A DNA stretch of 64,000 nt. It comes from Corynebacterium sp. HMSC29G08 (GTDB lineage Bacteria > Actinomycetota > Actinomycetes > Mycobacteriales > Mycobacteriaceae). Under the pieces are notes generated by a model. That model made no database searches. It worked only from the letters and a program-made list of their open reading frames with translations, and was not told where the DNA came from. The stretch covers positions 1 to 64,000 of the forward strand of contig NZ_KV786277.1 of NCBI RefSeq assembly GCF_001806875.1, given 5' to 3'. Positions 1 to 64,000 of this stretch are shown here, one piece after another; position 1 is the first letter of the stretch; each line of letters opens with the position of its first letter. The position numbers were made by a program, and so were the translations under genes.

Positions 1-99
1 GGTTTACCCGTCCACAAAATTTGACACAGCCCAGATGGCACCATCTTGGAAGACGGCACCACCCGGTATCAAAATCCCAACCAACCCTTTGAGTCTTAA
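1..99 (+). other. Possible 3' remnant of an upstream reading frame
   Basis: No complete gene fits here. One frame reads seven residues to a TGA at 22-24 and then stays open to a TAA at 97-99, giving a short peptide that contains HSPDGTILEDGTTRYQNP and has no start codon. It is in the same frame as the broken gene that follows. It could be the tail of a gene lying outside the window, possibly a toxin-like protein given the immunity-like genes after it, but no family is recognised. The function is unknown. Confidence 0.25.
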
Positions 100-108
100 G
101 GATGGCCG

Positions 109-696
109 ATGGATCTTACACAGTTTAATGATGTGTTGTTCGAGTGTTTGGACGCGCATTTTTCACGTATCGATAATGCGCTTATAGGCGACTCGTTTGT
201 GTGGTCGATGCGCTCGGGCGACTTAATCTGGATCGTGCGGATGGACTACGACGGCCTTCTCAATGAGTATTCTTTCCTTGGTGTTGAATTCGCTCCCGCG
301 GCATGGGTAAACGAGGATTAGTCGAACACGAAACAAGCCCCTGGTCTGCTTCTTCCACAGTTGGTTGATTTTGATTCCTTGGACTTCGTTGTTTGTGTTG
401 ACTACAGTAAGTTGCCCGGTCAGCCCTTCTCTGCCTTCTTCATATCGGGACTTCATGATGAATATCTGGAATATCGTCGCCAGGATGTTCCTGAGTATTT
501 CGATCTTGATGCTCGGCGGCAGGATCTGAATACGTTTTTTGACGCGTTGAAGGCCGGTATGCAGGCGTTGACCACATTGGATCAGATCAGCGCATTGCGC
601 TATGGCGACAACCCGGAGATGACACCCGGCAAAATTGAGCAGGCATGGCAAGAACACAAAGCGATGATGGATGACGACCCCTACGAACGGACCTAG
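109..696 (+). pseudogene. Hypothetical protein gene split by an in-frame TAG
   Basis: A reading frame starting with ATG nine bases after an AAGGA ribosome site runs 70 codons to a TAG at 319-321. The same frame then continues without interruption for about 125 more codons to a second TAG. Both halves have ordinary acidic protein-like composition, so this looks like one ~195-residue protein broken by a single nonsense codon. An internal TTG at 361 could restart translation, but no good ribosome site precedes it. The family is not recognised. The acidic, small, soluble character and the genes beside it suggest an immunity protein of a contact or polymorphic toxin system, which is inference only. 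Alternatives are two separate small genes or amber readthrough. Confidence 0.5.
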
Positions 697-730
697 GGCC
701 CGTGTTAAGCACTGGAAATGAGGAGTTTTT

Positions 731-1135
731 GTGAGCTTGATCCCTGTTTATACGCAGCTTTCCCCAAAGGAGTTTGAGCGTCTTAACGCCATGGAGATGG
801 ATGAGCGCGAACTCGCATTGGTGAAGATTTGGGAAGATTCCGCCGAGCTTGTCGCAGACATAGACAAAATGGCTGATATTACCTACTACAAACTTTCGCT
901 CCAACTGGGCGAGGATCGTGCTGATGCTATCATGCGCGGCACATACGACTGGGACCCGGAACAAAAGACAGAGGGGTTCGGTTTCAACCTGGTTGCAGAT
1001 GTTGCGCAGATGGCGCAGGAGCTCAAACGTGTAATCCCCGACAAGAGTCGGCTTCCCGATGGTATTGCGACCTTGACCGATTTCTATGCTGACGCAGCTG
1101 CACGCGGCAACACCGTAGTAATCACCATCACCTAA
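731..1135 (+). CDS. DUF1877/YfbM-like small protein
   Basis: This 134-residue soluble protein starts with GTG, eight bases after a GAGGAG-like site. The beginning (MSLIPVYTQLSPKEFERLNA) resembles the start of the DUF1877/YfbM family, which opens with a short strand and then a helix containing SP-x-ELE-x-L. It follows the broken gene on the same strand with a 34-base gap and ends just before a strong palindromic terminator shared with rpmA. DUF1877-type proteins often sit among toxin and immunity genes, so an immunity-like role is possible. Residues that would prove a function are not visible. Confidence 0.6.
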   Translation: MSLIPVYTQLSPKEFERLNAMEMDERELALVKIWEDSAELVADIDKMADITYYKLSLQLGEDRADAIMRGTYDWDPEQKTEGFGFNLVADVAQMAQELKRVIPDKSRLPDGIATLTDFYADAAARGNTVVITIT

Positions 1136-1165
1136 AACTGCCTGCGATGGCGAGCAAAGACGAAA

Positions 1166-1204
1166 CTGCCCTGAACTCCAGTCCAATACTGGAGTTCAGG
1201 GCAG
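1166..1204. terminator. Bidirectional terminator, 17-bp perfect stem
   Basis: A perfect 17-bp inverted repeat (CTGCCCTGAACTCCAGT and its complement) with a five-base loop lies between the convergent DUF1877-like gene and rpmA. It probably ends transcription from both sides. There is only a short T tract on either side. Confidence 0.8.
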
Positions 1205-1221
1205 CGTAAAACTTAGGTAGC

Positions 1222-1542
1222 TTAGGCGGTCTCTTCGACTACGCCTGCAGCCTCAGCAGCCTCGAGCACCTCAGCGGAGACGCCCTGGCCGTCAGCGGGA
1301 ACAATGTTCACAACGCGACGACGCTTCTTGATGCCGAACTGCACCGAACCAGCTGCCAGTGCGAACAAGGTGTCGTCGCCACCACGGCCAACGTTGTCGC
1401 CCGGGTGGAACTTGGTGCCACGCTGGCGAACGAGGATCTCGCCGGCCTTGACCTGCTGGCCGCCGAAACGCTTCACACCGAGGCGCTTCGACTCAGAGTC
1501 ACGGCCGTTCGAGGAGCTGGATGCACCCTTTTTGGTTGCCAT
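1222..1542 (-). CDS. rpmA: 50S ribosomal protein L27
   Basis: L27 is part of the large ribosomal subunit, where its N-terminal tail reaches the peptidyl transferase centre. The sequence [20 protein letters not shown] followed by [20 protein letters not shown] is the family signature. At 106 residues it is longer than most L27 proteins (about 85) because of an acidic Ala/Glu/Val-rich tail. It lies 32 bases after rplU and will share its transcript. The usual downstream gene obg is absent; instead a terminator and oppositely oriented accessory genes follow. The stop region is a short repeat giving two in-frame TAA codons nine bases apart. Confidence 0.98.
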
Positions 1543-1574
1543 TATTCAAATCTCCTTGACGTTGAAAAGTTTGC

Positions 1575-1877
1575 TTACTTAATGCCGGTGACCTTGACCA
1601 CGGTCAAAGGCTGGCGGTGGCCCTGACGGACCTTGTAGCCCGTCTTGTTCTTGTACTTGAGGATGTCGACCTTCTTGCCCTTGGTCTGCTCCACAATTTC
1701 AGCCTCAACCTTGCTGGAAGCAAGCTTGTCGCCGGTGGTGACGTCTGCGCCATTTACGAGAAGGATCGGGGTGAGTTCGACCTTGTCGCCTGCTTCACCC
1801 TCAAGCTTCTCGACCTTGACCAGGTCGCCCTCGGCAACCTTGTACTGCTTGCCGCCGGTCTTGACGATCGCGTACAT
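1575..1877 (-). CDS. rplU: 50S ribosomal protein L21
   Basis: L21 binds 23S rRNA in the large subunit. The start [18 protein letters not shown] and the end [20 protein letters not shown] match the family, and 100 residues is the normal length. A GGGTAACCC/AGGGG stretch precedes the ATG. It is the first gene of the rplU-rpmA pair, downstream of rne. The 214 bases between rne and this gene probably hold the rne terminator and the rplU promoter and leader. Confidence 0.98.
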
Positions 1878-2052
1878 AGAGGGTTACCCCTTCTCTCTTA
1901 CTCGCCCGCCCCCGGCATGCCTCGGTGACGGAAATGGAACAACATTTAGCGTTTCGGGGCCCGCCTTCTTAGGTGGCAGTGGCCCGCCGTGCCCGCATGC
2001 TTGGGCAACGAGGTGCGAGCACCCCAAAACAGCGACTGTCAAAGACTACACC

Positions 2053-2086
2053 GGAAGGCCGCGATTTACCAAACCTCGGCCTTTCC
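2053..2086 (-). terminator. Possible rne terminator
   Basis: An inverted repeat (GGAAGGCCG with CGGCCTTTCC, one bulged base) lies just after the rne stop codon. The following bases on the minus strand are not a clear T-run, so this may be a weak terminator or an RNA processing signal. Confidence 0.4.
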
Positions 2087-2091
2087 TGCTG

Positions 2092-5000
2092 CTACCTGCT
2101 AGACGTACGGCGTGTCGCCCTACGACGTCCACGACGCTGCGAGACCTCAACATGTGCCGCCTCGCGCTTCGTTTGAGCAGCGCGCTTCTGCGAAGACTCG
2201 CCGCCCTTGCCCTGGGCAGAGCCTGTACCCGACTGGGAACGGGCAGCAGCCGTCGAAGTGCGACGCGTTGCCCTACGACGCTGACGCGTACGCGGTTTCG
2301 CAGCAGAAGAGCGGCGAGCACTGCGACTGCCTTCGCGCGGCGATGCTTCCGCCCTTTCCTCTACCGCTACTTCCGCTACTTCCGTGATGAAGTCCTCACG
2401 CTTCGGACGGTGATCCGAGCGCGAGTTCCCACGCGTGCGGCGCTTACGGCGCGGTGAGGACTCAAACTCCTCAACCGCCTCCTCATAGGTCTGGGTTGGG
2501 GTGTTGACGTTGGCGTCGTCAAGCTGAAGCTCCTTGCCGCGCCCACGGGAACCACCGCGACGACCGCGGCGGCGCGGACGCTTCTCCTGCGGCTCTTCGA
2601 TGTCAGTGGCTGCCTCAACAATGATCGAGTCGGCGATCTCATCCAACATCTCATCCAACTCAGCCTCAACGGCCGGATCGATGTCCTTCGGAGCAGCTTC
2701 TTCGCGCATCGCCTTCGCCACCGGGTGCTCCCCCTTCGGACGACGGCGACCCCTGCGATCCTTGCGGCTGTCCTGGCTATCGCGGTGCTCGTGGTGCTCA
2801 TGGCCATCAACCGGGTCATCAGCAACCAAAATCCCGCGGCCGCCACACACCTCACACGGCTGCGCGAACGTCTCCAGCAGGCCAGTGCCCAAACGCTTAC
2901 GCGTCATTTGCACCAAGCCTAGCGACGTCACCTCAGAAACCTGATGACGCGTACGATCACGGCCCAACGCCTCCTTCAAACGACGCAGTACCAAATCCTG
3001 ATTCTCCGGCAAGATCATGTCAATGAAGTCAACGATGATGATCCCGCCAATGTCACGCAGGCGAATCTGACGCACAATCTCCTCGGCAGCCTCAAGGTTG
3101 TTCGAGGTCACGGTCTCCTCCAACGAACCGCCGGAGCCCGTGAACTTGCCCGTATTGACGTCAATGACCGTCATCGCCTCAGTGCGATCAATGATCAAAG
3201 AACCACCCGACGGCAGCCACACCGTGCGCGACAGCGCCTTCTCAATCTGCTCATCAACGCGGTAGACCTCGAACGCGTCCTGGCCGTCGTGCTTATTACG
3301 GTCGAACTTCACCAGGCGGTCCAGCAGGTCAGGCGCCACCGACTCCACATACGCATGCACGGTGTTCCACGGCTTACGGCCGTCTACAACCAGCTCGGTG
3401 AAGTCCTCATTAAACAGGTCACGCACAACCTTGACCAACAGGTTCGGCTCTTCATACAGCGTGACCGGGGTTGCACCCTTGGCGTTCTTCTCCTTCTCCG
3501 CATGGTTCTGGATAGCCTCCCACTGCGTGTGCAAACGGTTCACATCCGCCGCAATGGCCTCCTCCGACACGTTCTCCGCGGCCGTGCGAATGATTGCGCC
3601 ACCCTTGCCCGGAACCACGTTGTTCAAAATCTCTTTAAGACGCTTACGCTCCGGCGCCGGCAACTTCCTCGAAATGCCCGCACTGCGGCCGCCCGGCACG
3701 TACACCAAGTAGCGCCCAGCCAGCGAAATCTGCGTGGTCAGCCGCGCACCCTTGTGCCCAATCGGGTCCTTGGTCACCTGGACCAGCACCTGGTCACCGG
3801 ACTTCAGGGCATGTTCTATACGACGCGAGCGTCCACCCAAACCCGCCGCCTTCCAGTCCACCTCACCGGCGTAAAGCACACCGTTGCGACCCTGGCCGAT
3901 ATCAATGAACGCGGCCTCCATACTGGGCAGCACGTTCTGCACACGGCCCAGGTAAATATTGCCGATCATGGACGCCTGAGCGTCGGAGGTGACGAAGTGC
4001 TCGACCAACAGGCCGTCTTCAAGCACGCCGACCTGCGTGATCTTGCCCGTACCGTCATGCCGCTCGCGTTCACGCACCACCATGGTGCGCTTCACCGACT
4101 CACGACGCGCCAAGAACTCCGCCTGCGACACAATCTTGGAACGCTTCCGCCCCTCCTCGCGCTTCTCGCTGCGACGACGACGCTGCGCCTCCAACCGCGC
4201 CGAGCCCTTAATCGCCTTCGGCTCCTCGATCACCTCGGCGTCATGGGTGTCCTGGTTGTCATGGTTGTCATCGGCGTCCTGGTTGTCGTGGGGGTCCTGG
4301 GTGTTTTGCCGGTTTTGTGCAGTGCTAGACCTGCGCGAACGACGACGCTTCGGCTGCGCCTGCTGCTTGGCCCCCTCACCAGTTTCGGCGGCGGTGTCCT
4401 CGGTAGCCACCTGGTCCTGGTCGTGATCCTGGTCCGGCTTCTGGTCCTGATCCGGCTTCTGGCTTGGGCGGCTCGCGCGGCGACGCGTCGAGCGTGCTGG
4501 CGCTTTAAACACCGGCGCATACGCAGCAGCTTCCTCGGCCGGCGCCGGGGTGACCTCCGGCTCAACGTCCGTAAGCAGGGCCTTTGGGTTTTCTGCGGTT
4601 TCTGCCTCCGCTGCACTGTCTACGTCTTGTGCGCGCTCAGCGCTTTCGGCATTTCCAGCGCTTTCGGCAAGCTCGGCTTCCACCTTGCGCTCAATCTGGT
4701 TGATCTCGTTAGCAACGTCCTTGCGCACACGCTGGCGGATCTTTTCATCCGCCTCATCAGCGGCAGCGCTATCCTGCGCTCCGGACTGCCCGGACTGTCC
4801 GGCCCCCTCAGTGTTGGTCGCTTTTGCAGACAACGCAGTCAGCAACTGCTCTGCCTCCGCACGCGTCAACGTAGACTGCGCAACCTTCACCAACCCCTGC
4901 TCAGACAGCGCAACGACTAGGTCTTTCGACGGCACATCCAGTGCCTTGGCCAGGTTGAACACACGCGTCTTCTCACCAAGCTGGGAACGATCAAACGCGT

Positions 5001-5196
5001 CAAACTTGTTCTGCGGTGCAGACTCCGTTGCACGCTTACGCGCAGTTTTCTTGGCCGTTGCCTTTTTCGTGGTGGCCTTTTTCGCGGTGGTTTTCTTGGC
5101 GGCGGTCTTCTTGGCCGTGCGCTTGGTGGTCCTCTTTGCCGACTTCTCAGTTGCTGGGCGTTCGTTTTGCTCAGCGGATTCGTCGCTACGTGCCAC
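2092..5196 (-). CDS. rne: Ribonuclease E/G
   Basis: This endoribonuclease matures rRNA and starts mRNA decay. The 1034-residue protein has the actinobacterial arrangement: a long low-complexity arm of about 390 residues (Lys/Ala-rich start, then Asp/Gln/His-rich repeats), an S1 RNA-binding domain around residues 400-470 (GNIYLGRVQNVLP), the catalytic domain with DRTEAMTVIDVNTG near 680 and DIGGIIIVDFIDM near 720, and the zinc-link motif CEVCGGRG near 780. An Arg-rich C-terminal arm follows. It stands upstream of rplU-rpmA, the usual context. The acidic repeats near residues 240-330 are likely to vary between strains. Confidence 0.97.
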   Translation of the reverse strand: MARSDESAEQNERPATEKSAKRTTKRTAKKTAAKKTTAKKATTKKATAKKTARKRATESAPQNKFDAFDRSQLGEKTRVFNLAKALDVPSKDLVVALSEQGLVKVAQSTLTRAEAEQLLTALSAKATNTEGAGQSGQSGAQDSAAADEADEKIRQRVRKDVANEINQIERKVEAELAESAGNAESAERAQDVDSAAEAETAENPKALLTDVEPEVTPAPAEEAAAYAPVFKAPARSTRRRASRPSQKPDQDQKPDQDHDQDQVATEDTAAETGEGAKQQAQPKRRRSRRSSTAQNRQNTQDPHDNQDADDNHDNQDTHDAEVIEEPKAIKGSARLEAQRRRRSEKREEGRKRSKIVSQAEFLARRESVKRTMVVRERERHDGTGKITQVGVLEDGLLVEHFVTSDAQASMIGNIYLGRVQNVLPSMEAAFIDIGQGRNGVLYAGEVDWKAAGLGGRSRRIEHALKSGDQVLVQVTKDPIGHKGARLTTQISLAGRYLVYVPGGRSAGISRKLPAPERKRLKEILNNVVPGKGGAIIRTAAENVSEEAIAADVNRLHTQWEAIQNHAEKEKNAKGATPVTLYEEPNLLVKVVRDLFNEDFTELVVDGRKPWNTVHAYVESVAPDLLDRLVKFDRNKHDGQDAFEVYRVDEQIEKALSRTVWLPSGGSLIIDRTEAMTVIDVNTGKFTGSGGSLEETVTSNNLEAAEEIVRQIRLRDIGGIIIVDFIDMILPENQDLVLRRLKEALGRDRTRHQVSEVTSLGLVQMTRKRLGTGLLETFAQPCEVCGGRGILVADDPVDGHEHHEHRDSQDSRKDRRGRRRPKGEHPVAKAMREEAAPKDIDPAVEAELDEMLDEIADSIIVEAATDIEEPQEKRPRRRGRRGGSRGRGKELQLDDANVNTPTQTYEEAVEEFESSPRRKRRTRGNSRSDHRPKREDFITEVAEVAVEERAEASPREGSRSARRSSAAKPRTRQRRRATRRTSTAAARSQSGTGSAQGKGGESSQKRAAQTKREAAHVEVSQRRGRRRATRRTSSR

Positions 5197-5392
5197 GATT
5201 AGCTCCTCTTTTATTGTTGGCCCTTGAAGTGTTCAACGCCGGGCGCTGGCGAAGTTTCTCGCCGCCGCCGCACAGCGCTGCCACTCAACGGGAACCGTAC
5301 GGTTGTAAAAAGTCTGGCCCCATTGTTGCACACCGCGGGCAATCCAGACGTTCCTCACACGGCTCGCCCCAACGGCGAACAGAGCCGATTCC

Positions 5393-5512
5393 AACAAATA
5401 TGCATATGCATATATGCATAAGCAATGGTCACAGCGTTTTTTCAATAAGACCCGCGTTAATGAAAATTGGCCGTGACCTGCAGACATGCATATATGCATA
5501 TGCATATTTGTT
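5393..5512. repeat. 27-bp perfect inverted repeat with 66-base spacer
   Basis: The arms at 5393-5419 and 5486-5512 are exact reverse complements. Each consists of AACAAAT followed by alternating TGCATATGCATATATGCAT. Inside the spacer a weaker dyad continues (GGTCAC and GTGACC). The element lies in the 461-base gap between rne and ndk, which holds no convincing gene. It could form a long hairpin or cruciform, bind a dimeric protein, or be a mobile relic; no target-site duplication is visible. Confidence 0.85.
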
Positions 5513-5576
5513 CCCGGGAGGGGGTCAACGACCCCGGGAGGGGGAAACGATCCCCAGGGGGAAGGGGACAACGAGC
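5513..5576. repeat. G-rich tandem repeats
   Basis: Two copies of a 20-base unit starting CCCGGGAGGGGG lie end to end, followed by a degenerate third copy. The strand carries many runs of three to five G. They directly adjoin the right arm of the 27-bp inverted repeat. A G-quadruplex is possible on the plus strand. Confidence 0.7.
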
Positions 5577-5621
5577 CCCGCACCCCCAACAAAAATCGCA
5601 ACACCCCCACAGAAACGAAAA

Positions 5622-5643
5622 CGCCCCGCACAAAGGCGGGGCG
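5622..5643 (-). terminator. ndk terminator
   Basis: An 8-bp GC stem (CGCCCCGC with GCGGGGCG) and six-base loop lie 15 bases after the ndk stop codon. It is followed on the minus strand by TTTTCGTTTC, as expected of an intrinsic terminator. Confidence 0.85.
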
Positions 5644-5657
5644 CAAAGAACAAGCGT

Positions 5658-6068
5658 TTACTTGTTCGGGAACCAGATGGCGATCTCGCGCTCAGCGGAC
5701 TCCGGGGAGTCAGAGCCGTGCACCACGTTTTCACCAACGGTCAGTGCGAAGTCACCGCGAATGGTGCCCGGGGTGGCCTTCTCAACCGGGTGGGTGCCAC
5801 CGGCAAGCTGGCGCCATGCTGCGATTGCAGACTCGCCCTCAACAATGCCGGCAACCAGCGGTGCGGAGGTGATGAAGTCAACGAGCTCGCCGAAGAACGG
5901 CTTGTCCTTGTGCTCAGCGTAGTGCTTTTCTGCAGTCTCGCGGTCTGCGGTGCGCAGATCCATCTCGACCAGCTTGAGGCCCTTGCGCTCAATGCGGGCA
6001 ATGATTTCGCCAACGTGGCCGTTTGCCACGCCGTCCGGCTTGATCAGAATCAGAGTACGTTCAGTCAT
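5658..6068 (-). CDS. ndk: Nucleoside diphosphate kinase
   Basis: Ndk moves the terminal phosphate of ATP to other nucleoside diphosphates. The 136-residue length is typical, and [20 protein letters not shown] is the conserved start. The catalytic histidine lies in the motif [19 protein letters not shown] strong terminator follows the gene. A small membrane protein gene lies 15 bases upstream on the same strand and may share its transcript. Confidence 0.98.
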
Positions 6069-6083
6069 AGCGTTAAATTCTAC

Positions 6084-6389
6084 CTACACCCCGGCAACTA
6101 TGCGCGCCGCCTCCTCTGGTGAGGTGTTGCGGAACCAAAGCTGCACCTGCGAGATGGCCATCGGCGTGTTGCCTTCGGCTTTCATGCGGGCGATGGTTGC
6201 GTGCTGCTCGGCATCGAGAATCTTCGGTTTTGCCTGCATGTTGCGGGCTGTGTCTGCAAAGCCCCACGCGAGAAACACGAAGGCGACCCCGAGTGCAGCA
6301 AGTGCGACCCAGCGCGGCCAGCCCAGTGGTGCACTGAACACGGCAAGCAACGACAGGATGCCAGCGAGGATAAATGCAAGGTTGCGCAT
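6084..6389 (-). CDS. Small two-helix membrane protein
   Basis: The 101-residue protein has two hydrophobic segments (about residues 4-22 and 27-45), then a soluble tail containing AEQHATIARMKAEGNTPMAISQVQLWFRNTSPEEAARI, which looks like a short helical domain. No family is recognised. It lies just upstream of ndk and is divergent from the acyl-CoA ligase gene, with only 33 bases between the two starts. A TATAAA box for this gene lies inside that gap. Confidence 0.75.
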   Translation of the reverse strand: MRNLAFILAGILSLLAVFSAPLGWPRWVALAALGVAFVFLAWGFADTARNMQAKPKILDAEQHATIARMKAEGNTPMAISQVQLWFRNTSPEEAARIVAGV

Positions 6390-6422
6390 GAGCCCTGTTT
6401 ATACCGCAGGTAGCCTGTGCGC
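6390..6422. promoter_or_regulatory. Overlapping divergent promoters
   Basis: Only 33 bases separate two divergent start codons. On the plus strand TAGCCT ends six bases before the ligase ATG, the corynebacterial leaderless arrangement. On the minus strand TATAAA lies 10-16 bases before the other ATG. The two promoters must overlap, so their use may be linked. Confidence 0.45.
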
Positions 6423-7844
6423 ATGCAGTACTGTAGCCCGCTGCCAGATATCGACTTGCCCAACACGGACGTGTTCAGCTTTGTCCTGGGCAAGCTCGGC
6501 GACGACGCTGACCTGCCCGCAATCACCGAGGTAGACACCGGCAGCACGGTTACCTACGGCGAACTCACAAACCGTGTCGAAGCACTCGCCACCACCATCG
6601 CCCCTGAGGAAGTCATCGCGTTGCGCCAGCCGAACTCGATCGACTTCGCCGTCGGCCTGCTGGCCATCTTGCGCGCCGGCTCCACTGTCACGCTGATTGG
6701 GCCTTTATTGCTTGACGACGAAGCGTCGACCCTCAAACGCCTCTCCCATACCACCCGCGAACTCAACTTTGCTGAGATCCCGCACGAGATCCAGCACGGC
6801 ATCCAGCACACCCCGCCGGTGATTGACCCGCAATCCATCGCTGCGGTGCCGTTTTCTTCAGGCACTACGGGGCTTCCCAAGGCGGTGGAACTGACCCATG
6901 CCGCGATCACGGCGAACGCCGCGCAGTTCGACGCCGCCCTTCGCGCAAGCGGCATCGAAGCGCAGACGCGGACGTTTGCGCCGCTGCCATTTACGCATAT
7001 TTATGGGTTGAATACGTTGCTGTTGGCGTCGTTACGCGCAAGGCACCATATCCACACCACCGGGCGCTTTTCCTTCGAAGAGATGGTTGCCACCCACGCG
7101 AAGCACAGCATTGAGCTGACGTTTATCGCGCCTCCGATCGCGCGCCTTCTGGCCAAGCAGGAATTCGACGCAAGCGCGTTTGCCGCCAGCCGCTTCATGG
7201 TGTGCGGGGCAGCCTCGCTTGATGAGGAACTTGCACGAAGCGTGGAACGCAAATTGAACACCACAATCCTGCAGGGCTACGGCACCACGGAATCGGCGCC
7301 GGTCACACACGTGGGCATCGCGGGGAAGTCAACGCCGGGCTCCATCGGCTTTGCGGTACCCAACACACAGTTTCGGATCGTTGACCTAGACACCGGCGAA
7401 GACGCAACAACCGGCGAACTGCTCATCCGTGGCCCACAACTCATGCGCGGCTACCGCGACCAACCCCCACTCGGCCCAAACGACTGGCTGCACACAGGCG
7501 ATCTTGCGCGGCTGCGTGACAACGGCACCGTGGACATCATCGACCGCGTCAAAGACATCTTCAAATACCACGGCTACCAAATCTCCCCCGCAGAGCTAGA
7601 AGCCGTCTTACTCACCCACCCGCAGGTGGCAGATGCCGCAGTGGCGGGCAGGAAAACCGATGACGGTGAGGAGGTGCCGTGGGGGTTTGTGGTGTTGCGT
7701 GGGGCGTCGATAAGCAAGGAAAATCTCATTGCCTGGATGGCCGAGCGCGTCGCCCCATATAAAAAATTGCGCGGCATCACCGTGGTCGATGACATACCGC
7801 GCAACGCCGCAGGCAAAATCCTGCGACGCAACCTACCCCTCTGA
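6423..7844 (+). CDS. AMP-dependent acyl-CoA synthetase/ligase, 4CL-like
   Basis: The 473-residue protein belongs to the adenylate-forming family that activates a carboxylic acid with ATP and joins it to CoA. The phosphate loop SSGTTGLPKAVELTH lies near residue 143, the GYGTTESAP motif near 285, WLHTGDLARL near 355, and the C-terminal lysine motif PRNAAGKILRR at the end. It most resembles 4-coumarate-CoA ligases, but the acid used cannot be read from the sequence. ATG at 6423 was preferred to the GTG two codons earlier because a TAGCCT -10 box sits six bases before it. Its end overlaps the end of the convergent DUF4233 gene by 12 bases. Confidence 0.85.
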   Translation: MQYCSPLPDIDLPNTDVFSFVLGKLGDDADLPAITEVDTGSTVTYGELTNRVEALATTIAPEEVIALRQPNSIDFAVGLLAILRAGSTVTLIGPLLLDDEASTLKRLSHTTRELNFAEIPHEIQHGIQHTPPVIDPQSIAAVPFSSGTTGLPKAVELTHAAITANAAQFDAALRASGIEAQTRTFAPLPFTHIYGLNTLLLASLRARHHIHTTGRFSFEEMVATHAKHSIELTFIAPPIARLLAKQEFDASAFAASRFMVCGAASLDEELARSVERKLNTTILQGYGTTESAPVTHVGIAGKSTPGSIGFAVPNTQFRIVDLDTGEDATTGELLIRGPQLMRGYRDQPPLGPNDWLHTGDLARLRDNGTVDIIDRVKDIFKYHGYQISPAELEAVLLTHPQVADAAVAGRKTDDGEEVPWGFVVLRGASISKENLIAWMAERVAPYKKLRGITVVDDIPRNAAGKILRRNLPL

Positions 7845-8276
7845 GGCACCCAGGTGCTGCGTAACCAGGTAGCCGCCACGCATACGACGCTCCATCTCTG
7901 AGCGCAGCTTCACAATGTAAAACCACACAATGCCAAAGATGATGCCCACGGCCGTGACCGACCAGTGCACGAAAAACCCGAAGATCAACGGGATCTGCAA
8001 AGCCAGGTTGATCCACAGCGCACCCGGCGCGCGTTGCGCGAACGCCATGATCAGATGCGCGGCACCCAACACCGTGATGTAGCCCCAGTTAAACGTGGTC
8101 CACAGCACGCCACCATCTACTTTCAGCACTACAAGCAGGATCAGAAAGACCGTGATGGCCTCCATGACTAGCGTGCCGGACATCACGGGACGCAGACCCG
8201 CCATCGGGTCTTTTACCGGGGCGTGGCCGGGACCGAGGGGGCCGACGGGGATTTCGCGTGAATGCTTCGAGCTCAC
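7833..8276 (-). CDS. DUF4233 membrane protein
   Basis: The 147-residue protein has four predicted hydrophobic segments from about residue 32 to 125 and a short charged tail. Its start (DPMAGLRPVMSGTLVMEAI) and its position directly after folC match the actinobacterial DUF4233 family, whose job is unknown. The GTG start overlaps the folC TGA (GTGA), so the two are translationally coupled. The 3' end overlaps the convergent ligase gene. Confidence 0.85.
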   Translation of the reverse strand: MSSKHSREIPVGPLGPGHAPVKDPMAGLRPVMSGTLVMEAITVFLILLVVLKVDGGVLWTTFNWGYITVLGAAHLIMAFAQRAPGALWINLALQIPLIFGFFVHWSVTAVGIIFGIVWFYIVKLRSEMERRMRGGYLVTQHLGASEG

Positions 8277-9811
8277 TTAGGGTCCTTTCCAAACAATGCG
8301 CGGGCCTCGCCAGCGGTGACAACAGAGCCGGTGATGATCACACCGTTGCCAGCCTGCACGCCAGCTTCGTCGAGCTCTTCTTCCGCCAGCTCCACAGCTA
8401 GGTCGTAGGCACCGGCGAGGTTCGGCTCGACGTGGACGCGCTCATCACCAAAGATCTCGCGGGCGATCTCAGCCAGATCGTAGGCGTCTGCTGCGCGTGG
8501 GGACGTATTCTGCGTCACCACAACCTCCGTCAACGCCGGCTCAAGCGCCTCCATAATGCCGCGGGCATCCTTGTCACCCAAAATGCCCAGCACGCCGATC
8601 AGGCGGGTGAAGTTGAAGTCACGGCTCAACGCCGCGGCAAGGGCGCGGGCGCCGTGCGGGTTATGCGTGGCGTCTACAAACGTGGTCGGCGCAGTGTGGA
8701 CGCGCTCGAGGCGACCAGGTGATGCAGCGTTAGCAAAGCCGGTTCGCACGATGTCTGGGCTTAATGGGCGCTGCGCGGACGCACCGTAGAACGCCTCCAC
8801 CGCGGCCAACGCCACGGCGGCGTTGCGTGCCTGATGTTTACCGGCAAGGGGAATGAACACGTTGTCAATCTCGCCGGAGAGCCCGCGCAGCGTGAGCATC
8901 TGGCCACCAAGTGCTACGTCTGCCGAAGCCACTTCAAACTCACTGCCCAAACGCGCAACCGTCGCACCAACGTCCACGGCGCGCTGCAGGATCACGTTCA
9001 TCGCATCCGGCTCCTGATTGGCAATAACCGCCACCGCCTCCGCAGAGCGAATGATGCCGGCCTTCTCCCCGGCGATCTGAGTGACCGTCTCCCCCAGATA
9101 ATCCGTGTGGTCAAGACCCACGGGCATGATCACGTCTACGTCAGCATCAACAACATTGGTGGCGTCCCAACGTCCGCCCATGCCCACTTCCACCACGGCA
9201 ACGTCCACCGGAGCGTCCGCAAACGCGGCGAACGCAATAGCTACGGTGACTTCGAAGTAGCTCATTGGTGTGCCGGTGCGTTCATCCACCATCTGGATAT
9301 ACGGCTCAATCTCGCGGTAGATGCGCACGAAATCGGCGGGGTGGATCGGCGCACCGTCGATACCCACGCGCTCCGTGATCAGCTGCAGGTGTGGGCTGGT
9401 GGTGCGACCGACGCGGTTGCCAAACGCCGCCAAAAGCGACTCAATCATCCGCACCGTCGACGTCTTACCGTTCGTGCCCGCCACATGGATGACCTTGTAG
9501 GACTTCTGCGGCAGGCCCAGCAAATCCATCAGCAGCTCGATGCGCTGAAGTGACGGATCAATGTCCGTCTCCGGCCAGCGCGCGCTCAGCTCCCCTTCCA
9601 CCTGCGCAAGCGCGGCGAGGTCCTCGTCCGTGACTGGGCGTTCGATGGGCGCGTCTTCAGCGTCGGTGTCGGTGTCGGTGTCGGTATCGGTGTCGTTCAC
9701 GTCAACGTCGCCAAGAGTGGCCCCAGCCCACTGGCCAAGGTCGATCGAGCGGCCGTGCTCGTCTTCCGAAACCTCGAAGTTGCCGAACTGGTTAGCCATC
9801 CCGTTAGCCAT
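8273..9811 (-). CDS. folC: Folylpolyglutamate synthase / dihydrofolate synthase
   Basis: FolC makes dihydrofolate and adds glutamates to folates. The P-loop [19 protein letters not shown] and the later [16 protein letters not shown] motif identify it. The reading frame stays open far into valS, but the start was set at the ATG overlapping the valS stop by eight bases, with GAGGGG five bases before it, giving 512 residues. The N-terminal ~50 residues are an acidic extension holding an Asp-Thr repeat not needed for catalysis. The order valS-folC-DUF4233, overlapping throughout, suggests one operon. Confidence 0.95.
9662..9697. repeat. Hexanucleotide microsatellite in folC
   Basis: About six copies of a GTCGGT-type hexamer encode an Asp-Thr repeat in the non-catalytic N-terminal part of FolC. 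Copy number changes would stay in frame. Confidence 0.8.
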
Positions 9812-12527
9812 TGAGCCCCTCAAGACGTGCGCTGACACGCGCAAACTCCTCTTGCGCCACACGCTGGCGGTGGCGGATCTTCTCCACCACCGGCTCCGGC
9901 GCGTTAGCCAAGAACTGCTCGTTACCCAGCTTCGCCGCCGTGGTGTCCAGCTCCTTCTGTGCTGCGGCCAGTTCCTTCTCCAGACGCTTGCGCTCAGCCG
10001 CCACATCCACTGTGCCCGAGGTATCCAACGCCACATCCAGGGTGGTCTGGCTTAAGCGCATTTCAATGCTTGCCGACGCCACAAACCCCTCACCCGGCTC
10101 CTCAACCCTGGCAATCTGGCGCACCATGTCTTCCTGCGCCACCAAATCAGCCGCAGTGAAGTCCAGCTTCGCAGGCACCTTCTGGCTTGGCTTAACACCC
10201 TGGTCAGCGCGGAAGCGGCGCAGCTCCGTGATCAGCTTGATGGAGTCTTCAATACGACGGCGCGCGTTGAGATCCGACTCCGCGGAACCGTTGGTGTCTT
10301 GTGCACTCGGCCACGGCGCAAGCGTGACCGTCTCGCCGCCGGTGAGTTCCGTCCACAAAACCTCGGTGATAAACGGCATGGTCGGGTGCAAAAGGCGCAG
10401 CACCACATCCAGGACACGACCCAGCACAACCTGGGTGTTCGGGCCGCGTTCCTTCTCCTCCCGCGCAGCGTCAGCGGCGCTGCGCGGGATCTGCGTCTTG
10501 GCAATCTCCAAGTACCAGTCACACAGCTCATCCCAGGCGAAGTGGTAGAGCTCCTCATTGGCCTTAGCAAACTGGTAATCGTCCAGGTAGGCGTCTACCT
10601 TCGCGCGGACCTCCTCGCAGCGGTCCAAGATCCAGCGGTCAGCGTCCGTCAACACCTCGCGTGCTGGCAGCTCATCCACCGTGGCACCGTTCATCAGCGC
10701 AAACTTCGCGGCGTTGAACAGTTTGGTGGTGAAGTTGCGAGCAGAGGTGGCGTTATCCTCACCAATCGGCAGATCCACACCCGGGTTCGCACCACGAGCC
10801 AGCGCAAACCGCAGGGCATCCGCACCATAGCGCTCCACCCAGTCCATCGGGTTGATGCCGTTGCCCAAAGACTTCGACATCTTGCGCCCCTTCTCATCGC
10901 GCACCAACCCGTGCAGGTACAGGTGCTCGAACGGGATCTGTGGGCGGCCATCTGCGCCTTGGCCCAGCACTTCAGGGGTCTGCGTTGCAGCAAAGGTACC
11001 GAACATCATCATGCGCGCAACCCAGAAGAACAAAATGTCGTACGCCGTGACCAGCACGGTGGTTGGGTAGAACTTCTCCAGCTCCGGGGTTGGGTCCGGC
11101 CAACCCATCGTGGAAAACGGCCACAGTGCAGAGGAAAACCACGTGTCCAACACATCCGGGTCCTGCTCGTAGCCTGCCGGCGGCTCCTCATCCGGGCCAA
11201 CACAGACCACGTCGCGGTTGCCCTCAGCGTCTTCCGGCCCGTACCAGATCGGAATACGGTGGCCCCACCACAACTGGCGTGAAATCGTCCAGTCGTGCAT
11301 GTTGTCCACCCAGTCGAAGTAACGCTTCTCCATGGAGGTCGGGTGGATTTCGGTATCACCCTCACGCACCGCCTCAGCGGACATGCGTGCCAGCTCAGCC
11401 ACCTTCACAAACCACTGCAAGCTCAGACGCGGCTCAATCGGCTCACCGGAACGCTCCGAGTGGCCAACCGAGTGCACGTATGGGCGCACTGCCTTCACAA
11501 TGCGGCCTTGCTCCGCCAACGCCTCGCGCACCTTCACGCGGGCTTCGAAACGATCCATGCCATCAAACTCGGTGCCGGTATGAGTAATGCGGCCCTTCTC
11601 ATCCATGATGATCGGCATGTCCAGATCGTGCCGCAGACCCATCTCGTAGTCGTTCGGGTCATGCGCAGGGGTGATCTTCACCGCGCCGGTACCCAGCTCG
11701 CGGTCCACGTAATCATCAGCGATCACCTTCAGCTTCAGGTCATCGCGGAACGGGTGGTCAAACTCCTGGCCAACTAGGTGCGCGTAGCGCTCGTCCTCCG
11801 GGTGCACGGCAATAGCAACGTCACCCAGCATCGTCTCCACACGAGTGGTTGCAACCACCAGGTGTGGCTCATCATCATTGAGCGAGCCGTAGCGGATGGA
11901 GACAAACTCGCCCTCGACGTCCTTGTACACCACCTCAATGTCGCTCACCGCGGTCTCCAACACCGGAGACCAGTTCACCAGGCGATAATCCTGGTAAATC
12001 ATGCCAGCGTCATACAGCTGCTTGAAGATGGTTTGCACGGCGCGCGACAGGCCGTTATCAAGCGTAAAGCGCTCACGCGACCAATCAACCGAGTCGCCGA
12101 TAGCCCGCATCTGTGTGGTAATCGTGCCGCCGAACTCGTGCTTCCACTCCCAAACACGATCTACAAACTCGTCACGACCATAGTCGTAACGGTCCTTGCC
12201 CTCCTCAGCCTTCAGCTTCGCCTCAACCTTGGTCTGGGTGGCAATACCAGCGTGGTCCATACCCGGCAGCCACAACACCTCATAGCCCTGCATGCGCTTA
12301 CGGCGCACCAAGGAATCCATCAAAGTGTGGTCAAGCGCGTGCCCCATGTGCAGCTGACCAGTCACATTCGGCGGCGGCAGCACAATGGAATACGCCGACT
12401 TCTCCGAAGCCGGGTCGGCGGTGAAATACCCCGCCTTGACCCAGCCTTCGTAAAGGCGCTCTTCTTGTTCCTTCGGGTCCCAAGACCTAGGGAGGTTCGT
12501 TGCAGGCAAGTTCGTCGCTTCAGTCAC
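9804..12527 (-). CDS. valS: Valyl-tRNA synthetase
   Basis: ValS charges tRNA-Val. It has 907 residues, the normal length. The class I signatures are present: [17 protein letters not shown] (HIGH-type, around residues 52-68) and [11 protein letters not shown] near 550. The C-terminus is the usual coiled-coil tRNA-binding arm rich in Arg, Lys, Glu and Ala. It overlaps the folC start by eight bases. mdh lies 19 bases upstream on the same strand. Confidence 0.98.
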
Positions 12528-12546
12528 AACGAACCATCTTAGACCC

Positions 12547-13641
<1,095 letters not shown>

Positions 13642-14919
13642 TTAGGCGCTTTGCTCCTCATCCTCAGCCAAGTAGCGCGGCTCTTCCTCGCCACGCACCA
13701 CCGCACCGTTGATCACAACCTCTGCAATATCCTCGCGGTCAGGAAGGTCATACATCACCGGCACCAGCAGCTCTTCCATAATCGCGCGCAGGCCACGGGC
13801 GCCGGTTTTGCGCTCGGCGGCCTTGTCGGCGATCTCGCCCAGCGCATCCTCCGTAATGGTCAGCTCCGCACCATCCATGGCAAACAGACGCTGGTACTGT
13901 TTCACCAAAGAGTTCTTCGGCTCCGTGAGCACGCGAACCATTGACTCGCGGTCCAAGTCCTCCACGTGCGCCAAGATTGGCAGACGGCCAATGAACTCCG
14001 GAATCAGACCGAACTTCACCAAGTCACCCGGCTGCACCTTGGACATCAGATTCGAGTCATCGCGCTCTGCCTTTGAGTCGATCTCTGCTCCAAAGCCGAT
14101 GCCCTTTTTGCCCACACGCTCAGCGATCACCTTGTCCAGGCCAGCAAATGCGCCGGCCACAATGAACAAGATGTTGGTGGTGTCCAGCTGAATAAACTCC
14201 TGGTTGGGGTGCTTGCGCCCGCCCTGCGGCGGTACGGAGGCCACAGTGCCTTCCAGGATCTTCAACAGGGCCTGCTGTACGCCTTCACCAGACACGTCGC
14301 GAGTAATGGAGGGGTTTTCGCTCTTGCGCGAAATCTTGTCCACCTCATCAACGTAAATAATGCCGGTCTGCGCACGGTTGACATCAAAATCCGCCGCCTG
14401 CAGCAGTTTGAGCAGGATGTTTTCCACGTCCTCGCCCACGTAGCCTGCTTCAGTCAGACTCGTCGCGTCCGCAATAGCAAACGGCACATTCAACATCCGG
14501 GCCAGCGTCTGCGCAAGATAGGTCTTGCCGGAGCCTGTTGGACCGAGCAGCAAGATGTTGGATTTCGCAATCTCCACATCCTCGTCTCGACGGCGCGCAC
14601 CAAGCACTTTCTGCTCCGCCTTAATGCGCTTGTAGTGGTTGTACACCGCAACCGCCAGCGTGCGCTTTGCCACATCCTGGCCAATCACGTACTGGTCAAG
14701 GAAGGCAGTGATCTCCGAAGGACGAGGGAGCTTCTCTTCGCTTGCCGACGCCTGCGTGCCCGCCCCCGCCAGCTCCTCTTCAATAATCTCATTACACAGC
14801 TCAATGCACTCATCACAAATGTAAACGCCGCCCCCGGCGATCAACTTGCGAACCTGCTTCTGCGTCTTCCCACAGAACGAGCATTTCAGCAGGTCTGAGC
14901 TGTCGTGCGTTACTGCCAT
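13642..14919 (-). CDS. clpX: ATP-dependent Clp protease ATP-binding subunit ClpX
   Basis: ClpX is the hexameric unfoldase that feeds substrates to ClpP1P2. The 425-residue protein has an N-terminal zinc domain with two Cys pairs ([15 protein letters not shown] and [10 protein letters not shown], residues 14-43), Walker A GPTGSGKT near 125, Walker [11 protein letters not shown] near 185, and the ClpP-docking region around 265-275. The protease subunit genes lie about 1.7 kb away. Between its stop and mdh there is a 10-base direct duplication (TTGAGTGCTC twice). The 160 bases upstream contain no gene. Confidence 0.98.
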
Positions 14920-15079
14920 GTACCTTCAAAAACTCCTGCGTGGTGTCTGAGTCCATCTCGGACAGGTGATCTCTTGATCATACTTGCTCAGTCAAACTCG
15001 CACGATTCTAGCGCGGACTGTTCCTGTACAAGAGCCAGTGCCGGTTGCCCGCTAAGTCAACGTTCATAACAATGGGGCC

Positions 15080-15856
15080 ATGACTCACCTACACGTCACT
15101 GAACATGGCCCCACCGACGGCACCGCTGAGAAGACAGTGGTGCTGCTTAGCTCTATCGCTACCACGCACGAAACGTGGAGCGCACTCATCCCAGAGCTTG
15201 CCAAGCGTTTCCGGGTAGTCACCGTAGATCACCGCGGCCACGGCCAGTCTGAGATTGCACAGGTAGCTCCCGGCTCCACCACCGTGGAGGATCTTTGCCA
15301 GGACATCACCCAAGCGTTGGATTCCGTAGGAGTCAACCGCTTCCACATCGTCGGGCTTTCCCTCGGCGGTGCGCTAGCGCAGTGGTTGACCGCCAATTCT
15401 GGCCGCGTGGAAAAGGCAGTGTTCTGCGCAACCGCCACGTTCCTTGGCGGTGAAGAACGTTGGATCGAGCGCACCACCATCGCCCGCGAGCAAGGCATGG
15501 GCGCTCTCGCCGACGCGTTTATCCAAGCATGGTTCACCGAAGGCTTCCGCGCCAGCCACCCACAAACAGTCAACGAGGTACGCGAGATGATCTTGCGTAT
15601 CAACGCCGAAGGCTACGCCCAAAACGGCGACGCCCTCGCCGGCTGGGACTTCGCCGACCAACTAGGCAACATCACGTGCCCGGTGCTCACCGTTGCAGGT
15701 AAAGACGATGCCGGGACCGGCCCTGAACAGCTCGCCGAAATCGCCGCTGGCGTTGCTGGCCCTGTGCAATCCGCAGTTCTCGACGGCTCCCACCAGCTGG
15801 CCGTTGAGAACCCAGAAGAATTCAACCGGGTGGTGACGGGATTTTTGGGGGCGTGA
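15080..15856 (+). CDS. Alpha/beta hydrolase, 3-oxoadipate enol-lactonase-like
   Basis: The 258-residue protein is a single alpha/beta hydrolase domain. It has VDHRGHGQS around residues 52-60, the nucleophile elbow GLSLGGAL near 95-102, an acid in VAGKDDAGTGPEQ near 212, and the catalytic histidine in DGSHQLAVENPEEF near 240. The closest family pattern is PcaD, which opens 3-oxoadipate enol-lactone, but no other aromatic-degradation gene is near, so the substrate is uncertain. It is divergent from clpX. Confidence 0.8.
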   Translation: MTHLHVTEHGPTDGTAEKTVVLLSSIATTHETWSALIPELAKRFRVVTVDHRGHGQSEIAQVAPGSTTVEDLCQDITQALDSVGVNRFHIVGLSLGGALAQWLTANSGRVEKAVFCATATFLGGEERWIERTTIAREQGMGALADAFIQAWFTEGFRASHPQTVNEVREMILRINAEGYAQNGDALAGWDFADQLGNITCPVLTVAGKDDAGTGPEQLAEIAAGVAGPVQSAVLDGSHQLAVENPEEFNRVVTGFLGA

Positions 15857-15909
15857 TGGGTTAGATTGGTACGTCGATAAGCAAAAAAGCTCCGAAAGGA
15901 AAAACTCGC

Positions 15910-16473
15910 GTGAACCGTGTCAAGACCGCTGCCGCAATCGTCGCCACTTCAGCGATGCTGCTGGCCGGTTGTGGCAGCGAGGGTGATGAGGTGCGCCTGG
16001 CCGAGCCAGTGCTGGACTTCCCATACACCAGCACCTCGCAACTGCCGGAGCCAGAAATTGAAATAACCACCGAAGAACCCGAGGAGACCACAACCTCTTC
16101 TACAACCAGCTCTTCCTCATCCACCTCTTCGAGTACCTCAACACGTACCTCTACTTCTACCTCCAGCACCACCCGCCGAGCAGAGCCGGAACCTGCGCCC
16201 GAACCAGAACCCGAGCCACTCCCGGGTGCAGAGTGCGCATGGCCGAGCCAGAGCGACGCCAACGGCCGCGAATTCTCCACCTTCTGCGACCGCGAATGGG
16301 CCCGCACAATGCTGGATGGCCAGCAGTACTTCTGGAAGGCACGCGGCAACGGCTGGGCCAGCGTCGACCCAGACGGCACGGTGGGCAACGACGTCTGCTG
16401 GGCCCGCGACGACTTCAACGGCGCGCCAGAAGCCATCCGCAACGCCGCGGTGTACTGCACCCCTGCGGAGTAA
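15910..16473 (+). CDS. Secreted lipoprotein with Ser/Thr-rich linker
   Basis: A GTG start with AAAGGA before it opens a lipoprotein signal peptide ending in LLAGC (Cys at residue 21). After a short acidic stretch come about 45 residues of almost pure Ser/Thr and then Pro-Glu repeats, a spacer that would reach through the cell wall. The last ~75 residues form a small domain with four cysteines (ECAWPSQSD, STFCDREW, NDVCWARDDF, VYCTPAE) that could make two disulfides. No family is recognised. A strong terminator follows. Confidence 0.8.
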   Translation: MNRVKTAAAIVATSAMLLAGCGSEGDEVRLAEPVLDFPYTSTSQLPEPEIEITTEEPEETTTSSTTSSSSSTSSSTSTRTSTSTSSTTRRAEPEPAPEPEPEPLPGAECAWPSQSDANGREFSTFCDREWARTMLDGQQYFWKARGNGWASVDPDGTVGNDVCWARDDFNGAPEAIRNAAVYCTPAE

Positions 16474-16490
16474 CGCTCAAGAACGCGAAA

Positions 16491-16530
16491 GCCGCCCTCT
16501 TCCCTTCTCTATTTGGGGGGTGAGGGCGGC
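16491..16530. terminator. Terminator after the lipoprotein gene
   Basis: The 9-bp stem GCCGCCCTC with GAGGGCGGC is followed by TTATTGTT on the plus strand and preceded by AAA, so it may also serve clpP2 from the other side. Confidence 0.8.
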
Positions 16531-16533
16531 TTA

Positions 16534-16597
16534 TTGTTGGAGCTGTTGGCGCTGTTGGCGCTGTTGGCTTACGCGCTCTGGTTACGCTCTGGTTACG
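16534..16597. repeat. Tandem repeats across the clpP2 stop codon
   Basis: Two arrays lie together: four copies of a nine-base GCTGTTGGC-type unit, then two copies of an 11-base unit (TTACGCTCTGG) that contains the clpP2 stop codon. Read on the minus strand this gives TAA codons at the true stop and again 11 and 24 bases later. Confidence 0.75.
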
Positions 16598-17213
16598 CGT
16601 TCAGCTTGCGGTAATCAAAGACCTGGTCGATGATCCCGTACTCCTTCGCTTCGGCGGCGGTAAGGATCTTGTCGCGGTCCGTGTCAATACGGACCTGCTC
16701 CGGGCTACGGCCCGAGTGGTGCGCAAGCGTCTCCTCCATGAGGCGACGCATACGCTCAATCTCATTGGCCTGGATCTCCAAGTCCGACACCTGGCCACGA
16801 GTGCCCTCAGTTGCCGGCTGGTGGATCAGTACACGTGAGTTCGGCAGTGCCGCACGCTTACCCGGGGCACCTGCAGCCAAGATCACAGCCGCAGCAGACG
16901 CAGCCTGTCCCAGGCAGACCGTCTGGACGTCCGGGCGGACGTACTGCATCGTGTCATAGATAGCCATCAACGCGGTGAAAGAACCGCCCGGGGAGTTGAT
17001 GTACATCGTGATATCACGATCCGGGTCCTGGGACTCCAGCACCAGAAGCTGCGCCATGATGTCGTTTGCAGACGTGTCATCCACCTGGGTACCCAAGAAG
17101 ACAATGCGCTCTTCAAACAGCTTGCCGTACGGGTCGATCTGCTTCGTGCCAAAGCTGGTTTCCTCGAGGAACTGCGGCAGCACGTAACGCGAGGTGGGCA
17201 TCTGGAAAGTCAT
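16593..17213 (-). CDS. clpP2: ATP-dependent Clp protease proteolytic subunit ClpP2
   Basis: This is one of the two ClpP subunits that form the mixed actinobacterial ClpP1P2 barrel. The 206-residue protein has the catalytic Ser in [13 protein letters not shown] near 102, His in RVLIHQPA near 127, and Asp in [13 protein letters not shown] near 178. It follows clpP1 by 48 bases on the same strand and would be co-transcribed. Its stop codon lies in a tandem repeat. Confidence 0.97.
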
Positions 17214-17261
17214 GAAAAGTTCTCCTCTGTGATTTTGCTTGCGTTGTCGCTTGCCGGGTGA

Positions 17262-17852
17262 TTACTCGCCGATTGCGTGCGCACCAGCCTGAGCGGCGTG
17301 CTCAATAACGTGGTCCACAATGCCGTACTCCTTGGCTTCCTGCGCGGTGAACCAACGGTCACGGTCAGAATCCTTGGTGATCTGCTCGAAGGTCTGTCCC
17401 GTGTGCTCCGCAATCAGCTTCGCCATCTCACGCTTGGTCTGCGCGAACTGCTCAGCCTGGATAGCAATGTCTGCTGCGGTACCGCCAACACCTGCGGACG
17501 GCTGGTGCATCATGATGCGTGCATGCGGCAGCGCGTAGCGCTTACCCTTCGTGCCGCCGGAGAGCAGGAACTGACCCATCGAAGCAGCCAAGCCCATGCC
17601 GTAGGTGGCGATGTCGCACGGGGAGTACTTCATCGTGTCATAAATCGCCATACCCGCGGTCACAGAGCCGCCCGGGGAGTTGATGTAGAGGTTGATGTCA
17701 CGGGTCGGGTCCTCTGCGGACAGAAGGAGAATCTGCGCACACAGCTTGTTCGCAATCTCATCATTCACCTCCTGGCCCAGGAAAATAATGCGCTCACGGA
17801 GCAAGCGCTCATAGACCGAGTCACCCAAGTTCATGCCAGTCGGCTGCGTCAT
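17262..17852 (-). CDS. clpP1: ATP-dependent Clp protease proteolytic subunit ClpP1
   Basis: ClpP1 pairs with ClpP2 in the housekeeping protease. The 196-residue form starts at [18 protein letters not shown], with AGAAAGGA ten bases before the ATG; a frame 13 codons longer lacks such a site. The catalytic Ser is in [11 protein letters not shown], His in [11 protein letters not shown] and Asp in [18 protein letters not shown]5-GCG box that fits the ClgR activator lies about 95 bases upstream, consistent with stress control of clpP1P2. Confidence 0.97.
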
Positions 17853-17944
17853 TGTTGCCGCGTCCTTTCTAAAGACCTTTGTTGCTTTCACTAGTTATTA
17901 ACGCCACTACCTTACTCGGGCATTACACTATCGACGCCCACGTT

Positions 17945-17955
17945 CGCTACCGGCG
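17945..17955. promoter_or_regulatory. ClgR-type box upstream of clpP1
   Basis: CGC-TACCG-GCG is an exact CGC-N5-GCG dyad, and its flanks (GTT on one side, TA on the other) agree with the published corynebacterial ClgR consensus. It is the only such site seen between tig and clpP1. ClgR is known to activate clpP1P2 in Corynebacterium. Confidence 0.65.
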
Positions 17956-18051
17956 TACGCCCCCTTCCCACTCCTTTTGGCTCTTTTACCCACTTGCGCC
18001 ACCTTTTGTCCCGCTCGCCACGCTAGTCCCATTGCAAACATTTCGATTTGT

Positions 18052-18211
18052 TACGGATGTGACTGCAAAACCGCAGGGGCCTGAAAGATTTTGCATTTGT
18101 TTTCAGCGCATCGGGTGCCCTGGCGCGGGTTTTTGTAAGCGAAGCCGCCTTGCTACGGATGTGACAAACCCGACCTGGGGCTTTGTAAATGACCCCGTGG
18201 TCGTTTACAAA
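18052..18211. repeat. Repeats in the tig-clpP1 gap
   Basis: The 434-base gap between tig and clpP1 holds no convincing gene. It contains two copies of TACGGATGTGAC (18052-18063 and 18154-18165) and a 13-bp inverted repeat with one mismatch, TTTGTAAATGACC at 18182-18194 and GGTCGTTTACAAA at 18199-18211. These may be protein sites, a decayed intergenic element, or part of a second terminator. Confidence 0.6.
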
Positions 18212-18238
18212 CGGGCGTCCGGGCAACAAACAAAAACA

Positions 18239-18268
18239 CCCCGCACCACCCTCACCGGGTGCACGGGG
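18239..18268 (-). terminator. tig terminator
   Basis: A GC-rich hairpin (CCCCGCACC with GGTGCACGGGG, two extra bases on one arm) lies just after the tig stop and is followed on the minus strand by GTTTTTGTTTG. Confidence 0.8.
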
Positions 18269-18286
18269 CGCTTGCGTTAACAAGCC

Positions 18287-19642
18287 TTACTCGTCGGCGG
18301 AAGCCTCGTCAGCCTCGTCCTCGATCTCGCCGAAGTACTCGTTCGGATCGATAGAGTTGCCGTCCTCATCCTTCACAGACGTGCGGGAGATGGCAGCTGC
18401 CAGGGCCTTGCCGCGGCGAACGTCGGCGAACAGGTTACCGATCTGGTTGTTCTGCTGCAGCGTTGCGATGAACTGGTTCGGGTCCATGCCGTAAGACTGC
18501 GCAGTGAACAGGATGTGATCGGTGATCTCTTCCTGGGTCACCTCCGGAGCTTCAGCATCTGCGACAGCATCGAGGAACAGCTGGGTGCGCACGGACTCTT
18601 CAGCCTGCTTACGGGAGTCCTTGTCAAACTCCTCGCGGGTGGTGCCCTGTGCTTCAAGCAGCTGAGCGAGAGCGTTCTCGTCATGTGCCAGCTGGCCCAG
18701 GAGCTGGTGAAGCTGGTTGTGCACCTGCTCATCAACGACAGACTCCGGCAGCGGGAACTCAACCTGAGCCAGTGCAGCCTTGAGCACCTCGTCGCGGATG
18801 TCGGCAGCCTGCTGAGCCTTCAGGCCCTCCTCAAGCTGGGACTTCGTGGACTCACGCAGCTCTTCAACGGTGTCGAACTCGGAAGCGAGCTGTGCGAACT
18901 CGTCATCCAGGTCCGGCAGCTTACGCTCCTTGGTCTGCTGCACGGTCACCTTCACGGTGGCCTCTTCACCCTTGTGCTCGCCGTATTCGATCTTGGTGGT
19001 GAACTCGTTGTCCTCACCGGTCTTCATGCCGCGCAGTGCGGTGTCAAGACCCTTGATCAGGTCATCGGAGCCAACCTGGTAGGTCAGGCCTTCTGCGGAA
19101 GCCTCGTCGAGCTTCTCACCGTCAACGGTCGCCTCAACGTCGATCACAGCGAAGTCATCGGTCTTCAGCTTACGCTTGGTTTCCTTCAGCTCACCGAAGC
19201 GGCCACGCAGGTCGTCGAGCTCCTTGTCCACAGCCTCGTCGTCAACCTTGCGGGCCGGGACGGTCACGTCAATCTTGGAGAAGTCCGGAACCTCAATCTC
19301 CGGGCGTACGTCGAACTCGGCAGTGAACTCAACAACGTCGTTGTCTTCGATCTTGGTGATCTCGATGTCCGGCTGGCCCAGCGGGTTCAGCTCGTTCTCG
19401 GACAGCGCACGGTCGTAGCGGGACGGCAGCATGTCGTTGACTACCTGCTCGAGGATTGGGCCGCGGCCAAATCGAGCGTCGATAAGCTGGCGAGGAGCCT
19501 TGCCACGACGGAAGCCCGGGATGTTGACCTGCTGTGCAATTGCCTTGTACGCCTGGTCAATCTCGCGACCCAGTTCGTCGAAGGGGACGGAGACGTCCAG
19601 CTTGACTCGGGTGTCGCTGAGCTTCTCGACGTTTGTCTTCAC
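18287..19642 (-). CDS. tig: Trigger factor
   Basis: Trigger factor is the ribosome-bound chaperone and prolyl isomerase that meets new chains. The 451-residue protein has the ribosome-docking loop [17 protein letters not shown] (residues about 43-59), an FKBP domain in the middle (about 160-245), and a helical C-terminal chaperone domain with an acidic tail. It lies upstream of clpP1P2, as is common, with its own terminator between. Confidence 0.97.
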
Positions 19643-19687
19643 GAATAACTCCTGTACTAAATCGATTGAACGGTTATAAAAACCTTG

Positions 19688-19761
19688 TCGGGGCGACAGG
19701 ATTTGAACCTGCGACCCCCTGCTCCCAAAGCAGGTGCGCTACCAAACTGCGCCACGCCCCG
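19688..19761 (-). tRNA. tRNA-Pro(UGG)
   Basis: The cloverleaf is complete: acceptor CGGGGCG with CGCCCCG, anticodon stem CCTGC/GCAGG with loop TTTGGGA (anticodon TGG), and T arm GGTTCAAATCC. CCA is not encoded. Confidence 0.97.
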
Positions 19762-19838
19762 TGAGTCGTGAAAAACTCACGTCGGGTCATTGTAATACCC
19801 GTGCCTATAAGAGATAGCAACGGGTCGCGAAAAAACAA

Positions 19839-19863
19839 AAAAGCCCCGTTCAGAGGGGCTTTT
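19839..19863. terminator. Terminator between the two tRNA genes
   Basis: AAAAGCCCC and GGGGCTTTT form a 9-bp stem with a seven-base loop directly after tRNA-Gly on the minus strand. The A and T ends would let it work in both directions. Confidence 0.85.
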
Positions 19864-19865
19864 CT

Positions 19866-19940
19866 TGGAGGGAATGACGGGAATCGAACCCGCGTCTTCA
19901 GCTTGGAAGGCTGAGGTATTAGCCACTATACGACATTCCC
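19866..19940 (-). tRNA. tRNA-Gly(UCC)
   Basis: Acceptor GGGAATG with CATTCCC, anticodon stem TCAGC/GCTGA with loop CTTCCAA (anticodon TCC), and T arm GGGTTCGATTCCC are all present. The 3' CCA is encoded and included. Confidence 0.97.
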
Positions 19941-20030
19941 ATGCGCCTAAACGCTGCTCAGATGAGCTGCTCGGAACTTTAGCGCAGGTTCACCCGTTGA
20001 ACCAAACAACAACGAATTTTAGGAGGATTC

Positions 20031-20822
20031 TTGCTCACGTTTTTGCTCATCGTCCTCATTGTTGGCGCGGTTGTAGTGTTGCTTCCTTCCGGTGGCGATC
20101 GGCAGGTACAGCAGCGGCAGCAGGAGCAGATTTCGCTTGACGACGCATTGGCGGACGCCAAACGCTGGACCGACCGTTTAGGCTCCCAAGTGCTCACAAT
20201 TTCCGGTAATGACGCCGCGTCAACCCAGGCCATGGCTGACGCTTCCGAGCGCTTCAACGCAGCTTCTGCCGGCCTTGCGGACGCACGCACCCCCAAGCAG
20301 GCGATGCTCGCCCGCGAGTCTGCGCTTGAGGGCTTGCATTACGTCAACGCCGCCCGCGAAATCATGGGGCTTCCTGCAGGTCCGCAGCTGCCTGAGCTTG
20401 AGGGGCAACGCCAGGCGGGCCGCGTGACTGAGCAGCGCTCCGTGCGTCAGGAAGACGGCACCGTCGTTACCGCTTCCCCCGTGGCTACTGCAGCTACCCC
20501 GCACTACTACCCCGGCGGCGCCGTCGCTGGTCGTCCTGTTCCGGCCGGTTGGTACTCCACTGCGTGGTGGGCTCCGGCGATGATGACAGGTATGTGGGCT
20601 GCGTCTTCAATGATGTTCTACTCCGCAATGTTCGCAGGCATGGCTGGAACCCCGTCGCCGGAGGCCTTTGGGGCTGGCGATTTCGGCGGCGACATGGCTG
20701 GTGACATGGGTGGCATGGAAGGCATGTCCGATGTCGGTGGTGCTGAAGGCACGGGCGATATGGGCGGTTTCGAGGGCGGCGGCTTTGATGGCGGCGGTTT
20801 TGACTTCGGCTTCGACTTCTAA
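20031..20822 (+). CDS. Membrane-anchored protein with Gly/Met/Asp-rich tail
   Basis: A TTG start with an excellent AGGAGGA site opens a 263-residue protein. Residues 2-19 form a membrane anchor (LTFLLIVLIVGAVVVLLP). A soluble helical part follows to about residue 125 (DDALADAKRWTDRL, ALEGLHYVNAAREIMG), then a Tyr/Trp/Met-rich hydrophobic part near 165-205, and a tail of about 55 residues rich in Gly, Asp, Met and Phe. No family is recognised. The DUF1707 gene follows 29 bases later, with its own -10 box, so the two may act together at the envelope. Confidence 0.75.
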   Translation: MLTFLLIVLIVGAVVVLLPSGGDRQVQQRQQEQISLDDALADAKRWTDRLGSQVLTISGNDAASTQAMADASERFNAASAGLADARTPKQAMLARESALEGLHYVNAAREIMGLPAGPQLPELEGQRQAGRVTEQRSVRQEDGTVVTASPVATAATPHYYPGGAVAGRPVPAGWYSTAWWAPAMMTGMWAASSMMFYSAMFAGMAGTPSPEAFGAGDFGGDMAGDMGGMEGMSDVGGAEGTGDMGGFEGGGFDGGGFDFGFDF

Positions 20823-20851
20823 ACCCATTATTTTCACTTAGGCTAGAGCAC

Positions 20852-21514
20852 GTGAGCACAGCAAACGAACCTCGTAAACGCCTTTCCAGTGCCGCCCGCC
20901 AGGCAACGACCGATGCCTTGGCGGCGGCGTATGCCGATGGCCAGCTCACTACTGAAGAGTTTGACCTGCGTACTAAGCAAGCGTGGGGCGCAACCTATGC
21001 CGACGAGGTTGAACATCTCACCGCTGATTTGGATGTCCCCGGCAACGACGACGTGCTTCCCCAGAACATGCCTTACGCACCGTTGGCTCCGCGAGCAAAC
21101 ACCAGCCGCGCGTTGTCCATGGTCACGGGTGAGCCTGGGGGTAGCGCCATCTCTGTTTCCGTAATGAGTGGTGTTGGACGCTCCGGCAACTGGCTTGTTG
21201 CGCCAAGCCACTTCTCCCTTGCCCTGATGGGTGGCACGGATCTGAACCTGCTCAAAGCTCGCTTCACCGAGGCGCACACCAGGATTAACACGCTTGCCCT
21301 GATGGGCGGGGTGCGCATCATCGTGCCTGAGGATATCCGAGTCCTCAGCGAGGGTTTCGCCCTCATGGGTGGCTTCGAGATTCACGACGACAAAAGCGTC
21401 ACCATCTCCCAACACGATCTCCCCGCGAACGCCCCCACGCTCACCATTGGCGGTCTTGCCTTGATGGGTGGCGTGGAGGTTATCCGCATGGCGCGCAATG
21501 CCAACCCCAAATAA
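20852..21514 (+). CDS. DUF1707 and LiaF-like domain protein
   Basis: The first ~60 residues (RKRLSSAARQATTDALAAAY, GQLTTEEFDLRTKQAW) are a DUF1707 domain, common in actinobacterial envelope-stress proteins. The rest has three repeats built on LALMGG (with GVRI, FEIH and VEVI), as in the beta-sandwich cell-wall-active antibiotic response domain of LiaF/VraT proteins. There is no membrane segment. The GTG start follows a TAGGCT box by seven bases and may be leaderless. It probably senses or reports cell-envelope state, which is inferred from family members. Confidence 0.82.
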   Translation: MSTANEPRKRLSSAARQATTDALAAAYADGQLTTEEFDLRTKQAWGATYADEVEHLTADLDVPGNDDVLPQNMPYAPLAPRANTSRALSMVTGEPGGSAISVSVMSGVGRSGNWLVAPSHFSLALMGGTDLNLLKARFTEAHTRINTLALMGGVRIIVPEDIRVLSEGFALMGGFEIHDDKSVTISQHDLPANAPTLTIGGLALMGGVEVIRMARNANPK

Positions 21515-21529
21515 TCTCCGCTACTCCCC

Positions 21530-23221
21530 TCATTCACGCACGTTGCCGTCGATGACGCTGGGTAGCACCAGCGGTGCCTCCCCAAGCAGCGCCCTGAGGT
21601 TGCCCTCACGCTCAACTGCGCTGGTCACCGCTTGAACTTTGGCGGCCTTACGTTGTTTGCCCTGCTGCCCTTGACCGGCTCCAGCTACGCCCATGGGTCC
21701 ACCGGCAAACGCAGTTCCACGTCCTTGTGTTGTATGTGCGGTGGTAGTGCTCGTCGATAGTGGCGAGGCCCCTGCACCAGCGCCCATTCCCGGACCAGCA
21801 AGCGGTGCGCCGCCAGCGCCGATGCCTCCTGCGACGCCACCCGCGCCTGCGCCCGCGGCGAGCCCATTTGCGAGATCACTTCTTAGACCGGGGTTGCGCC
21901 CGCTGCGGTTGCTTTGTTGCGCACGACCGCCACCCCCGCCAAGAGCCCCCATGCCTCCCGCAACGCCACCTGCCGGAGCACCTGTACCGGCCGCAGAAGC
22001 CGAAGCAGCAGTACTACCGACGCTGCCAGGTGCCATAGCGTTCAAACCAGCACCACCCGATGCAAGGTTGCCCGGCGCGCCACCAACCATCCCCGCGCCC
22101 GGGGTTAACGACGGGGGTATCGACGGCGCCGCCAACGACGCCGCCTGCGTCTGCGTCGCACCCGCCTTAATCGCCTCAACAACATCTGGGTTGACCTTGC
22201 CGTATGCGCCGATGACGTCATCAGGCGTGGTTGCTCGGGCAAGGTCCGCGTGGCCGAGAGCCCGGAAGGATTCTTGGATGACCTTCGGCAGCGGCGAGCG
22301 TTCAAACGATGGTGCGTCTGGCGCGTTGATTTCCCGGATGTCGAAGGGGTTGCCCGAAAGCTGATCTAAGTCGGGCAACAGCTGGACAAACGACGGCACC
22401 GTTGCCGCAAGTTGCGAGGTCGCCCTAGGTGCGAAGACTGCGAGGTATTGTGCCTCATACGCCGGACGCATCGCGGGCGGAAGCGCCATGGCCGCCGCTG
22501 CTGCCACCGCGGCCATGACGGTCTCTGCCGACGCCAAGCTCCCCAGCGCTGTGGTGTGCGCGGACATCGCATCAGCACGGCGAGCGTAAACATTGCCGGC
22601 GCGTTGGATTTTGTTCACGTGCGCGTCGCCACGCTGGACCCATGCTGTTTCCATTGAGGGGGCAAAGCAATTCTTCACCTCAAACAGTGCCATCACGGAC
22701 TCATCCAGAGCGCGGGCTGCCATTGTCCAACTCGCTGCCTCAGCCTCCGCGGCAGCCACGTTCGACGCTGCGAGGAGCCGCTCCAGCACGCGCAGGCTCA
22801 TGGGCGGCACAACAACGGGTGCCGTAGGCGCAAAACTCGGGGCCTTCGCGTTGGAGAGTCCTGTCGACGCTTCCATGCGCCCCAACCACTCCGAAAACGA
22901 ATCCTGGTTGGCAAAGTTGATCGCGGAAAACGCGCCCGCCAGCGAATCATCAGCACGCTGCATGTTCTTCAGATTGACCTCGGAAACGTGCGCAGCATCC
23001 AGCATGTGTGAAGCCAACGCAAAAGACGACTTCGGTGCATTGACTGCCGAGACTGCTCCCAGCATTTGCCCGGATTCACGAAACCCCGATAACTGGGAGA
23101 AAGTAGCGAGTGCGCTCCTGACCCCCTCGCGCCCAGAACTCCGAGTTGTTTTTGCTTCCTTCCTGAGGAGGGAAATCCCCCGCATCAGTGCTTCTACATC
23201 TAAACGAACTACTTGGTTCAT
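21530..23221 (-). CDS. Large Ala/Gly-rich PPE/ESX-like protein
   Basis: The 563-residue protein has a helical N-terminal half (about residues 1-290) rich in Ala, Ser and Met, a Pro-containing middle, an Ala/Gly-rich low-complexity stretch (about 370-500), and a conserved-looking charged tail (GKQRKAAKVQAVTSAVEREG). There is no signal peptide and no clear YxxxD/E or WxG secretion motif, so assignment to type VII substrates is uncertain. The strongest hint is the operon: it follows three DUF3558-like lipoprotein genes on the same strand, a pairing seen with PPE-like proteins in other actinobacteria. A GGGGGA ribosome site precedes the ATG. It ends just before the convergent DUF1707 gene. Confidence 0.65.
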   Translation of the reverse strand: MNQVVRLDVEALMRGISLLRKEAKTTRSSGREGVRSALATFSQLSGFRESGQMLGAVSAVNAPKSSFALASHMLDAAHVSEVNLKNMQRADDSLAGAFSAINFANQDSFSEWLGRMEASTGLSNAKAPSFAPTAPVVVPPMSLRVLERLLAASNVAAAEAEAASWTMAARALDESVMALFEVKNCFAPSMETAWVQRGDAHVNKIQRAGNVYARRADAMSAHTTALGSLASAETVMAAVAAAAAMALPPAMRPAYEAQYLAVFAPRATSQLAATVPSFVQLLPDLDQLSGNPFDIREINAPDAPSFERSPLPKVIQESFRALGHADLARATTPDDVIGAYGKVNPDVVEAIKAGATQTQAASLAAPSIPPSLTPGAGMVGGAPGNLASGGAGLNAMAPGSVGSTAASASAAGTGAPAGGVAGGMGALGGGGGRAQQSNRSGRNPGLRSDLANGLAAGAGAGGVAGGIGAGGAPLAGPGMGAGAGASPLSTSTTTAHTTQGRGTAFAGGPMGVAGAGQGQQGKQRKAAKVQAVTSAVEREGNLRALLGEAPLVLPSVIDGNVRE

Positions 23222-23315
23222 GAAAAATCCCCCGTATTTTGGTGTCTTGGTTCAGCCTTGTGAGACACCATCTTAGAGCCTAAAACGTCTTTTGACAGCA
23301 GGAACCGTGTACACT

Positions 23316-23966
23316 TTAGTGGACATCGGGGCTACCGAGCGCGCGATAGAGTTGCTCAACAACCTCAATCGCAGCGTTGCACATCTCTTCGGTTGTTACG
23401 TACCTCGAATCACCTCCGGCTGAAGCGCCGAAGCCTCCGCGCGCAGTATCGATCTGGGTATAGCAAAAGCCTGGGTAAAAATCGGTCGCTGCAAAAGCGA
23501 AGAGTTCCGGAATGAGCTCAGAACGGTACTCGGGGTATAGAAGTCCCTGGGCCTCAATCATCTCTCTGGTGGTATTCCCGTTTGCAAACGAGACTGTCAC
23601 GGCTTTGTCTCGCTGTTCCTCCGTGCTCGGCAGATGGCAGGTGTTCAACCCGTGAAACGTCCGTCCCTCGTCTTTCACGATGACCTCCGGAAAACCAGCC
23701 GCAGCATACTCTTCCGGGGTGATCTCGGTACAGGGGTTAAAAAGAGAATCACCAAGCGAATAAGGATCGAAATCCCCGAACTCCTACACCCCCGATTCGA
23801 AGTAAAACGCCCGCAGCTGACTCGAGACAGACTCCGACGCCGGAACCGAAGACGCAGGCGGAAGTGCAGCAACGCCTTCAATCTTTTCGGACGGCACACA
23901 TCCGCTCGCCAACAGCACAACCCCCGCCAGCGTCGCGCTGACCGCAGCCGACCTCTTTCCCATCAC
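23316..23966 (-). pseudogene. DUF3558-like lipoprotein, copy 1, amber-interrupted
   Basis: Copy 1 of a tandem family. It keeps the lipoprotein signal (VVLLASGC) and the whole downstream domain in one frame, but the codon that is TTG (Leu) in copy 2 is TAG here, at 23784-23786. The product would stop after 60 residues, right after YFESGV. All other codons remain open to the natural end, so the lesion looks recent. The 159 bases next to it are identical to copy 2. Readthrough or restart cannot be excluded, but no good internal start with a ribosome site is seen. Confidence 0.85.
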
Positions 23967-24489
23967 AAATCCCCCTTAACTCGGATTTCAAAACCGCCCA
24001 CCAAACTCCAGTGGACAACTCTAGTGGACATCAGGGTTGCCAAACGTGCGATACAGTTGCTCCACAATCTCGATCGCAGCGTTGCACATCTCTTCTGTTG
24101 TTACGAACCGCGGGTCACCCCCAGCTGAAGCACCAAACCCTCCACGCACGGTATCAATCTGGATATAACAGATGCCTGGGTAGTGCTCATTTGCCGCAAT
24201 GGCAAAGAGTTCCGGAATGAGCTCGGAGCGATACTCAGGCAACAAGAGCCCTCGTTCCTCAACCATCTCTCTGGTGATGTTCCCGTTGGCGAATGAAATC
24301 CCTACCGCTTTCTTGAGCTGCTCCTCCGTACTCGGCAGATGGCAGGTGTTCAACCCGTGAAACGTCCGTCCCTCGTCTTTCACGATGACCTCCGGAAAAC
24401 CAGCCGCAGCATACTCTTCCGGGGTGATCTCGGTACAGGGGTTAAAAAGAGAATCACCAAGCGAATAAGGATCGAAATCCCCGAACTCC
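23626..24489. repeat. 159-bp identical tract in copies 1 and 2
   Basis: Bases 23626-23784 and 24331-24489 read as identical over 159 positions, while the rest of the two lipoprotein genes differs at many sites. The short gaps before each gene (AATCCCCCTTAACTCGGATT and neighbours) are also duplicated. This pattern fits recent gene conversion or unequal recombination. Confidence 0.85.
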
Positions 24490-24674
24490 AACACCCCCGA
24501 ATCGAAGTAAAACGCCCTCGGCGTCTCACCCGCGGCAGACTCCGAAGCCGAAACCGAAGACGCAGGCGGAAACGCAGCTACGCCTTCAATCTTTTCGGAC
24601 GGCACACACCCACTGACCAACAGCACAACTCCTGCCAACACTGAGCTGACCGCAGCCGACCTCTTTCTCATCAC
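24021..24674 (-). CDS. DUF3558-like lipoprotein, copy 2
   Basis: The 217-residue protein has a lipoprotein signal with Cys23 (VVLLVSGC). The mature part has FNPCTEITPEEYAAAGFPEV, a second Cys in LNTCHLPS, and CYIQIDTVRGGFGASAG, the spacing seen in DUF3558 proteins (NPC, a middle Cys, and a C-containing strand before the end). DUF3558 proteins are exported actinobacterial lipoproteins of unknown function. This copy is intact. It lies between copies 1 and 3 on the same strand, with gaps of 40-55 bases, so the cluster is probably one transcript. Confidence 0.8.
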   Translation of the reverse strand: MMRKRSAAVSSVLAGVVLLVSGCVPSEKIEGVAAFPPASSVSASESAAGETPRAFYFDSGVLEFGDFDPYSLGDSLFNPCTEITPEEYAAAGFPEVIVKDEGRTFHGLNTCHLPSTEEQLKKAVGISFANGNITREMVEERGLLLPEYRSELIPELFAIAANEHYPGICYIQIDTVRGGFGASAGGDPRFVTTEEMCNAAIEIVEQLYRTFGNPDVH

Positions 24675-24715
24675 AAATCCCCCTTAACTCGGATTTCAAA
24701 ACCTCCCACCAAACT

Positions 24716-25339
24716 CTAGTGGACATTCGGGCTTCCAAACGTCCGGAATAATTGTTCCATCGCCTCGATCGCGAGGGTGCACATTTCTCCGGTTGTCACA
24801 TGCAACTCATGGCCTCCTGCTGAGGCACCGAATCCTCCACGAGCGGTATCAATCTGGGTGTAACAGAAACCTGGGTAGCCATCCTCAGCCGCGAATGCGA
24901 AGAGTTCGGGAATGAGCTCCGAACGGTACTCGGGATACAAGAGGCCCTGGGTCTCGATCATCTCCCTGGTTGTGTTGCCATTATCAAAGGAAACAGATAC
25001 CGCATGCTTTTTCTGCTCTTCGGTACTCGACACAAGACACGAGTTCAGTCCGACCATCGTCCGCCCCTCGTCTTTCACGATGACCTCCGGAAAGCCAGCC
25101 GCCGCGTATTCTTCGGGGGTGATTTCGGTGCAGGGGTTGAAGAGGGAGTCGCCAAGCGAATACGGGTCGAAGTCACCGAACTCCAGCACACCCGATTCGA
25201 AATAGAAGGCCCGCGGATCCTCCTCCGCGGCGGATTGCGAGGCAGCTACGCTGCCGATCTTCTCGGACGGCACGCATCCGCCCACTAACAACACAGCCCC
25301 CGCCAACGCCATGCTGAACGCGGTCTTCTTTATCTGCAT
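24716..25339 (-). CDS. DUF3558-like lipoprotein, copy 3
   Basis: The 207-residue intact copy is the first gene of the cluster. The signal peptide ends in VLLVGGC, the linker is shorter than in copy 2, and the domain keeps FNPCTEITPEEYAAAG, LNSCLVSS and CYTQIDTARGGFGASAG. It is the most diverged of the three at the DNA level, so it is likely the older duplicate. The promoter should lie in the 224 bases upstream, shared with the end of rpiB and occupied by repeats. Confidence 0.8.
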   Translation of the reverse strand: MQIKKTAFSMALAGAVLLVGGCVPSEKIGSVAASQSAAEEDPRAFYFESGVLEFGDFDPYSLGDSLFNPCTEITPEEYAAAGFPEVIVKDEGRTMVGLNSCLVSSTEEQKKHAVSVSFDNGNTTREMIETQGLLYPEYRSELIPELFAFAAEDGYPGFCYTQIDTARGGFGASAGGHELHVTTGEMCTLAIEAMEQLFRTFGSPNVH

Positions 25340-25409
25340 CGTGAATCCCCCCCTCGATCGCTCGTTGATAACGCCGGAACACCCCGCGTGAGGGATGCCC
25401 CAGCAAAGA

Positions 25410-25478
25410 TTGCAGCTACTTACTTGCAGCTACTAGCGATAAAAACGGCAGGTAGCCGGGTGTAGGTAGCTACAAACG
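25410..25478. repeat. Dispersed 69-bp palindromic element, copy A
   Basis: This element begins TTGCAGCTAC and ends GTAGCTACAAACG. Its two ends are imperfect inverted repeats and it contains several GTAGCTAC-type palindromes. A second copy of the same length, about 70% identical and in the opposite orientation, lies after tRNA-Arg at 38003-38071. Confidence 0.8.
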
Positions 25479-25544
25479 GCCAAAGGACAGCTGTGGGACC
25501 GCCACGGTACCGCCAAAGGACAGCCACGGTACCGCCAAAGGGCG
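25479..25544. repeat. 22-bp tandem repeats after rpiB
   Basis: Two near-identical 22-base units beginning GCCACGGTACCGCC (25501 and 25523) and a partial third before them form an array. On the minus strand the last unit gives the stem GCCGCC-CTTT-GGCGGT, so the array may work as the rpiB terminator. Confidence 0.7.
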
Positions 25545-25563
25545 GCTGAAAGCAGCAACGCCC

Positions 25564-26037
25564 TTAGACACCCGGGACCTCCGGCGCCACACCGGTCTTC
25601 TCGTACTCGGCAAGGATGTCGATACGGCGCTGGTGGCGCTCCTCTTCGCTCCACGGCTGGGTCACAAAAGCGTCCACAATGGCCAGCGCCTCTTCCTCGG
25701 TGTGCATGCGGCCGCCAATGCCGATGAGCTGGGCATTGTTGTGTTCTCGGGCCAGTTTGGCGGTCTCAACACTCCACGCCAAGGCGCAGCGCGCACCCTT
25801 GACCTTGTTCGCGGCGATCTGCTCACCGTTGCCGGAACCGCCAAGCACAATGCCCAGGGAACCCGGGTCAGCTACCACGGCCTCGGCCGCGGCGATGCAA
25901 AACGCCGGGTAGTCATCAGCGGCGTCGTACTCGTGGGCGCCGCAGTCGGTCACCTCGTGGCCCTGGGCCTCAAGGTGGGCTTTGATCTGGTTCTTTCGCT
26001 CGAATCCGGCGTGGTCTGCTCCAAGGTAAATACGCAT
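25564..26037 (-). CDS. rpiB: Ribose-5-phosphate isomerase B
   Basis: RpiB interconverts ribose 5-phosphate and ribulose 5-phosphate. The 157-residue protein begins MRIYLGADHAGFERKNQI and has the anion-binding GIVLGGSGNGEQIAANK motif, as in mycobacterial RpiB. The start was placed at the ATG that lies seven bases after a TACGCT box (leaderless), rather than 17 codons upstream. Its neighbours, the Rv2466c-like gene and pepN, are the same as in Mycobacterium. Confidence 0.95.
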   Translation of the reverse strand: MRIYLGADHAGFERKNQIKAHLEAQGHEVTDCGAHEYDAADDYPAFCIAAAEAVVADPGSLGIVLGGSGNGEQIAANKVKGARCALAWSVETAKLAREHNNAQLIGIGGRMHTEEEALAIVDAFVTQPWSEEERHQRRIDILAEYEKTGVAPEVPGV

Positions 26038-26114
26038 GCCCACAAGCGTACCCCGGACCCCCACCGGCCCCCACCAAACCAGCCCCAAAACCAGCGTCAG
26101 ATCAGACCCAAAAA

Positions 26115-26738
26115 CTAGCGCACCTGCGGGTTCTCGGTGCGGGAGCGCTTCATCTCAAAGAAATACGGGAACTTCGCCAGGCCAACGGCGTGGTCGAACA
26201 TCTCGCCTGCGTCCTCGCCGGTGGGTACGCGGGTGATAACGGGGCCGAAGAAGGCGGTGTCGCCAAACTTGAGTACCGGGGTGCCCACCTCGTCACCAAC
26301 GGCGTCCATCGCCTGCTGGTGGTAGCCGCGCAGCAGCGCATCGTCACCGTCAACGTTGGCTACCTCAGCAAATTCCTCAGGCAGACCAACCTCTGCAAGG
26401 GCTGCGCGGATGATTTCGTCGTACGCACCGTAGCCCTGCTTGTGGTCCTGGCCTTCCGCGTGAATCTTGGTGCCCATCGCCGTGTAGAGTGCGTCAACCA
26501 TCTCTGGTTTTTCAGATTTCACCTTGGCAAAGACACGCGCGGGCCCCCAGTTCGCTTTCATGGCTTCTTTGTAGGCTTCGGGGAGGTGGTCGCGGCCGTC
26601 GTTAAGAACTGCGAGCGACATCGGCACCCACTCCACCTCAACCTCACGGACCTTTTCCACTTCCTTCATCCAGCGGGAGGTCAACCAGGCGAAAGGGCAA
26701 GAGACATCGAAATAGAAGGTTACTTTTCTGAGGCTCAT
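26115..26738 (-). CDS. Rv2466c-like DsbA-family protein with CPFA site
   Basis: The 207-residue thioredoxin-fold protein matches the mycothiol-dependent reductase family of Rv2466c: TSRWMKEVEKV, WVPMSLAVLNDGRD, LYTAMGTKIH, GTPVLKFGDTAFFGPV and the FFEMKRSRTE end. The family active site is CPWC; here it reads CPFA (SCPFAW near residue 14), so the second cysteine is gone and only a monothiol mechanism is possible. ATG at 26738 follows a TACAGT box by seven bases. It sits between rpiB and divergent pepN, the same order as Rv2465c-Rv2466c-Rv2467. Confidence 0.88.
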   Translation of the reverse strand: MSLRKVTFYFDVSCPFAWLTSRWMKEVEKVREVEVEWVPMSLAVLNDGRDHLPEAYKEAMKANWGPARVFAKVKSEKPEMVDALYTAMGTKIHAEGQDHKQGYGAYDEIIRAALAEVGLPEEFAEVANVDGDDALLRGYHQQAMDAVGDEVGTPVLKFGDTAFFGPVITRVPTGEDAGEMFDHAVGLAKFPYFFEMKRSRTENPQVR

Positions 26739-26775
26739 GCGGCCCACTGTAGCGATATTCAGTAGCGTGGCGCCT

Positions 26776-29196
26776 ATGAAAACGAATCTGACGCGCGATG
26801 ATGCGCAAACACGAAAATCGCTGATTGACAATGTCCACTACGACATCCACGTGGATGTGACTGGCAAGGAGCAGTTCACTTCCCGCACTGTGGTCACGTT
26901 TGACTCCAAGGCAGGTCAGACCCATTTTGACCTGGTTGCTGATGAGTTTGCAGCAACCCTGGACGGCACCCCCACCAACGGAAATGAGCTTGTGCTTGCC
27001 AGCGGCGCACACGAGCTCACTGTCAACGCCACCATCACTTACAACCGCACCGGTGAGGGTCTGCACAAGTTCACCGACCCGGTGGATGGCAAGGACTACC
27101 TCTACACCCAGTTTGAGCCAGCGATGGCGATGAAAGTGTTCGCTGGTTTTGACCAGCCGGATTTGAAGGCAACCTACGACATTGCGGTCACCGCACCTGA
27201 TGCGTACACGGTGGTGCTCAACGAGACGGTAGAAGTCACCAACAACGGCAACGGCACCAAGACGTGGACCACCAAGATTGATTACCCGCTGTCTACCTAC
27301 CTCATTGCGATTGTGGCCGGCGAGTATGAGCGCGTCACGGACACCTACACATGCACCGGCGACAACGGTGGCAAGCGCACGATCGAGCTTGGCTTGTACG
27401 CGCGTGCCAGCCTGATCCCGCACATGGATTCGGAGCGTCTATTTACGCAGACCAAGGCAGGGTTTGATTTCTACCATGCCAACTTCGGCCGCACGTATCC
27501 GTTTGGTGACAAGTACGACCAGATCTTCTGCCCGGAGTACAACATGGGCGCCATGGAGCACGTGGGTGCCGTGACGTACCGCGATGAGTACATTTTCACC
27601 TCTGAGCCCACACCGTACCGCCTTGAGCGTCGTAACGACACGATCCTGCATGAGATGGCGCACATGTGGTTCGGCGATTTGGTGACCATGCAGTGGTGGG
27701 ATGACCTGTGGCTCAATGAGTCCTTCGCTACCTGGTCCGCCGCCACCGCGCAGACCGGCATCGGCGAATACCCAGAGGCGTGGACCACGTTTGCCGCTGT
27801 GGAGAAGGCATGGGCGTACCAGCAGGATCAGCTGCCCACCACGCACCCGATTGCCGCAGACGCCCCGGATATTGAGACTGCGGAGCAGAACTTTGACGGC
27901 ATCACCTACGCCAAGGGGGCTTCCGTGTTGAAGCAGCTGCAGGCGTATGTGGGCTATGAGGAGTTTTTCGCGGGTGTGCGTACGCACTTTGATAACCACG
28001 CGTTTGCTAACGCCACTTTCGATGACCTGCTTGGGGCGCTTGAGCAGGCCTCGGGCCGCGACTTGTCCGACTGGGCTGACGCGTGGCTGCGCACCACGGG
28101 CGTGTCCACCCTGCGTGCAGATACTTCCGATGGGTTTGCGGTGGTGCAGGAGTCTGATGTGTTGCGCCCGCACCGCGTTCGCGTGGGGCTTTACTCGCTT
28201 GTCGACGGCTGCGTCAAACGCACCCACCAAGTAGAAACCGACATCCACGGTGAGCGCACCGAGATCCCAGAGCTGGCGGGCGTGGAACACGACCTTGCGC
28301 TGGTGAACGATGAGGACCTGACCTACTGCAAGATGCGTCTGAGCGAGGAGCACACCCGCTTCGTGCTTGAGCACCTGGGTGAGATTGAGGATTCGCTGGC
28401 GCGCACCTTGGTGTGGTCGTCGCTGTGGGAGGCCACCCGCGACGGTGTCCTGCCGGCTCGTGAGTTTGTGCGCCTGGTGGCCCGGTTTGCGCCTGCGGAA
28501 ACGCACCCAAGTGTGCAGGAGCGCCTGTTTGCACAGGGTACCGCGGCAGTGCGCGGGTTTGTGGACCCATCCTGGCAGGCCGAGGGCTTTGACCTGCTCA
28601 ACAACGCTTTCCGTGGTGCTGAGCCGCTCGCAATCTCGGATCGTGCTCTGGCGCGTTTGCAGCCCAACGATGAGACAGTGGCGTACTTCAAGCGCCTGCT
28701 GGAGACCTCTGAGAACCAGGAGGTGCGTTGGCTTGCTATCACCACCCTGGTTGCGGCTGGCCAGTTGCCGGCGTCGGCTGCTGACCAGGAGCGCGACGAC
28801 TCCTCCGAGGGTGCGATCTCTCGCCTGCGCGTGCGCGCGGTTGCTGACAAGGCGTGGGCGTGGAAGAAGCTTGTGGAAGAGGACCTGACCAACCTTGAGG
28901 CCCGCTATCTCATGGACGGTCTCACCTTCACCGACGAAGGTTTGGAAGGTTTGGCAGAGGACTACTTTCGCATTGCCCCTGGCCTATGGGACCGCCTGAC
29001 CAATGAGATGGCGCAGCGCACCCTTGAGGGCATGTACCCGGGTTGGGCTGTGGATCAGGCAAGCGTGGATAAGGCCGATGCCCTGCTTAATGATCCACAT
29101 GTGCCCTCCGGCCTGAAGCGCGTTGTGGCCGAAGGCCAGGATCGCACGGCGCGTAAGCTGCGCAACCGCACGGTGGACGCTGAAGCTAATAAGTAG
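26776..29196 (+). CDS. pepN: Aminopeptidase N (M1 family)
   Basis: This zinc metallopeptidase removes N-terminal amino acids. The 806-residue protein has the zinc site HEMAHMWFGDL followed 18 residues on by the Glu of LNESFATW, and a C-terminal ERAP1-like helical domain. The exopeptidase motif usually written GAMEN reads GAMEH here (YNMGAMEHVGAVTYRDEY, near residue 258). The ATG lies seven bases after TAGCGT, so it is probably leaderless, and it is divergent from the Rv2466c-like gene with 37 bases between starts. Confidence 0.95.
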   Translation: MKTNLTRDDAQTRKSLIDNVHYDIHVDVTGKEQFTSRTVVTFDSKAGQTHFDLVADEFAATLDGTPTNGNELVLASGAHELTVNATITYNRTGEGLHKFTDPVDGKDYLYTQFEPAMAMKVFAGFDQPDLKATYDIAVTAPDAYTVVLNETVEVTNNGNGTKTWTTKIDYPLSTYLIAIVAGEYERVTDTYTCTGDNGGKRTIELGLYARASLIPHMDSERLFTQTKAGFDFYHANFGRTYPFGDKYDQIFCPEYNMGAMEHVGAVTYRDEYIFTSEPTPYRLERRNDTILHEMAHMWFGDLVTMQWWDDLWLNESFATWSAATAQTGIGEYPEAWTTFAAVEKAWAYQQDQLPTTHPIAADAPDIETAEQNFDGITYAKGASVLKQLQAYVGYEEFFAGVRTHFDNHAFANATFDDLLGALEQASGRDLSDWADAWLRTTGVSTLRADTSDGFAVVQESDVLRPHRVRVGLYSLVDGCVKRTHQVETDIHGERTEIPELAGVEHDLALVNDEDLTYCKMRLSEEHTRFVLEHLGEIEDSLARTLVWSSLWEATRDGVLPAREFVRLVARFAPAETHPSVQERLFAQGTAAVRGFVDPSWQAEGFDLLNNAFRGAEPLAISDRALARLQPNDETVAYFKRLLETSENQEVRWLAITTLVAAGQLPASAADQERDDSSEGAISRLRVRAVADKAWAWKKLVEEDLTNLEARYLMDGLTFTDEGLEGLAEDYFRIAPGLWDRLTNEMAQRTLEGMYPGWAVDQASVDKADALLNDPHVPSGLKRVVAEGQDRTARKLRNRTVDAEANK

Positions 29197-29367
29197 TTAG
29201 CCGGCATTGACCGCGCGCAACTTTGCGGCATCCGGCCGGATGGCGATGAGGCTGAATTCTGTTAGATCATCGCCAAGCCTCTTGGGATATAAATCTCGCT
29301 GCAGACTTAAAGGTGCTTACAGAATCCCCAGCAATCAACGTAGAATGCGCTTCCCCGCAGCCTTCGC

Positions 29368-30528
29368 TTAAAGCTGTGAAAACGCCTGCTCAAGGTCTGC
29401 AATCAGGTCCGCTTCATCCTCAATGCCAACAGAGATACGCACCAGCTCGCCGGGCACTTCAAGCGCAGACCCAGCTACGGATACATGGGTCATGGTTGCC
29501 GGGTGCTCAAGCAAGCTCTCCACCCCGCCGAGCGATTCCGCAAGGCAGAACAGCTGAGTGGATAAACAGAATTTCTTGGCTTGCTCTTCAGTTTGAAATA
29601 GCACGGAAACCATGCCGCCGAAACGACGCATCTGCTTCTTCGCCACCTCGTGGCCAGGGTGGGATTCGAGACCCGGGTAACACACGCGGGCAACTTCCTC
29701 ACGCCCCTCAAGGTATTTAGCCACGGCCTCGGCATTGTCGCAGTGACGTTCCATGCGTACCGGCAGCGTCTTCAAGCCGCGGCCCGTGAGGTACGTATCA
29801 AACGGCGATGGGATCGCGCCCACCCAGCCGAAGAAGAACCGCAGCTGCTCCTCAAAGCCCTCAATCAGGTCATCTTTGCCACAAACCACACCGCCGATGA
29901 CGTCGGAGTGGCCGCCGATGTACTTGGTGGTGGAGTGCAAAACCACGTCCGCGCCGAACTCGAACGGACGCTGCAGGTACGGCGAGGCGAACGTGTTATC
30001 CACCACCAGCGCAGCATCACCTTTCACCTTGGCCACCGCCTCAATGTCCACGATGGACAGCAGCGGGTTCGTCGGGGTTTCCACCCAGATCACCTTGGTG
30101 TTGTCCTGTACCGCCGCGCCGACCTCTTCGGCGTTGGTCATGTCCACCACGGTATTTTCCACACCCCAGAGGGAAAACACCTGCTGGATCAGACGGTAAG
30201 TGCCGCCATAGGCGTCATTGGACACCACGATGTGGTCGCCGGGCTTCAGCAGCGTACGAAGGACCACGTCCACCGTGGCCATGCCGGATGCAAACGCGAC
30301 AGCGAAGTCAGCACCCTCAAGGGCTGCAACGGACTTCTCCAGCGTGGTGATTGTTGGGTTGCCAACGCGGGTGTATTCGTAGCCGCCACGCAGTTCCGCT
30401 AGACCGTTCTGTGCAAACGTGGTGGAAGCGTAAATAGGCGTGTTGATGGACCCATAGAGGCTATCTGGTTCGTAACCTGCGTGAATCGCTGCAGTCGACG
30501 GGCCTGGATTGCTCGTGTTGGTAGACAT
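29368..30528 (-). CDS. metB: Cystathionine gamma-synthase
   Basis: This PLP enzyme joins an activated homoserine to cysteine in methionine synthesis. The 386-residue protein has the PLP lysine in HSTTKYIGGHSDVIGG (near residue 200), the tyrosine motif YEYTRVGNPT, and the end EDEADLIADLEQAF. The family also includes the cystathionine gamma-lyases, but the short form and the actinobacterial pattern favour MetB. The ATG follows a TACGAT box by seven bases. An upstream sequence partly fits the McbR operator of sulfur metabolism. Confidence 0.88.
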   Translation of the reverse strand: MSTNTSNPGPSTAAIHAGYEPDSLYGSINTPIYASTTFAQNGLAELRGGYEYTRVGNPTITTLEKSVAALEGADFAVAFASGMATVDVVLRTLLKPGDHIVVSNDAYGGTYRLIQQVFSLWGVENTVVDMTNAEEVGAAVQDNTKVIWVETPTNPLLSIVDIEAVAKVKGDAALVVDNTFASPYLQRPFEFGADVVLHSTTKYIGGHSDVIGGVVCGKDDLIEGFEEQLRFFFGWVGAIPSPFDTYLTGRGLKTLPVRMERHCDNAEAVAKYLEGREEVARVCYPGLESHPGHEVAKKQMRRFGGMVSVLFQTEEQAKKFCLSTQLFCLAESLGGVESLLEHPATMTHVSVAGSALEVPGELVRISVGIEDEADLIADLEQAFSQL

Positions 30529-30550
30529 GCCAAGCATCGTAGCCATTATC

Positions 30551-30566
30551 TAGACCAAGCTGTTCA
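30551..30566. promoter_or_regulatory. Possible McbR operator upstream of metB
   Basis: TAGAC-CAAGCT-GTTCA agrees with the McbR consensus TAGAC-N6-GTCTA at eight of ten positions and lies about 23 bases before the metB start, close to its promoter. McbR represses methionine and cysteine genes in Corynebacterium. Confidence 0.4.
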
Positions 30567-30622
30567 TTATCGACGATTTATATGCACGCTCCCCTTCCCC
30601 ACTCGCGTAGACTGTGGCTCTG

Positions 30623-31609
30623 ATGAATACCACCTACATTTTGGCAGCTGCGCAAAACCTCGAAGAAGCAGTAGAAGGGGTCTCCACGTGGTGGAAGGAT
30701 CCCGATACACGTGAGCTGGTCCTCGAACGGCCGTTAAAAATCGTGCTGATCTTGGTCATAGCGCTCATCCTTGACAGGGTTGCCGCACACCTCATCCGCC
30801 GCGCCACGCACGCCCGCATGAAAAACCCTGGCCTTTTGCGCTCACGCGAAATCCCCGACACTCCGCAGGACCGCGCACAGGAAAGCCGGCGCCGGCAACG
30901 CCTGCAGACCTTGTCCAACGTTGCCCGTTCAGTGGCCGCCATTGTGGTGTGGACGTGGGCGTTGCTCGCCGTGCTTGACCAGCTTGGCGTGAACGTGGCA
31001 CCTTTGATCGCTTCTGCCGGCATTGTAGGCGTGGCCATTGGTTTCGGCGCACAATCCCTTGTTAAAGACTTTTTCTCCGGCATGTTCATCCTGCTGGAGA
31101 ACCAGTACGGGGTTGGAGACACCATTCAGGTTGATGACATTGTTGGTGACGTTGAGGAGATGACCCTTCGCGTTACCACTATCCGCGACATGGACGGCGC
31201 ACTGTGGCATGTCCGTAACGGTGACATTGACCGCGTTGGCAACCACTCCGTCCTGTATTCGGTTGCGCGGTTGCAGATCCCGGTTTCAGTCATGGCAGAC
31301 CCGGATGAGGCCGCCGCAATCATTGAGCGCTCTGCACAGGCAGCCAGCCAGGATCCGGAGATCCGCGACCAGGTTATGAGCCCGCCATCCATGCTTGGTC
31401 CCTCGGAGTTCAACCCCACGTACGCGTCTTTCCGCGTTACCTTAAAGACGATGCCCGGCCAGCAGTGGTCCGTCGCCCGTTTCATCAACCACCGCGTGTT
31501 GAAAGACCTGCACGATGCTGGCATCGTGCTCGCCCCAATGGATTCGGTACTCGTTGGTTTTGGAAATTCAGACACAGACACAGACACAGCTGCAACGAAA
31601 GGAGATTGA
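30623..31609 (+). CDS. MscS-family mechanosensitive channel
   Basis: The 328-residue membrane protein has three hydrophobic segments: around residues 35-52, 95-112 and the pore helix (NVAPLIASAGIVGVAIGFGAQSLVKDFFSGM, about 117-147). The beta domain (GVGDTIQVDDIVGDVEEMTLR) follows. It would open under membrane tension to release solutes. The tail ends in a short Asp-Thr repeat coded by GACACA hexamers. ATG at 30623 follows a TAGACT box. The stop overlaps the ribosome site of glbO. Confidence 0.9.
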   Translation: MNTTYILAAAQNLEEAVEGVSTWWKDPDTRELVLERPLKIVLILVIALILDRVAAHLIRRATHARMKNPGLLRSREIPDTPQDRAQESRRRQRLQTLSNVARSVAAIVVWTWALLAVLDQLGVNVAPLIASAGIVGVAIGFGAQSLVKDFFSGMFILLENQYGVGDTIQVDDIVGDVEEMTLRVTTIRDMDGALWHVRNGDIDRVGNHSVLYSVARLQIPVSVMADPDEAAAIIERSAQAASQDPEIRDQVMSPPSMLGPSEFNPTYASFRVTLKTMPGQQWSVARFINHRVLKDLHDAGIVLAPMDSVLVGFGNSDTDTDTAATKGD

Positions 31610-31610
31610 G

Positions 31611-32042
31611 GTGGAGATCACCCCAATGCCACCGCGCGATGACCAGGAGCGCACCCTGTACGAGGACGTCGGTGGCACCGAGTTTTTCACCCGCCTAGTC
31701 AAAGGCTTCTATACCCAGGTCAAAACCGATGATCTGATCGGGCCCATGTACCCGGAGGGTGATTTCGACGGTGCCGAGGACCGCCTCCGCTGGTTCCTCG
31801 AACAGTACTGGGGCGGGCCTCGCACGTTCCAAGAAAAGCGTGGCAACCCGATGCTTCGCCGCCGCCACTTCCCCTTCAAAATTGGCATGGCTGAGGCAGA
31901 GCGTTGGCTAGAACTCATGGGGCGCTCATTGGAGCAATTTACTGACGACGAGCTTTCGCCCCACCACCGCCACCAACTTTGGAACCACATGCAGCGCGTG
32001 GCGTACATGATGATTAACCAGGAGCCGGGTAGCCCCGCCTAA
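31611..32042 (+). CDS. glbO: Group II truncated hemoglobin
   Basis: The 143-residue globin matches trHbO: LYEDVGGTEFFTRLVKGFY at the start, LRWFLEQYWGGPRTF, the heme-ligand histidine in RRRHFPFKIG, the Trp of WLELMGRSLEQF and HHRHQLWNHMQRVAYMM. It binds oxygen and may detoxify or deliver it. The GTG start was chosen because AAAGGAGATT lies directly before it; it follows the channel stop by one base, so the two are coupled. Confidence 0.94.
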   Translation: MEITPMPPRDDQERTLYEDVGGTEFFTRLVKGFYTQVKTDDLIGPMYPEGDFDGAEDRLRWFLEQYWGGPRTFQEKRGNPMLRRRHFPFKIGMAEAERWLELMGRSLEQFTDDELSPHHRHQLWNHMQRVAYMMINQEPGSPA

Positions 32043-32066
32043 TTACAACGGACAACGGCTTGACTT

Positions 32067-32711
32067 TTAGAAAAGCAATCCCAGACCCGCGTTTCTAAAC
32101 ACGGATCCGTACGGGGCATCTAGGCGCACCCACCTACCGGCGCTGGCTACGCGCAAGTGGCGTGGGATGTTTGCCGGCGCCTCAAAGCCCGGGATTAGGC
32201 CCAAGGCCGTGCACGTAAAGATCATGCGCATGGGCACCTCGACAGGGGTTTCCGCAGTGGCGTTTGAGGTGATCACAATGGCGTCTAAAAGCGAGCGCGG
32301 CGGCCCTGCCGGTCCGGAGAATTGTTTGGCAAGGCGTTTGCCTTCGTCTGCGAGTTGGCGTGCGGTGCTGACCGGCACTTCGTCGCAAAGCTGGAAGCCC
32401 TCTACCGGCGGCAGGGCACCTGGCCAGGAGGCATCCTGCGGGCGACCAATGCTAAGCGTCGTCACGGTCTGCTCGGCGAGTGCTTCCAAAAACTCCGCGG
32501 CCGAAACAGCCGCACCGTCACGCGAAACCTCGCCCGCGACGCGCCTGGCCACAATGCAATCAAACGGCGTGGTCACAAACACGTTCAGAGCGTCGCCCAC
32601 CTTTTGGAAGCGAGCAAGCGCATGCGGATCTAGTGCTACTGCGCGCTGGAGCAGCGCTCGCACGCCGCCAAGGCCTTGGCCGCCGTGCGTGCTAAAGGAA
32701 ATCACAGACAC
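32067..32711 (-). CDS. Conserved hypothetical protein
   Basis: The 214-residue soluble protein has no signal peptide or membrane segment and no motif that gives a function. Notable stretches are FVTTPFDCIVARRVAGEVSR and RSLLDAIVITSNATAETPVE, which look like strands of an alpha/beta or beta-rich fold. It follows the thioesterase gene on the same strand by 11 bases and ends facing glbO, with 24 bases between. The same neighbours (glbO, thioesterase, ettA) are usual in corynebacteria, so it is probably conserved in the genus. Confidence 0.75.
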   Translation of the reverse strand: MSVISFSTHGGQGLGGVRALLQRAVALDPHALARFQKVGDALNVFVTTPFDCIVARRVAGEVSRDGAAVSAAEFLEALAEQTVTTLSIGRPQDASWPGALPPVEGFQLCDEVPVSTARQLADEGKRLAKQFSGPAGPPRSLLDAIVITSNATAETPVEVPMRMIFTCTALGLIPGFEAPANIPRHLRVASAGRWVRLDAPYGSVFRNAGLGLLF

Positions 32712-32722
32712 TGCGGCTACTT

Positions 32723-33163
32723 TTACTCCGACTCCCCCGCATCCGGTGCTGCCGTCAGCGATAGGATGCCGATCTCCTGCTTTGTAATCGAACGTGGGGT
32801 AGCAGTTGCGTCATCCACCGTCACCTGCACGCACTCCACTACACAGCAGACCCTGCCCTGCGAGTCCTTGATCTCCTGGTGGGTAGTAAACGACGTGTTG
32901 CCCAAACGCGAAACGTGCGTTTCAATCACCGCGGTCGCCGTATTCGGCAGGATAGGACGCATGTAGTCAGCCTCCACACGCCGCACAAACACCGCAAAAT
33001 CGTGGCCCCGCGAGTAGAAGTACTCACGAGCAAACGCAAGACGCGCCTCCTGAGCAATCTCCAGGTAGGCGGAGTTTGTGACGTGCCCATAGCGGTCAAA
33101 GTCCCCCCACCGCAGCGGCACTTCATACACGTGGACGTTATTTGTTACACCCTGTTCAGACAT
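32723..33163 (-). CDS. Acyl-CoA thioesterase, hot-dog fold
   Basis: The 146-residue protein is a 4-hydroxybenzoyl-CoA-type thioesterase. The signature VPLRWGDFDRYGHVTNSAYLE carries the catalytic Asp (WGDFD) near residue 19, and VRRVEADYMRPI and HVSRLGNTSFTTHQEI follow. It would hydrolyse an acyl-CoA; the chain is unknown. It lies downstream of ettA, with a GC hairpin between the genes that could reduce readthrough. Confidence 0.88.
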   Translation of the reverse strand: MSEQGVTNNVHVYEVPLRWGDFDRYGHVTNSAYLEIAQEARLAFAREYFYSRGHDFAVFVRRVEADYMRPILPNTATAVIETHVSRLGNTSFTTHQEIKDSQGRVCCVVECVQVTVDDATATPRSITKQEIGILSLTAAPDAGESE

Positions 33164-33189
33164 GTGCTAAACCCTACCCGCCAAAGATA

Positions 33190-33219
33190 ACCCCGCGCCG
33201 AATTCTATCCAGCGCGGGG
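33190..33219 (-). terminator. Hairpin between ettA and the thioesterase gene
   Basis: CCCCGCGC and GCGCGGGG form an 8-bp stem with a 13-base loop, just after ettA on the minus strand. It is followed by TTATC, not a strong T-run, so it may attenuate rather than fully stop transcription. Confidence 0.6.
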
Positions 33220-33230
33220 TAAACAGCTGC

Positions 33231-33257
33231 TTAGCGTGTGGTTTAGCGTGTGGTTTA
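33231..33257. repeat. Stop-codon tandem repeat at the ettA end
   Basis: A 12-base unit (TTTAGCGTGTGG on the plus strand) is repeated so that the ettA TAA is followed in the same frame by two more TAA codons, 12 and 24 bases later. Confidence 0.8.
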
Positions 33258-34925
33258 GCGGGTGAGCTTACGGTGTGTCACACGAGACGGCTTGGCCGCT
33301 TCCTCACCAAGGCGCTCAACCTTGTTCTTCTCGTAGTCGCCGAAGTTGCCCTCGAACCAGAACCACTTGCCCTCTTCAATGTTGCCCTCCCAGGCAAGGA
33401 TGTGGGTACAGGTGCGGTCCAAGAACCACCGGTCGTGAGAAATCACCACAGCGCAGCCCGGGAACTTCTGCAGCGCGTTCTCCAGGGAACCAAGGGTTTC
33501 AACGTCCAAGTCGTTCGTCGGCTCATCGAGCAGGATCAAGTTGCCGCCCTGCTTCAGTGTGAGCGCCAAGTTCAGGCGGTTGCGCTCACCACCGGAGAGC
33601 ACCTTGGACGGCTTCTGCTGGTCCGCACCCTTGAAACCAAAGGCAGACAGATATGCGCGTGAAGGCATCTCGTTCTGGCCAACCACGATGTAGTCCAGTC
33701 CATCAGAAACCACTTCCCACACCGTCTTCTCCGGATCGATGTTCTCGCGGTTCTGGTCAACGTAGGACAGCTTCACCGTGTCACCGACTGTGACGGTGCC
33801 GGCGTCCGGCTCCTCCAAGCCCACGATGGTCTTGAACAGGGTGGACTTACCCACACCGTTGGGGCCAATCACGCCCACAATGCCGTTGCGCGGCAGGGTG
33901 AACGACAGGTCTTTGATCAGGATGCGGCCGTCAAAGCCCTTGTCCAGGTGCTCAACCTCAACAACCTTGTTGCCCAGGCGTGGCGGGGTCGGAATCTGGA
34001 TCTCTTCAAAGTCCAGCTTCTTGTACTGCTCCGCCTCAGCAGCCATCTCTTCGTAGCGCTCTAGACGAGCCTTGTTCTTCGCCTGGCGTGCCTTCGGGGA
34101 GGAACGCACCCACTCAAGCTCGTTCTTCAGGCGCTTCTGCAGCTTCTGGTCCTTCTTGCCGGCAACCTCAAGACGCTCAGCCTTCTTCTCCAGGTAGGTG
34201 GAGTAGTTGCCCTCGTACGGGTAGAGCTGGCCGCGGTCAACCTCACAGATCCATTCTGCGACGTTGTCCAGGAAGTAGCGGTCGTGAGTAATGGCAAGGA
34301 CGGCACCCGGGTAGGTCTGCAGGTGCTTCTCCAGCCAAAGCACGCTCTCGGCGTCCAGGTGGTTCGTCGGCTCATCAAGAAGCAAAAGATCCGGCTCGCT
34401 CAGCAGCAGCTTCGCAAGCGCCACGCGGCGGCGCTCACCACCAGACAGGTTGGTTACCGCAGCGTCAGACGGCGGGCAGCGCAGCGCTTCCATCGCCTGC
34501 TCAATCTTGGAGTCAACCTCCCAAGCGTCAGCGGCATCCAGCTCCTCCTGGAGCTTGCCCATCTCCTCCATCAACTCATCGGAGTAGTTGGTGGCCATCT
34601 CCTCGGCGATCGCCTCGAAGCGCTGCTTCTTCTCAAAGATCTCGCCCAGGCCCTCTTCGACGTTCTCACGAACCGTCTTCTCTTCATTCAACGGCGGCTC
34701 CTGCAGCAAAATGCCAACGGAGGCACCGGGCTGCAGAAACGCTTCACCGTTGTTCGGCTGGTCAATGCCAGCCATGATCTTGAGCAAGGACGACTTACCG
34801 GCGCCGTTGGGGCCGACGACGCCAATCTTGGCGCCGGGGTAGAAAGCCATGGTGACGTTGTCCAAAATGACCTTGTCACCGATGGCCCTGCGAACATTTT
34901 TCATCGTGTAGATGAACTCAGCCAC
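33255..34925 (-). CDS. ettA: Energy-dependent translational throttle protein
   Basis: EttA is an ABC-F ATPase that binds the ribosomal E site and gates early elongation. The 556-residue protein has two ABC domains: Walker A GPNGAGKS near residue 40 and GPNGVGKS near 357, signatures LSGGERRRVAL and LSGGERNRLNL, and Walker B LLLLDEPTNHLD and LILLDEPTNDLD. The two-helix linker and ARM insert between them fit the EttA subgroup. It starts with GTG. The stop codon lies in a 12-base tandem repeat. Confidence 0.96.
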   Translation of the reverse strand: MAEFIYTMKNVRRAIGDKVILDNVTMAFYPGAKIGVVGPNGAGKSSLLKIMAGIDQPNNGEAFLQPGASVGILLQEPPLNEEKTVRENVEEGLGEIFEKKQRFEAIAEEMATNYSDELMEEMGKLQEELDAADAWEVDSKIEQAMEALRCPPSDAAVTNLSGGERRRVALAKLLLSEPDLLLLDEPTNHLDAESVLWLEKHLQTYPGAVLAITHDRYFLDNVAEWICEVDRGQLYPYEGNYSTYLEKKAERLEVAGKKDQKLQKRLKNELEWVRSSPKARQAKNKARLERYEEMAAEAEQYKKLDFEEIQIPTPPRLGNKVVEVEHLDKGFDGRILIKDLSFTLPRNGIVGVIGPNGVGKSTLFKTIVGLEEPDAGTVTVGDTVKLSYVDQNRENIDPEKTVWEVVSDGLDYIVVGQNEMPSRAYLSAFGFKGADQQKPSKVLSGGERNRLNLALTLKQGGNLILLDEPTNDLDVETLGSLENALQKFPGCAVVISHDRWFLDRTCTHILAWEGNIEEGKWFWFEGNFGDYEKNKVERLGEEAAKPSRVTHRKLTR

Positions 34926-35016
34926 GTGGTATCCCCTTGTGTTAAACAGTGCTTGAAATGCTTTCCACAGGGTACATCACGCGCGCCCTTGCTAGAGCGG
35001 CAGGAACACTAGGTTT

Positions 35017-35643
35017 CTAAAAGGGTCTCCCGTCCTCATCAACCCCTGCCGCGGCACCGACTAGCTCATCGTTAGATTCGGCGCTGGATTCAGTCGTTGG
35101 CGCGGTGTTGGCTCTATCCCCAAAGCTTGGCGCCATGGGTTTCCTCGGCGGCAGCTGGTCCTCCGCACTTTGGCGAGGTTGACTGTTGCCACGCAGCAGG
35201 TCTTCTAAGGATTTCACCTGTACCTCTTCGGTGCCCTCCACAGTGTGGGAGACGCTGGTGGTCTTGCGCGAGTTGATCTGGAAGTTTCCCAAGTCAAACG
35301 CGACGCGGCTCGCGCGCATGACAATCTTTGAGCGGTTGACGGTCTTGCCGTCTTCGCCGGTTTCCTCCCACGACTCTGTAAGCAAACGGCCGGTGATAAC
35401 AACAGGGCTGCCGCGAAACAGCGACGCCTTGACGTTTACCGCCAGGTCACCCCAGCAATTGACGTCAATGTAGAGCTGGTCAATGTCCATCCAGACGTCT
35501 TTGCCGTGTTCATCCTTTTCGTCGGTGCGGCGGCGTCGTGAAGAAGCAACGCGCAACTTGGACAGTGCGGTTCCCTTCTCTCCTACGCAGGCGATGGTCG
35601 GTTCTGCAACAAGGTTGCCGTGGATGGTGATGTCGGTGCTCAT
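35017..35643 (-). CDS. Single-stranded DNA-binding protein paralogue
   Basis: The 208-residue protein has an OB-fold in its first ~125 residues: DITIHGNLVAEPTIACVGEK, VASSRRRRTDEKDEHGKDVW, LYIDVNCWGDLAVNVKASLF and GSPVVITGRLLTESWEE. The tail is rich in Pro and acid but lacks the DDDIPF tip of the main SSB, so it is likely the second actinobacterial SSB, linked elsewhere with recombination or development. It stands just downstream of a terminator built from two DnaA boxes. Confidence 0.85.
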   Translation of the reverse strand: MSTDITIHGNLVAEPTIACVGEKGTALSKLRVASSRRRRTDEKDEHGKDVWMDIDQLYIDVNCWGDLAVNVKASLFRGSPVVITGRLLTESWEETGEDGKTVNRSKIVMRASRVAFDLGNFQINSRKTTSVSHTVEGTEEVQVKSLEDLLRGNSQPRQSAEDQLPPRKPMAPSFGDRANTAPTTESSAESNDELVGAAAGVDEDGRPF

Positions 35644-35770
35644 GGAAGAGCCCCCCTTTCCGTGATTTTCCTTCTAAACAGTTACCGGTTGTTCCCGGCG
35701 GTTCGGGCACGTTCTTTTGCGTACCCACGGGCAGAATCTCACGGCAACACCTGCTTGCCAACCCCCAAAG

Positions 35771-35804
35771 AAAAAAGCTGTGGATAACTCGGAAGTTATC
35801 CACA
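35771..35804 (-). terminator. Terminator made of two inverted DnaA boxes
   Basis: TGTGGATAACT and AGTTATCCACA form an 11-bp stem with a four-base loop, and on the minus strand AGCTTTTTTC follows, a classic intrinsic terminator for the CopD-CtaG gene. Each arm contains the exact DnaA box TTATCCACA. The site is also directly upstream of the ssb paralogue. Confidence 0.8.
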
Positions 35805-35833
35805 CTTAATGAAAACGCGCAGTTCAGGACACC

Positions 35834-37807
35834 CTATTGGCGATTGTATTGCGCCAGCATCTCGTTGTAGCGGCGCCATTCATCATCATCGTTTTCCTCC
35901 GCGCGGCGATCCACCTCACGGGTTTCCTCACGGTCCTCAGCCAACCAGGCACGGAACAGCACGCCGAAGACGATCACAAGCGGGAACGAGCCAGACGCCC
36001 AACCAATGCCACCGCCGGCCTTCTGGTCCGCCAACAGATCCGGGTCCCACGGCAGTGCCAGCATGCGGTAGAAGTCCTCTGCCAGCACCGTGCTGAGCTG
36101 CATGAGGTAGACACCCATGAACAGGTGGATCGGCATGGACACCCACAGCCACGCAAGGCGCGCCTTCGCACTGACACGGCCCGGGATCTCATCAGGACCA
36201 ATCAGTTCCCAGAAATAGAAGTAGCCAGAGACCATAAATATGCCGTTCATGATCACGTGGCCTGCGTGTTCCGAAATCATCAGCTCATACAGCGACGGGA
36301 ACAGGTACATCACGTAGAAGAAGAACACGAATTGTCCCAAGCTCAGAGGCGGGAACGTCACAACCCTCAAGAACTTCGAGTTTTGGAAGCTCTCCGCCCA
36401 CAGTCGCGGGTTGAATTCGCCTTCCGGGTAGGCGCGGCGGATCAGCGTCAGCGGCGCGCCAAGCACCATAAATACTGGTACCACCATGGACAGGATCATG
36501 TGCACTGTCATGTGTGCGGAGTAGGACGCCGGCATGTGCATTCCTAAGCGCGAAGACAGCGTGATCACAATCGTCGCACAGCCCGCAAGCCACCAGAGGG
36601 TGCGGGAGAGCTCCCAACTCTTCACGCGTCGCACCAGGGAGAGGTAATACACGGCCAACAGCAAGGCGATTGCACTGTAAAGCAGCTCCGGACGCCACAA
36701 GGTCAGCCAGTTGCCCACGGTGAGCGGCTCGTGCAAGTCGTAGCCCATCTTCACCTGCATCACAGTGATGTTGAACACTTGCGGCGGTGGCGGCGGCGTG
36801 CGCCCAAGCGTTGCCGCCAGGCCGGTAATCAGTGCCATGAACAGCACTTCTACGGTGGCCAGACGAGTAAACGCCCGCGGGTTGGTGCTCAACACTGGAA
36901 TGGTTTTCTGCCGGTGCACAAAGCCCATCAGCCCCAGGATGAAGATGCCCACAAACTTAACAAGCAGGACCCACCCGTAGTGGTACTGCGTGAGCTGCTC
37001 AGGTGCGATGCGGATCAACGCGTTAACCACGCCGGAGGCCAGCATGACAATAAAGCTCACCAGCGCAATGGTTGAGTACCTGCGCACCGCCTGCTCCATG
37101 TTGGGTCCAAGCCTGCGCCCGTGTGCCACCAACGCTATCAGCGCCCCGACCCACAGCAGCATCCCAACCAGGTGCCAGATAAAGGAGTTGGTGCCAAAGT
37201 CATGGTTGCCGCCGGATGCGGAGTGGCCGGTCAGCGCCAGCGGCATGATGGCAAGCACCGAGCCGAGAAACAGCGCCACCTGCGGCCACCAGGTGCGTGC
37301 TATGAATCCCCCGACCGCCACTACTGCTGCGATCGCAGCAACGATGAGCCACACCTTGGCTTCTTTGACCTGGTCAATGGCGGTGGACCACGCGCCGGGG
37401 CTGAACAGGACATCTTTTAGGGGCTGGCCCGAAACGTCTGAAAGCACCAGTGGAATCATGATCAGTCCGAGAGCCATCATGCTTATCGACGCCCACGCCC
37501 CCACCCGCGACGCCACCACCCCATCCACCGTCAATGGGGCCTGGTTGAGGTCTTTGCCCACCTGCTTCGGCGGGATCAGAAACGCGGAGAAGAGGAAGGA
37601 CCCGCTGGCCAGTGCCGCCAGCATCCACGCCGCCCCGCGAACTGCGGGCAGCCCGAACGTGGTCGGCCACCCCGGGTCAGGAATACCCAGCACCGCCAGC
37701 GACTCACCGGAGAACAACTGCCCCAACGTTCCCGCCAGAATTCCTGCAAGAAGTATTGAGGTGAGATAGAACGGCCACGCCGCCTGCACAGACCGCTTTT
37801 CACGCAT
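35834..37807 (-). CDS. CopD-CtaG fusion membrane protein
   Basis: The 657-residue protein joins two membrane domains. The N-terminal half (to about residue 330) is CopD-like, with several helices and the histidine-containing NSFIWHLVGMLLWVGALIAL. The C-terminal half is a Caa3/CtaG domain (WLAGCATIVITLSSRLGMHM, SAHMTVHMILSMVVPVFMV, ISEHAGHVIMNGIFM) linked to copper delivery to cytochrome oxidase. About 14-15 membrane spans are expected. The fused form is usual in actinobacteria. The tail is acidic (AEENDDDEWRRYNE). Confidence 0.92.
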   Translation of the reverse strand: MREKRSVQAAWPFYLTSILLAGILAGTLGQLFSGESLAVLGIPDPGWPTTFGLPAVRGAAWMLAALASGSFLFSAFLIPPKQVGKDLNQAPLTVDGVVASRVGAWASISMMALGLIMIPLVLSDVSGQPLKDVLFSPGAWSTAIDQVKEAKVWLIVAAIAAVVAVGGFIARTWWPQVALFLGSVLAIMPLALTGHSASGGNHDFGTNSFIWHLVGMLLWVGALIALVAHGRRLGPNMEQAVRRYSTIALVSFIVMLASGVVNALIRIAPEQLTQYHYGWVLLVKFVGIFILGLMGFVHRQKTIPVLSTNPRAFTRLATVEVLFMALITGLAATLGRTPPPPPQVFNITVMQVKMGYDLHEPLTVGNWLTLWRPELLYSAIALLLAVYYLSLVRRVKSWELSRTLWWLAGCATIVITLSSRLGMHMPASYSAHMTVHMILSMVVPVFMVLGAPLTLIRRAYPEGEFNPRLWAESFQNSKFLRVVTFPPLSLGQFVFFFYVMYLFPSLYELMISEHAGHVIMNGIFMVSGYFYFWELIGPDEIPGRVSAKARLAWLWVSMPIHLFMGVYLMQLSTVLAEDFYRMLALPWDPDLLADQKAGGGIGWASGSFPLVIVFGVLFRAWLAEDREETREVDRRAEENDDDEWRRYNEMLAQYNRQ

Positions 37808-37898
37808 GGCAACAACCCTACGTTTCCAACGTTTTCTAGGCCTAACCGGCTCTTGGTGTTCTTTGTGTGTTGGGCTGCGTTACAATCCCTCGTGTACT

Positions 37899-37972
37899 GC
37901 CTCCATAGCTCAGTGGATTAGAGCAACCGGCTTCTACCCGGTGTGTCGCGGGTTCGAGTCCTGCTGGGGGCG
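37899..37972 (+). tRNA. tRNA-Arg(UCU)
   Basis: Acceptor GCCTCCA pairs with TGGGGGC, anticodon stem ACCGG/CCGGT has loop CTTCTAC (anticodon TCT), and the T arm has GGGTTCGAGTCCT. CCA is not encoded. A copy of the 69-bp palindromic element lies 30 bases downstream. Confidence 0.97.
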
Positions 37973-38002
37973 CTTTTCGTCGAGGTTCAGCAACGGAATC
38001 CA

Positions 38003-38071
38003 CGTTTGTAGCTACCTACCTGTAGCTATCAGTCCCTTTTTCGCTTGGTAGCTGCGTCTAGGTAGCTGCAA
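38003..38071. repeat. Dispersed 69-bp palindromic element, copy B
   Basis: This is the inverted counterpart of the element at 25410-25478: it begins CGTTTGTAGCTAC and ends GTAGCTGCAA, with the same length and about 70% identity when reversed. It lies between tRNA-Arg and a small membrane protein gene and could fold into a long hairpin. Confidence 0.8.
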
Positions 38072-38101
38072 ACAGTTCCAAAGCCGCGTACACTTTCCAC
38101 T

Positions 38102-38560
38102 ATGGAAAATATGGAGGCAGCAAAAGCCGTACGAGACGCCCGTGATGCACTGCGCGCCGCCGAATACGTTGAAACGCGCGCAACCGAGACAACCACATCA
38201 AAACCGTGGGCGTACATCATTCCAACTGGAATTGCCATGGGTCTGGCGTTTTTCACGGCACTTATGGAGCAAGTGCTGATCACATTCCTCCTCATCGCGG
38301 GCACCATCGTTCTTGTTTGGGCCGTAGAGGGGCGCAGGAAATCTGCGGTGCGCATTTCCTACAAGCAAGAGGTGCGCCCGGACGACACCACGTGGAGCTG
38401 GACCACGTTCCTTTTCTACATGGCTAGCTACACCGTTTTATACGTCGGTCTCCAGTTCCTGCCACGCAACAACATCGCCGTGGCAGCTACCGCTGGCACA
38501 CTCATCGCGATCGTCTTCATCGTGGCGACGAGCCTTACGTGGGGGCGAGTATCCAAGTGA
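38102..38560 (+). CDS. Four-helix membrane protein
   Basis: The 152-residue protein has a charged N-terminal helix of about 35 residues (AKAVRDARDALRAAEYVETR) and then four hydrophobic segments (about residues 38-52, 55-72, 103-120 and 125-147). No family is recognised. The ATG lies seven bases after TACACT, so it is probably leaderless. The next gene, a winged-helix regulator, overlaps its stop, which is the common layout of a membrane protein paired with its PadR/ArsR-like partner. Confidence 0.8.
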   Translation: MENMEAAKAVRDARDALRAAEYVETRATETTTSKPWAYIIPTGIAMGLAFFTALMEQVLITFLLIAGTIVLVWAVEGRRKSAVRISYKQEVRPDDTTWSWTTFLFYMASYTVLYVGLQFLPRNNIAVAATAGTLIAIVFIVATSLTWGRVSK

Positions 38561-38883
38561 GCCAGCTCGACCCAATCATCCACCCGATTACGCGTCTAAA
38601 GATCTGCGCAGCCCTGGCCGCAGCGGGCGCTACTGAGGAAAACATCCGCAAGGAAATGCGCTTTGCGCAGCTGCGAGACATCGTAGACACCACTGACGCA
38701 ACGTTATCCAAGCAGCTCAGCGTGCTTGAAGAGCACGGCTACGTCACCCGCTTTCGCGAGTATGGCTCCATCCGCGCGAAAGACACCGTGTGGGTAACCC
38801 TGACCAAGGCGGGCCTTGCCGCGTACCGCGGCCATATGGATGCGTTGCGTTCTATCGCCGGTGAAAGTGACGTAAGTGGGTAG
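38557..38883 (+). CDS. Winged-helix transcriptional regulator
   Basis: The 108-residue protein is a single winged helix: HPITRLKICAALAAAG, recognition region FAQLRDIVDTTDATLSKQLS and wing YVTRFREYGSIRAKDTVWVTL. It belongs to the HTH_34/MarR-like group often encoded with small membrane proteins. The GTG start overlaps the upstream stop (GTGA), and GGGGGCGAG serves as ribosome site. It likely represses its own operon. The stop is part of a seven-base direct repeat (TAGGGTT twice). Confidence 0.88.
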   Translation: MSQLDPIIHPITRLKICAALAAAGATEENIRKEMRFAQLRDIVDTTDATLSKQLSVLEEHGYVTRFREYGSIRAKDTVWVTLTKAGLAAYRGHMDALRSIAGESDVSG

Positions 38884-38894
38884 GGTTTAGGGTT

Positions 38895-39710
38895 ATGAGT
38901 TTCCCGGAGGCGTCGAAAAGCAACTATGCCCTGATCACCGGTGCGAGCCAAGGCATCGGTGAGGCGATGGCCCGCAAGCTGGCCGCGGGCGGTTACAACC
39001 TGATTGTCGTGGCGCGGCGCGAAAACGTGCTGATGGCGCTGGCGGAGGAGCTGGCGAGCGCGCACGGTGTGCACGTGGAGGTGTTTGCGGCGGACCTGTC
39101 AAAGGAACGTGACGTGACCGCACTGATTGAGCACATCCAGAACCGTGAGGTCGCCATTTGCGTCAACTCCGCGGGTATTGCTAGCTTCGGCCCGTTCATG
39201 CGCCAGGACTGGAACTACGAGGTGGATCAGTTCAATTTGAACGCCACGGCGGTGTTTCGCCTGACCAAGGCGGTGCTGGACCAGATGGTGCCGCGCGGCA
39301 CCGGTGCGCTGTGCAACGTTGGCTCCGCCGCGGGTAACTCCCCTATTCCGAACAACTCCACCTACGTTTTCACTAAGGCGGGCGTGAATACGTTTACGGA
39401 GTCGCTGCACTATGAGCTGAAACCCACGGGCGTGCACTGCACGTTGCTTGCCCCGGGGCCGGTGCGTGCGGCGGAGATTCCGGAGGAAGAGCAGAGCTTT
39501 ATTGACAAGCTTGTGCCCGATTTCCTTTGGACCACGTATGAGTCCTGCGCTGATGACACGTTACGTGCGATGCGCCGCAACAAGCGTCGCGTTGTACCGG
39601 GCCCGCTGTCGAAGGCGATGGACGTTGTGTCAACGTATGCCCCGCGCGGTTCGCTCTCGCCGCTTTTGGGGTCCTTCTACGCAAAGATGGGAGAAGAGCA
39701 GGATGCCTGA
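38895..39710 (+). CDS. Short-chain dehydrogenase/reductase
   Basis: The 271-residue protein is a classical SDR: cofactor motif [10 protein letters not shown] near residue 18, VNSAGI in place of NNAG near 93, catalytic Ser in VGSAAG and the YVFTK tyrosine-lysine pair near 158-162. VVARREN after the second strand suggests NADP. The substrate is unknown. Its stop overlaps the orn start by eight bases, so the genes are coupled, though a functional link is not obvious. Confidence 0.9.
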
Positions 39711-40335
39711 GCTTTTGCTTCGCGACGATCGCGTGGTCTGGGTCGACCTCGAAATGACCGGGCTTGACCCCTCCCGCCACGTGATTGTGGAGGTTGCCGC
39801 CTTGGTCACGGACGCGAACCTGAACATTTTGGATAGCGGCATCGATCTGGTTGTCCACGCCACTGAAGCGCAGCTTGCGCAGATGGATGATTTCGTGCGC
39901 AACATGCACTCTGAAAACGGGCTGTTGAACGAGATTGAGCGTTCCGCCGTGACCATCGAAGAAGCCGAAGACGCGGTGTTGGAGCTGATTGCAAAGCACT
40001 GCGATCCCAATCACCCGGCGCCGCTCGCGGGTAATTCCATTGCTACGGACCGGATGTTTATCCGTGAGCAGATGCCACGGGTTGACGCTGCGTTGCACTA
40101 CCGCATGATCGATGTCTCGACCATCAAGGAGCTCACGCGCCGCTGGTATCCGAAGACGTACCAGAACCAGCCGGATAAGGGCATGAGCCACCGTGCGCTG
40201 GCGGATATCGTGGAGTCCATCCAGGAGCTTGATTACTACCGGCGCTGTGTGTTCACCCCCTCCCCCGGCCCCGACGGCGACGCTGCCAAGGCCGCCGCGA
40301 ATAACGCGCACGAAGCTTACAAGCCGTACCTATGA
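39703..40335 (+). CDS. orn: Oligoribonuclease
   Basis: Orn degrades the last two- to five-base RNA fragments, including pGpG. The 210-residue protein is a DEDDh exonuclease: [20 protein letters not shown] (DxE), the [12 protein letters not shown] aspartate, and the [11 protein letters not shown] histidine and final Asp. A short acidic/Ala tail is the only extension. The ATG lies inside the end of the SDR gene and its stop overlaps the regulator start. Confidence 0.97.
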
Positions 40336-41372
40336 CGGGCCAGCGTTCGGGCACGGTAGGTTCGGGCCAGCGTTCGGGCACGGCGGGTTCGGGCACGGTG
40401 CAGCGCGACCGTGACGCGATTGACGCCGCAAAGCTGTATTACCGCGAGGGCTTAAGCCAGGCGGAGGTGGCGGCGCAGATGGGTATTTCGCGCCCGACGG
40501 TGGCGAAGCTTCTGCAGCATGCCCGTGAGCGTGGCTTTGTGGTTATTGAGATCCATGACCCGCAGGAGGCGGGTGCGCAGGTTGGTGATCGGTTGCGCGC
40601 ATTGTTCAGTCTTGATGGCGTGCGCGTGGTGCACCCTCCGCAGGCGCCGAGTGGGGCGGGCGATCATCCGTCGATAGCCGATGACCTTGGTATTGCGGGC
40701 GCACGCTTTTTGGAAGAAGTGGTAGAAGATGGCATGTCTGTTGGCGTGTCCTGGGGTAAAACCATGCTGCATGTGGCTCGCAACCTACGCCACACGCATA
40801 CTCGGGCGCGCCAGATTGTGCAGCTGAAAGGCGGTTCTTCGCGTTCAAACTTGTCTACGAACAACTTTGAGACGATGAACCTGTTCTGCGCTGCGTTCAA
40901 CGCCCCTGCGCTTGCGCTGCCGCTGCCGGTGATTTTTGACCAGGTGGAAACCAAGCACATTGTGGAGCAGGATTCCCACATTGCTGATGTGCTAAACCAA
41001 GGCCGCGAGACGGATCTCGTGGCGTTTACGGTTGGCTCTGCACGCAGGGAATCCCTGGTGATGAACCTGGGCTATCTTTCGGACGCCATGGTGGAGCAGC
41101 TCGTGGGAGTTGCCGTTGGTGATGTGTGTTCGCGGTTTTACACCCACGACGGGCAGATTGCTGCCCCGGATATCGATGCCTTGACCGTAGGCATCAGCCT
41201 GGAGGATCTGCGTGCACGTCCGCGCCGCGTGCTCATTGCCGGCGGGACATACAAGGCTGAGGCAATTGAAACTGCGCTGTGGATGGGGCTGGCTACTGAC
41301 CTGGTGATTGATGAGCACACGGCCCGGCGCGTGCTCGCACTCCACGAACGTCGTAAACATTTGCAAAAATAA
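40332..41372 (+). CDS. deoR: DeoR/SorC-type sugar-binding transcriptional regulator
   Basis: The 346-residue protein has an N-terminal helix-turn-helix ([20 protein letters not shown], near residue 36-60) and a sugar-phosphate-binding domain of the SorC/Bacillus DeoR type ([47 protein letters not shown]). The genes after it suggest it binds deoxyribose 5-phosphate and represses the deo operon. ATG overlaps the orn stop (ATGA). The first ~20 residues come from a 27-base tandem duplication (GQRSGTVGS twice), so a GTG at 40398 could be the older start. Confidence 0.88.
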
Positions 41373-41375
41373 CAA

Positions 41376-41405
41376 TTGCCATATGTTCTGAGGGTTTTCT
41401 ACAAT
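41376..41405 (+). promoter_or_regulatory. deoD operon promoter
   Basis: TTGCCA and TACAAT are 18 bases apart, a strong sigma-A-type promoter just after the regulator stop. The AT-rich flank (TTGCAAAAATAACAATTG, and GAACATATGG on the other strand) has weak dyad symmetry and is a likely DeoR operator. Confidence 0.6.
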
Positions 41406-41453
41406 AAAGGGCGCAAGAACAGGTTCACTCTCAGGAAGGCGGACATCCGCACC

Positions 41454-42185
41454 ATGGCAAACTCCAGCCCGATTCCAACCACCCAAACCGCTCACATTGT
41501 GCCCACCGGCCCGATCGCTGAAACGATCCTGATGCCCGGCGACCCGCTGCGCGCAAAGTTCATCGCAGAGACCTACCTTGAAGACGCTGTCCAGTTCAAC
41601 GCCGTGCGCAACATGCTCGGCTACACCGGCACCTACCAGGGCCACGAGGTTTCGGTCATGGGCTCCGGTATGGGCGTGCCGTCCATCAGTCTGTACGCCT
41701 ACGAACTGATCCACTTCTTCGGAGTGAAGAAGCTGGTACGCGTCGGCTCCTGCGGCGGCTTCCAGCCGGATTTGAAGCTCTTTGACATCATCGTCGCATC
41801 CTCTGCATCCACAGACTCGCGCTTCTTGGAGCAGTACAACCTGCCGGGCACCTACGCCCCGACGGCCTCCTGGAAGCTGCTCTCTGCCACCGCCGAGGAA
41901 GCGAAAAAGCAGAACGTGGACATCCACGTTGGCAACATTTTGTCCTCTGACATTTTCTACAACTTCCAAGATGACGTGAATGACCGCTGGACCCGCATGG
42001 GTGTGCTCGGCGTGGAGATGGAATCCGCTGGCCTCTACGCCACTGCTGCTGAAGCCGGTGTTGACGCACTGGGCATCTTCACCGTCTCTGATGTCATCGG
42101 CTCCGGCGAAAAGGCTACGGCCGAGCAGCGCGAGAGCGCATTCACCCAGATGATGGAGCTGGCGCTGCCGCTGGCTGCTGTCTAA
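41454..42185 (+). CDS. deoD: Purine nucleoside phosphorylase, DeoD type
   Basis: This enzyme splits purine (deoxy)nucleosides with phosphate. The 243-residue protein has the family motifs MPGDPLRAKFIAETYLE, MGSGMGVPS, VGSCGGFQ, VEMESAGLYATAAE and the catalytic-loop VSDVIGSGEKATAEQR. It is the first gene of the salvage set under the promoter after deoR. The ribosome site AGGAAGG is about 14 bases from the ATG, a rather long spacing. Confidence 0.95.
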   Translation: MANSSPIPTTQTAHIVPTGPIAETILMPGDPLRAKFIAETYLEDAVQFNAVRNMLGYTGTYQGHEVSVMGSGMGVPSISLYAYELIHFFGVKKLVRVGSCGGFQPDLKLFDIIVASSASTDSRFLEQYNLPGTYAPTASWKLLSATAEEAKKQNVDIHVGNILSSDIFYNFQDDVNDRWTRMGVLGVEMESAGLYATAAEAGVDALGIFTVSDVIGSGEKATAEQRESAFTQMMELALPLAAV

Positions 42186-42227
42186 GCACATTCACCAAGA
42201 AATCCCTGACACAGAAAGTCCGAAGCG

Positions 42228-43616
42228 ATGACAACACAGGCCGCACAGGCGGGCTCCCAGCCGGGCACCGACGTAAAAATCAGCCCGAAGCACGCCGTGC
42301 CCATCATTTTGTTCACGTTCGTTTTCTCACTGATCATTGATAACGGCTTCAAGTTCATGACTGACCCGATGGGTGAGGCGCTTGGCCTGTCGCTCAATGA
42401 GGTCAGTCTGCAAGCCTCCCTGGCCGGTGTGATCATCGGCATCGGCGCCGTGGTCTACGCGGCGCTGGCAGACATAGTCAGCATTCGTAAGCTGCTGCTC
42501 GTGGGCATCGTGCTCACCCTGATCGGATCTTTGATTGGTTACTTCGGCCAGAGCTCCTGGCCGCTGGTGCTGACCGGCCGCATCATCCAGACCACCGGCC
42601 TTGCCGCTGCGGAAACGCTCTACGTTATCTACGTAACCAAGCACCTCGCACCCAAGGATCAGAAGACCTACTTGGGCTTTTCCACCGCAGCTTTCCAGGC
42701 AGCAACCCTGTTCGGCGCGCTGACCTCCGGCTACATTGCAACCCAGGTCTCCTGGACCGCAATGTTCCTCGTGCCGCTGGTGCTCGTGCTGGCCATCCCG
42801 GTGATTTTGAAAACCGTGCCGGAGGAGGCATCGCTGGAATCCGGCCACGTGGACTGGATCGGCCTCGGCTTGATCGCCGTGCTGGCCACCTCCGCGATCA
42901 TGTTCATGCAGGCGTTTAACTGGTTGTGGCTGGTGCCGCTGCTCGCCGCTGTGGTGCTGTTTGTCATGTACGTGAAAAACGGCAAGCGCCCGCTGGTCAA
43001 TCCGGAGTTCTTCCAGAACCGCTCGTACGTCACCGCCATCATTTTGGTGTTCATTGTCTACTCGGTGCAGCTCGGCTACCTGGTGCTGTTCCCGGCAATG
43101 GCAAAGCAGGTCCACGGCCTGACGGCAGACACTGCTTCGTACTTGCTCATCCCCGGCTACACCGCCGCCATTTTGGTTGGCGTGTTCTCTGGTCAGATCG
43201 GCAAGTTCCTGCCTACCCGCCCGGCGATCTTTACCGCGCTTTCCTCCATTACCGTGGCACTGCTTATTGTGGCGTTCTTCATGCAGGTCGGCCCGTGGGT
43301 GTTCGTGTTGTCGTCCCTGCTGTTTGCTAGTGGCTTCGCCCTGCTCTACGCACCGTTGGTGGCTACTGCTATCGGCAACATCCCGCCTGCAAAGTCCGGT
43401 ATTGCCATTGGTTTCTACAACCTGACCATCAACCTGGCCGTGCCGCTTGGCATTGCGTACAGCGCAAAGTTGGCAGACCTGAATCTTCCTGCGCCGAGCT
43501 TCCTGGCGGATAGCGCTGGCACATACCCGATGGTCATGCTGATCCTGGCTGCCATCGCCGTTGCCGGCACGCTGCTCTACGCCGCAATGACGGCACGCAT
43601 GAAACAGCCCGCCTAA
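42228..43616 (+). CDS. MFS transporter, probably for nucleosides
   Basis: The 462-residue membrane protein has a major-facilitator pattern with 14 hydrophobic segments, as in the DHA2 drug-exporter branch. An MFS motif-A-like loop (ALADIVSIRKLLLVG) follows the second helix, and a second-half equivalent (GQIGKFLPTRPAIF) is present. Its place between deoD and deoC suggests it imports nucleosides, although the sequence type is nearer to exporters; direction cannot be read. The stop lies in a 10-base triplicated repeat. Confidence 0.82.
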   Translation: MTTQAAQAGSQPGTDVKISPKHAVPIILFTFVFSLIIDNGFKFMTDPMGEALGLSLNEVSLQASLAGVIIGIGAVVYAALADIVSIRKLLLVGIVLTLIGSLIGYFGQSSWPLVLTGRIIQTTGLAAAETLYVIYVTKHLAPKDQKTYLGFSTAAFQAATLFGALTSGYIATQVSWTAMFLVPLVLVLAIPVILKTVPEEASLESGHVDWIGLGLIAVLATSAIMFMQAFNWLWLVPLLAAVVLFVMYVKNGKRPLVNPEFFQNRSYVTAIILVFIVYSVQLGYLVLFPAMAKQVHGLTADTASYLLIPGYTAAILVGVFSGQIGKFLPTRPAIFTALSSITVALLIVAFFMQVGPWVFVLSSLLFASGFALLYAPLVATAIGNIPPAKSGIAIGFYNLTINLAVPLGIAYSAKLADLNLPAPSFLADSAGTYPMVMLILAAIAVAGTLLYAAMTARMKQPA

Positions 43617-43640
43617 GCGCGCTTAAGCGCGCCTAAGAAC
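43611..43640. repeat. 10-bp x3 stop-codon repeat after the MFS gene
   Basis: Three units (GCCTAAGCGC, GCTTAAGCGC, GCCTAAGAAC) lie end to end. TAA codons fall at 43614, 43624 and 43634, one in each reading frame; the first is the real stop. Confidence 0.9.
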
Positions 43641-43675
43641 CCAGACACCACTCATACCTTGAAGGAGAACAACCC

Positions 43676-44332
43676 ATGACTTCACTTACTCGCTCAGATG
43701 TCGCTCAGATGGTTGACCACACGCTGCTCAAGCCGGAGGCCACCCACGCCGACGTGGAGAAGCTGATTGCAGACGCCACCCGGCTGGGCACCTTCTCCGT
43801 CTGCGTGTCGCCGTCCATGCTTCCAATCCAGACGCCAGACAACCTCAAGGTAGCCGTAGTGTGCGGCTTCCCCTCGGGTGCAGTGCCCACTGCGGCCAAG
43901 GCTGCTGAGGCCGCGTGGTGTGTGAACAACGGCGCGGACGAGGTGGACATGGTGATCAACATCGGTGCTGCCAAGGAAGGCAACTGGGATGCCGTACGCG
44001 AAGACATCGCCGCGGTGAAGAAGGCCTGCGGTGACGTGCTGCTCAAGGTGATCATCGAGTCCGCAGTTCTTACGGACGAGGAAATCGTCAAAGCATGCGA
44101 AGCCTCCGTTGCCGCCGGCGCGGAGTTTGTGAAGACGTCCACCGGTTTCCACCCGGCGGGTGGCGCTTCGGCGCACGCGGTGGAGCTGATGCGCAAGACC
44201 GTGGGCACGCAGCTTGGCGTCAAGGCCTCCGGTGGTATCCGCGATGCCGCAACCGCCCGCACCATGATCGAGGCAGGCGCCTCGCGCTTGGGCCTGTCCG
44301 GCACCGAGGCTGTGCTGGACGGTTGGGAGTAG
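43676..44332 (+). CDS. deoC: Deoxyribose-phosphate aldolase
   Basis: DeoC cleaves deoxyribose 5-phosphate to acetaldehyde and glyceraldehyde 3-phosphate. The 218-residue protein has [19 protein letters not shown] at the start, the VDMVINIGA segment, the assisting lysine in [11 protein letters not shown] and the Schiff-base lysine in [16 protein letters not shown] good AAGGAGAA site precedes the ATG. It is the third gene of the salvage cluster, with a mutase gene three bases later. Confidence 0.97.
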
Positions 44333-44335
44333 ACG

Positions 44336-46000
44336 ATGCTGCGTGAACAAGCTCGCGAACATGCTAGCGCGTGGCTGGCACAGGATCCCGACCCGAAGAC
44401 CCGTGCGGCGCTCCAAGAAGCGTTGGATAACAACGATGAGGAGGCGCTTGCACGCGCGTTTGCCGGCCCACTGGAGTTCGGCACTGCCGGGCTGCGCGGC
44501 CCGATTGGCTTCGGCGAATCCGCTATGAACCAGGCGGTTGTCATGCGCGCCACCGCAGGCTTGATGGCCTGGCTGAACAAGCAGGTGGAAACCCCGCGCG
44601 TGGTCATTGGTTGCGACGCTCGCCACGGCTCCTCCAAGTTCGCCCAAGCAGCAGCGCAGGTTGTCGCTGGCGCTGGCGGCCACGCGATGCTGTTGCCGCT
44701 GGGAGAGCCGACCCCGCTGACCTCATTTAGCGTGCGCCACCTTGAGGCGGACGCCGGCATCATGGTTACTGCCTCCCACAACCCGAAGTGGGACAACGGC
44801 TACAAGGTCTACCTTGGCGGCCGCGTTGCCACAGGTGATGCTGCCGGTGTCCAGATCATCGCACCCGCGGACAAGGAGATTGCAGCCGAGATCGCGAAAG
44901 CTCCTGGGGCTACGGAGCTTGTGCTTGCAGGCGCTCACGACAACCCCGACCCCCGCCCCGCCTACATCGAAGCCGCAGCGGCACTTGGCAAACCCGCCGC
45001 GGACATCACCATCGTGCTAACCCCCATGCACGGCGTAGGTGGGCAGTTGGCAGAAGACGCGCTGGCGGCGGCGGGTTTTGGGGACGTAGTGCGCGTAGAT
45101 AAGCAATGGGCCCCTGATCCGGAGTTTCCAACGGTGGCTTTCCCCAACCCGGAAGAAGACGGGGCACTCGACCTGGCTGTGGCGAAGGCGAACGAGGTGG
45201 GTGCGGACCTGATCATTGCTCTCGATCCGGATGCGGACCGCTGTGCGTTGGCGGTCCCGGCGCGCGACGAGGCGTCTGCAGGCACCTCGATCGGGGACGG
45301 ATGGGTGAAGCTCTCCGGCGACGAAACCGGCGCTCTGATCGGCGAGTATAAGGCCTCACATGCCTCTGGCGGCGCGACTGCCTGCTCCATCGTCTCCGGG
45401 AGGATGCTGGGCCAGATTGCCAAAGCGCACGGCCTGAAGCACGCCACCACGCTCACCGGATTCAAGTGGATCGGGCGCACACCTGAGCTTGTCTACGGCT
45501 ACGAGGAAGCTATCGGCCACTGTGTGGACCCCGCACACGTGCGTGACAAAGACGGGATTAGTGCCGCCATCGTCGCCGCAACCGTGGTCTCTGAACTGAA
45601 GGCACGCGGGGTGAGTGTGCTTGAGCACTTCGACGAGCTCGCCGGCACCTACGGCCTGTACCGCACGCAGCCGCTGACATTCCGCGTGGAGGATTTGTCC
45701 CTGATCAGCGAGGCCATGCAGCGACTGCGCGCTCTACAGCCGCAAGAGCTGGTCGGCTCTGCCGTTACGGAGTACGTCGATCTTGCTGGCGGCTATGGCA
45801 ACACCCCCGGCACTGACGGCATCCTGATTCGCACCGAGGCTGATGACCGCGTAATCATCCGCCCAAGCGGCACCGAACCAAAGCTGAAGTGCTACCTGGA
45901 GGTAGTCATGGAGACTGGTTCTGGTGTTGTGGACTGGGAGGCTGCTGACGCACGCCTGGCTAGGCTCTCCGACGCCACCCGCACACTGTGCGGCATGTAG
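44336..46000 (+). CDS. Phosphosugar mutase, phosphopentomutase type
   Basis: The 554-residue enzyme of the alpha-D-phosphohexomutase fold has the phosphoserine loop VTASHNPKWDNGYKVY (near residue 145), the metal loop ALDPDADRCALAV, the sugar-binding GFKWIGRTPELVYGYEEA and the phosphate loop RPSGTEPKLKCYLE. The N-terminal EFGTAGLRGPIGFG is typical of the PGM2-like group, which works on ribose and deoxyribose 1-phosphate. Position after deoD and deoC supports conversion of (deoxy)ribose 1-phosphate to the 5-phosphate. Gap to deoC is three bases. Confidence 0.9.
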   Translation: MLREQAREHASAWLAQDPDPKTRAALQEALDNNDEEALARAFAGPLEFGTAGLRGPIGFGESAMNQAVVMRATAGLMAWLNKQVETPRVVIGCDARHGSSKFAQAAAQVVAGAGGHAMLLPLGEPTPLTSFSVRHLEADAGIMVTASHNPKWDNGYKVYLGGRVATGDAAGVQIIAPADKEIAAEIAKAPGATELVLAGAHDNPDPRPAYIEAAAALGKPAADITIVLTPMHGVGGQLAEDALAAAGFGDVVRVDKQWAPDPEFPTVAFPNPEEDGALDLAVAKANEVGADLIIALDPDADRCALAVPARDEASAGTSIGDGWVKLSGDETGALIGEYKASHASGGATACSIVSGRMLGQIAKAHGLKHATTLTGFKWIGRTPELVYGYEEAIGHCVDPAHVRDKDGISAAIVAATVVSELKARGVSVLEHFDELAGTYGLYRTQPLTFRVEDLSLISEAMQRLRALQPQELVGSAVTEYVDLAGGYGNTPGTDGILIRTEADDRVIIRPSGTEPKLKCYLEVVMETGSGVVDWEAADARLARLSDATRTLCGM

Positions 46001-46118
46001 CCCACACCGCTTCTGCGTTAGCGCGACTGGCCTGCGATTTTTGTTTCCCCGGGCGGTCGTACTAAGGTAGGCAGGGCTGTTTAAGCATAGCGTTTATGGC
46101 TAGTGCAAAACAGCGATG

Positions 46119-46191
46119 GTGGCTGTAGTTCAGCTGGTAGAGCACCAGGTTGTGATCCTGGGTGTCGCGGGTTCGAGCCCCGTCAGCCACC
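46119..46191 (+). tRNA. tRNA-His(GUG)
   Basis: Acceptor GTGGCTG pairs with CAGCCAC, anticodon stem CCAGG/CCTGG has loop TTGTGAT (anticodon GTG), and the T arm has GGGTTCGAGCCCC. The base before (G at 46118) can pair with the C73, as expected for the extra G-1 of tRNA-His. Confidence 0.97.
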
Positions 46192-46198
46192 CCTAGCG

Positions 46199-46230
46199 CC
46201 GGCGCTCACCTTCGGGTGGGCGCCGGTTTT
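46199..46230 (+). terminator. tRNA-His terminator
   Basis: A 12-bp stem (CCGGCGCTCACC with GGTGGGCGCCGG, one G-U pair) closed by TTCG is followed by TTTTCGTT. Confidence 0.88.
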
Positions 46231-46259
46231 CGTTGTGCGCAAAAGACCAAACCCTCAAC

Positions 46260-46278
46260 ATACGTTAGCCTTACCTAA
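46260..46278. promoter_or_regulatory. DtxR box
   Basis: ATACGTTAGCCTTACCTAA matches the DtxR consensus TTAGGTTAGCCTAACCTAA at 16 of 19 positions. It covers the -35 region of a promoter whose -10 is TACGAT at 46291-46296, so iron-loaded DtxR should repress the gene that follows. Confidence 0.82.
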
Positions 46279-46338
46279 ATCCAAAACGTGTACGATGGCC
46301 TCGACAGACATTCCCCAAGCAAGAACTCGAGGACTGTG

Positions 46339-47205
46339 ATGACTATGGCCGAGCAAACAAATAACACGGCGCCACGGCGCAAAGTTCGCAAGGCAAACGA
46401 AGCAACCGTGACGGGCCGCCGCCAGCTTTCCCCAGACCTGGTTCGTTTGAGCATGAACTCCCCTGCCCTCGTGGGCCGAGAGCTGGAGTTTACGGACCAC
46501 TACATCAAGTTGTTGTTCGTGCCAGAAGGCGCCGATTATTCCTGGCCATTTGATGCCGTGAAAGTCCGCGAAGAGCTGCCGCGTGACATGCAGCCGGTTA
46601 CCCGCACCTACACCCTGATTAACCTGGATCCGGAAACCGGCGACTTCGACGTTGACTTTGTCACCCACGGTGACGCTGGGCTGGCTGGCCCCTGGGCGCG
46701 CACGGCTGAGGTGGGAGAGAAGTTTGGCTTCTTCGGCCCAGGCGGCGCGTGGGGCCCGACGGAAGACTACGACCACTTCGTTTTTGCTGGAGACGAATCT
46801 TCCGCCCCCGCCATCGGCGCTGGATTAAAGCACTTGCCTGAGGGTGCGACGGCCACCGCCTACATCGAGATCGAAGCCGATGACCGCACGTTCGAACTGC
46901 CCACCCGCGAAGGTGTGGAAATCCACTGGGTGACCCGCAACGGTGCCACCCACGGCACTGAGCTTTCCCGCGTTGTCCGCGAAGCCGGCATCCCCGAGGG
47001 CAAGAAAACGGGATGGTTTATCCACGGTGTCGCGGAGATGATTAAGGAGATGCGCCGTTTCCTCTTCGTTGATTCGGAAATTGCACGCCAAGACGTGTCC
47101 ATCTCCGGTTACTGGCGGATCGGCATGACGGAAGACCAGTGGCAGGCTTCAAAGCGAGAGTTCAACGCGCAGATCGAAGCCGAGGAGGAAAGCGCTAAGG
47201 CCTAG
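46339..47205 (+). CDS. Siderophore-interacting (ferric-siderophore reductase) protein
   Basis: The 288-residue flavoprotein has an FAD domain with TRTYTLINLDPETGDFDVDF (near residue 93) and VTHGDAGLAGPWA, and a SIP C-terminal domain with HFVFAGDESSAPAI and the end YWRIGMTEDQWQASKREF. It would reduce iron from imported siderophores in the cytoplasm. The ATG at 46339 has GAGGA eight bases before it. A DtxR box in its promoter indicates induction when iron is scarce. Confidence 0.93.
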   Translation: MTMAEQTNNTAPRRKVRKANEATVTGRRQLSPDLVRLSMNSPALVGRELEFTDHYIKLLFVPEGADYSWPFDAVKVREELPRDMQPVTRTYTLINLDPETGDFDVDFVTHGDAGLAGPWARTAEVGEKFGFFGPGGAWGPTEDYDHFVFAGDESSAPAIGAGLKHLPEGATATAYIEIEADDRTFELPTREGVEIHWVTRNGATHGTELSRVVREAGIPEGKKTGWFIHGVAEMIKEMRRFLFVDSEIARQDVSISGYWRIGMTEDQWQASKREFNAQIEAEEESAKA

Positions 47206-47207
47206 CC

Positions 47208-48407
47208 TTAAGCGTTTGGGTCTTCAGAGCCGCCGGAGCGCTGTTCCCAGCGAAAGTTCCAGTACCCGAGGCCGTCGTAAGGCGAAAGGTCCCCTCCCAG
47301 CGCATTTTTCACAATGACGGGGTCACCGCGGCGGACGGTCTCCTGGAACCAGCGGGCATTCTCCGGCGATGCGTTGACGCAGCCGTGGGAGACGTTGGTG
47401 TTGCCCCACGCCCAGGCAGCCCACGGTGCGGAGTGGACGTAGATGCCGGAGTAAGACATCTGCGTCGCCCAATCCACCGGCGTGACATAGCCACCCTGGT
47501 CCAGGCCGAGGCCGTAGCTGCGGGAATCCATGACCAGGCTCGCGTGCTCGTCACCGACCACGTAGGTGCCATTGGGGGTGTCGTAGGCGCCGTCGCGACC
47601 AAGCGCGATGGGAAATGACTTCAGCACCTCACCATTGCGGGTCACAGTCAGGGTCTTCGTGGCGTTGTCTATGACGGTCTCCACTGCGTCACCGATGGTG
47701 AAGCTGATGTTGATGTCACTGGATCCCCAGGTGCCGCCACCAAAATCGCGCCCGTAGAACTCGGCCGCAACGTCCACTTTGGTGCCGGGCTCCCAGTATT
47801 CCTTCGGACGCCAGCGCAGCTCATAAGGGTCGAGCCAGAAGAAGCCGCCTTCGGTGTCGTTTGAGGTCTCGATAGTAATTGCGTCTTCCACCGCCTTGGT
47901 GTCCGTGATTGGCACGCTGAAGCGGAAACTCACGGCCTGCGCCACACCAACGGTTGATCCGTCGAGGGGCCCCACAGCTGCCGTGGCTTGCCGGTCCGGG
48001 ACGATGGTGCTGAACGTGGCGGTTGACGTCTTGCCGTCCACGTTTTTCGCGGTCAACGTGTAGGTGCGCCCGTAGCCCATCGGCTCATCGATGGTCCATT
48101 CGGTCTTGTCCGCATTGAATTTGGAGTCAATTTCCCGGCCCTGTTCGTTGGTCATGCTGACCTCGAGCAGTTTGCTTGCCGACGTCACCATCACCCCATC
48201 CCATGGCTCCACCCCCGTCGCACCGTCCTTGACGGAAATGCGTGGCGGTTTAGCTGCGGCGGTGGTGGTTGCTGCAGCACCGGTGGTAAGCGAGGTATCT
48301 GCGTCAGCGTCTTGGCCCGTGCCGGGTTCCCCAATGGTGCAAGCAATGAGTGTGATTCCGCACAGCATTAGGCCTGCTAGCGTCGCCGCAATTGCCCTGC
48401 TTCGCAT
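47208..48407 (-). CDS. L,D-transpeptidase lipoprotein
   Basis: The 399-residue exported protein makes or remodels 3-3 cross-links in peptidoglycan. The signal peptide ends at Cys23 (GITLIAC, a lipobox). Two Ig-like domains (about residues 60-240, with PWDGVMVTSASKLLEVSMTN and GYGRTYTLTAKN) precede the YkuD domain, whose catalytic motif is VSHGCVNASPENARWF near residue 340, after YVHSAPW. The start with AAGGGTGG before it was preferred over one 25 codons upstream. It converges with the siderophore gene, with only two bases between stops. Confidence 0.93.
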   Translation of the reverse strand: MRSRAIAATLAGLMLCGITLIACTIGEPGTGQDADADTSLTTGAAATTTAAAKPPRISVKDGATGVEPWDGVMVTSASKLLEVSMTNEQGREIDSKFNADKTEWTIDEPMGYGRTYTLTAKNVDGKTSTATFSTIVPDRQATAAVGPLDGSTVGVAQAVSFRFSVPITDTKAVEDAITIETSNDTEGGFFWLDPYELRWRPKEYWEPGTKVDVAAEFYGRDFGGGTWGSSDINISFTIGDAVETVIDNATKTLTVTRNGEVLKSFPIALGRDGAYDTPNGTYVVGDEHASLVMDSRSYGLGLDQGGYVTPVDWATQMSYSGIYVHSAPWAAWAWGNTNVSHGCVNASPENARWFQETVRRGDPVIVKNALGGDLSPYDGLGYWNFRWEQRSGGSEDPNA

Positions 48408-48579
48408 TTCGCCACCCTTCAAGCTTCCGAGCCCCTTCAGGCCCAAGCACCATTTGTTGTACCCATGACACGATAGCGCCAAACAAACAAAAGTTTAAAC
48501 GCGCAACACTATCGCAAAAATCCGCCCTGAACAGGCGATTTCACACATAATAAATACGCTGCTATAGTCATATCCCGTT

Positions 48580-48652
<73 letters not shown>

Positions 48653-48660
48653 CAAGGGCA

Positions 48661-48698
48661 AAGCCCCTAGCTTTTACACAAAGGCTAGGGGCTTTTCG
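48661..48698 (+). terminator. tRNA-Lys terminator
   Basis: AAGCCCCTAGC and GCTAGGGGCTT form an 11-bp stem followed by TTCG. The pncA -10 box starts immediately after. Confidence 0.88.
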
Positions 48699-48711
48699 CT
48701 ACGCTAGCCAC

Positions 48712-49290
48712 ATGACTCGTGCGTTAGTGATTGTGGACGTTCAAAATGATTTCTGCCCCGGTGGCTCGCTTGCCACGGAGAAGGGCGACCAGGTCGCCAC
48801 TGGCATCGCAGAACTGGTGGCTCAGGCGGATGGCAGTGAGTACTCCCACATCCTTGCCACGCAGGATTGGCATATTGATCCGGGCTCACACTTTTCGGAG
48901 ACTCCAGATTTTGTAGATACCTGGCCGGTGCACTGCGTCGCGTCTTCGGAAGGGGCTGCGCTTCGTGCGCCGCTAGACGCCCACAGCAACAAGATTGACG
49001 CCTTCTTCCGCAAGGGGGCGTTTACGGCCGCCTATTCGGGTTTTGAGGGCCGTGTAGGCGATGTTGAGGCCGGCACCCTACTCGCGGACTATTTGCGCGC
49101 TGAGGGCATTGACGAGATCGACGTTGTGGGTATTGCTACCGATCACTGTGTGCGTGCCACGGTCCTAGACGGACTGAAGGAAGGGTTTTCCGTGCGGGTA
49201 CTTCCGCAGCTTTGCTCGCCTGTCGACGCCGCACGTGGCCAAGCCGCACTCACCGAGATGCAAGTGGCCGGCGCGGAAATCGTGGACTAA
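48712..49290 (+). CDS. pncA: Nicotinamidase
   Basis: PncA turns nicotinamide into nicotinate for NAD salvage, feeding pncB, which is also in this window. The 192-residue protein has the catalytic Asp in VIVDVQNDFCPGGSLA, metal ligands in QDWHIDPGSHF, the Lys in FRKGAFTAAYSGFEG and the catalytic Cys in GIATDHCVRATVLDG. The ATG lies six bases after TACGCT, so the mRNA is probably leaderless. Confidence 0.94.
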   Translation: MTRALVIVDVQNDFCPGGSLATEKGDQVATGIAELVAQADGSEYSHILATQDWHIDPGSHFSETPDFVDTWPVHCVASSEGAALRAPLDAHSNKIDAFFRKGAFTAAYSGFEGRVGDVEAGTLLADYLRAEGIDEIDVVGIATDHCVRATVLDGLKEGFSVRVLPQLCSPVDAARGQAALTEMQVAGAEIVD

Positions 49291-49873
49291 CCGGCAGCTT
49301 GCAGCTGCTCCATCTCGCGCATCTCAGCGGTTTGCACCGCAATCATCTCTTTCGCCATCTTCTTCAGAGGGGCGTATCCGCCGTTGTCCACTTCGCCCTG
49401 CGTCATCGCGATGACCTCGGCATGGTGGTGGTGCATCATCTCGAGAAACTCTGCTCGAAGCTCATCGCCGGAAAGGTTGCGGAACGCTTCAAGCTGCGAG
49501 GGTATGAACATGCCGTTGGCAATGTGTTGGGAGTGAAGCTCCATGTCTTCTTCGATCCCCCACTCGTCGGCCCACGCGAGCATCTGCTCGTTCTCCCGCT
49601 CCTGGCCTTCCTTAATGCGCTGCGCGAGGTCACGAACAGCCGGGTCTTCCACATCGGAGGCAAGCAACACATCGGACATTTCGATGGCCTGATCGTGGTG
49701 CGGGACCATCATGCCAACAAAGTGCACGTCAACGTCGTTCGGGGCGCCGTCGCCGCCAGCGCCGCTGCGGAATCGGGGAACAACAAACAACGCCGCCAGT
49801 ACAAGCAGTGCGATTGCCAGGATGGCGATGACTGCGGTGTACGGGCGGCGCGAAGAATGATTTTTGGTCGCAC
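49287..49873 (-). CDS. DUF305 membrane-anchored protein, apparent frameshift at the start
   Basis: The clear domain is DUF305, a ferritin-like four-helix fold: VHFVGMMVPHHDQAIEMSDV, MLAWADEWGIEEDME, MMHHHHAEVIAMTQGEV. Before it the same frame encodes a membrane anchor (TAVIAILAIALLVLAALFVV) but has no ATG, GTG or TTG upstream. The natural start is the GTG at 49873, six bases after a TAAGAT box, in another frame. One extra A in the A5 tract (plus-strand T5 at 49861-49865) would join them into MRPKNHSSRRPYTAV. So this is a real lesion, a sequencing error, or slippage. A TTG at 49790 would give only the soluble part. Confidence 0.75.
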
Positions 49874-49882
49874 CTGTTGATC

Positions 49883-50158
49883 TTAGCGGCTGGCCAGCAG
49901 ACGCTGCAGCTCCTTGAGCTCGTTCTTGCGCTTGCGGCTGTTGAAGAACTTAATGCTCACCAACGCGGCAACACCCACTGCGATGCCACCGATGACCTTC
50001 TGCACAGTCTCATCCTGCAGAAGGTTCTTCGCCTGGCCCTTCGCGTTGTCTGCAAGCGCAGAGGGGCTGGTACGGTCCGCGAGCTCATCCAAAGTGCTGG
50101 CGAGCTGGGTGCGGGTACGAGCAAGCTCGCGCTCAATGTCGTTGATGTCACGTGCCAC
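49883..50158 (-). CDS. DUF3618 family protein
   Basis: The 91-residue protein has the DUF3618 pattern ARDINDIERELARTRTQLASTLDELADR, then a possible membrane segment (VIGGIAVGVAALVSIKFF, about residues 56-73) and a basic tail (NSRKRKNELKELQRL). Members are small actinobacterial membrane-associated proteins of unknown role. GTG with GGAG nine bases before it was preferred over a TTG six codons upstream. The DUF305 promoter overlaps its stop codon. Confidence 0.85.
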   Translation of the reverse strand: MARDINDIERELARTRTQLASTLDELADRTSPSALADNAKGQAKNLLQDETVQKVIGGIAVGVAALVSIKFFNSRKRKNELKELQRLLASR

Positions 50159-50230
50159 GGGTAAAACTCCAATCAAAACTTCTCAGTACTGCGAACCACA
50201 CTAATAGAAAAACGTGTAAAACGGAGAGGC

Positions 50231-50701
50231 ATGACTGAGCAGATTCGACTTGAAGCAGGCGACACCGCCCCAGCATTCACCCTGACCAATGACCGCGGCG
50301 AGGAAGTCTCGCTGTCTGACTACGCAGGAAAGCGCGTCATTATCTACTTCTACCCCCGCGCGAACACTCCCGGCTGCACCACCGAAGCCTGCGACTTCAC
50401 CAATGAGTGGTCCGCCTTTGCGGATGCTGACGTGGCAGTTGTAGGCATCTCCCCCGACAAACCAGAGGCGCTTGCAAAGTTCCGTGCAGACCACGACCTG
50501 AAGGTCGAGCTCCTCTCCGACCCGTCAAAGGACGTGCTGCGCGCATGGGGTGCGTTTGGTGAGAAGAACAACTACGGCAAAATCGTCGAAGGCGTCATTC
50601 GCTCCACATTCCTGGTAAACGACGGCAAAATCGAACAATCCCAGTACAACGTCCGCGCCTCCGGCCACGTTGGCCGCATCCTGCGCGACTGGGGTATCTA
50701 G
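50231..50701 (+). CDS. bcp: Thioredoxin-dependent peroxiredoxin, Bcp/PrxQ type
   Basis: This enzyme reduces organic and lipid hydroperoxides. The 156-residue protein has FYPRANTPGCTTEACDF near residue 38-54, holding the peroxidatic Cys and, five residues on, the resolving Cys, as in Bcp. Later parts (GISPDKPEALAKFRADHDL, VIRSTFLVNDGKIE) also match. CGGAGAGG precedes the ATG. It is divergent from the DUF3618 gene. Confidence 0.96.
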   Translation: MTEQIRLEAGDTAPAFTLTNDRGEEVSLSDYAGKRVIIYFYPRANTPGCTTEACDFTNEWSAFADADVAVVGISPDKPEALAKFRADHDLKVELLSDPSKDVLRAWGAFGEKNNYGKIVEGVIRSTFLVNDGKIEQSQYNVRASGHVGRILRDWGI

Positions 50702-50708
50702 CCATAAG

Positions 50709-50793
<85 letters not shown>

Positions 50794-50859
50794 ATGCGTT
50801 AGACATTTTACACTGCTTGACCGTTTTGCCCCGCACCGCACGGGGGTAAGGTGTGGGAT

Positions 50860-51297
50860 ATGAATGAACAACCAGAGCAACCGCGTCAACGTGTGCGCGT
50901 ACGCGCCTGGCACATTCTCCTCCTGATCGCCGCGGTGATAACCACCATCTTGCTGGCCAACTGGCAGTGGCAGCGCTACCAATCCGGTACCGGTACCTTC
51001 CAGAACCTGGGATACGCCTTGCAGTGGCCGTTCTTCGGGGCGTTCTTTGTCTACGCGTATCGCACCGGAATCCGGATGGAGAACGAAAAGATCGACGCCA
51101 TCAACGCTGGCAAAGCAATGGAAGACATGTATGAGGCCGATGTTGCCAAATACGGCGCAGACTCCTCCGCCGTCGGCCCGAGGGCGATTGATGAGTCTTT
51201 CTTGCCCGAACGCCCACACCTCGACATAGACGAGTACAACGAGTTGTTAACGCCACAGCGTCGACACCAACCAGACCCAGAGAAAGGCGATTCATGA
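50860..51297 (+). CDS. Two-helix membrane protein
   Basis: The 145-residue protein has a basic N-terminus, two hydrophobic segments (about residues 19-36 and 49-66) and a soluble C-terminal tail with PRAIDESFLPERPHLDIDEY. It is probably a conserved actinobacterial protein of unknown function. The ATG lies seven bases after TAAGGT and looks leaderless. Its stop overlaps the start of the DUF3817 gene (ATGA), so the two are coupled. Confidence 0.82.
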   Translation: MNEQPEQPRQRVRVRAWHILLLIAAVITTILLANWQWQRYQSGTGTFQNLGYALQWPFFGAFFVYAYRTGIRMENEKIDAINAGKAMEDMYEADVAKYGADSSAVGPRAIDESFLPERPHLDIDEYNELLTPQRRHQPDPEKGDS

Positions 51298-51671
51298 CGG
51301 AGCCCATTCAGGAATCCACCCAGCAGTCGGCACAGCCCCGTATCCACCCGGAGCGCCAACGCCGTGTGCGCACTGCGCTGAACCTGTTCTCGGTAGCCGC
51401 GTGGCTGACAGGCATACTGCTGATCCTGCTGGTGATCCGCATGATCTTGGAGTATGGCTTCCACATGGATGTTGCAGCCTTGGCTTGGGTGGCACGCGTC
51501 CATGGTCTCGCGTACGTGCTGTTTCTGATGACGTCGCTGAACTTGGGCACCACCGCCCGCTGGCCGGCAGCAACGTGGGTGGTTACGGCCATTTCAGGCG
51601 TGGTGCCGTTCTTGTCGTTTGTGGTGGAAGCGAAGCGTCGTAAAGAAGTGAAGCAGACCTTCCAGCTCTAA
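51294..51671 (+). CDS. DUF3817 integral membrane protein
   Basis: The 125-residue protein has the DUF3817 pattern: ALNLFSVAAWLTGILLILLV, a middle segment WVARVHGLAYVLFLMTSLNL and a last one WVVTAISGVVPFLSFVVEAK, three membrane spans in all. Its role is unknown. It converges with rdgB, and both stops lie in a shared 13-base triplicated repeat. Confidence 0.88.
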   Translation: MTEPIQESTQQSAQPRIHPERQRRVRTALNLFSVAAWLTGILLILLVIRMILEYGFHMDVAALAWVARVHGLAYVLFLMTSLNLGTTARWPAATWVVTAISGVVPFLSFVVEAKRRKEVKQTFQL

Positions 51672-51700
51672 AGGCCAGCTCTAAAAGCCAGCTCTAGAGC
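51662..51700. repeat. 13-bp x3 stop-codon repeat shared by two convergent genes
   Basis: Three 13-base units (CCAGCTCTAAAGG, CCAGCTCTAAAAG, CCAGCTCTAGAGC) lie end to end. Plus-strand stops fall at 51669, 51682 and 51695, and minus-strand TAG codons at 51694-51696, 51681-51683 and 51668-51670, so all six frames are closed within 30 bases. Confidence 0.92.
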
Positions 51701-52311
51701 AACGCCGCAATATGCGGTGCCAGCAACCGCAACGCCTGCCCCCTGTGGGAGCGGGCGTTTTTCTCCTCCGCCGTCAGCTCCGCAGACGAACGCCCATCGG
51801 CATCAGCGGGTGCAAACAGCGGGTCATAGCCAAAGCCATTCTCCCCACGCGGGGCGCGCAGCAGCTGGCCCTCCCAACGCCCCTCAGCCGTGAACTCCCG
51901 CAAAGCGCCCGACCCCACCTCCAAGTCCGGCACCACCAGCGCGCAGCAGGACACAAACGCCGCAGCACGCTGCTCGATGTCCTCCATCTGGGCAAGCAAA
52001 AGACGATTGTTTGCCTCATCGTCCCCATGCGCACCCGACCAGCGCGCAGACAACACCCCCGGCATGCCACCCAGCGCATCCACACTCAGACCCGAATCAT
52101 CCGCCACGCACGCAAAGCCTGTAGCACGCGCGCCCGCTCGAGCCTTGATCAAGGCATTCTCCGCGAAGCTAAGGCCGGTTTCGCGTGGTTCGGGGTACGC
52201 GTCAACGTCGCTAAGCGAAAGAAGCTCCACACCCCGAATATCCAGATCTTGAAGCACCTGGTCTAACTCACGAAGCTTCTTCGCATTCCCGGAGGCTACG
52301 AGCAGCTTCAC
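51694..52311 (-). CDS. rdgB: XTP/dITP diphosphatase
   Basis: RdgB removes non-standard purine triphosphates such as dITP and XTP. The 205-residue protein has [20 protein letters not shown] at the start, [13 protein letters not shown], the catalytic [13 protein letters not shown] and the late [20 protein letters not shown]. The GTG start overlaps the rph stop (GTGA), a common pairing. Confidence 0.96.
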
Positions 52312-53045
52312 AGACCAAGCGCCTCTCGCTGCGCGCGAATCAGCTCGTTGCAGCCCTTCTGCGCCACGTCCAGCATCTGGTTGAGCTCATCGCGGCCGAA
52401 CAGGCCGTGCTCACCCGTGCCCTGGATCTCCACGAAGTTGCCACCCTCCTGCATCACCACATTCAGGTCCACCTCCGCGCGGGAATCCTCCTCGTAGGGA
52501 AGGTCGAGGCACACGTGACCGTCGATAATCCCGGAGCTTACCGCCGCAATCGGGGCTAACAACGGCTCACCCGGAACCACCCCACGCTCCTTGAGCACCC
52601 CAATCGCATCCGCCAGCGCCACGTACGCGCCGGTAATCGAAGCGGTGCGGGTACCACCGTCTGCCTGCAGCACATCACAGTCAATCTGGATGGTGTTCTC
52701 CCCCAGCTGGCTCAGGTCCACCGCAGCGCGCAGCGAACGACCCACCAGACGAGAAATCTCGTGCGTACGGCCCTTGACCTTGCCGCGCATAGACTCACGC
52801 GGCATGCGCTCATGCGTTGCGGCCGGCAGCATGGAATACTCCGCAGTCAGCCACCCCTCGCCAGAATCCTTCTTAAAACGTGGCACGCCCTCTTCCACAG
52901 AAGCCGTACACATCACGCGAGTGTTACCAAACTCCACGAGCACGCTGCCCGCCGGGTTGGAGGTAAAACCACGGGTGATGCGCACCGGACGCATTTCATC
53001 AAACGCACGGCCATCCGCACGCGTAAACAAAGCTGGATCAGTCAT
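52308..53045 (-). CDS. rph: Ribonuclease PH
   Basis: RNase PH trims tRNA 3' ends with phosphate. The 245-residue protein has [20 protein letters not shown], the [20 protein letters not shown] loop, the [20 protein letters not shown] core and the [20 protein letters not shown] end. It lies between the MBL hydrolase gene (15 bases upstream) and rdgB, the usual corynebacterial and mycobacterial set with murI. Confidence 0.97.
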
Positions 53046-53060
53046 GCGACCCAGCCTAAC

Positions 53061-53834
53061 TCACACAGTGAATTCCGCTCCCGCTTCACCAAGCACAATC
53101 GGGCCATCAAATTGCGTCCGGGCAGCCTCCAGGGTGGCCTGCTTATCACTCCACGGCTGGATGTGCACCAACACCAGCTTCTTCACCCCGGCCTCACGCG
53201 CAATGCGGCCGGCTTCCTCACCGGACAAGTGCATGCCCTCCGGCTGTCCCTCAGCCGAAGGCCCCCAGGCAGCCTCACACAAAAATAGGTCCGCACCCTG
53301 AGCTGCTTTGACTAGCGACGCCGTATAGCCGCTATCACCCGAATACGTCAGCACCGCACCCGTGGCGTTGTCTTGGACACGCAACGCATGCGACTCTTCA
53401 GCGGGATGCTCCACCGCAAACGGCGTAATAGTCACGCCTTCGAAAGCGACCGCTTGGTGCTCCTGCCACACGCCAACATCAAACGTATCCGTGATGTCAG
53501 TTGGTTTATCCGGCCCATCGGCACCCAGTTGGCCAATAAAGTCCGCGGTAAAACTCGGCCCATACATCCGGTTCTTCCCCACCGCCGGGCGCTCCGGGTG
53601 GTAGCGACGCCACACCAACAACGACGCCGTGTCCGAACAATGATCCGCATGCAAGTGCGAAAACGTCACGTGCGCTGCCGACGGATCAAAGCCCAGGTTA
53701 CGAAGCCCAGCAAGCGCACCCGGTCCCAAATCCATCACTACGTCCGGGTTGCCCTCAGTGGACACCACGTACGAAGATCCGGGATTGCCCGGCGCGCCCA
53801 AGCTTCCAGAGCAACCGATGATGGTCAACTTCAT
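53061..53834 (-). CDS. MBL-fold metallohydrolase, RNase Z-like
   Basis: The 257-residue protein has a metallo-beta-lactamase fold: MKLTIIGCSGSLGAPGNPGS, the metal site FSHLHADHCSD near residue 60, and VLTYSGDSGYTASL and LVLVHIQPW later. It resembles the Rv1339 group located beside rph and murI, where the Mycobacterium protein has been linked to cyclic-nucleotide phosphodiesterase activity. The exact substrate here is uncertain. The ATG follows TACAGT by seven bases. Confidence 0.88.
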   Translation of the reverse strand: MKLTIIGCSGSLGAPGNPGSSYVVSTEGNPDVVMDLGPGALAGLRNLGFDPSAAHVTFSHLHADHCSDTASLLVWRRYHPERPAVGKNRMYGPSFTADFIGQLGADGPDKPTDITDTFDVGVWQEHQAVAFEGVTITPFAVEHPAEESHALRVQDNATGAVLTYSGDSGYTASLVKAAQGADLFLCEAAWGPSAEGQPEGMHLSGEEAGRIAREAGVKKLVLVHIQPWSDKQATLEAARTQFDGPIVLGEAGAEFTV

Positions 53835-53863
53835 GGATGACACTGTACTAGGTACGCATGCCT

Positions 53864-54709
53864 TCAGCGCTGCACGGCATGAATACGCGGGCCCAAAATA
53901 CGTTCCGCAAGGTGGTCGAATTTCTCCGGGTCGCCGGTGGACTCAAATACGCGAGTCGGTGCGGTAGCGCGGCCCTCTCCCATACCGGCTTCGGCGAGCA
54001 TGTCCTGCTCTGTCAGCACACGCAGCACGTCCTTAGATGTTTCCTCGGCAGAGCTGACCAGCGTCACGCCGTCTCCAATAGCCAGCTGAATCACGCCAGA
54101 CAGCAACGGGTAGTGCGTACACCCAAGCACAAGAGTGTCCACGCCGGCTGCCTGCAGCGGCTCAAGGTAGCCCTGCGCCACACCAAGGATCTGGCGGCCG
54201 GAGGTGATACCGCGCTCCACAAACTCGACAAATGCCGGACACGCCGCGGCCGTGACCTCTACCGACGGGTTGAGCGCGAACAGGTCCTGGTACACCCCGG
54301 AGGTAATCGTGGCCTGGGTGCCAATCACGCCGACCTTGCCGTTACGGGTAGTAGCCATAGCGCGACGCACCGCTGGCTGGATCACTTCCACGACGGGTAC
54401 GTTGTAGCGCTCCCGCGCGTCATGAAGAAAGGCAGCCGTGGCCGTGTTGCAGGCGATCACCAGCATCTTGCAGCCGCGTTCTACAAGCTCGTCGCTGATG
54501 CGCTGGGCGTGAGCACGCACATCTGCAAGCGGCTGCGGCCCGTAGGGGGCGTGCGCGGTATCGCCGATGTAAATCATGGACTCATGCGGCAACTGATCCA
54601 TCACCGCGCGCGCAACGGTGAGTCCGCCAACGCCGGAGTCAAAAATCCCAATCGGGGCTTGCGCATCCACAGTGCCCACAGTGTCCACAGCTTCTACCAC
54701 CGGATTCAC
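53864..54709 (-). CDS. murI: Glutamate racemase
   Basis: MurI makes D-glutamate for peptidoglycan. The 281-residue protein has [20 protein letters not shown] with the catalytic Asp, the first catalytic Cys in [11 protein letters not shown], and the second in [13 protein letters not shown] short N-terminal extension of about 18 residues precedes the domain. The GTG start directly abuts the rhomboid stop codon, so the two are translated together. Confidence 0.96.
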
Positions 54710-55579
54710 CTAACGCCTTTGGTTACCAAACGGGTTCTGCTGGTACGGCATCTGCACCGGTTGCTGGGCGTTTTTCAGTTGCTGCTTCTCCAGTTGCTTG
54801 CGCTGGCGCTTCATCACCAGTGCCGGCGGGTCATCAGAGGTGATGATCATCGCAGCAGCTGCACCACCAATCGCACCGAACAGGTGCGCCTGCCAGCTCA
54901 CGCCCGGGTTGCCGGGGAACATGCCCCACACCAAACCGGAGTACAGAAAACCAAGAATGACGCCCAATGCAATCTGCTGGCCGGAACGGTTAAAGAAGCC
55001 GCGCACAATCAGGTACGCCAGCCAGCCGTAGACAAGGCCGGATGCACCGACGTGGTTGGTGCCAATGCCGCCAAACAGCCACGTCCCAAGCCCACCGATA
55101 ATCACCACAAAAGCGGTGACCTCCCAGAACACACGTTTGCCGGAGTAGCCCACAAGGAACGCGAAAATCGCACCCGGCACGGTGTTGCCCAAAATGTGCT
55201 CCAGATTGCCGTGCAGCAGCGGGGAGGTGAAGATAAACGGCAGCGAAGGCACGTCCAACGGGTGAATACCCATATAGAGGAGGTTGCCGCCGAAGACGAT
55301 CGCGTTGATGATAAACACCACCCAGATGGACAGCACGTATAGCGCCGCAAAGCGCAGGCCTGTGCGGCGTTGCGCCTTGCGTTTGCTCATCGGCTGGTCG
55401 AACTGTGGCCCAGCCTGGCCGAACTGTGGCCCAGGCAGCCCAGGCTGCTGGCCCTGGTAGAAGGCAGGCATCTGGGTTTCGGGGTGGCTAAACGGCCGCT
55501 GGAACGGTTTGCCGTAGCCAGGTTGGCCGGTGGGTCCGTAGCCCCAGCCGGGCGGGGTGTGGTGCTGGTTGTGATTCAT
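54710..55579 (-). CDS. Rhomboid-family intramembrane serine protease
   Basis: The 289-residue protein has a Pro/Gly/Gln-rich cytoplasmic N-terminus of about 65 residues, then six membrane spans. The catalytic Ser is in VGASGLVYGWLAYLIVRGFF (near residue 180) and the catalytic His in SWQAHLFGAIGGA (near 230). LLHGNLEHILGNTVPGAIFA supplies the usual HxxxN. The Gln/Lys tail is cytoplasmic. It lies with murI, as in mycobacteria. Confidence 0.94.
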   Translation of the reverse strand: MNHNQHHTPPGWGYGPTGQPGYGKPFQRPFSHPETQMPAFYQGQQPGLPGPQFGQAGPQFDQPMSKRKAQRRTGLRFAALYVLSIWVVFIINAIVFGGNLLYMGIHPLDVPSLPFIFTSPLLHGNLEHILGNTVPGAIFAFLVGYSGKRVFWEVTAFVVIIGGLGTWLFGGIGTNHVGASGLVYGWLAYLIVRGFFNRSGQQIALGVILGFLYSGLVWGMFPGNPGVSWQAHLFGAIGGAAAAMIITSDDPPALVMKRQRKQLEKQQLKNAQQPVQMPYQQNPFGNQRR

Positions 55580-55590
55580 CGTGGGCCAGC

Positions 55591-56580
55591 TTAGCGGGCT
55601 ACCTCACGCCACGCCCGCACCCCATAGGCAGGCTCTGCGTGCATCACCGCGTTCACAATTGCGGTTTCCACACACGTCGCGGCAGCTTCACCAAGAGCCA
55701 TATGCTTCTCGACGTCCAATGCAACGCCCACTCCGGTGCCCACTCCAGCCCCCACATCATCGCCACCCACGGACACCGCAAACAACGTGTCTCCGTCTAG
55801 GGGTGAATGCGCCGGTCTCACGGCACGCGCGATGCCGTCATGGCCGGTCATGGCCAGCCTCTTCAGGTGCGCTTTGTCCAACGGCGCGTCTGTGGCAATC
55901 ACCCCGATAGTGGTGTTGAGCTTCGGCGTTGGACGTTTGAGCGCTGCAAACGCCTCGGGATCCACGGAGGGCTGTGCAGAGTCGGCGTAGAATAACCCGG
56001 TATGCGGATCGATCACGGAGCCAACCGGGTTGGCAACAATAAACGCGGCCACCGTGTACTCGCCAACTGTTTGCTGCGCAACGCCAAACCCGCCGCGCAA
56101 CACACCTGCGGTTGCGCCGCAGCCCGCACCTACACTGCCGGAAACCCAGCCACGGGCCAGCTCGCCCGGCTGGCTCTCCAAGGCAGCGCGCACAGCAGCC
56201 GCACCATCAGCAGCCACAGGACGGTGCACAGGATCGCCCACCACCAAATCAAAAATCACCGCCGCCGGCACGATAGGCACCACAGGGCCGTTAGGCACCT
56301 CATCACCAAACACCCGGAAACCCCGACCGTGCTCCTCCAGCTCCCGCATCGCCCCGTCTGCAGCGGCGAGGCCAAAGGCGGAACCGCCGCACAACAGGAT
56401 CGCGCCGACCTTCTCCACCGTGTTGTATGGCTCCAGCAGGTCAGTCTCACGCGTGCCCGGACCACCGCCTCGGACATCCACCGCTGCGCGCATACCTTCC
56501 GGGTCCACGGGGACAATCGCTGTCACACCCGTATCGCCTAAGGATTGATGGCCGATGGATAAGGGCAACGGAACGCTCAT
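55591..56580 (-). CDS. P1 family peptidase
   Basis: The 329-residue enzyme is an N-terminal-nucleophile (DmpA/NylC-type) hydrolase that matures by self-cleavage. The domain starts with SLGDTGVTAIVPVDPEGMRA. GAILLCGGSAFGLAAADGAM and GAGCGATAGVLRGGFGVAQQ are conserved, and LNTTIGVIATDAPLDKAHLKR holds the likely cleavage Thr. The substrate is unknown (aminopeptidase or amidase). The frame is open 60 codons further up into DUF2017; the start at 56580, 16 bases after that gene, was chosen. Confidence 0.88.
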   Translation of the reverse strand: MSVPLPLSIGHQSLGDTGVTAIVPVDPEGMRAAVDVRGGGPGTRETDLLEPYNTVEKVGAILLCGGSAFGLAAADGAMRELEEHGRGFRVFGDEVPNGPVVPIVPAAVIFDLVVGDPVHRPVAADGAAAVRAALESQPGELARGWVSGSVGAGCGATAGVLRGGFGVAQQTVGEYTVAAFIVANPVGSVIDPHTGLFYADSAQPSVDPEAFAALKRPTPKLNTTIGVIATDAPLDKAHLKRLAMTGHDGIARAVRPAHSPLDGDTLFAVSVGGDDVGAGVGTGVGVALDVEKHMALGEAAATCVETAIVNAVMHAEPAYGVRAWREVAR

Positions 56581-56596
56581 AAGCAACAAGCCCCAC

Positions 56597-57136
56597 TTAA
56601 TCCAACATTGCTTCCAGCAAGGAGTCCTGGCACACAGCCAACCAGTCCATGAGCAACTGACGGTTCTCCTGGGCCCGCTCCGTGCCCGACGTATCTTCAG
56701 ACACATACAGGCGCAGGTCATTGAGCGCAGCAACAAAACGCGGCGCGTCTTCCCCATCAATGGTCACCTCAACCCCACCAGTGGGGCCAAGCACCTCATT
56801 GACCACCTGCAGGTTCTCAAGCTTCGACTTAATAATGTCGTTTTCGTGCAGGCTGCGAAGCAGGCCGTTATCCCCGTCGAACTCCTGGTCCGCCTCCAGC
56901 TCAAAGTCTGGCAACAATCGCGCCAATCGCGGATCTTCCGGCGCCTCCGTATGGCCAGTGGAGACACCCATCATCTCCGCAAACTCATCCTTCGGAGCCG
57001 ACTGGGCTCGCCCGATCAACGCCTCAGCAACCGTAGCCGTCAGGTTGCCAATCAGCTCACGTTCAAGCGGATCAAAACGGGTTGTGAACTTCACGCCAGA
57101 GCGCAACAACCCTTTCTTCCTACGCCATGCCTCCAT
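56597..57136 (-). CDS. DUF2017 family protein
   Basis: The 179-residue protein matches DUF2017, an actinobacterial family of unknown function that regularly follows clpS. Visible patterns are FDPLERELIGNLTATVAEAL, RLARLLPDFELEADQEFDGD and LNDLRLYVSEDTSGTERAQE. It starts four bases after the clpS stop. Confidence 0.88.
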   Translation of the reverse strand: MEAWRRKKGLLRSGVKFTTRFDPLERELIGNLTATVAEALIGRAQSAPKDEFAEMMGVSTGHTEAPEDPRLARLLPDFELEADQEFDGDNGLLRSLHENDIIKSKLENLQVVNEVLGPTGGVEVTIDGEDAPRFVAALNDLRLYVSEDTSGTERAQENRQLLMDWLAVCQDSLLEAMLD

Positions 57137-57140
57137 GATC

Positions 57141-57488
57141 TCACCCCGCCTGCTGCATCGTTGCCCACAAACCGTGCGTGTGCAGCTTCTTCACATCGGT
57201 CTCTACCTTGTCCTTCTCACCCGAAGACACCACGGCCTTGCCCTCAGTGTGCACTTGCATCATCAGCTCGGTGGCACGTTTGCGGTCATAGCCCAACACA
57301 GTTTGGAACACGTAGGCCACGTAGCTCATCAAATTCACCGGGTCATCCCAGACGATGCACATCCACGGCAGGTTCTCGCTCGTGGTCACCTCAACCTCAA
57401 TCGCCTCATCAAGCTCGGGCGAAGCGAGCGGGGAGGATGCACGCACCGACTCTGAGTTCGTCGCATGGGAGTGTGTCATGGGTTTCAT
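57141..57488 (-). CDS. clpS: ATP-dependent Clp protease adaptor ClpS
   Basis: ClpS hands N-degron proteins to ClpC/ClpP. The 115-residue protein has the core [20 protein letters not shown], where WDDPVN is the adaptor signature, then [20 protein letters not shown] and the substrate-pocket region. The ATG was chosen because TACGCT lies eight bases upstream (leaderless). It starts a clpS-DUF2017-P1 peptidase run and is divergent from pncB. Confidence 0.95.
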
Positions 57489-57589
57489 GGCTCCACAGCG
57501 TACCCCAGCGGTCACACAAACAACGCCGGAGCAACCAATGGCAACGCTGGACGCTCACCCTGCGCCAGCCGAGGGTAACCTTAAACACC

Positions 57590-58954
57590 ATGACCGAACA
57601 GACGCCGCAGCGTGTAAGCGATTACCGTAGCTCCACGTGCAATGAATCCACCGCGTTTCTAACAGACATGTATGAGCTGACCATGCTCGACGCCGCACTG
57701 CAAGACGGTACCGCCTTCCGCCAATGTGCGTTTGAGGTGTTCACCAGGAGGCTGCCGGCAGAGCGTCGCTACGGCGTGGTCGCTGGTACCGCGCGTGTGA
57801 TCGACGCGATCACCAGCTTCCGCTTCACAGAAGAACAGATCGCCTCAGCGCCTTTCCTTTCTGACGAAGCGAAGCAGTACCTGCGTGAATACACCTTCAC
57901 CGGCGATATCGACGGCTACCGTGAGGGCGATCTGTACTTCCCCTACTCCCCCATTCTGACGGTGCGCGGCACGTTTGCCGAGTGCGTCATTTTGGAAACC
58001 GTCATCTTGTCCATCTTCAACTCCGACTCTGCTGTTGCGTCTGCTGCTTCGCGTATGGTGTCTGCGGCGGACGGGAAGCCGATTATTGAGATGGGTTCGC
58101 GTCGCGCCCACGAATTGGCTGCAGTCAGCGCGGCACGTGCAACCTACATCGCTGGCTTTGACGCAACGTCCAATATGGAGGCCTCCCACCGCTACGGCAT
58201 CCCGGCATCCGGCACGGCTGCCCACGCGTGGACGCTGCTGCACGTGGATGAAAACGGCCAGCCGGACGAAAAGGCGGCGTTCCGGGCACAGATTGATGCC
58301 GCCGGTGTGGATACCACGCTGCTTGTAGATACCTTCGACATCACCCAGGGCGTGGAACATGCCCTTGAAGTGGCGGGTACCAACTTGGGTGCGGTGCGTA
58401 TTGACTCGGGCGATCTGGGCATCATGTCACGCCGCGTACGCAAGCAGCTGGATGAAGCAGGTGCGTTTAACACCCGCATTATCGTTTCGTCCGATCTGGA
58501 TGAGTTCACCATTGCCGGGCTTCGCAGTGACCCGGTTGATGGCTTTGGCGTTGGTACGTCTGTAGTCACTGGGTCCGGTGCGCCGACTGCTGGCTTGGTG
58601 TACAAGCTGGTGGAGGTTGAAGGCCACGCTGTGGCAAAGCGTTCCTCCGGCAAGCGCACCTACGGTGGCGCGAAGACTGCGCTGCGTGCCTACCGCGCCT
58701 CCGGCGTTGCTGTCGGCGAGGTGATCCTGCCTCTGGGTTCAGATGTTGAGCGCAAGCCAAATCTGGACTACCAGGAGCTTACGATGCCAATGATCCGCGG
58801 CGGCAAGGTGGTAGACGCAGATTTCAGTCTGGAGTCCGCGCGCTGCCTGCACGCCCAGGCGCGTACAACCCTGCCATGGGAAGGCCTGGCTCTTTCGCGT
58901 GGCGACGCAGCGATTCCCACCAAGTTTGTCGGCTTCCCGGAGCCAACCGAATAA
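57590..58954 (+). CDS. pncB: Nicotinate phosphoribosyltransferase
   Basis: PncB joins nicotinate to PRPP in NAD salvage. The 454-residue protein has STAFLTDMYELTMLDAALQD at the start, the catalytic histidine region around IEMGSRRAHELAAVSAARAT, TFDITQGVEHALEV, RIDSGDLGIMSRRVRKQLDE and FGVGTSVVTGSGAPTAGLVYK. The ATG lies eight bases after TAACCT, probably leaderless. A long upstream open frame antisense to clpS and DUF2017 is not coding. Confidence 0.95.
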   Translation: MTEQTPQRVSDYRSSTCNESTAFLTDMYELTMLDAALQDGTAFRQCAFEVFTRRLPAERRYGVVAGTARVIDAITSFRFTEEQIASAPFLSDEAKQYLREYTFTGDIDGYREGDLYFPYSPILTVRGTFAECVILETVILSIFNSDSAVASAASRMVSAADGKPIIEMGSRRAHELAAVSAARATYIAGFDATSNMEASHRYGIPASGTAAHAWTLLHVDENGQPDEKAAFRAQIDAAGVDTTLLVDTFDITQGVEHALEVAGTNLGAVRIDSGDLGIMSRRVRKQLDEAGAFNTRIIVSSDLDEFTIAGLRSDPVDGFGVGTSVVTGSGAPTAGLVYKLVEVEGHAVAKRSSGKRTYGGAKTALRAYRASGVAVGEVILPLGSDVERKPNLDYQELTMPMIRGGKVVDADFSLESARCLHAQARTTLPWEGLALSRGDAAIPTKFVGFPEPTE

Positions 58955-58956
58955 GC

Positions 58957-60933
58957 GTGGCTTCAGGCGAAAATACAAACGACCAGCCGCTGAGCCAAAC
59001 TACCGAAGACCTGCTTGCCGCGGCGGTGGACGCCATCGGTGGCGCCACCCGTGAGGGCCAGCTGGCCATGGCTCAAGCGGTGACCCGTGCGTTTGATACG
59101 CAGCGGCACTTGGCGGTGCAGGCCGGTACCGGCACGGGTAAGTCCTTGGCGTACCTGGTGCCCGCGTTTTTGCACGCCCAGCGCACCGGCAGCACCGTCG
59201 TGGTCTCAACCGCGACGATTGCGCTCCAGCGCCAGTTAGTGGAACGCGATCTGCCCAGGCTTGCAGATGCCTTGGAGCCGCTCATGGAGCGCCGCCCCAC
59301 TTTCGCCATTCTGAAAGGCAGAAACAACTACGCCTGCCTGCATAAACTCGCCCTTGATAGCGATGCACCGGAAGCACTTATTGAGGAGGACAACCTCTCA
59401 CGCATTGGCAAAGAGGTCAAGCGGGTGGCCGAGTGGGCACAGGAAACCGAGACCGGTGACCGCGATGATTTAAGCCCAGGTGTGAGCGATCTTGTGTGGC
59501 GCCAGGTGTCTGTCACCTCCGCAGAATGTCTGGGCGCAACCCGCTGCCCGCACGGGGAGTCATGCTTCGCGCAGCTTGCCCGCGAACAAGCCGGCAAGGT
59601 GGACGTGGTGGTGACCAACCACGCGATGCTGGCCATTGACGCGTTGTCTGAGGTCAACATCCTTCCCGAGCACTCGGCGGTAGTAATCGATGAGGCTCAC
59701 GAGCTCGACGGGCGGATCACTTCCGTTGCTACCAACGTCATCTCTGGTCGAGCCCTGACCTTGGCGGCGCGTCGCGCCGGCAAGCTCGGTGCGGACAAAG
59801 ATGTCCTCGAAGACGTGGTGGATGACGTCAACGCCGCTTTAGCCATTGAGGAGCCCGGGCGTTGGGAAACCATCACCCCACCGGCCCGCGCCGCATTTGA
59901 GGGCCTTTCACGCGCCCTGTCGCGCACGCGCATGGCCATCGGGGATGCCCCACCCGGCGAGTCCGAGAATGACCCTGAGAAGTTCGCTGAGCGAGGCAAC
60001 CTGAGAAACCACCTTGGGGAGCTCGAGGACGCCGTGGATCGCATCCTGTCCGTGTTTGATGAGGATGACCCCGCCAAGCACCGCGACGTGGTGTGGCTAA
60101 CCCGCAACGAGCGCGACGATGATGCTGTGTCGGTCGCGCCGCTGTCAGTGGCTCCTTTGTTGAGCACCTCGCTTTTCGACGCCACACCCGTCGTCCTCAC
60201 CTCCGCCACCTTGACCGTTGGCGGCAACTTCAACGCCATGGCGGCAGCGTGGGGGCTTCCCGAAGGCTCCTGGGACCACCTGGACGCTGGTACTCCGTTT
60301 AATCCGCGGAAGTCTGGCATCTTGTACACCGCCAAGCTCTTGCCAACGCCTGGCCGCGAGGGGCTTTCACCACAGACGTTAGATGAGATAGCTGAGCTGA
60401 TCACCGCAGCCGGTGGGCGCACACTCGCGCTGTTTTCCTCACGCAAGGCCGCTGAGCAAGCCGCCAAAGAGATGCGCAAGCGTTTACCCTTCGACATTTT
60501 CTTGCAAGGCGAGGACACCACCGGCGCATTGGTGGACAAGTTTGCCAAGTCCGAAAACTCGTGCCTGTTTGGCACGTTGACGTTGTGGCAAGGCGTGGAT
60601 GTGCCCGGATCTTCGTGCTCCTTGGTCCTCATTGACCGCATCCCCTTTCCTCGCCCCGACGACCCCCTACTGCAGGCTCGGGCCGCTGCTGCAGATGCCG
60701 CGGGCCGCAGCGGTTTCATGGAGGTCTCTGCAACGCACGCTGCGCTGTTGCTCGCCCAAGGCACAGGCCGACTATTGCGTTCCGTGCATGACAAGGGCGT
60801 TATCGCGGTGTTAGACAACCGCCTGGTGACGAAGCGCTACGGTGCATTCCTACGCAAGTCGTTGCTGCCCTACTGGGAGACCACAGACCCGGATGTGGTG
60901 CGCGGCGCGTTGCAGCGCCTCGTTGCCAGCTAG
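58957..60933 (+). CDS. dinG: ATP-dependent DNA helicase DinG-like
   Basis: The 658-residue superfamily 2 helicase has Walker A AGTGTGKSLAYLVPA near residue 55, the iron-sulfur cysteines (NYACLHKL, CLGATRCPHGESCF), the DEAH box VVIDEAHELDG near 245 and motif VI-like LAQGTGRLLRSVHDKGV near the end. It probably acts on stalled forks or R-loops. The GTG start is two bases after the pncB stop. Its TAG stop lies in a shared 8-base triplicated repeat. Confidence 0.92.
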   Translation: MASGENTNDQPLSQTTEDLLAAAVDAIGGATREGQLAMAQAVTRAFDTQRHLAVQAGTGTGKSLAYLVPAFLHAQRTGSTVVVSTATIALQRQLVERDLPRLADALEPLMERRPTFAILKGRNNYACLHKLALDSDAPEALIEEDNLSRIGKEVKRVAEWAQETETGDRDDLSPGVSDLVWRQVSVTSAECLGATRCPHGESCFAQLAREQAGKVDVVVTNHAMLAIDALSEVNILPEHSAVVIDEAHELDGRITSVATNVISGRALTLAARRAGKLGADKDVLEDVVDDVNAALAIEEPGRWETITPPARAAFEGLSRALSRTRMAIGDAPPGESENDPEKFAERGNLRNHLGELEDAVDRILSVFDEDDPAKHRDVVWLTRNERDDDAVSVAPLSVAPLLSTSLFDATPVVLTSATLTVGGNFNAMAAAWGLPEGSWDHLDAGTPFNPRKSGILYTAKLLPTPGREGLSPQTLDEIAELITAAGGRTLALFSSRKAAEQAAKEMRKRLPFDIFLQGEDTTGALVDKFAKSENSCLFGTLTLWQGVDVPGSSCSLVLIDRIPFPRPDDPLLQARAAAADAAGRSGFMEVSATHAALLLAQGTGRLLRSVHDKGVIAVLDNRLVTKRYGAFLRKSLLPYWETTDPDVVRGALQRLVAS

Positions 60934-60949
60934 CCAGCTAGCCAGCTAG
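60926..60949. repeat. 8-bp x3 stop-codon repeat between dinG and the PTH2 gene
   Basis: CCAGCTAG is repeated three times. Plus-strand TAG codons start at 60931, 60939 and 60947, one in each frame. Because CTAG is palindromic, minus-strand TAG codons also fall in all three frames, the first being the stop of the convergent gene. Confidence 0.92.
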
Positions 60950-61683
60950 CCAACCGGCGGTACCGCCACCACCGTGGTGGACCCCGGTGCAACTTCCGTA
61001 AACCCTGCGTCTTGCACCGGCACTGCACCCGGCGTGCTCAAGACTCGCGCAAACTCGGCGGCATCTACCTCACGCACGTTCAACGCAAAGTCCTGCTGCG
61101 ACCACACGTACGCCGCATCTTCCGGCAGCTGTGCCGCATAGAGCATCGCAGCGTGCCCAACTTGGGCCGTCGCCTTGCCCAAGGACATGTTAAGGGTGGA
61201 GTTGACGTAGATGGTGGGCACGTTGGCGTCGAAAAGCAAAAGCTCCGACTGCTCCAAATCAGTGCCTTTAATCTGCAACTTGGACACAACATGAGGCACG
61301 TCTGCAACGCTCGTCGGCACAAACGCCCGCACTGAACCCACCGTCACGCCGGGTAACTCCTGCACATCATCCCACGCTTTGCCACGAGCCCGCCGGGCTA
61401 CTTTCCGGATGCGGTGGTCATACCAACGTCCGAGCCCGTCACGCCAAAACCCTAGCTCTCCTGCCCTCGGATCCAAACACACGGCCACCGTTGCCTTCGC
61501 TGCATCTACCAGCAGCTGGTTACGCGAAGGCGGATCCACCTTGGGCAGCAAAATCACCAACTGCATCGCCTGGACAGTCGACGGATCACCCGGATCCTCA
61601 CTGCGCTGCCGGTAATCCGTGCGGGTCTCAGCTAACAGGCGATGTGCCGTAGCAAACGCCTCACTCGCCTGCGACACAGTCAC
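60946..61683 (-). CDS. PTH2-like peptidyl-tRNA hydrolase domain protein
   Basis: The 245-residue protein has a C-terminal domain with LNMSLGKATAQVGHAAMLYA, very like the GKxAAQxxHA core of PTH2-type peptidyl-tRNA hydrolases, and an N-terminal half with MQLVILLPKVDPPSRNQLLV that looks like a related strand-helix unit. Conservation of catalytic residues cannot be fully judged, so hydrolase activity is inferred. The GTG start overlaps the serB stop (GTGA). Confidence 0.78.
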   Translation of the reverse strand: MTVSQASEAFATAHRLLAETRTDYRQRSEDPGDPSTVQAMQLVILLPKVDPPSRNQLLVDAAKATVAVCLDPRAGELGFWRDGLGRWYDHRIRKVARRARGKAWDDVQELPGVTVGSVRAFVPTSVADVPHVVSKLQIKGTDLEQSELLLFDANVPTIYVNSTLNMSLGKATAQVGHAAMLYAAQLPEDAAYVWSQQDFALNVREVDAAEFARVLSTPGAVPVQDAGFTEVAPGSTTVVAVPPVG

Positions 61684-62933
61684 AGCTGCGGCGGCTGGGA
61701 ATCAACGCCGCTAGCTTCGTTGAAAGTGTCAATCTCTTCACGCGGGATACCCAGCATGTAGAGCACTTCATCCAAGAAGGGGTGGTTGACCGTAGCATCC
61801 GCAACTTCCTTCAGCGCAGGCTTCGCGTTAAACGCAATGCCAAGGCCCGCACGAGAGAGCATGGCAATATCGTTTGCACCGTCGCCCACAGCAACCGTCT
61901 GAGCCATCGTCAGCCCAGAATCTGCGGCAAAAATCTCAAGGAAGTTCGCCTTCGCCTCGCGGTCCACCACATCACCAATGACGCGGCCGGTCAGCTTGCC
62001 GTCCACAATCTCCAACGTGTTGGCGCGAACGTAATCCAACTCGAGCTCTTCAGCCAGATCCTCCAGGACCTGAATGAATCCACCGGAGACCACCGCAGTG
62101 CGATACCCCATAGAGTTCAACGTGCGGATTGTGGTGCGCGCGCCCGGCGTGAGTTGAATCTCTGCAGCCACCTCATCGATCACGGACGCATCCAGACCCG
62201 CCAGCGTTTTGACGCGCTCACGCAGCGACTCTTCAAAGTCAAGCTCTCCGCGCATGGCGCGCTCGGTCACCGCCGCTACCTCTTTTTCACGGCCGGCGTG
62301 CGCGGCGAGCATCTCAATAACCTCACCGGTAATCAACGTGGAGTCGCAGTCAAAGCACACCAGACGCTTCGCGCGGCGATGCAAACCCGCGTGCTCCATA
62401 GCCAAGTCAATCCCCTGCTTGGAGGAAAGCTCAGCCAAGGCCGTGCGAATCTTTTGACCATCGCCCGGGGTGTAATCCGGCACCGTGATGCGAAACTCCA
62501 GACCGGTCAGCGGATACTGCGCGATACCGCGGATCACATTGATGTTGGCACCGAAGGAAGCCAGGGCGGCGCCGAGACGCGAGACGTTCTCCGCTGTCAG
62601 CGGGTTCCCCAGCGCAACGACAACGTGGGTGGATTTCTCACGCGCCCCCTTCGCTACAGCCTCACCGGTTTCAATGGCGACCACTTGGCCGAAATCAAAC
62701 AGCGCACTGCGCAGATCCCGCTCAAGATCCGAGAGCACATCCGGGTTCATGCCCACAAGGGCAGCAAGGTGGAGGCGGCCGCGGAAGTTGGTTTGTTCCA
62801 CGTCCAACAACTGCACCTCGTGGCTGGCAAGTGCGGCGAAGAACTCCGCAGACACACCCGGCTTGTCTGGGCCAGAGGTGCTAATTACGGCCCTTTTCAG
62901 ACCTGGCTGTAGGGCAATCTCAAGTGGCTTCAT
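61680..62933 (-). CDS. serB: Phosphoserine phosphatase
   Basis: SerB releases serine from phosphoserine. The 417-residue protein carries two N-terminal ACT-like regulatory domains (RAVISTSGPDKPGVSAEFFA, and THVVVALGNPLTAENVSRLG) and a HAD phosphatase domain with the nucleophile motif VCFDCDSTLITGEVIEMLA near residue 195 and AVGDGANDIAMLSRAGLGIA near 350. This layout is normal for actinobacteria, where serine acts through the ACT domains. It lies downstream of ctaD, as in C. glutamicum. Confidence 0.96.
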   Translation of the reverse strand: MKPLEIALQPGLKRAVISTSGPDKPGVSAEFFAALASHEVQLLDVEQTNFRGRLHLAALVGMNPDVLSDLERDLRSALFDFGQVVAIETGEAVAKGAREKSTHVVVALGNPLTAENVSRLGAALASFGANINVIRGIAQYPLTGLEFRITVPDYTPGDGQKIRTALAELSSKQGIDLAMEHAGLHRRAKRLVCFDCDSTLITGEVIEMLAAHAGREKEVAAVTERAMRGELDFEESLRERVKTLAGLDASVIDEVAAEIQLTPGARTTIRTLNSMGYRTAVVSGGFIQVLEDLAEELELDYVRANTLEIVDGKLTGRVIGDVVDREAKANFLEIFAADSGLTMAQTVAVGDGANDIAMLSRAGLGIAFNAKPALKEVADATVNHPFLDEVLYMLGIPREEIDTFNEASGVDSQPPQL

Positions 62934-62949
62934 AGCGCGGACAGTAACA

Positions 62950-62987
62950 CAACAGAGCCCCCCATCTGTCGATGAGGGGCTCTGTTG
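62950..62987 (-). terminator. ctaD terminator
   Basis: CAACAGAGCCCC and GGGGCTCTGTTG form a 12-bp perfect stem with a 14-base loop between ctaD and serB. The T-run after it on the minus strand is weak (TGTTACTGT). Confidence 0.75.
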
Positions 62988-63027
62988 TTGTAATCAGTCA
63001 GGTCGCGCGACGTATGGCGCAGCAGGC

Positions 63028-64000
63028 CTACTTCGCAGCACCAACCGTGGAAGCTTGGCTTTCGCCCTTCCAGGTAGCCGGCGTGTCAGTGGAGTGGCCG
63101 GTGTGTGCCTCGCGGCGCAGGGTCTCCACCATGTGCGGGTAGTGCAGCTCGAACGCCGGGCGCTCGGAGCGGATACGCGGCAGGGAGGTGAAGTTGTGGC
63201 GCGGCGGCGGGCAGGAGGTAGCCCACTCAAGCGAGTTGCCGTAGCCCCACGGATCGTCCACGGTGACGATCTCACCGTAGCGCCAGGACTTGAACACGTT
63301 CCAGATGAGCGGCAGCATACCGATGCCCAGGATCAGGGAGCCGACCGTGGAGACCTGGTTCAGCAAGGTGAAGCCATCGGTGTCAATGTAGTCAGCGTAG
63401 CGGCGCGGCATACCCATGTTGCCCAGCCAGTGCTGGACCAGGAAGGTTGTGTTGAAGCCGATGAAGACCAACCAGAAGGAGATCTTGCCCAGACGCTCAT
63501 CCAGCATGCGACCCGTCATCTTCGGGAACCAGAAGTGGACACCCGCGATGGCGGAGAACACAACGGTACCGAAGAGGGTGTAGTGGAAGTGAGCAACCAC
63601 GAAGTAGGAGTCATGCAGCTGGAAGTCCAGCGGCGGGGAGGCCAGCATAATACCGGTCAGACCACCGAAGAGGAAGGTGAACAGGAAGCCCATTGCCCAC
63701 AGCATCGGGGAATCGAAGGTGATACGGCCGTTCCACATGGTGCCGACCCAGTTGAAGAACTTCACACCGGTCGGAACTGAAATCAGGAACGTCATGAACG
63801 AGAAGAACGGCAGCAGAACCGCACCGGTTGCGAACATGTGGTGTGCCCACACAGCCATGGACAGGCCAGCAATAGCCAGGGTTGCAAAGACCAGGCCGAT
63901 GTAGCCGAAGATCGGCTTACGGGAGAACACCGGGATGATCTCAGAGATAATGCCGAAGAACGGCAACGCCAGGACGTACACCTCAGGGTGGCCGAAGAAC
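63028..64000 (-). CDS. ctaD: Cytochrome c oxidase subunit I, C-terminal part
   Basis: This is the 3' part of the aa3 oxidase catalytic subunit; the 5' part lies beyond the window end. Several membrane spans are visible, with the copper-B histidines in [12 protein letters not shown] and the heme histidines in [16 protein letters not shown]. The soluble tail ends with [16 protein letters not shown]-type sequence after [17 protein letters not shown]. The frame is open to the last base. Confidence 0.96.

Follow-up and report, generated by a model that had tools for sequence, protein, structure and literature searches.

The replication initiator DnaA is also a transcription factor, acting through boxes located at promoters where it represses or activates (PMC8203912, PMC4447404); the words "competence", "ssb" and "Corynebacterium" do not occur in the main text of a review on this function (PMC8203912). 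In Mycobacterium tuberculosis, DnaA binds in vitro a region upstream of Rv0010c with a palindrome of two box-like sequences at its centre, located 65 bp upstream of the start codon, and the homologous region of M. smegmatis is DnaA-bound in ChIP-seq (PMC7738170). M. tuberculosis DnaA also binds a site upstream of dnaB, and, in the part of that work consulted, neither ssb nor competence genes are among the five strong DnaA regions (PMC7738170). In Streptococcus pneumoniae, more DnaA induces competence, an effect ascribed to the initiation rate and not to regulatory properties of DnaA (PMC8394987), and the control of the Micrococcus luteus comEA/EC promoter has been studied in a work whose consulted text does not contain the word DnaA (PMC6667448). 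In the open-licence literature, preprints aside, no report of DnaA boxes or sites before competence genes was found, and the literature matches listed there contained no work on natural transformation in Corynebacterium. To our knowledge, the control of competence genes in actinobacteria is poorly understood.

We analysed a 64-kb window (64,000 nucleotides) of Corynebacterium sp. HMSC29G08 in which two facing DnaA boxes precede ssbB, a gene for a single-stranded DNA-binding protein (SSB) paralogue. From sequence comparisons, the pair is probably a DnaA operator in the ssbB promoter region and one of a set placed before competence and DNA-processing genes.

Two facing DnaA boxes upstream of ssbB

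The window contains only two exact copies of TTATCCACA, box 1 at 35779-35787 on the minus strand and box 2 at 35796-35804 on the plus strand. In dinucleotide shuffles of the window, the mean number of exact boxes was 0.17 and at least two were present in 1 of 100 shuffles. The sequence of 35779-35804, TGTGGATAACTCGGAAGTTATCCACA, bears out the first-pass annotation, which had described two exact inverted boxes eight bases apart: they lie head to head, separated by 8 bases, within the perfect arms of an 11-bp inverted repeat (35779-35789 and 35794-35804) closed by a 4-base loop (35790-35793). The site had also been placed upstream of an ssb paralogue, and ssbB indeed starts at 35643, 135 bases beyond the pair. 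This gene (35017-35643, minus strand) encodes a protein of 208 residues which matches the Pfam SSB family (4.9e-12) and, below the cut-off of the model, NCBIfam PRK05853 (1.1e-20); the ssbB protein of another genome of the genus (G146) is 88% identical. Its upstream neighbour, on the same strand, encodes a CopD/Caa3_CtaG fusion membrane protein (copD, 35834-37807) and its downstream neighbour the EttA ABC-F protein (33255-34925, minus strand). In the 70 orthologous loci, copD is found directly 5' of ssbB in 66 and the EttA gene directly 3' in 51, 40 loci being short and possibly cutting the latter gene off. The pair as a whole (35779-35804, without assigned strand) is proposed as the ssbB operator from its sequence and its retention before ssbB orthologues.

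As RNA, the pair folds into a hairpin of -17.3 kcal/mol (z = -2.96) whose stem counts 11 pairs, including 4 G-C pairs. After the stem, the minus strand continues with GCTTTTTTCTTT; the GC and six T adjoining the stem (35771-35778, minus strand) form the tail of a probable copD/ctaG terminator, and no T-run follows the stem on the plus strand. The terminator with a T-run announced by the annotation thus applies to the minus strand, the copD/ctaG side, and not to the plus strand. Since the T-run exists on the minus strand only, such a terminator would stop copD/ctaG transcription shortly ahead of ssbB. Stem and T-run here do follow a gene of the same strand, copD/ctaG ending at 35834 on the minus strand, as in an intrinsic terminator. 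The pair is the first-listed of 6 terminator-like sites in the region 34800-38200, for 3.4 (sd 2.0) in shuffles. In this same region, a scan for sigma-70-type promoters found zero promoters, and the search for RNA families at gathering threshold gave no match at the pair, the only one being a tRNA at 37899-37972. A possible minus-10 hexamer of the TAnnnT type, TAACTT, can be read on the minus strand at 35793-35798, overlapping box 2; this reading is speculative. In another genome (G010, locus L031:1501-1576), the copD-ssbB interval holds a tandem of two near-identical head-to-head pairs, flanked on both sides by T-runs or A-runs, an arrangement like that of a double bidirectional terminator.

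Conservation of the pair

At least one exact head-to-head pair was detected in 180 of the 242 genomes of the genus and in 0 of the rows listed for the reversed-letter control. Tail-to-tail pairs occur in 146 of the 242 genomes, many of them, by their coordinates, near oriC or the ends of closed chromosomes; as they are also common, paired boxes are by themselves nothing special.

The annotation had proposed to look for the same arrangement before this gene in other corynebacteria, and the boxes are kept there: with at most 3 mismatches over the 18 box positions, 60 of 70 ssbB loci carry a pair ahead of the gene (44 with at most 2 mismatches, 33 with at most 1). Conserved boxes upstream of the gene are a feature of DnaA-regulated promoters, as are at least two close box matches, which are here two exact boxes with oriC-like flanks. 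The ssbB sample was drawn from 104 genus matches and consisted of the top 68 by rank plus G217 and G003, G073 and G204 being skipped and the pair of G003 being known before selection. At the same limits of 3 and 2 mismatches, pairs were present upstream of the carbon-nitrogen (CN) hydrolase gene in 27 and 26 of 30 loci, of comEA in 22 and 21 of 30 and of yraN-comM in 26 and 21 of 30; for each gene, the 30 best-matching genomes were taken, out of 158, 156 and 118 with a match, respectively, and the yraN query came from a pair-carrying genome. No pair with at most 3 mismatches was seen in the remaining 10 ssbB, 3 hydrolase, 8 comEA and 4 yraN loci. The reversed-letter control of the four gene sets gave 0 of 160 at 3 mismatches; on the downstream side of these genes, 1 of 156 regions had a pair (at comEA), and block-shuffled upstream regions gave 5 of 3200. 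A narrower first search frame had yielded 57 of 70 loci for ssbB, 15 of 30 for the hydrolase and 8 of 30 for comEA, and was widened after this first pass since pairs had been cut at the frame edge or were spaced wider. Orthologues with a lone exact box were considered and dropped, L102 and L105, which first looked so, having turned out to carry wider pairs. Upstream of comEA, GGTGACG was noticed between the two boxes in loci L161, L163-L165 and L167-L170, and is possibly part of a promoter.

Outside the genus, among the matches listed for named genomes, a Rothia isolate carries a pair flanked by a DUF2469-like gene on one side and yraN-comM on the other. In Rothia, where 34 genomes had a match and the best 30 were taken, 14 of 30 yraN loci have a pair with at most 3 mismatches, for 1 of 30 in the control and 0 of 30 downstream.

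Conservation: boxes or hairpin

Boxes and hairpin were compared in 57 ssbB orthologues with the pair, the outer length being limited to 46. At mirrored positions, 71 one-sided and 6 two-sided changes were counted, for 6.35 two-sided changes expected if the arms were independent, in loci picked by at most 3 box mismatches, a selection which leans against seeing two-sided changes. Read in the copD direction, 21 of the one-sided changes lead to G-U and 50 to a mismatch. In these orthologues, TCCACA is conserved at 91-100% per position, and 17 of the 60 ssbB pairs combine one exact box with a partner bearing 2 or 3 mismatches. As the arms vary independently and TCCACA is kept, it is the boxes that are conserved, and base pairing is not selected; the hairpin was rejected as a conserved feature on the absence of compensatory change. 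The annotation was to be abandoned if conservation went no further than a hairpin needs, and the boxes are kept beyond that need. Their flanks (G before, G after) are similar to those of 63 exact boxes from 14 presumed oriC loci.

Of the 57 orthologues, 14 have a T-run of at least 5 after the pair in the copD direction, which 43 lack, and 1 has such a run in the opposite direction. The runs in the copD direction indicate that some of the palindromes, including that of this genome, probably also terminate copD. Stem pairing and T-run are not conserved in the orthologues, so that a terminator role of the pair is plausible in this genome and not general.

Pairs in this genome and the genes they adjoin

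The 2.4-Mb genome contains 40 exact boxes and 7 exact head-to-head pairs, against 4 and 0, respectively, in the reversed-letter control. Besides the window pair, one lies by dnaA, one before comEA-comEC, one at the CN-hydrolase gene, whose start codon it touches, and three at HNH-nuclease genes, at most 50 bp from the predicted starts. The comEC gene adjoins comEA (Pfam Competence, 3.3e-41). No recognisable pair was seen at the yraN-comM operon of this genome (L385). A second DnaA-like protein was ruled out as the regulator, the genome having a single PF08299 protein, at dnaA. At L013:3087-3107 of this genome, two exact boxes form a direct repeat, three bases apart, with near-boxes around. Two single exact boxes (L008:3097-3105 and 3359-3367) stand upstream of an open reading frame (L008:3412-4869) which resembles dnaB, a parallel with the DnaA bound upstream of dnaB in M. 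tuberculosis.

Among 107 distinct exact pairs, which are those in the fetched genus loci after removal of repeats and not a random sample, 80 face a gene from one of the recurrent families and are placed at its start or ahead of it. The 107 pairs were assigned to HNH genes (46), the dnaA/rnpA side (14), yraN (10), ssbB (9), CN hydrolase (7), genes resembling one that matches MTES_1575 below threshold (5), DUF4192 (2) and comEA (1), and 13 were left unassigned. An element shared before DNA-uptake and DNA-processing genes was found for comEA-comEC, yraN-comM and ssbB, with this genome as an exception at yraN-comM. The distance to the predicted start is 38-62 bp for 35 of the 46 HNH pairs and 94-183 bp for the nine exact ssbB pairs. 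Of 27 hydrolase loci, 11 have a TAnnnT hexamer that shares bases with the right box, the ATG then lying at the end of this box; in 14 the hexamer comes immediately after the right box, and 2 show neither arrangement. A pair at this likely core promoter fits repression best and also allows activation.

HNH genes seem to be multi-copy in G052 (28 pairs), G009 (9) and G229 (7), of which some copies were examined, and their pairs form groups with nearly the same spacer, as though they had spread recently. The name 13E12/DUF222 was dropped for these proteins, for which Pfam gave HNH alone. In two genomes, an exact pair was observed between a DUF4192 gene and a divergent open reading frame, at L211:1527-1561 (DUF4192 identified by Pfam) and L275:951-973 (DUF4192 judged by eye).

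Spacing of the boxes

The outer length of the pairs covers a wide range, from 24 to about 50, which is more than one rigid complex would suggest; clusters are seen at 24-25 and 35-40, and comEA often has pairs of about 48. The mean within-genome difference in spacing was 2.67, for 5.94 after shuffling (32 genomes, 186 pairs; 0 of 2000 shuffles below 4.5), in a set of genomes mostly chosen for their many pairs, from which the pairs judged oriC-proximal by position had been removed and in which three dnaA-adjacent pairs (G036, G130, G142) remained. Without the seven copy-rich genomes, the values were 3.21 and 6.92, and with single-copy orthologues 9.68 and 11.43 (p 0.002, 27 genomes). The idea of a single spacing for each species, which was strong with abundant HNH copies and modest for single-copy genes, was retained as no more than a tendency. 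The likeness within genomes hints at a complex of set geometry.

Alternative explanations

This hint is the main point for an operator of another dimeric regulator whose half-site would equal the DnaA box, since spacing is more alike within than between genomes, as if one complex set the distance, and weakens for single-copy orthologues (9.68 vs 11.43, p 0.002). Such a regulator is nevertheless rather improbable: the half-site flanks are similar to those of presumed oriC loci, DnaA is the sole PF08299 protein of this genome, and the variants TTGTCCACA, TTTTCCACA and CTATCCACA are within the usual range of DnaA boxes. We consider it unlikely that the pair is merely the intrinsic terminator of copD/ctaG, with a stem reading as two DnaA boxes by chance. 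Between copD and ssbB, the 11-bp stem and six T do have the right strand, and T-runs prefer the copD direction (14 against 1 of 57), but pairing is not preserved, with 50 mismatching one-sided changes and two-sided changes no more frequent than expected, whereas the letters of the boxes are, 43 of 57 orthologues are devoid of a T-run of 5, and pairs also occur where termination is senseless, such as abutting the hydrolase start codon.

The abundance of pairs before HNH genes (46 of 107 distinct exact pairs), together with G052, where the three examined among 28 pairs (L183, L188, L193) all precede HNH genes, would agree with a target or autoregulatory site of the HNH family itself, the other genes being bystanders. 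This is very unlikely, as ssbB, yraN, comEA and the hydrolase gene keep the pair at their own sites in most loci examined, and yraN also does so in part of the genus Rothia. Boxes which titrate DnaA or set replication timing without regulating their neighbours would account for the tenfold excess of exact boxes over the reversed control in the genome (40 vs 4), yet such boxes could work in any gene context, in either orientation and at any distance to a start, and these are largely kept. In a datA-type titration locus, several DnaA boxes are densely clustered, for which the two of this site are a low number; counting exact boxes, the 64 kb contain just these two, which leaves titration highly improbable.

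Proposed role of the pair

The preferred reading remains a DnaA operator. Three suggestions had been made by the first-pass annotation, namely titration of DnaA, regulation of ssb and a block to transcription; regulation of ssb is the best supported, because further DNA-uptake and DNA-processing genes have the same pair at promoter distance in front of them, while binding of DnaA at the pair and the sign of regulation are inferred. A pair shared by several such genes suggests that the replication initiator controls them. The putative operator set would comprise the pairs which, in many species of Corynebacterium, stand before ssbB, comEA-comEC, yraN-comM, the CN-hydrolase and HNH-nuclease genes and a few others. 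Two DnaA molecules would bind the facing boxes, and bound DnaA would most likely repress transcription until it is withdrawn or its nucleotide state changes, because at the hydrolase gene, where the arrangement can be made out, the pair and a promoter-like hexamer overlap. DNA uptake and the handling of single-stranded DNA would in this way be coupled to the replication state of the chromosome. Where a T-run follows, as here and in a minority of the other genomes, the palindrome probably also ends the copD transcript.

The wider proposal, that DnaA directly regulates a competence and DNA-processing regulon of Corynebacterium through head-to-head pairs embedded in promoters, that this control reaches part of Rothia, in another order, at yraN-comM and that uptake follows replication, appears to us evenly balanced. 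If true, DNA uptake would be linked with replication status and need no dedicated competence regulator, and the often multi-copy corynebacterial HNH nucleases would gain a regulatory home. With a shared operator and an obvious candidate regulator, the control of competence genes becomes directly testable.

Comparison with known systems

The pair shares stem, loop and T-run with an intrinsic terminator in this genome, and differs from it by the lack of compensatory change and by a T-run mostly missing in the orthologues. In S. pneumoniae, likewise, the level of DnaA affects competence, but the effect is attributed there to the initiation rate and not to DnaA as a regulator. The site upstream of Rv0010c in M. 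tuberculosis, a member of the same order, is also a palindrome of two box-like sequences upstream of a gene; it is however a single site, at another gene, whereas the Corynebacterium pair recurs at several genes. As in other DnaA-regulated promoters, the boxes are located at promoters, and in Corynebacterium they would constitute a recurrent paired operator.
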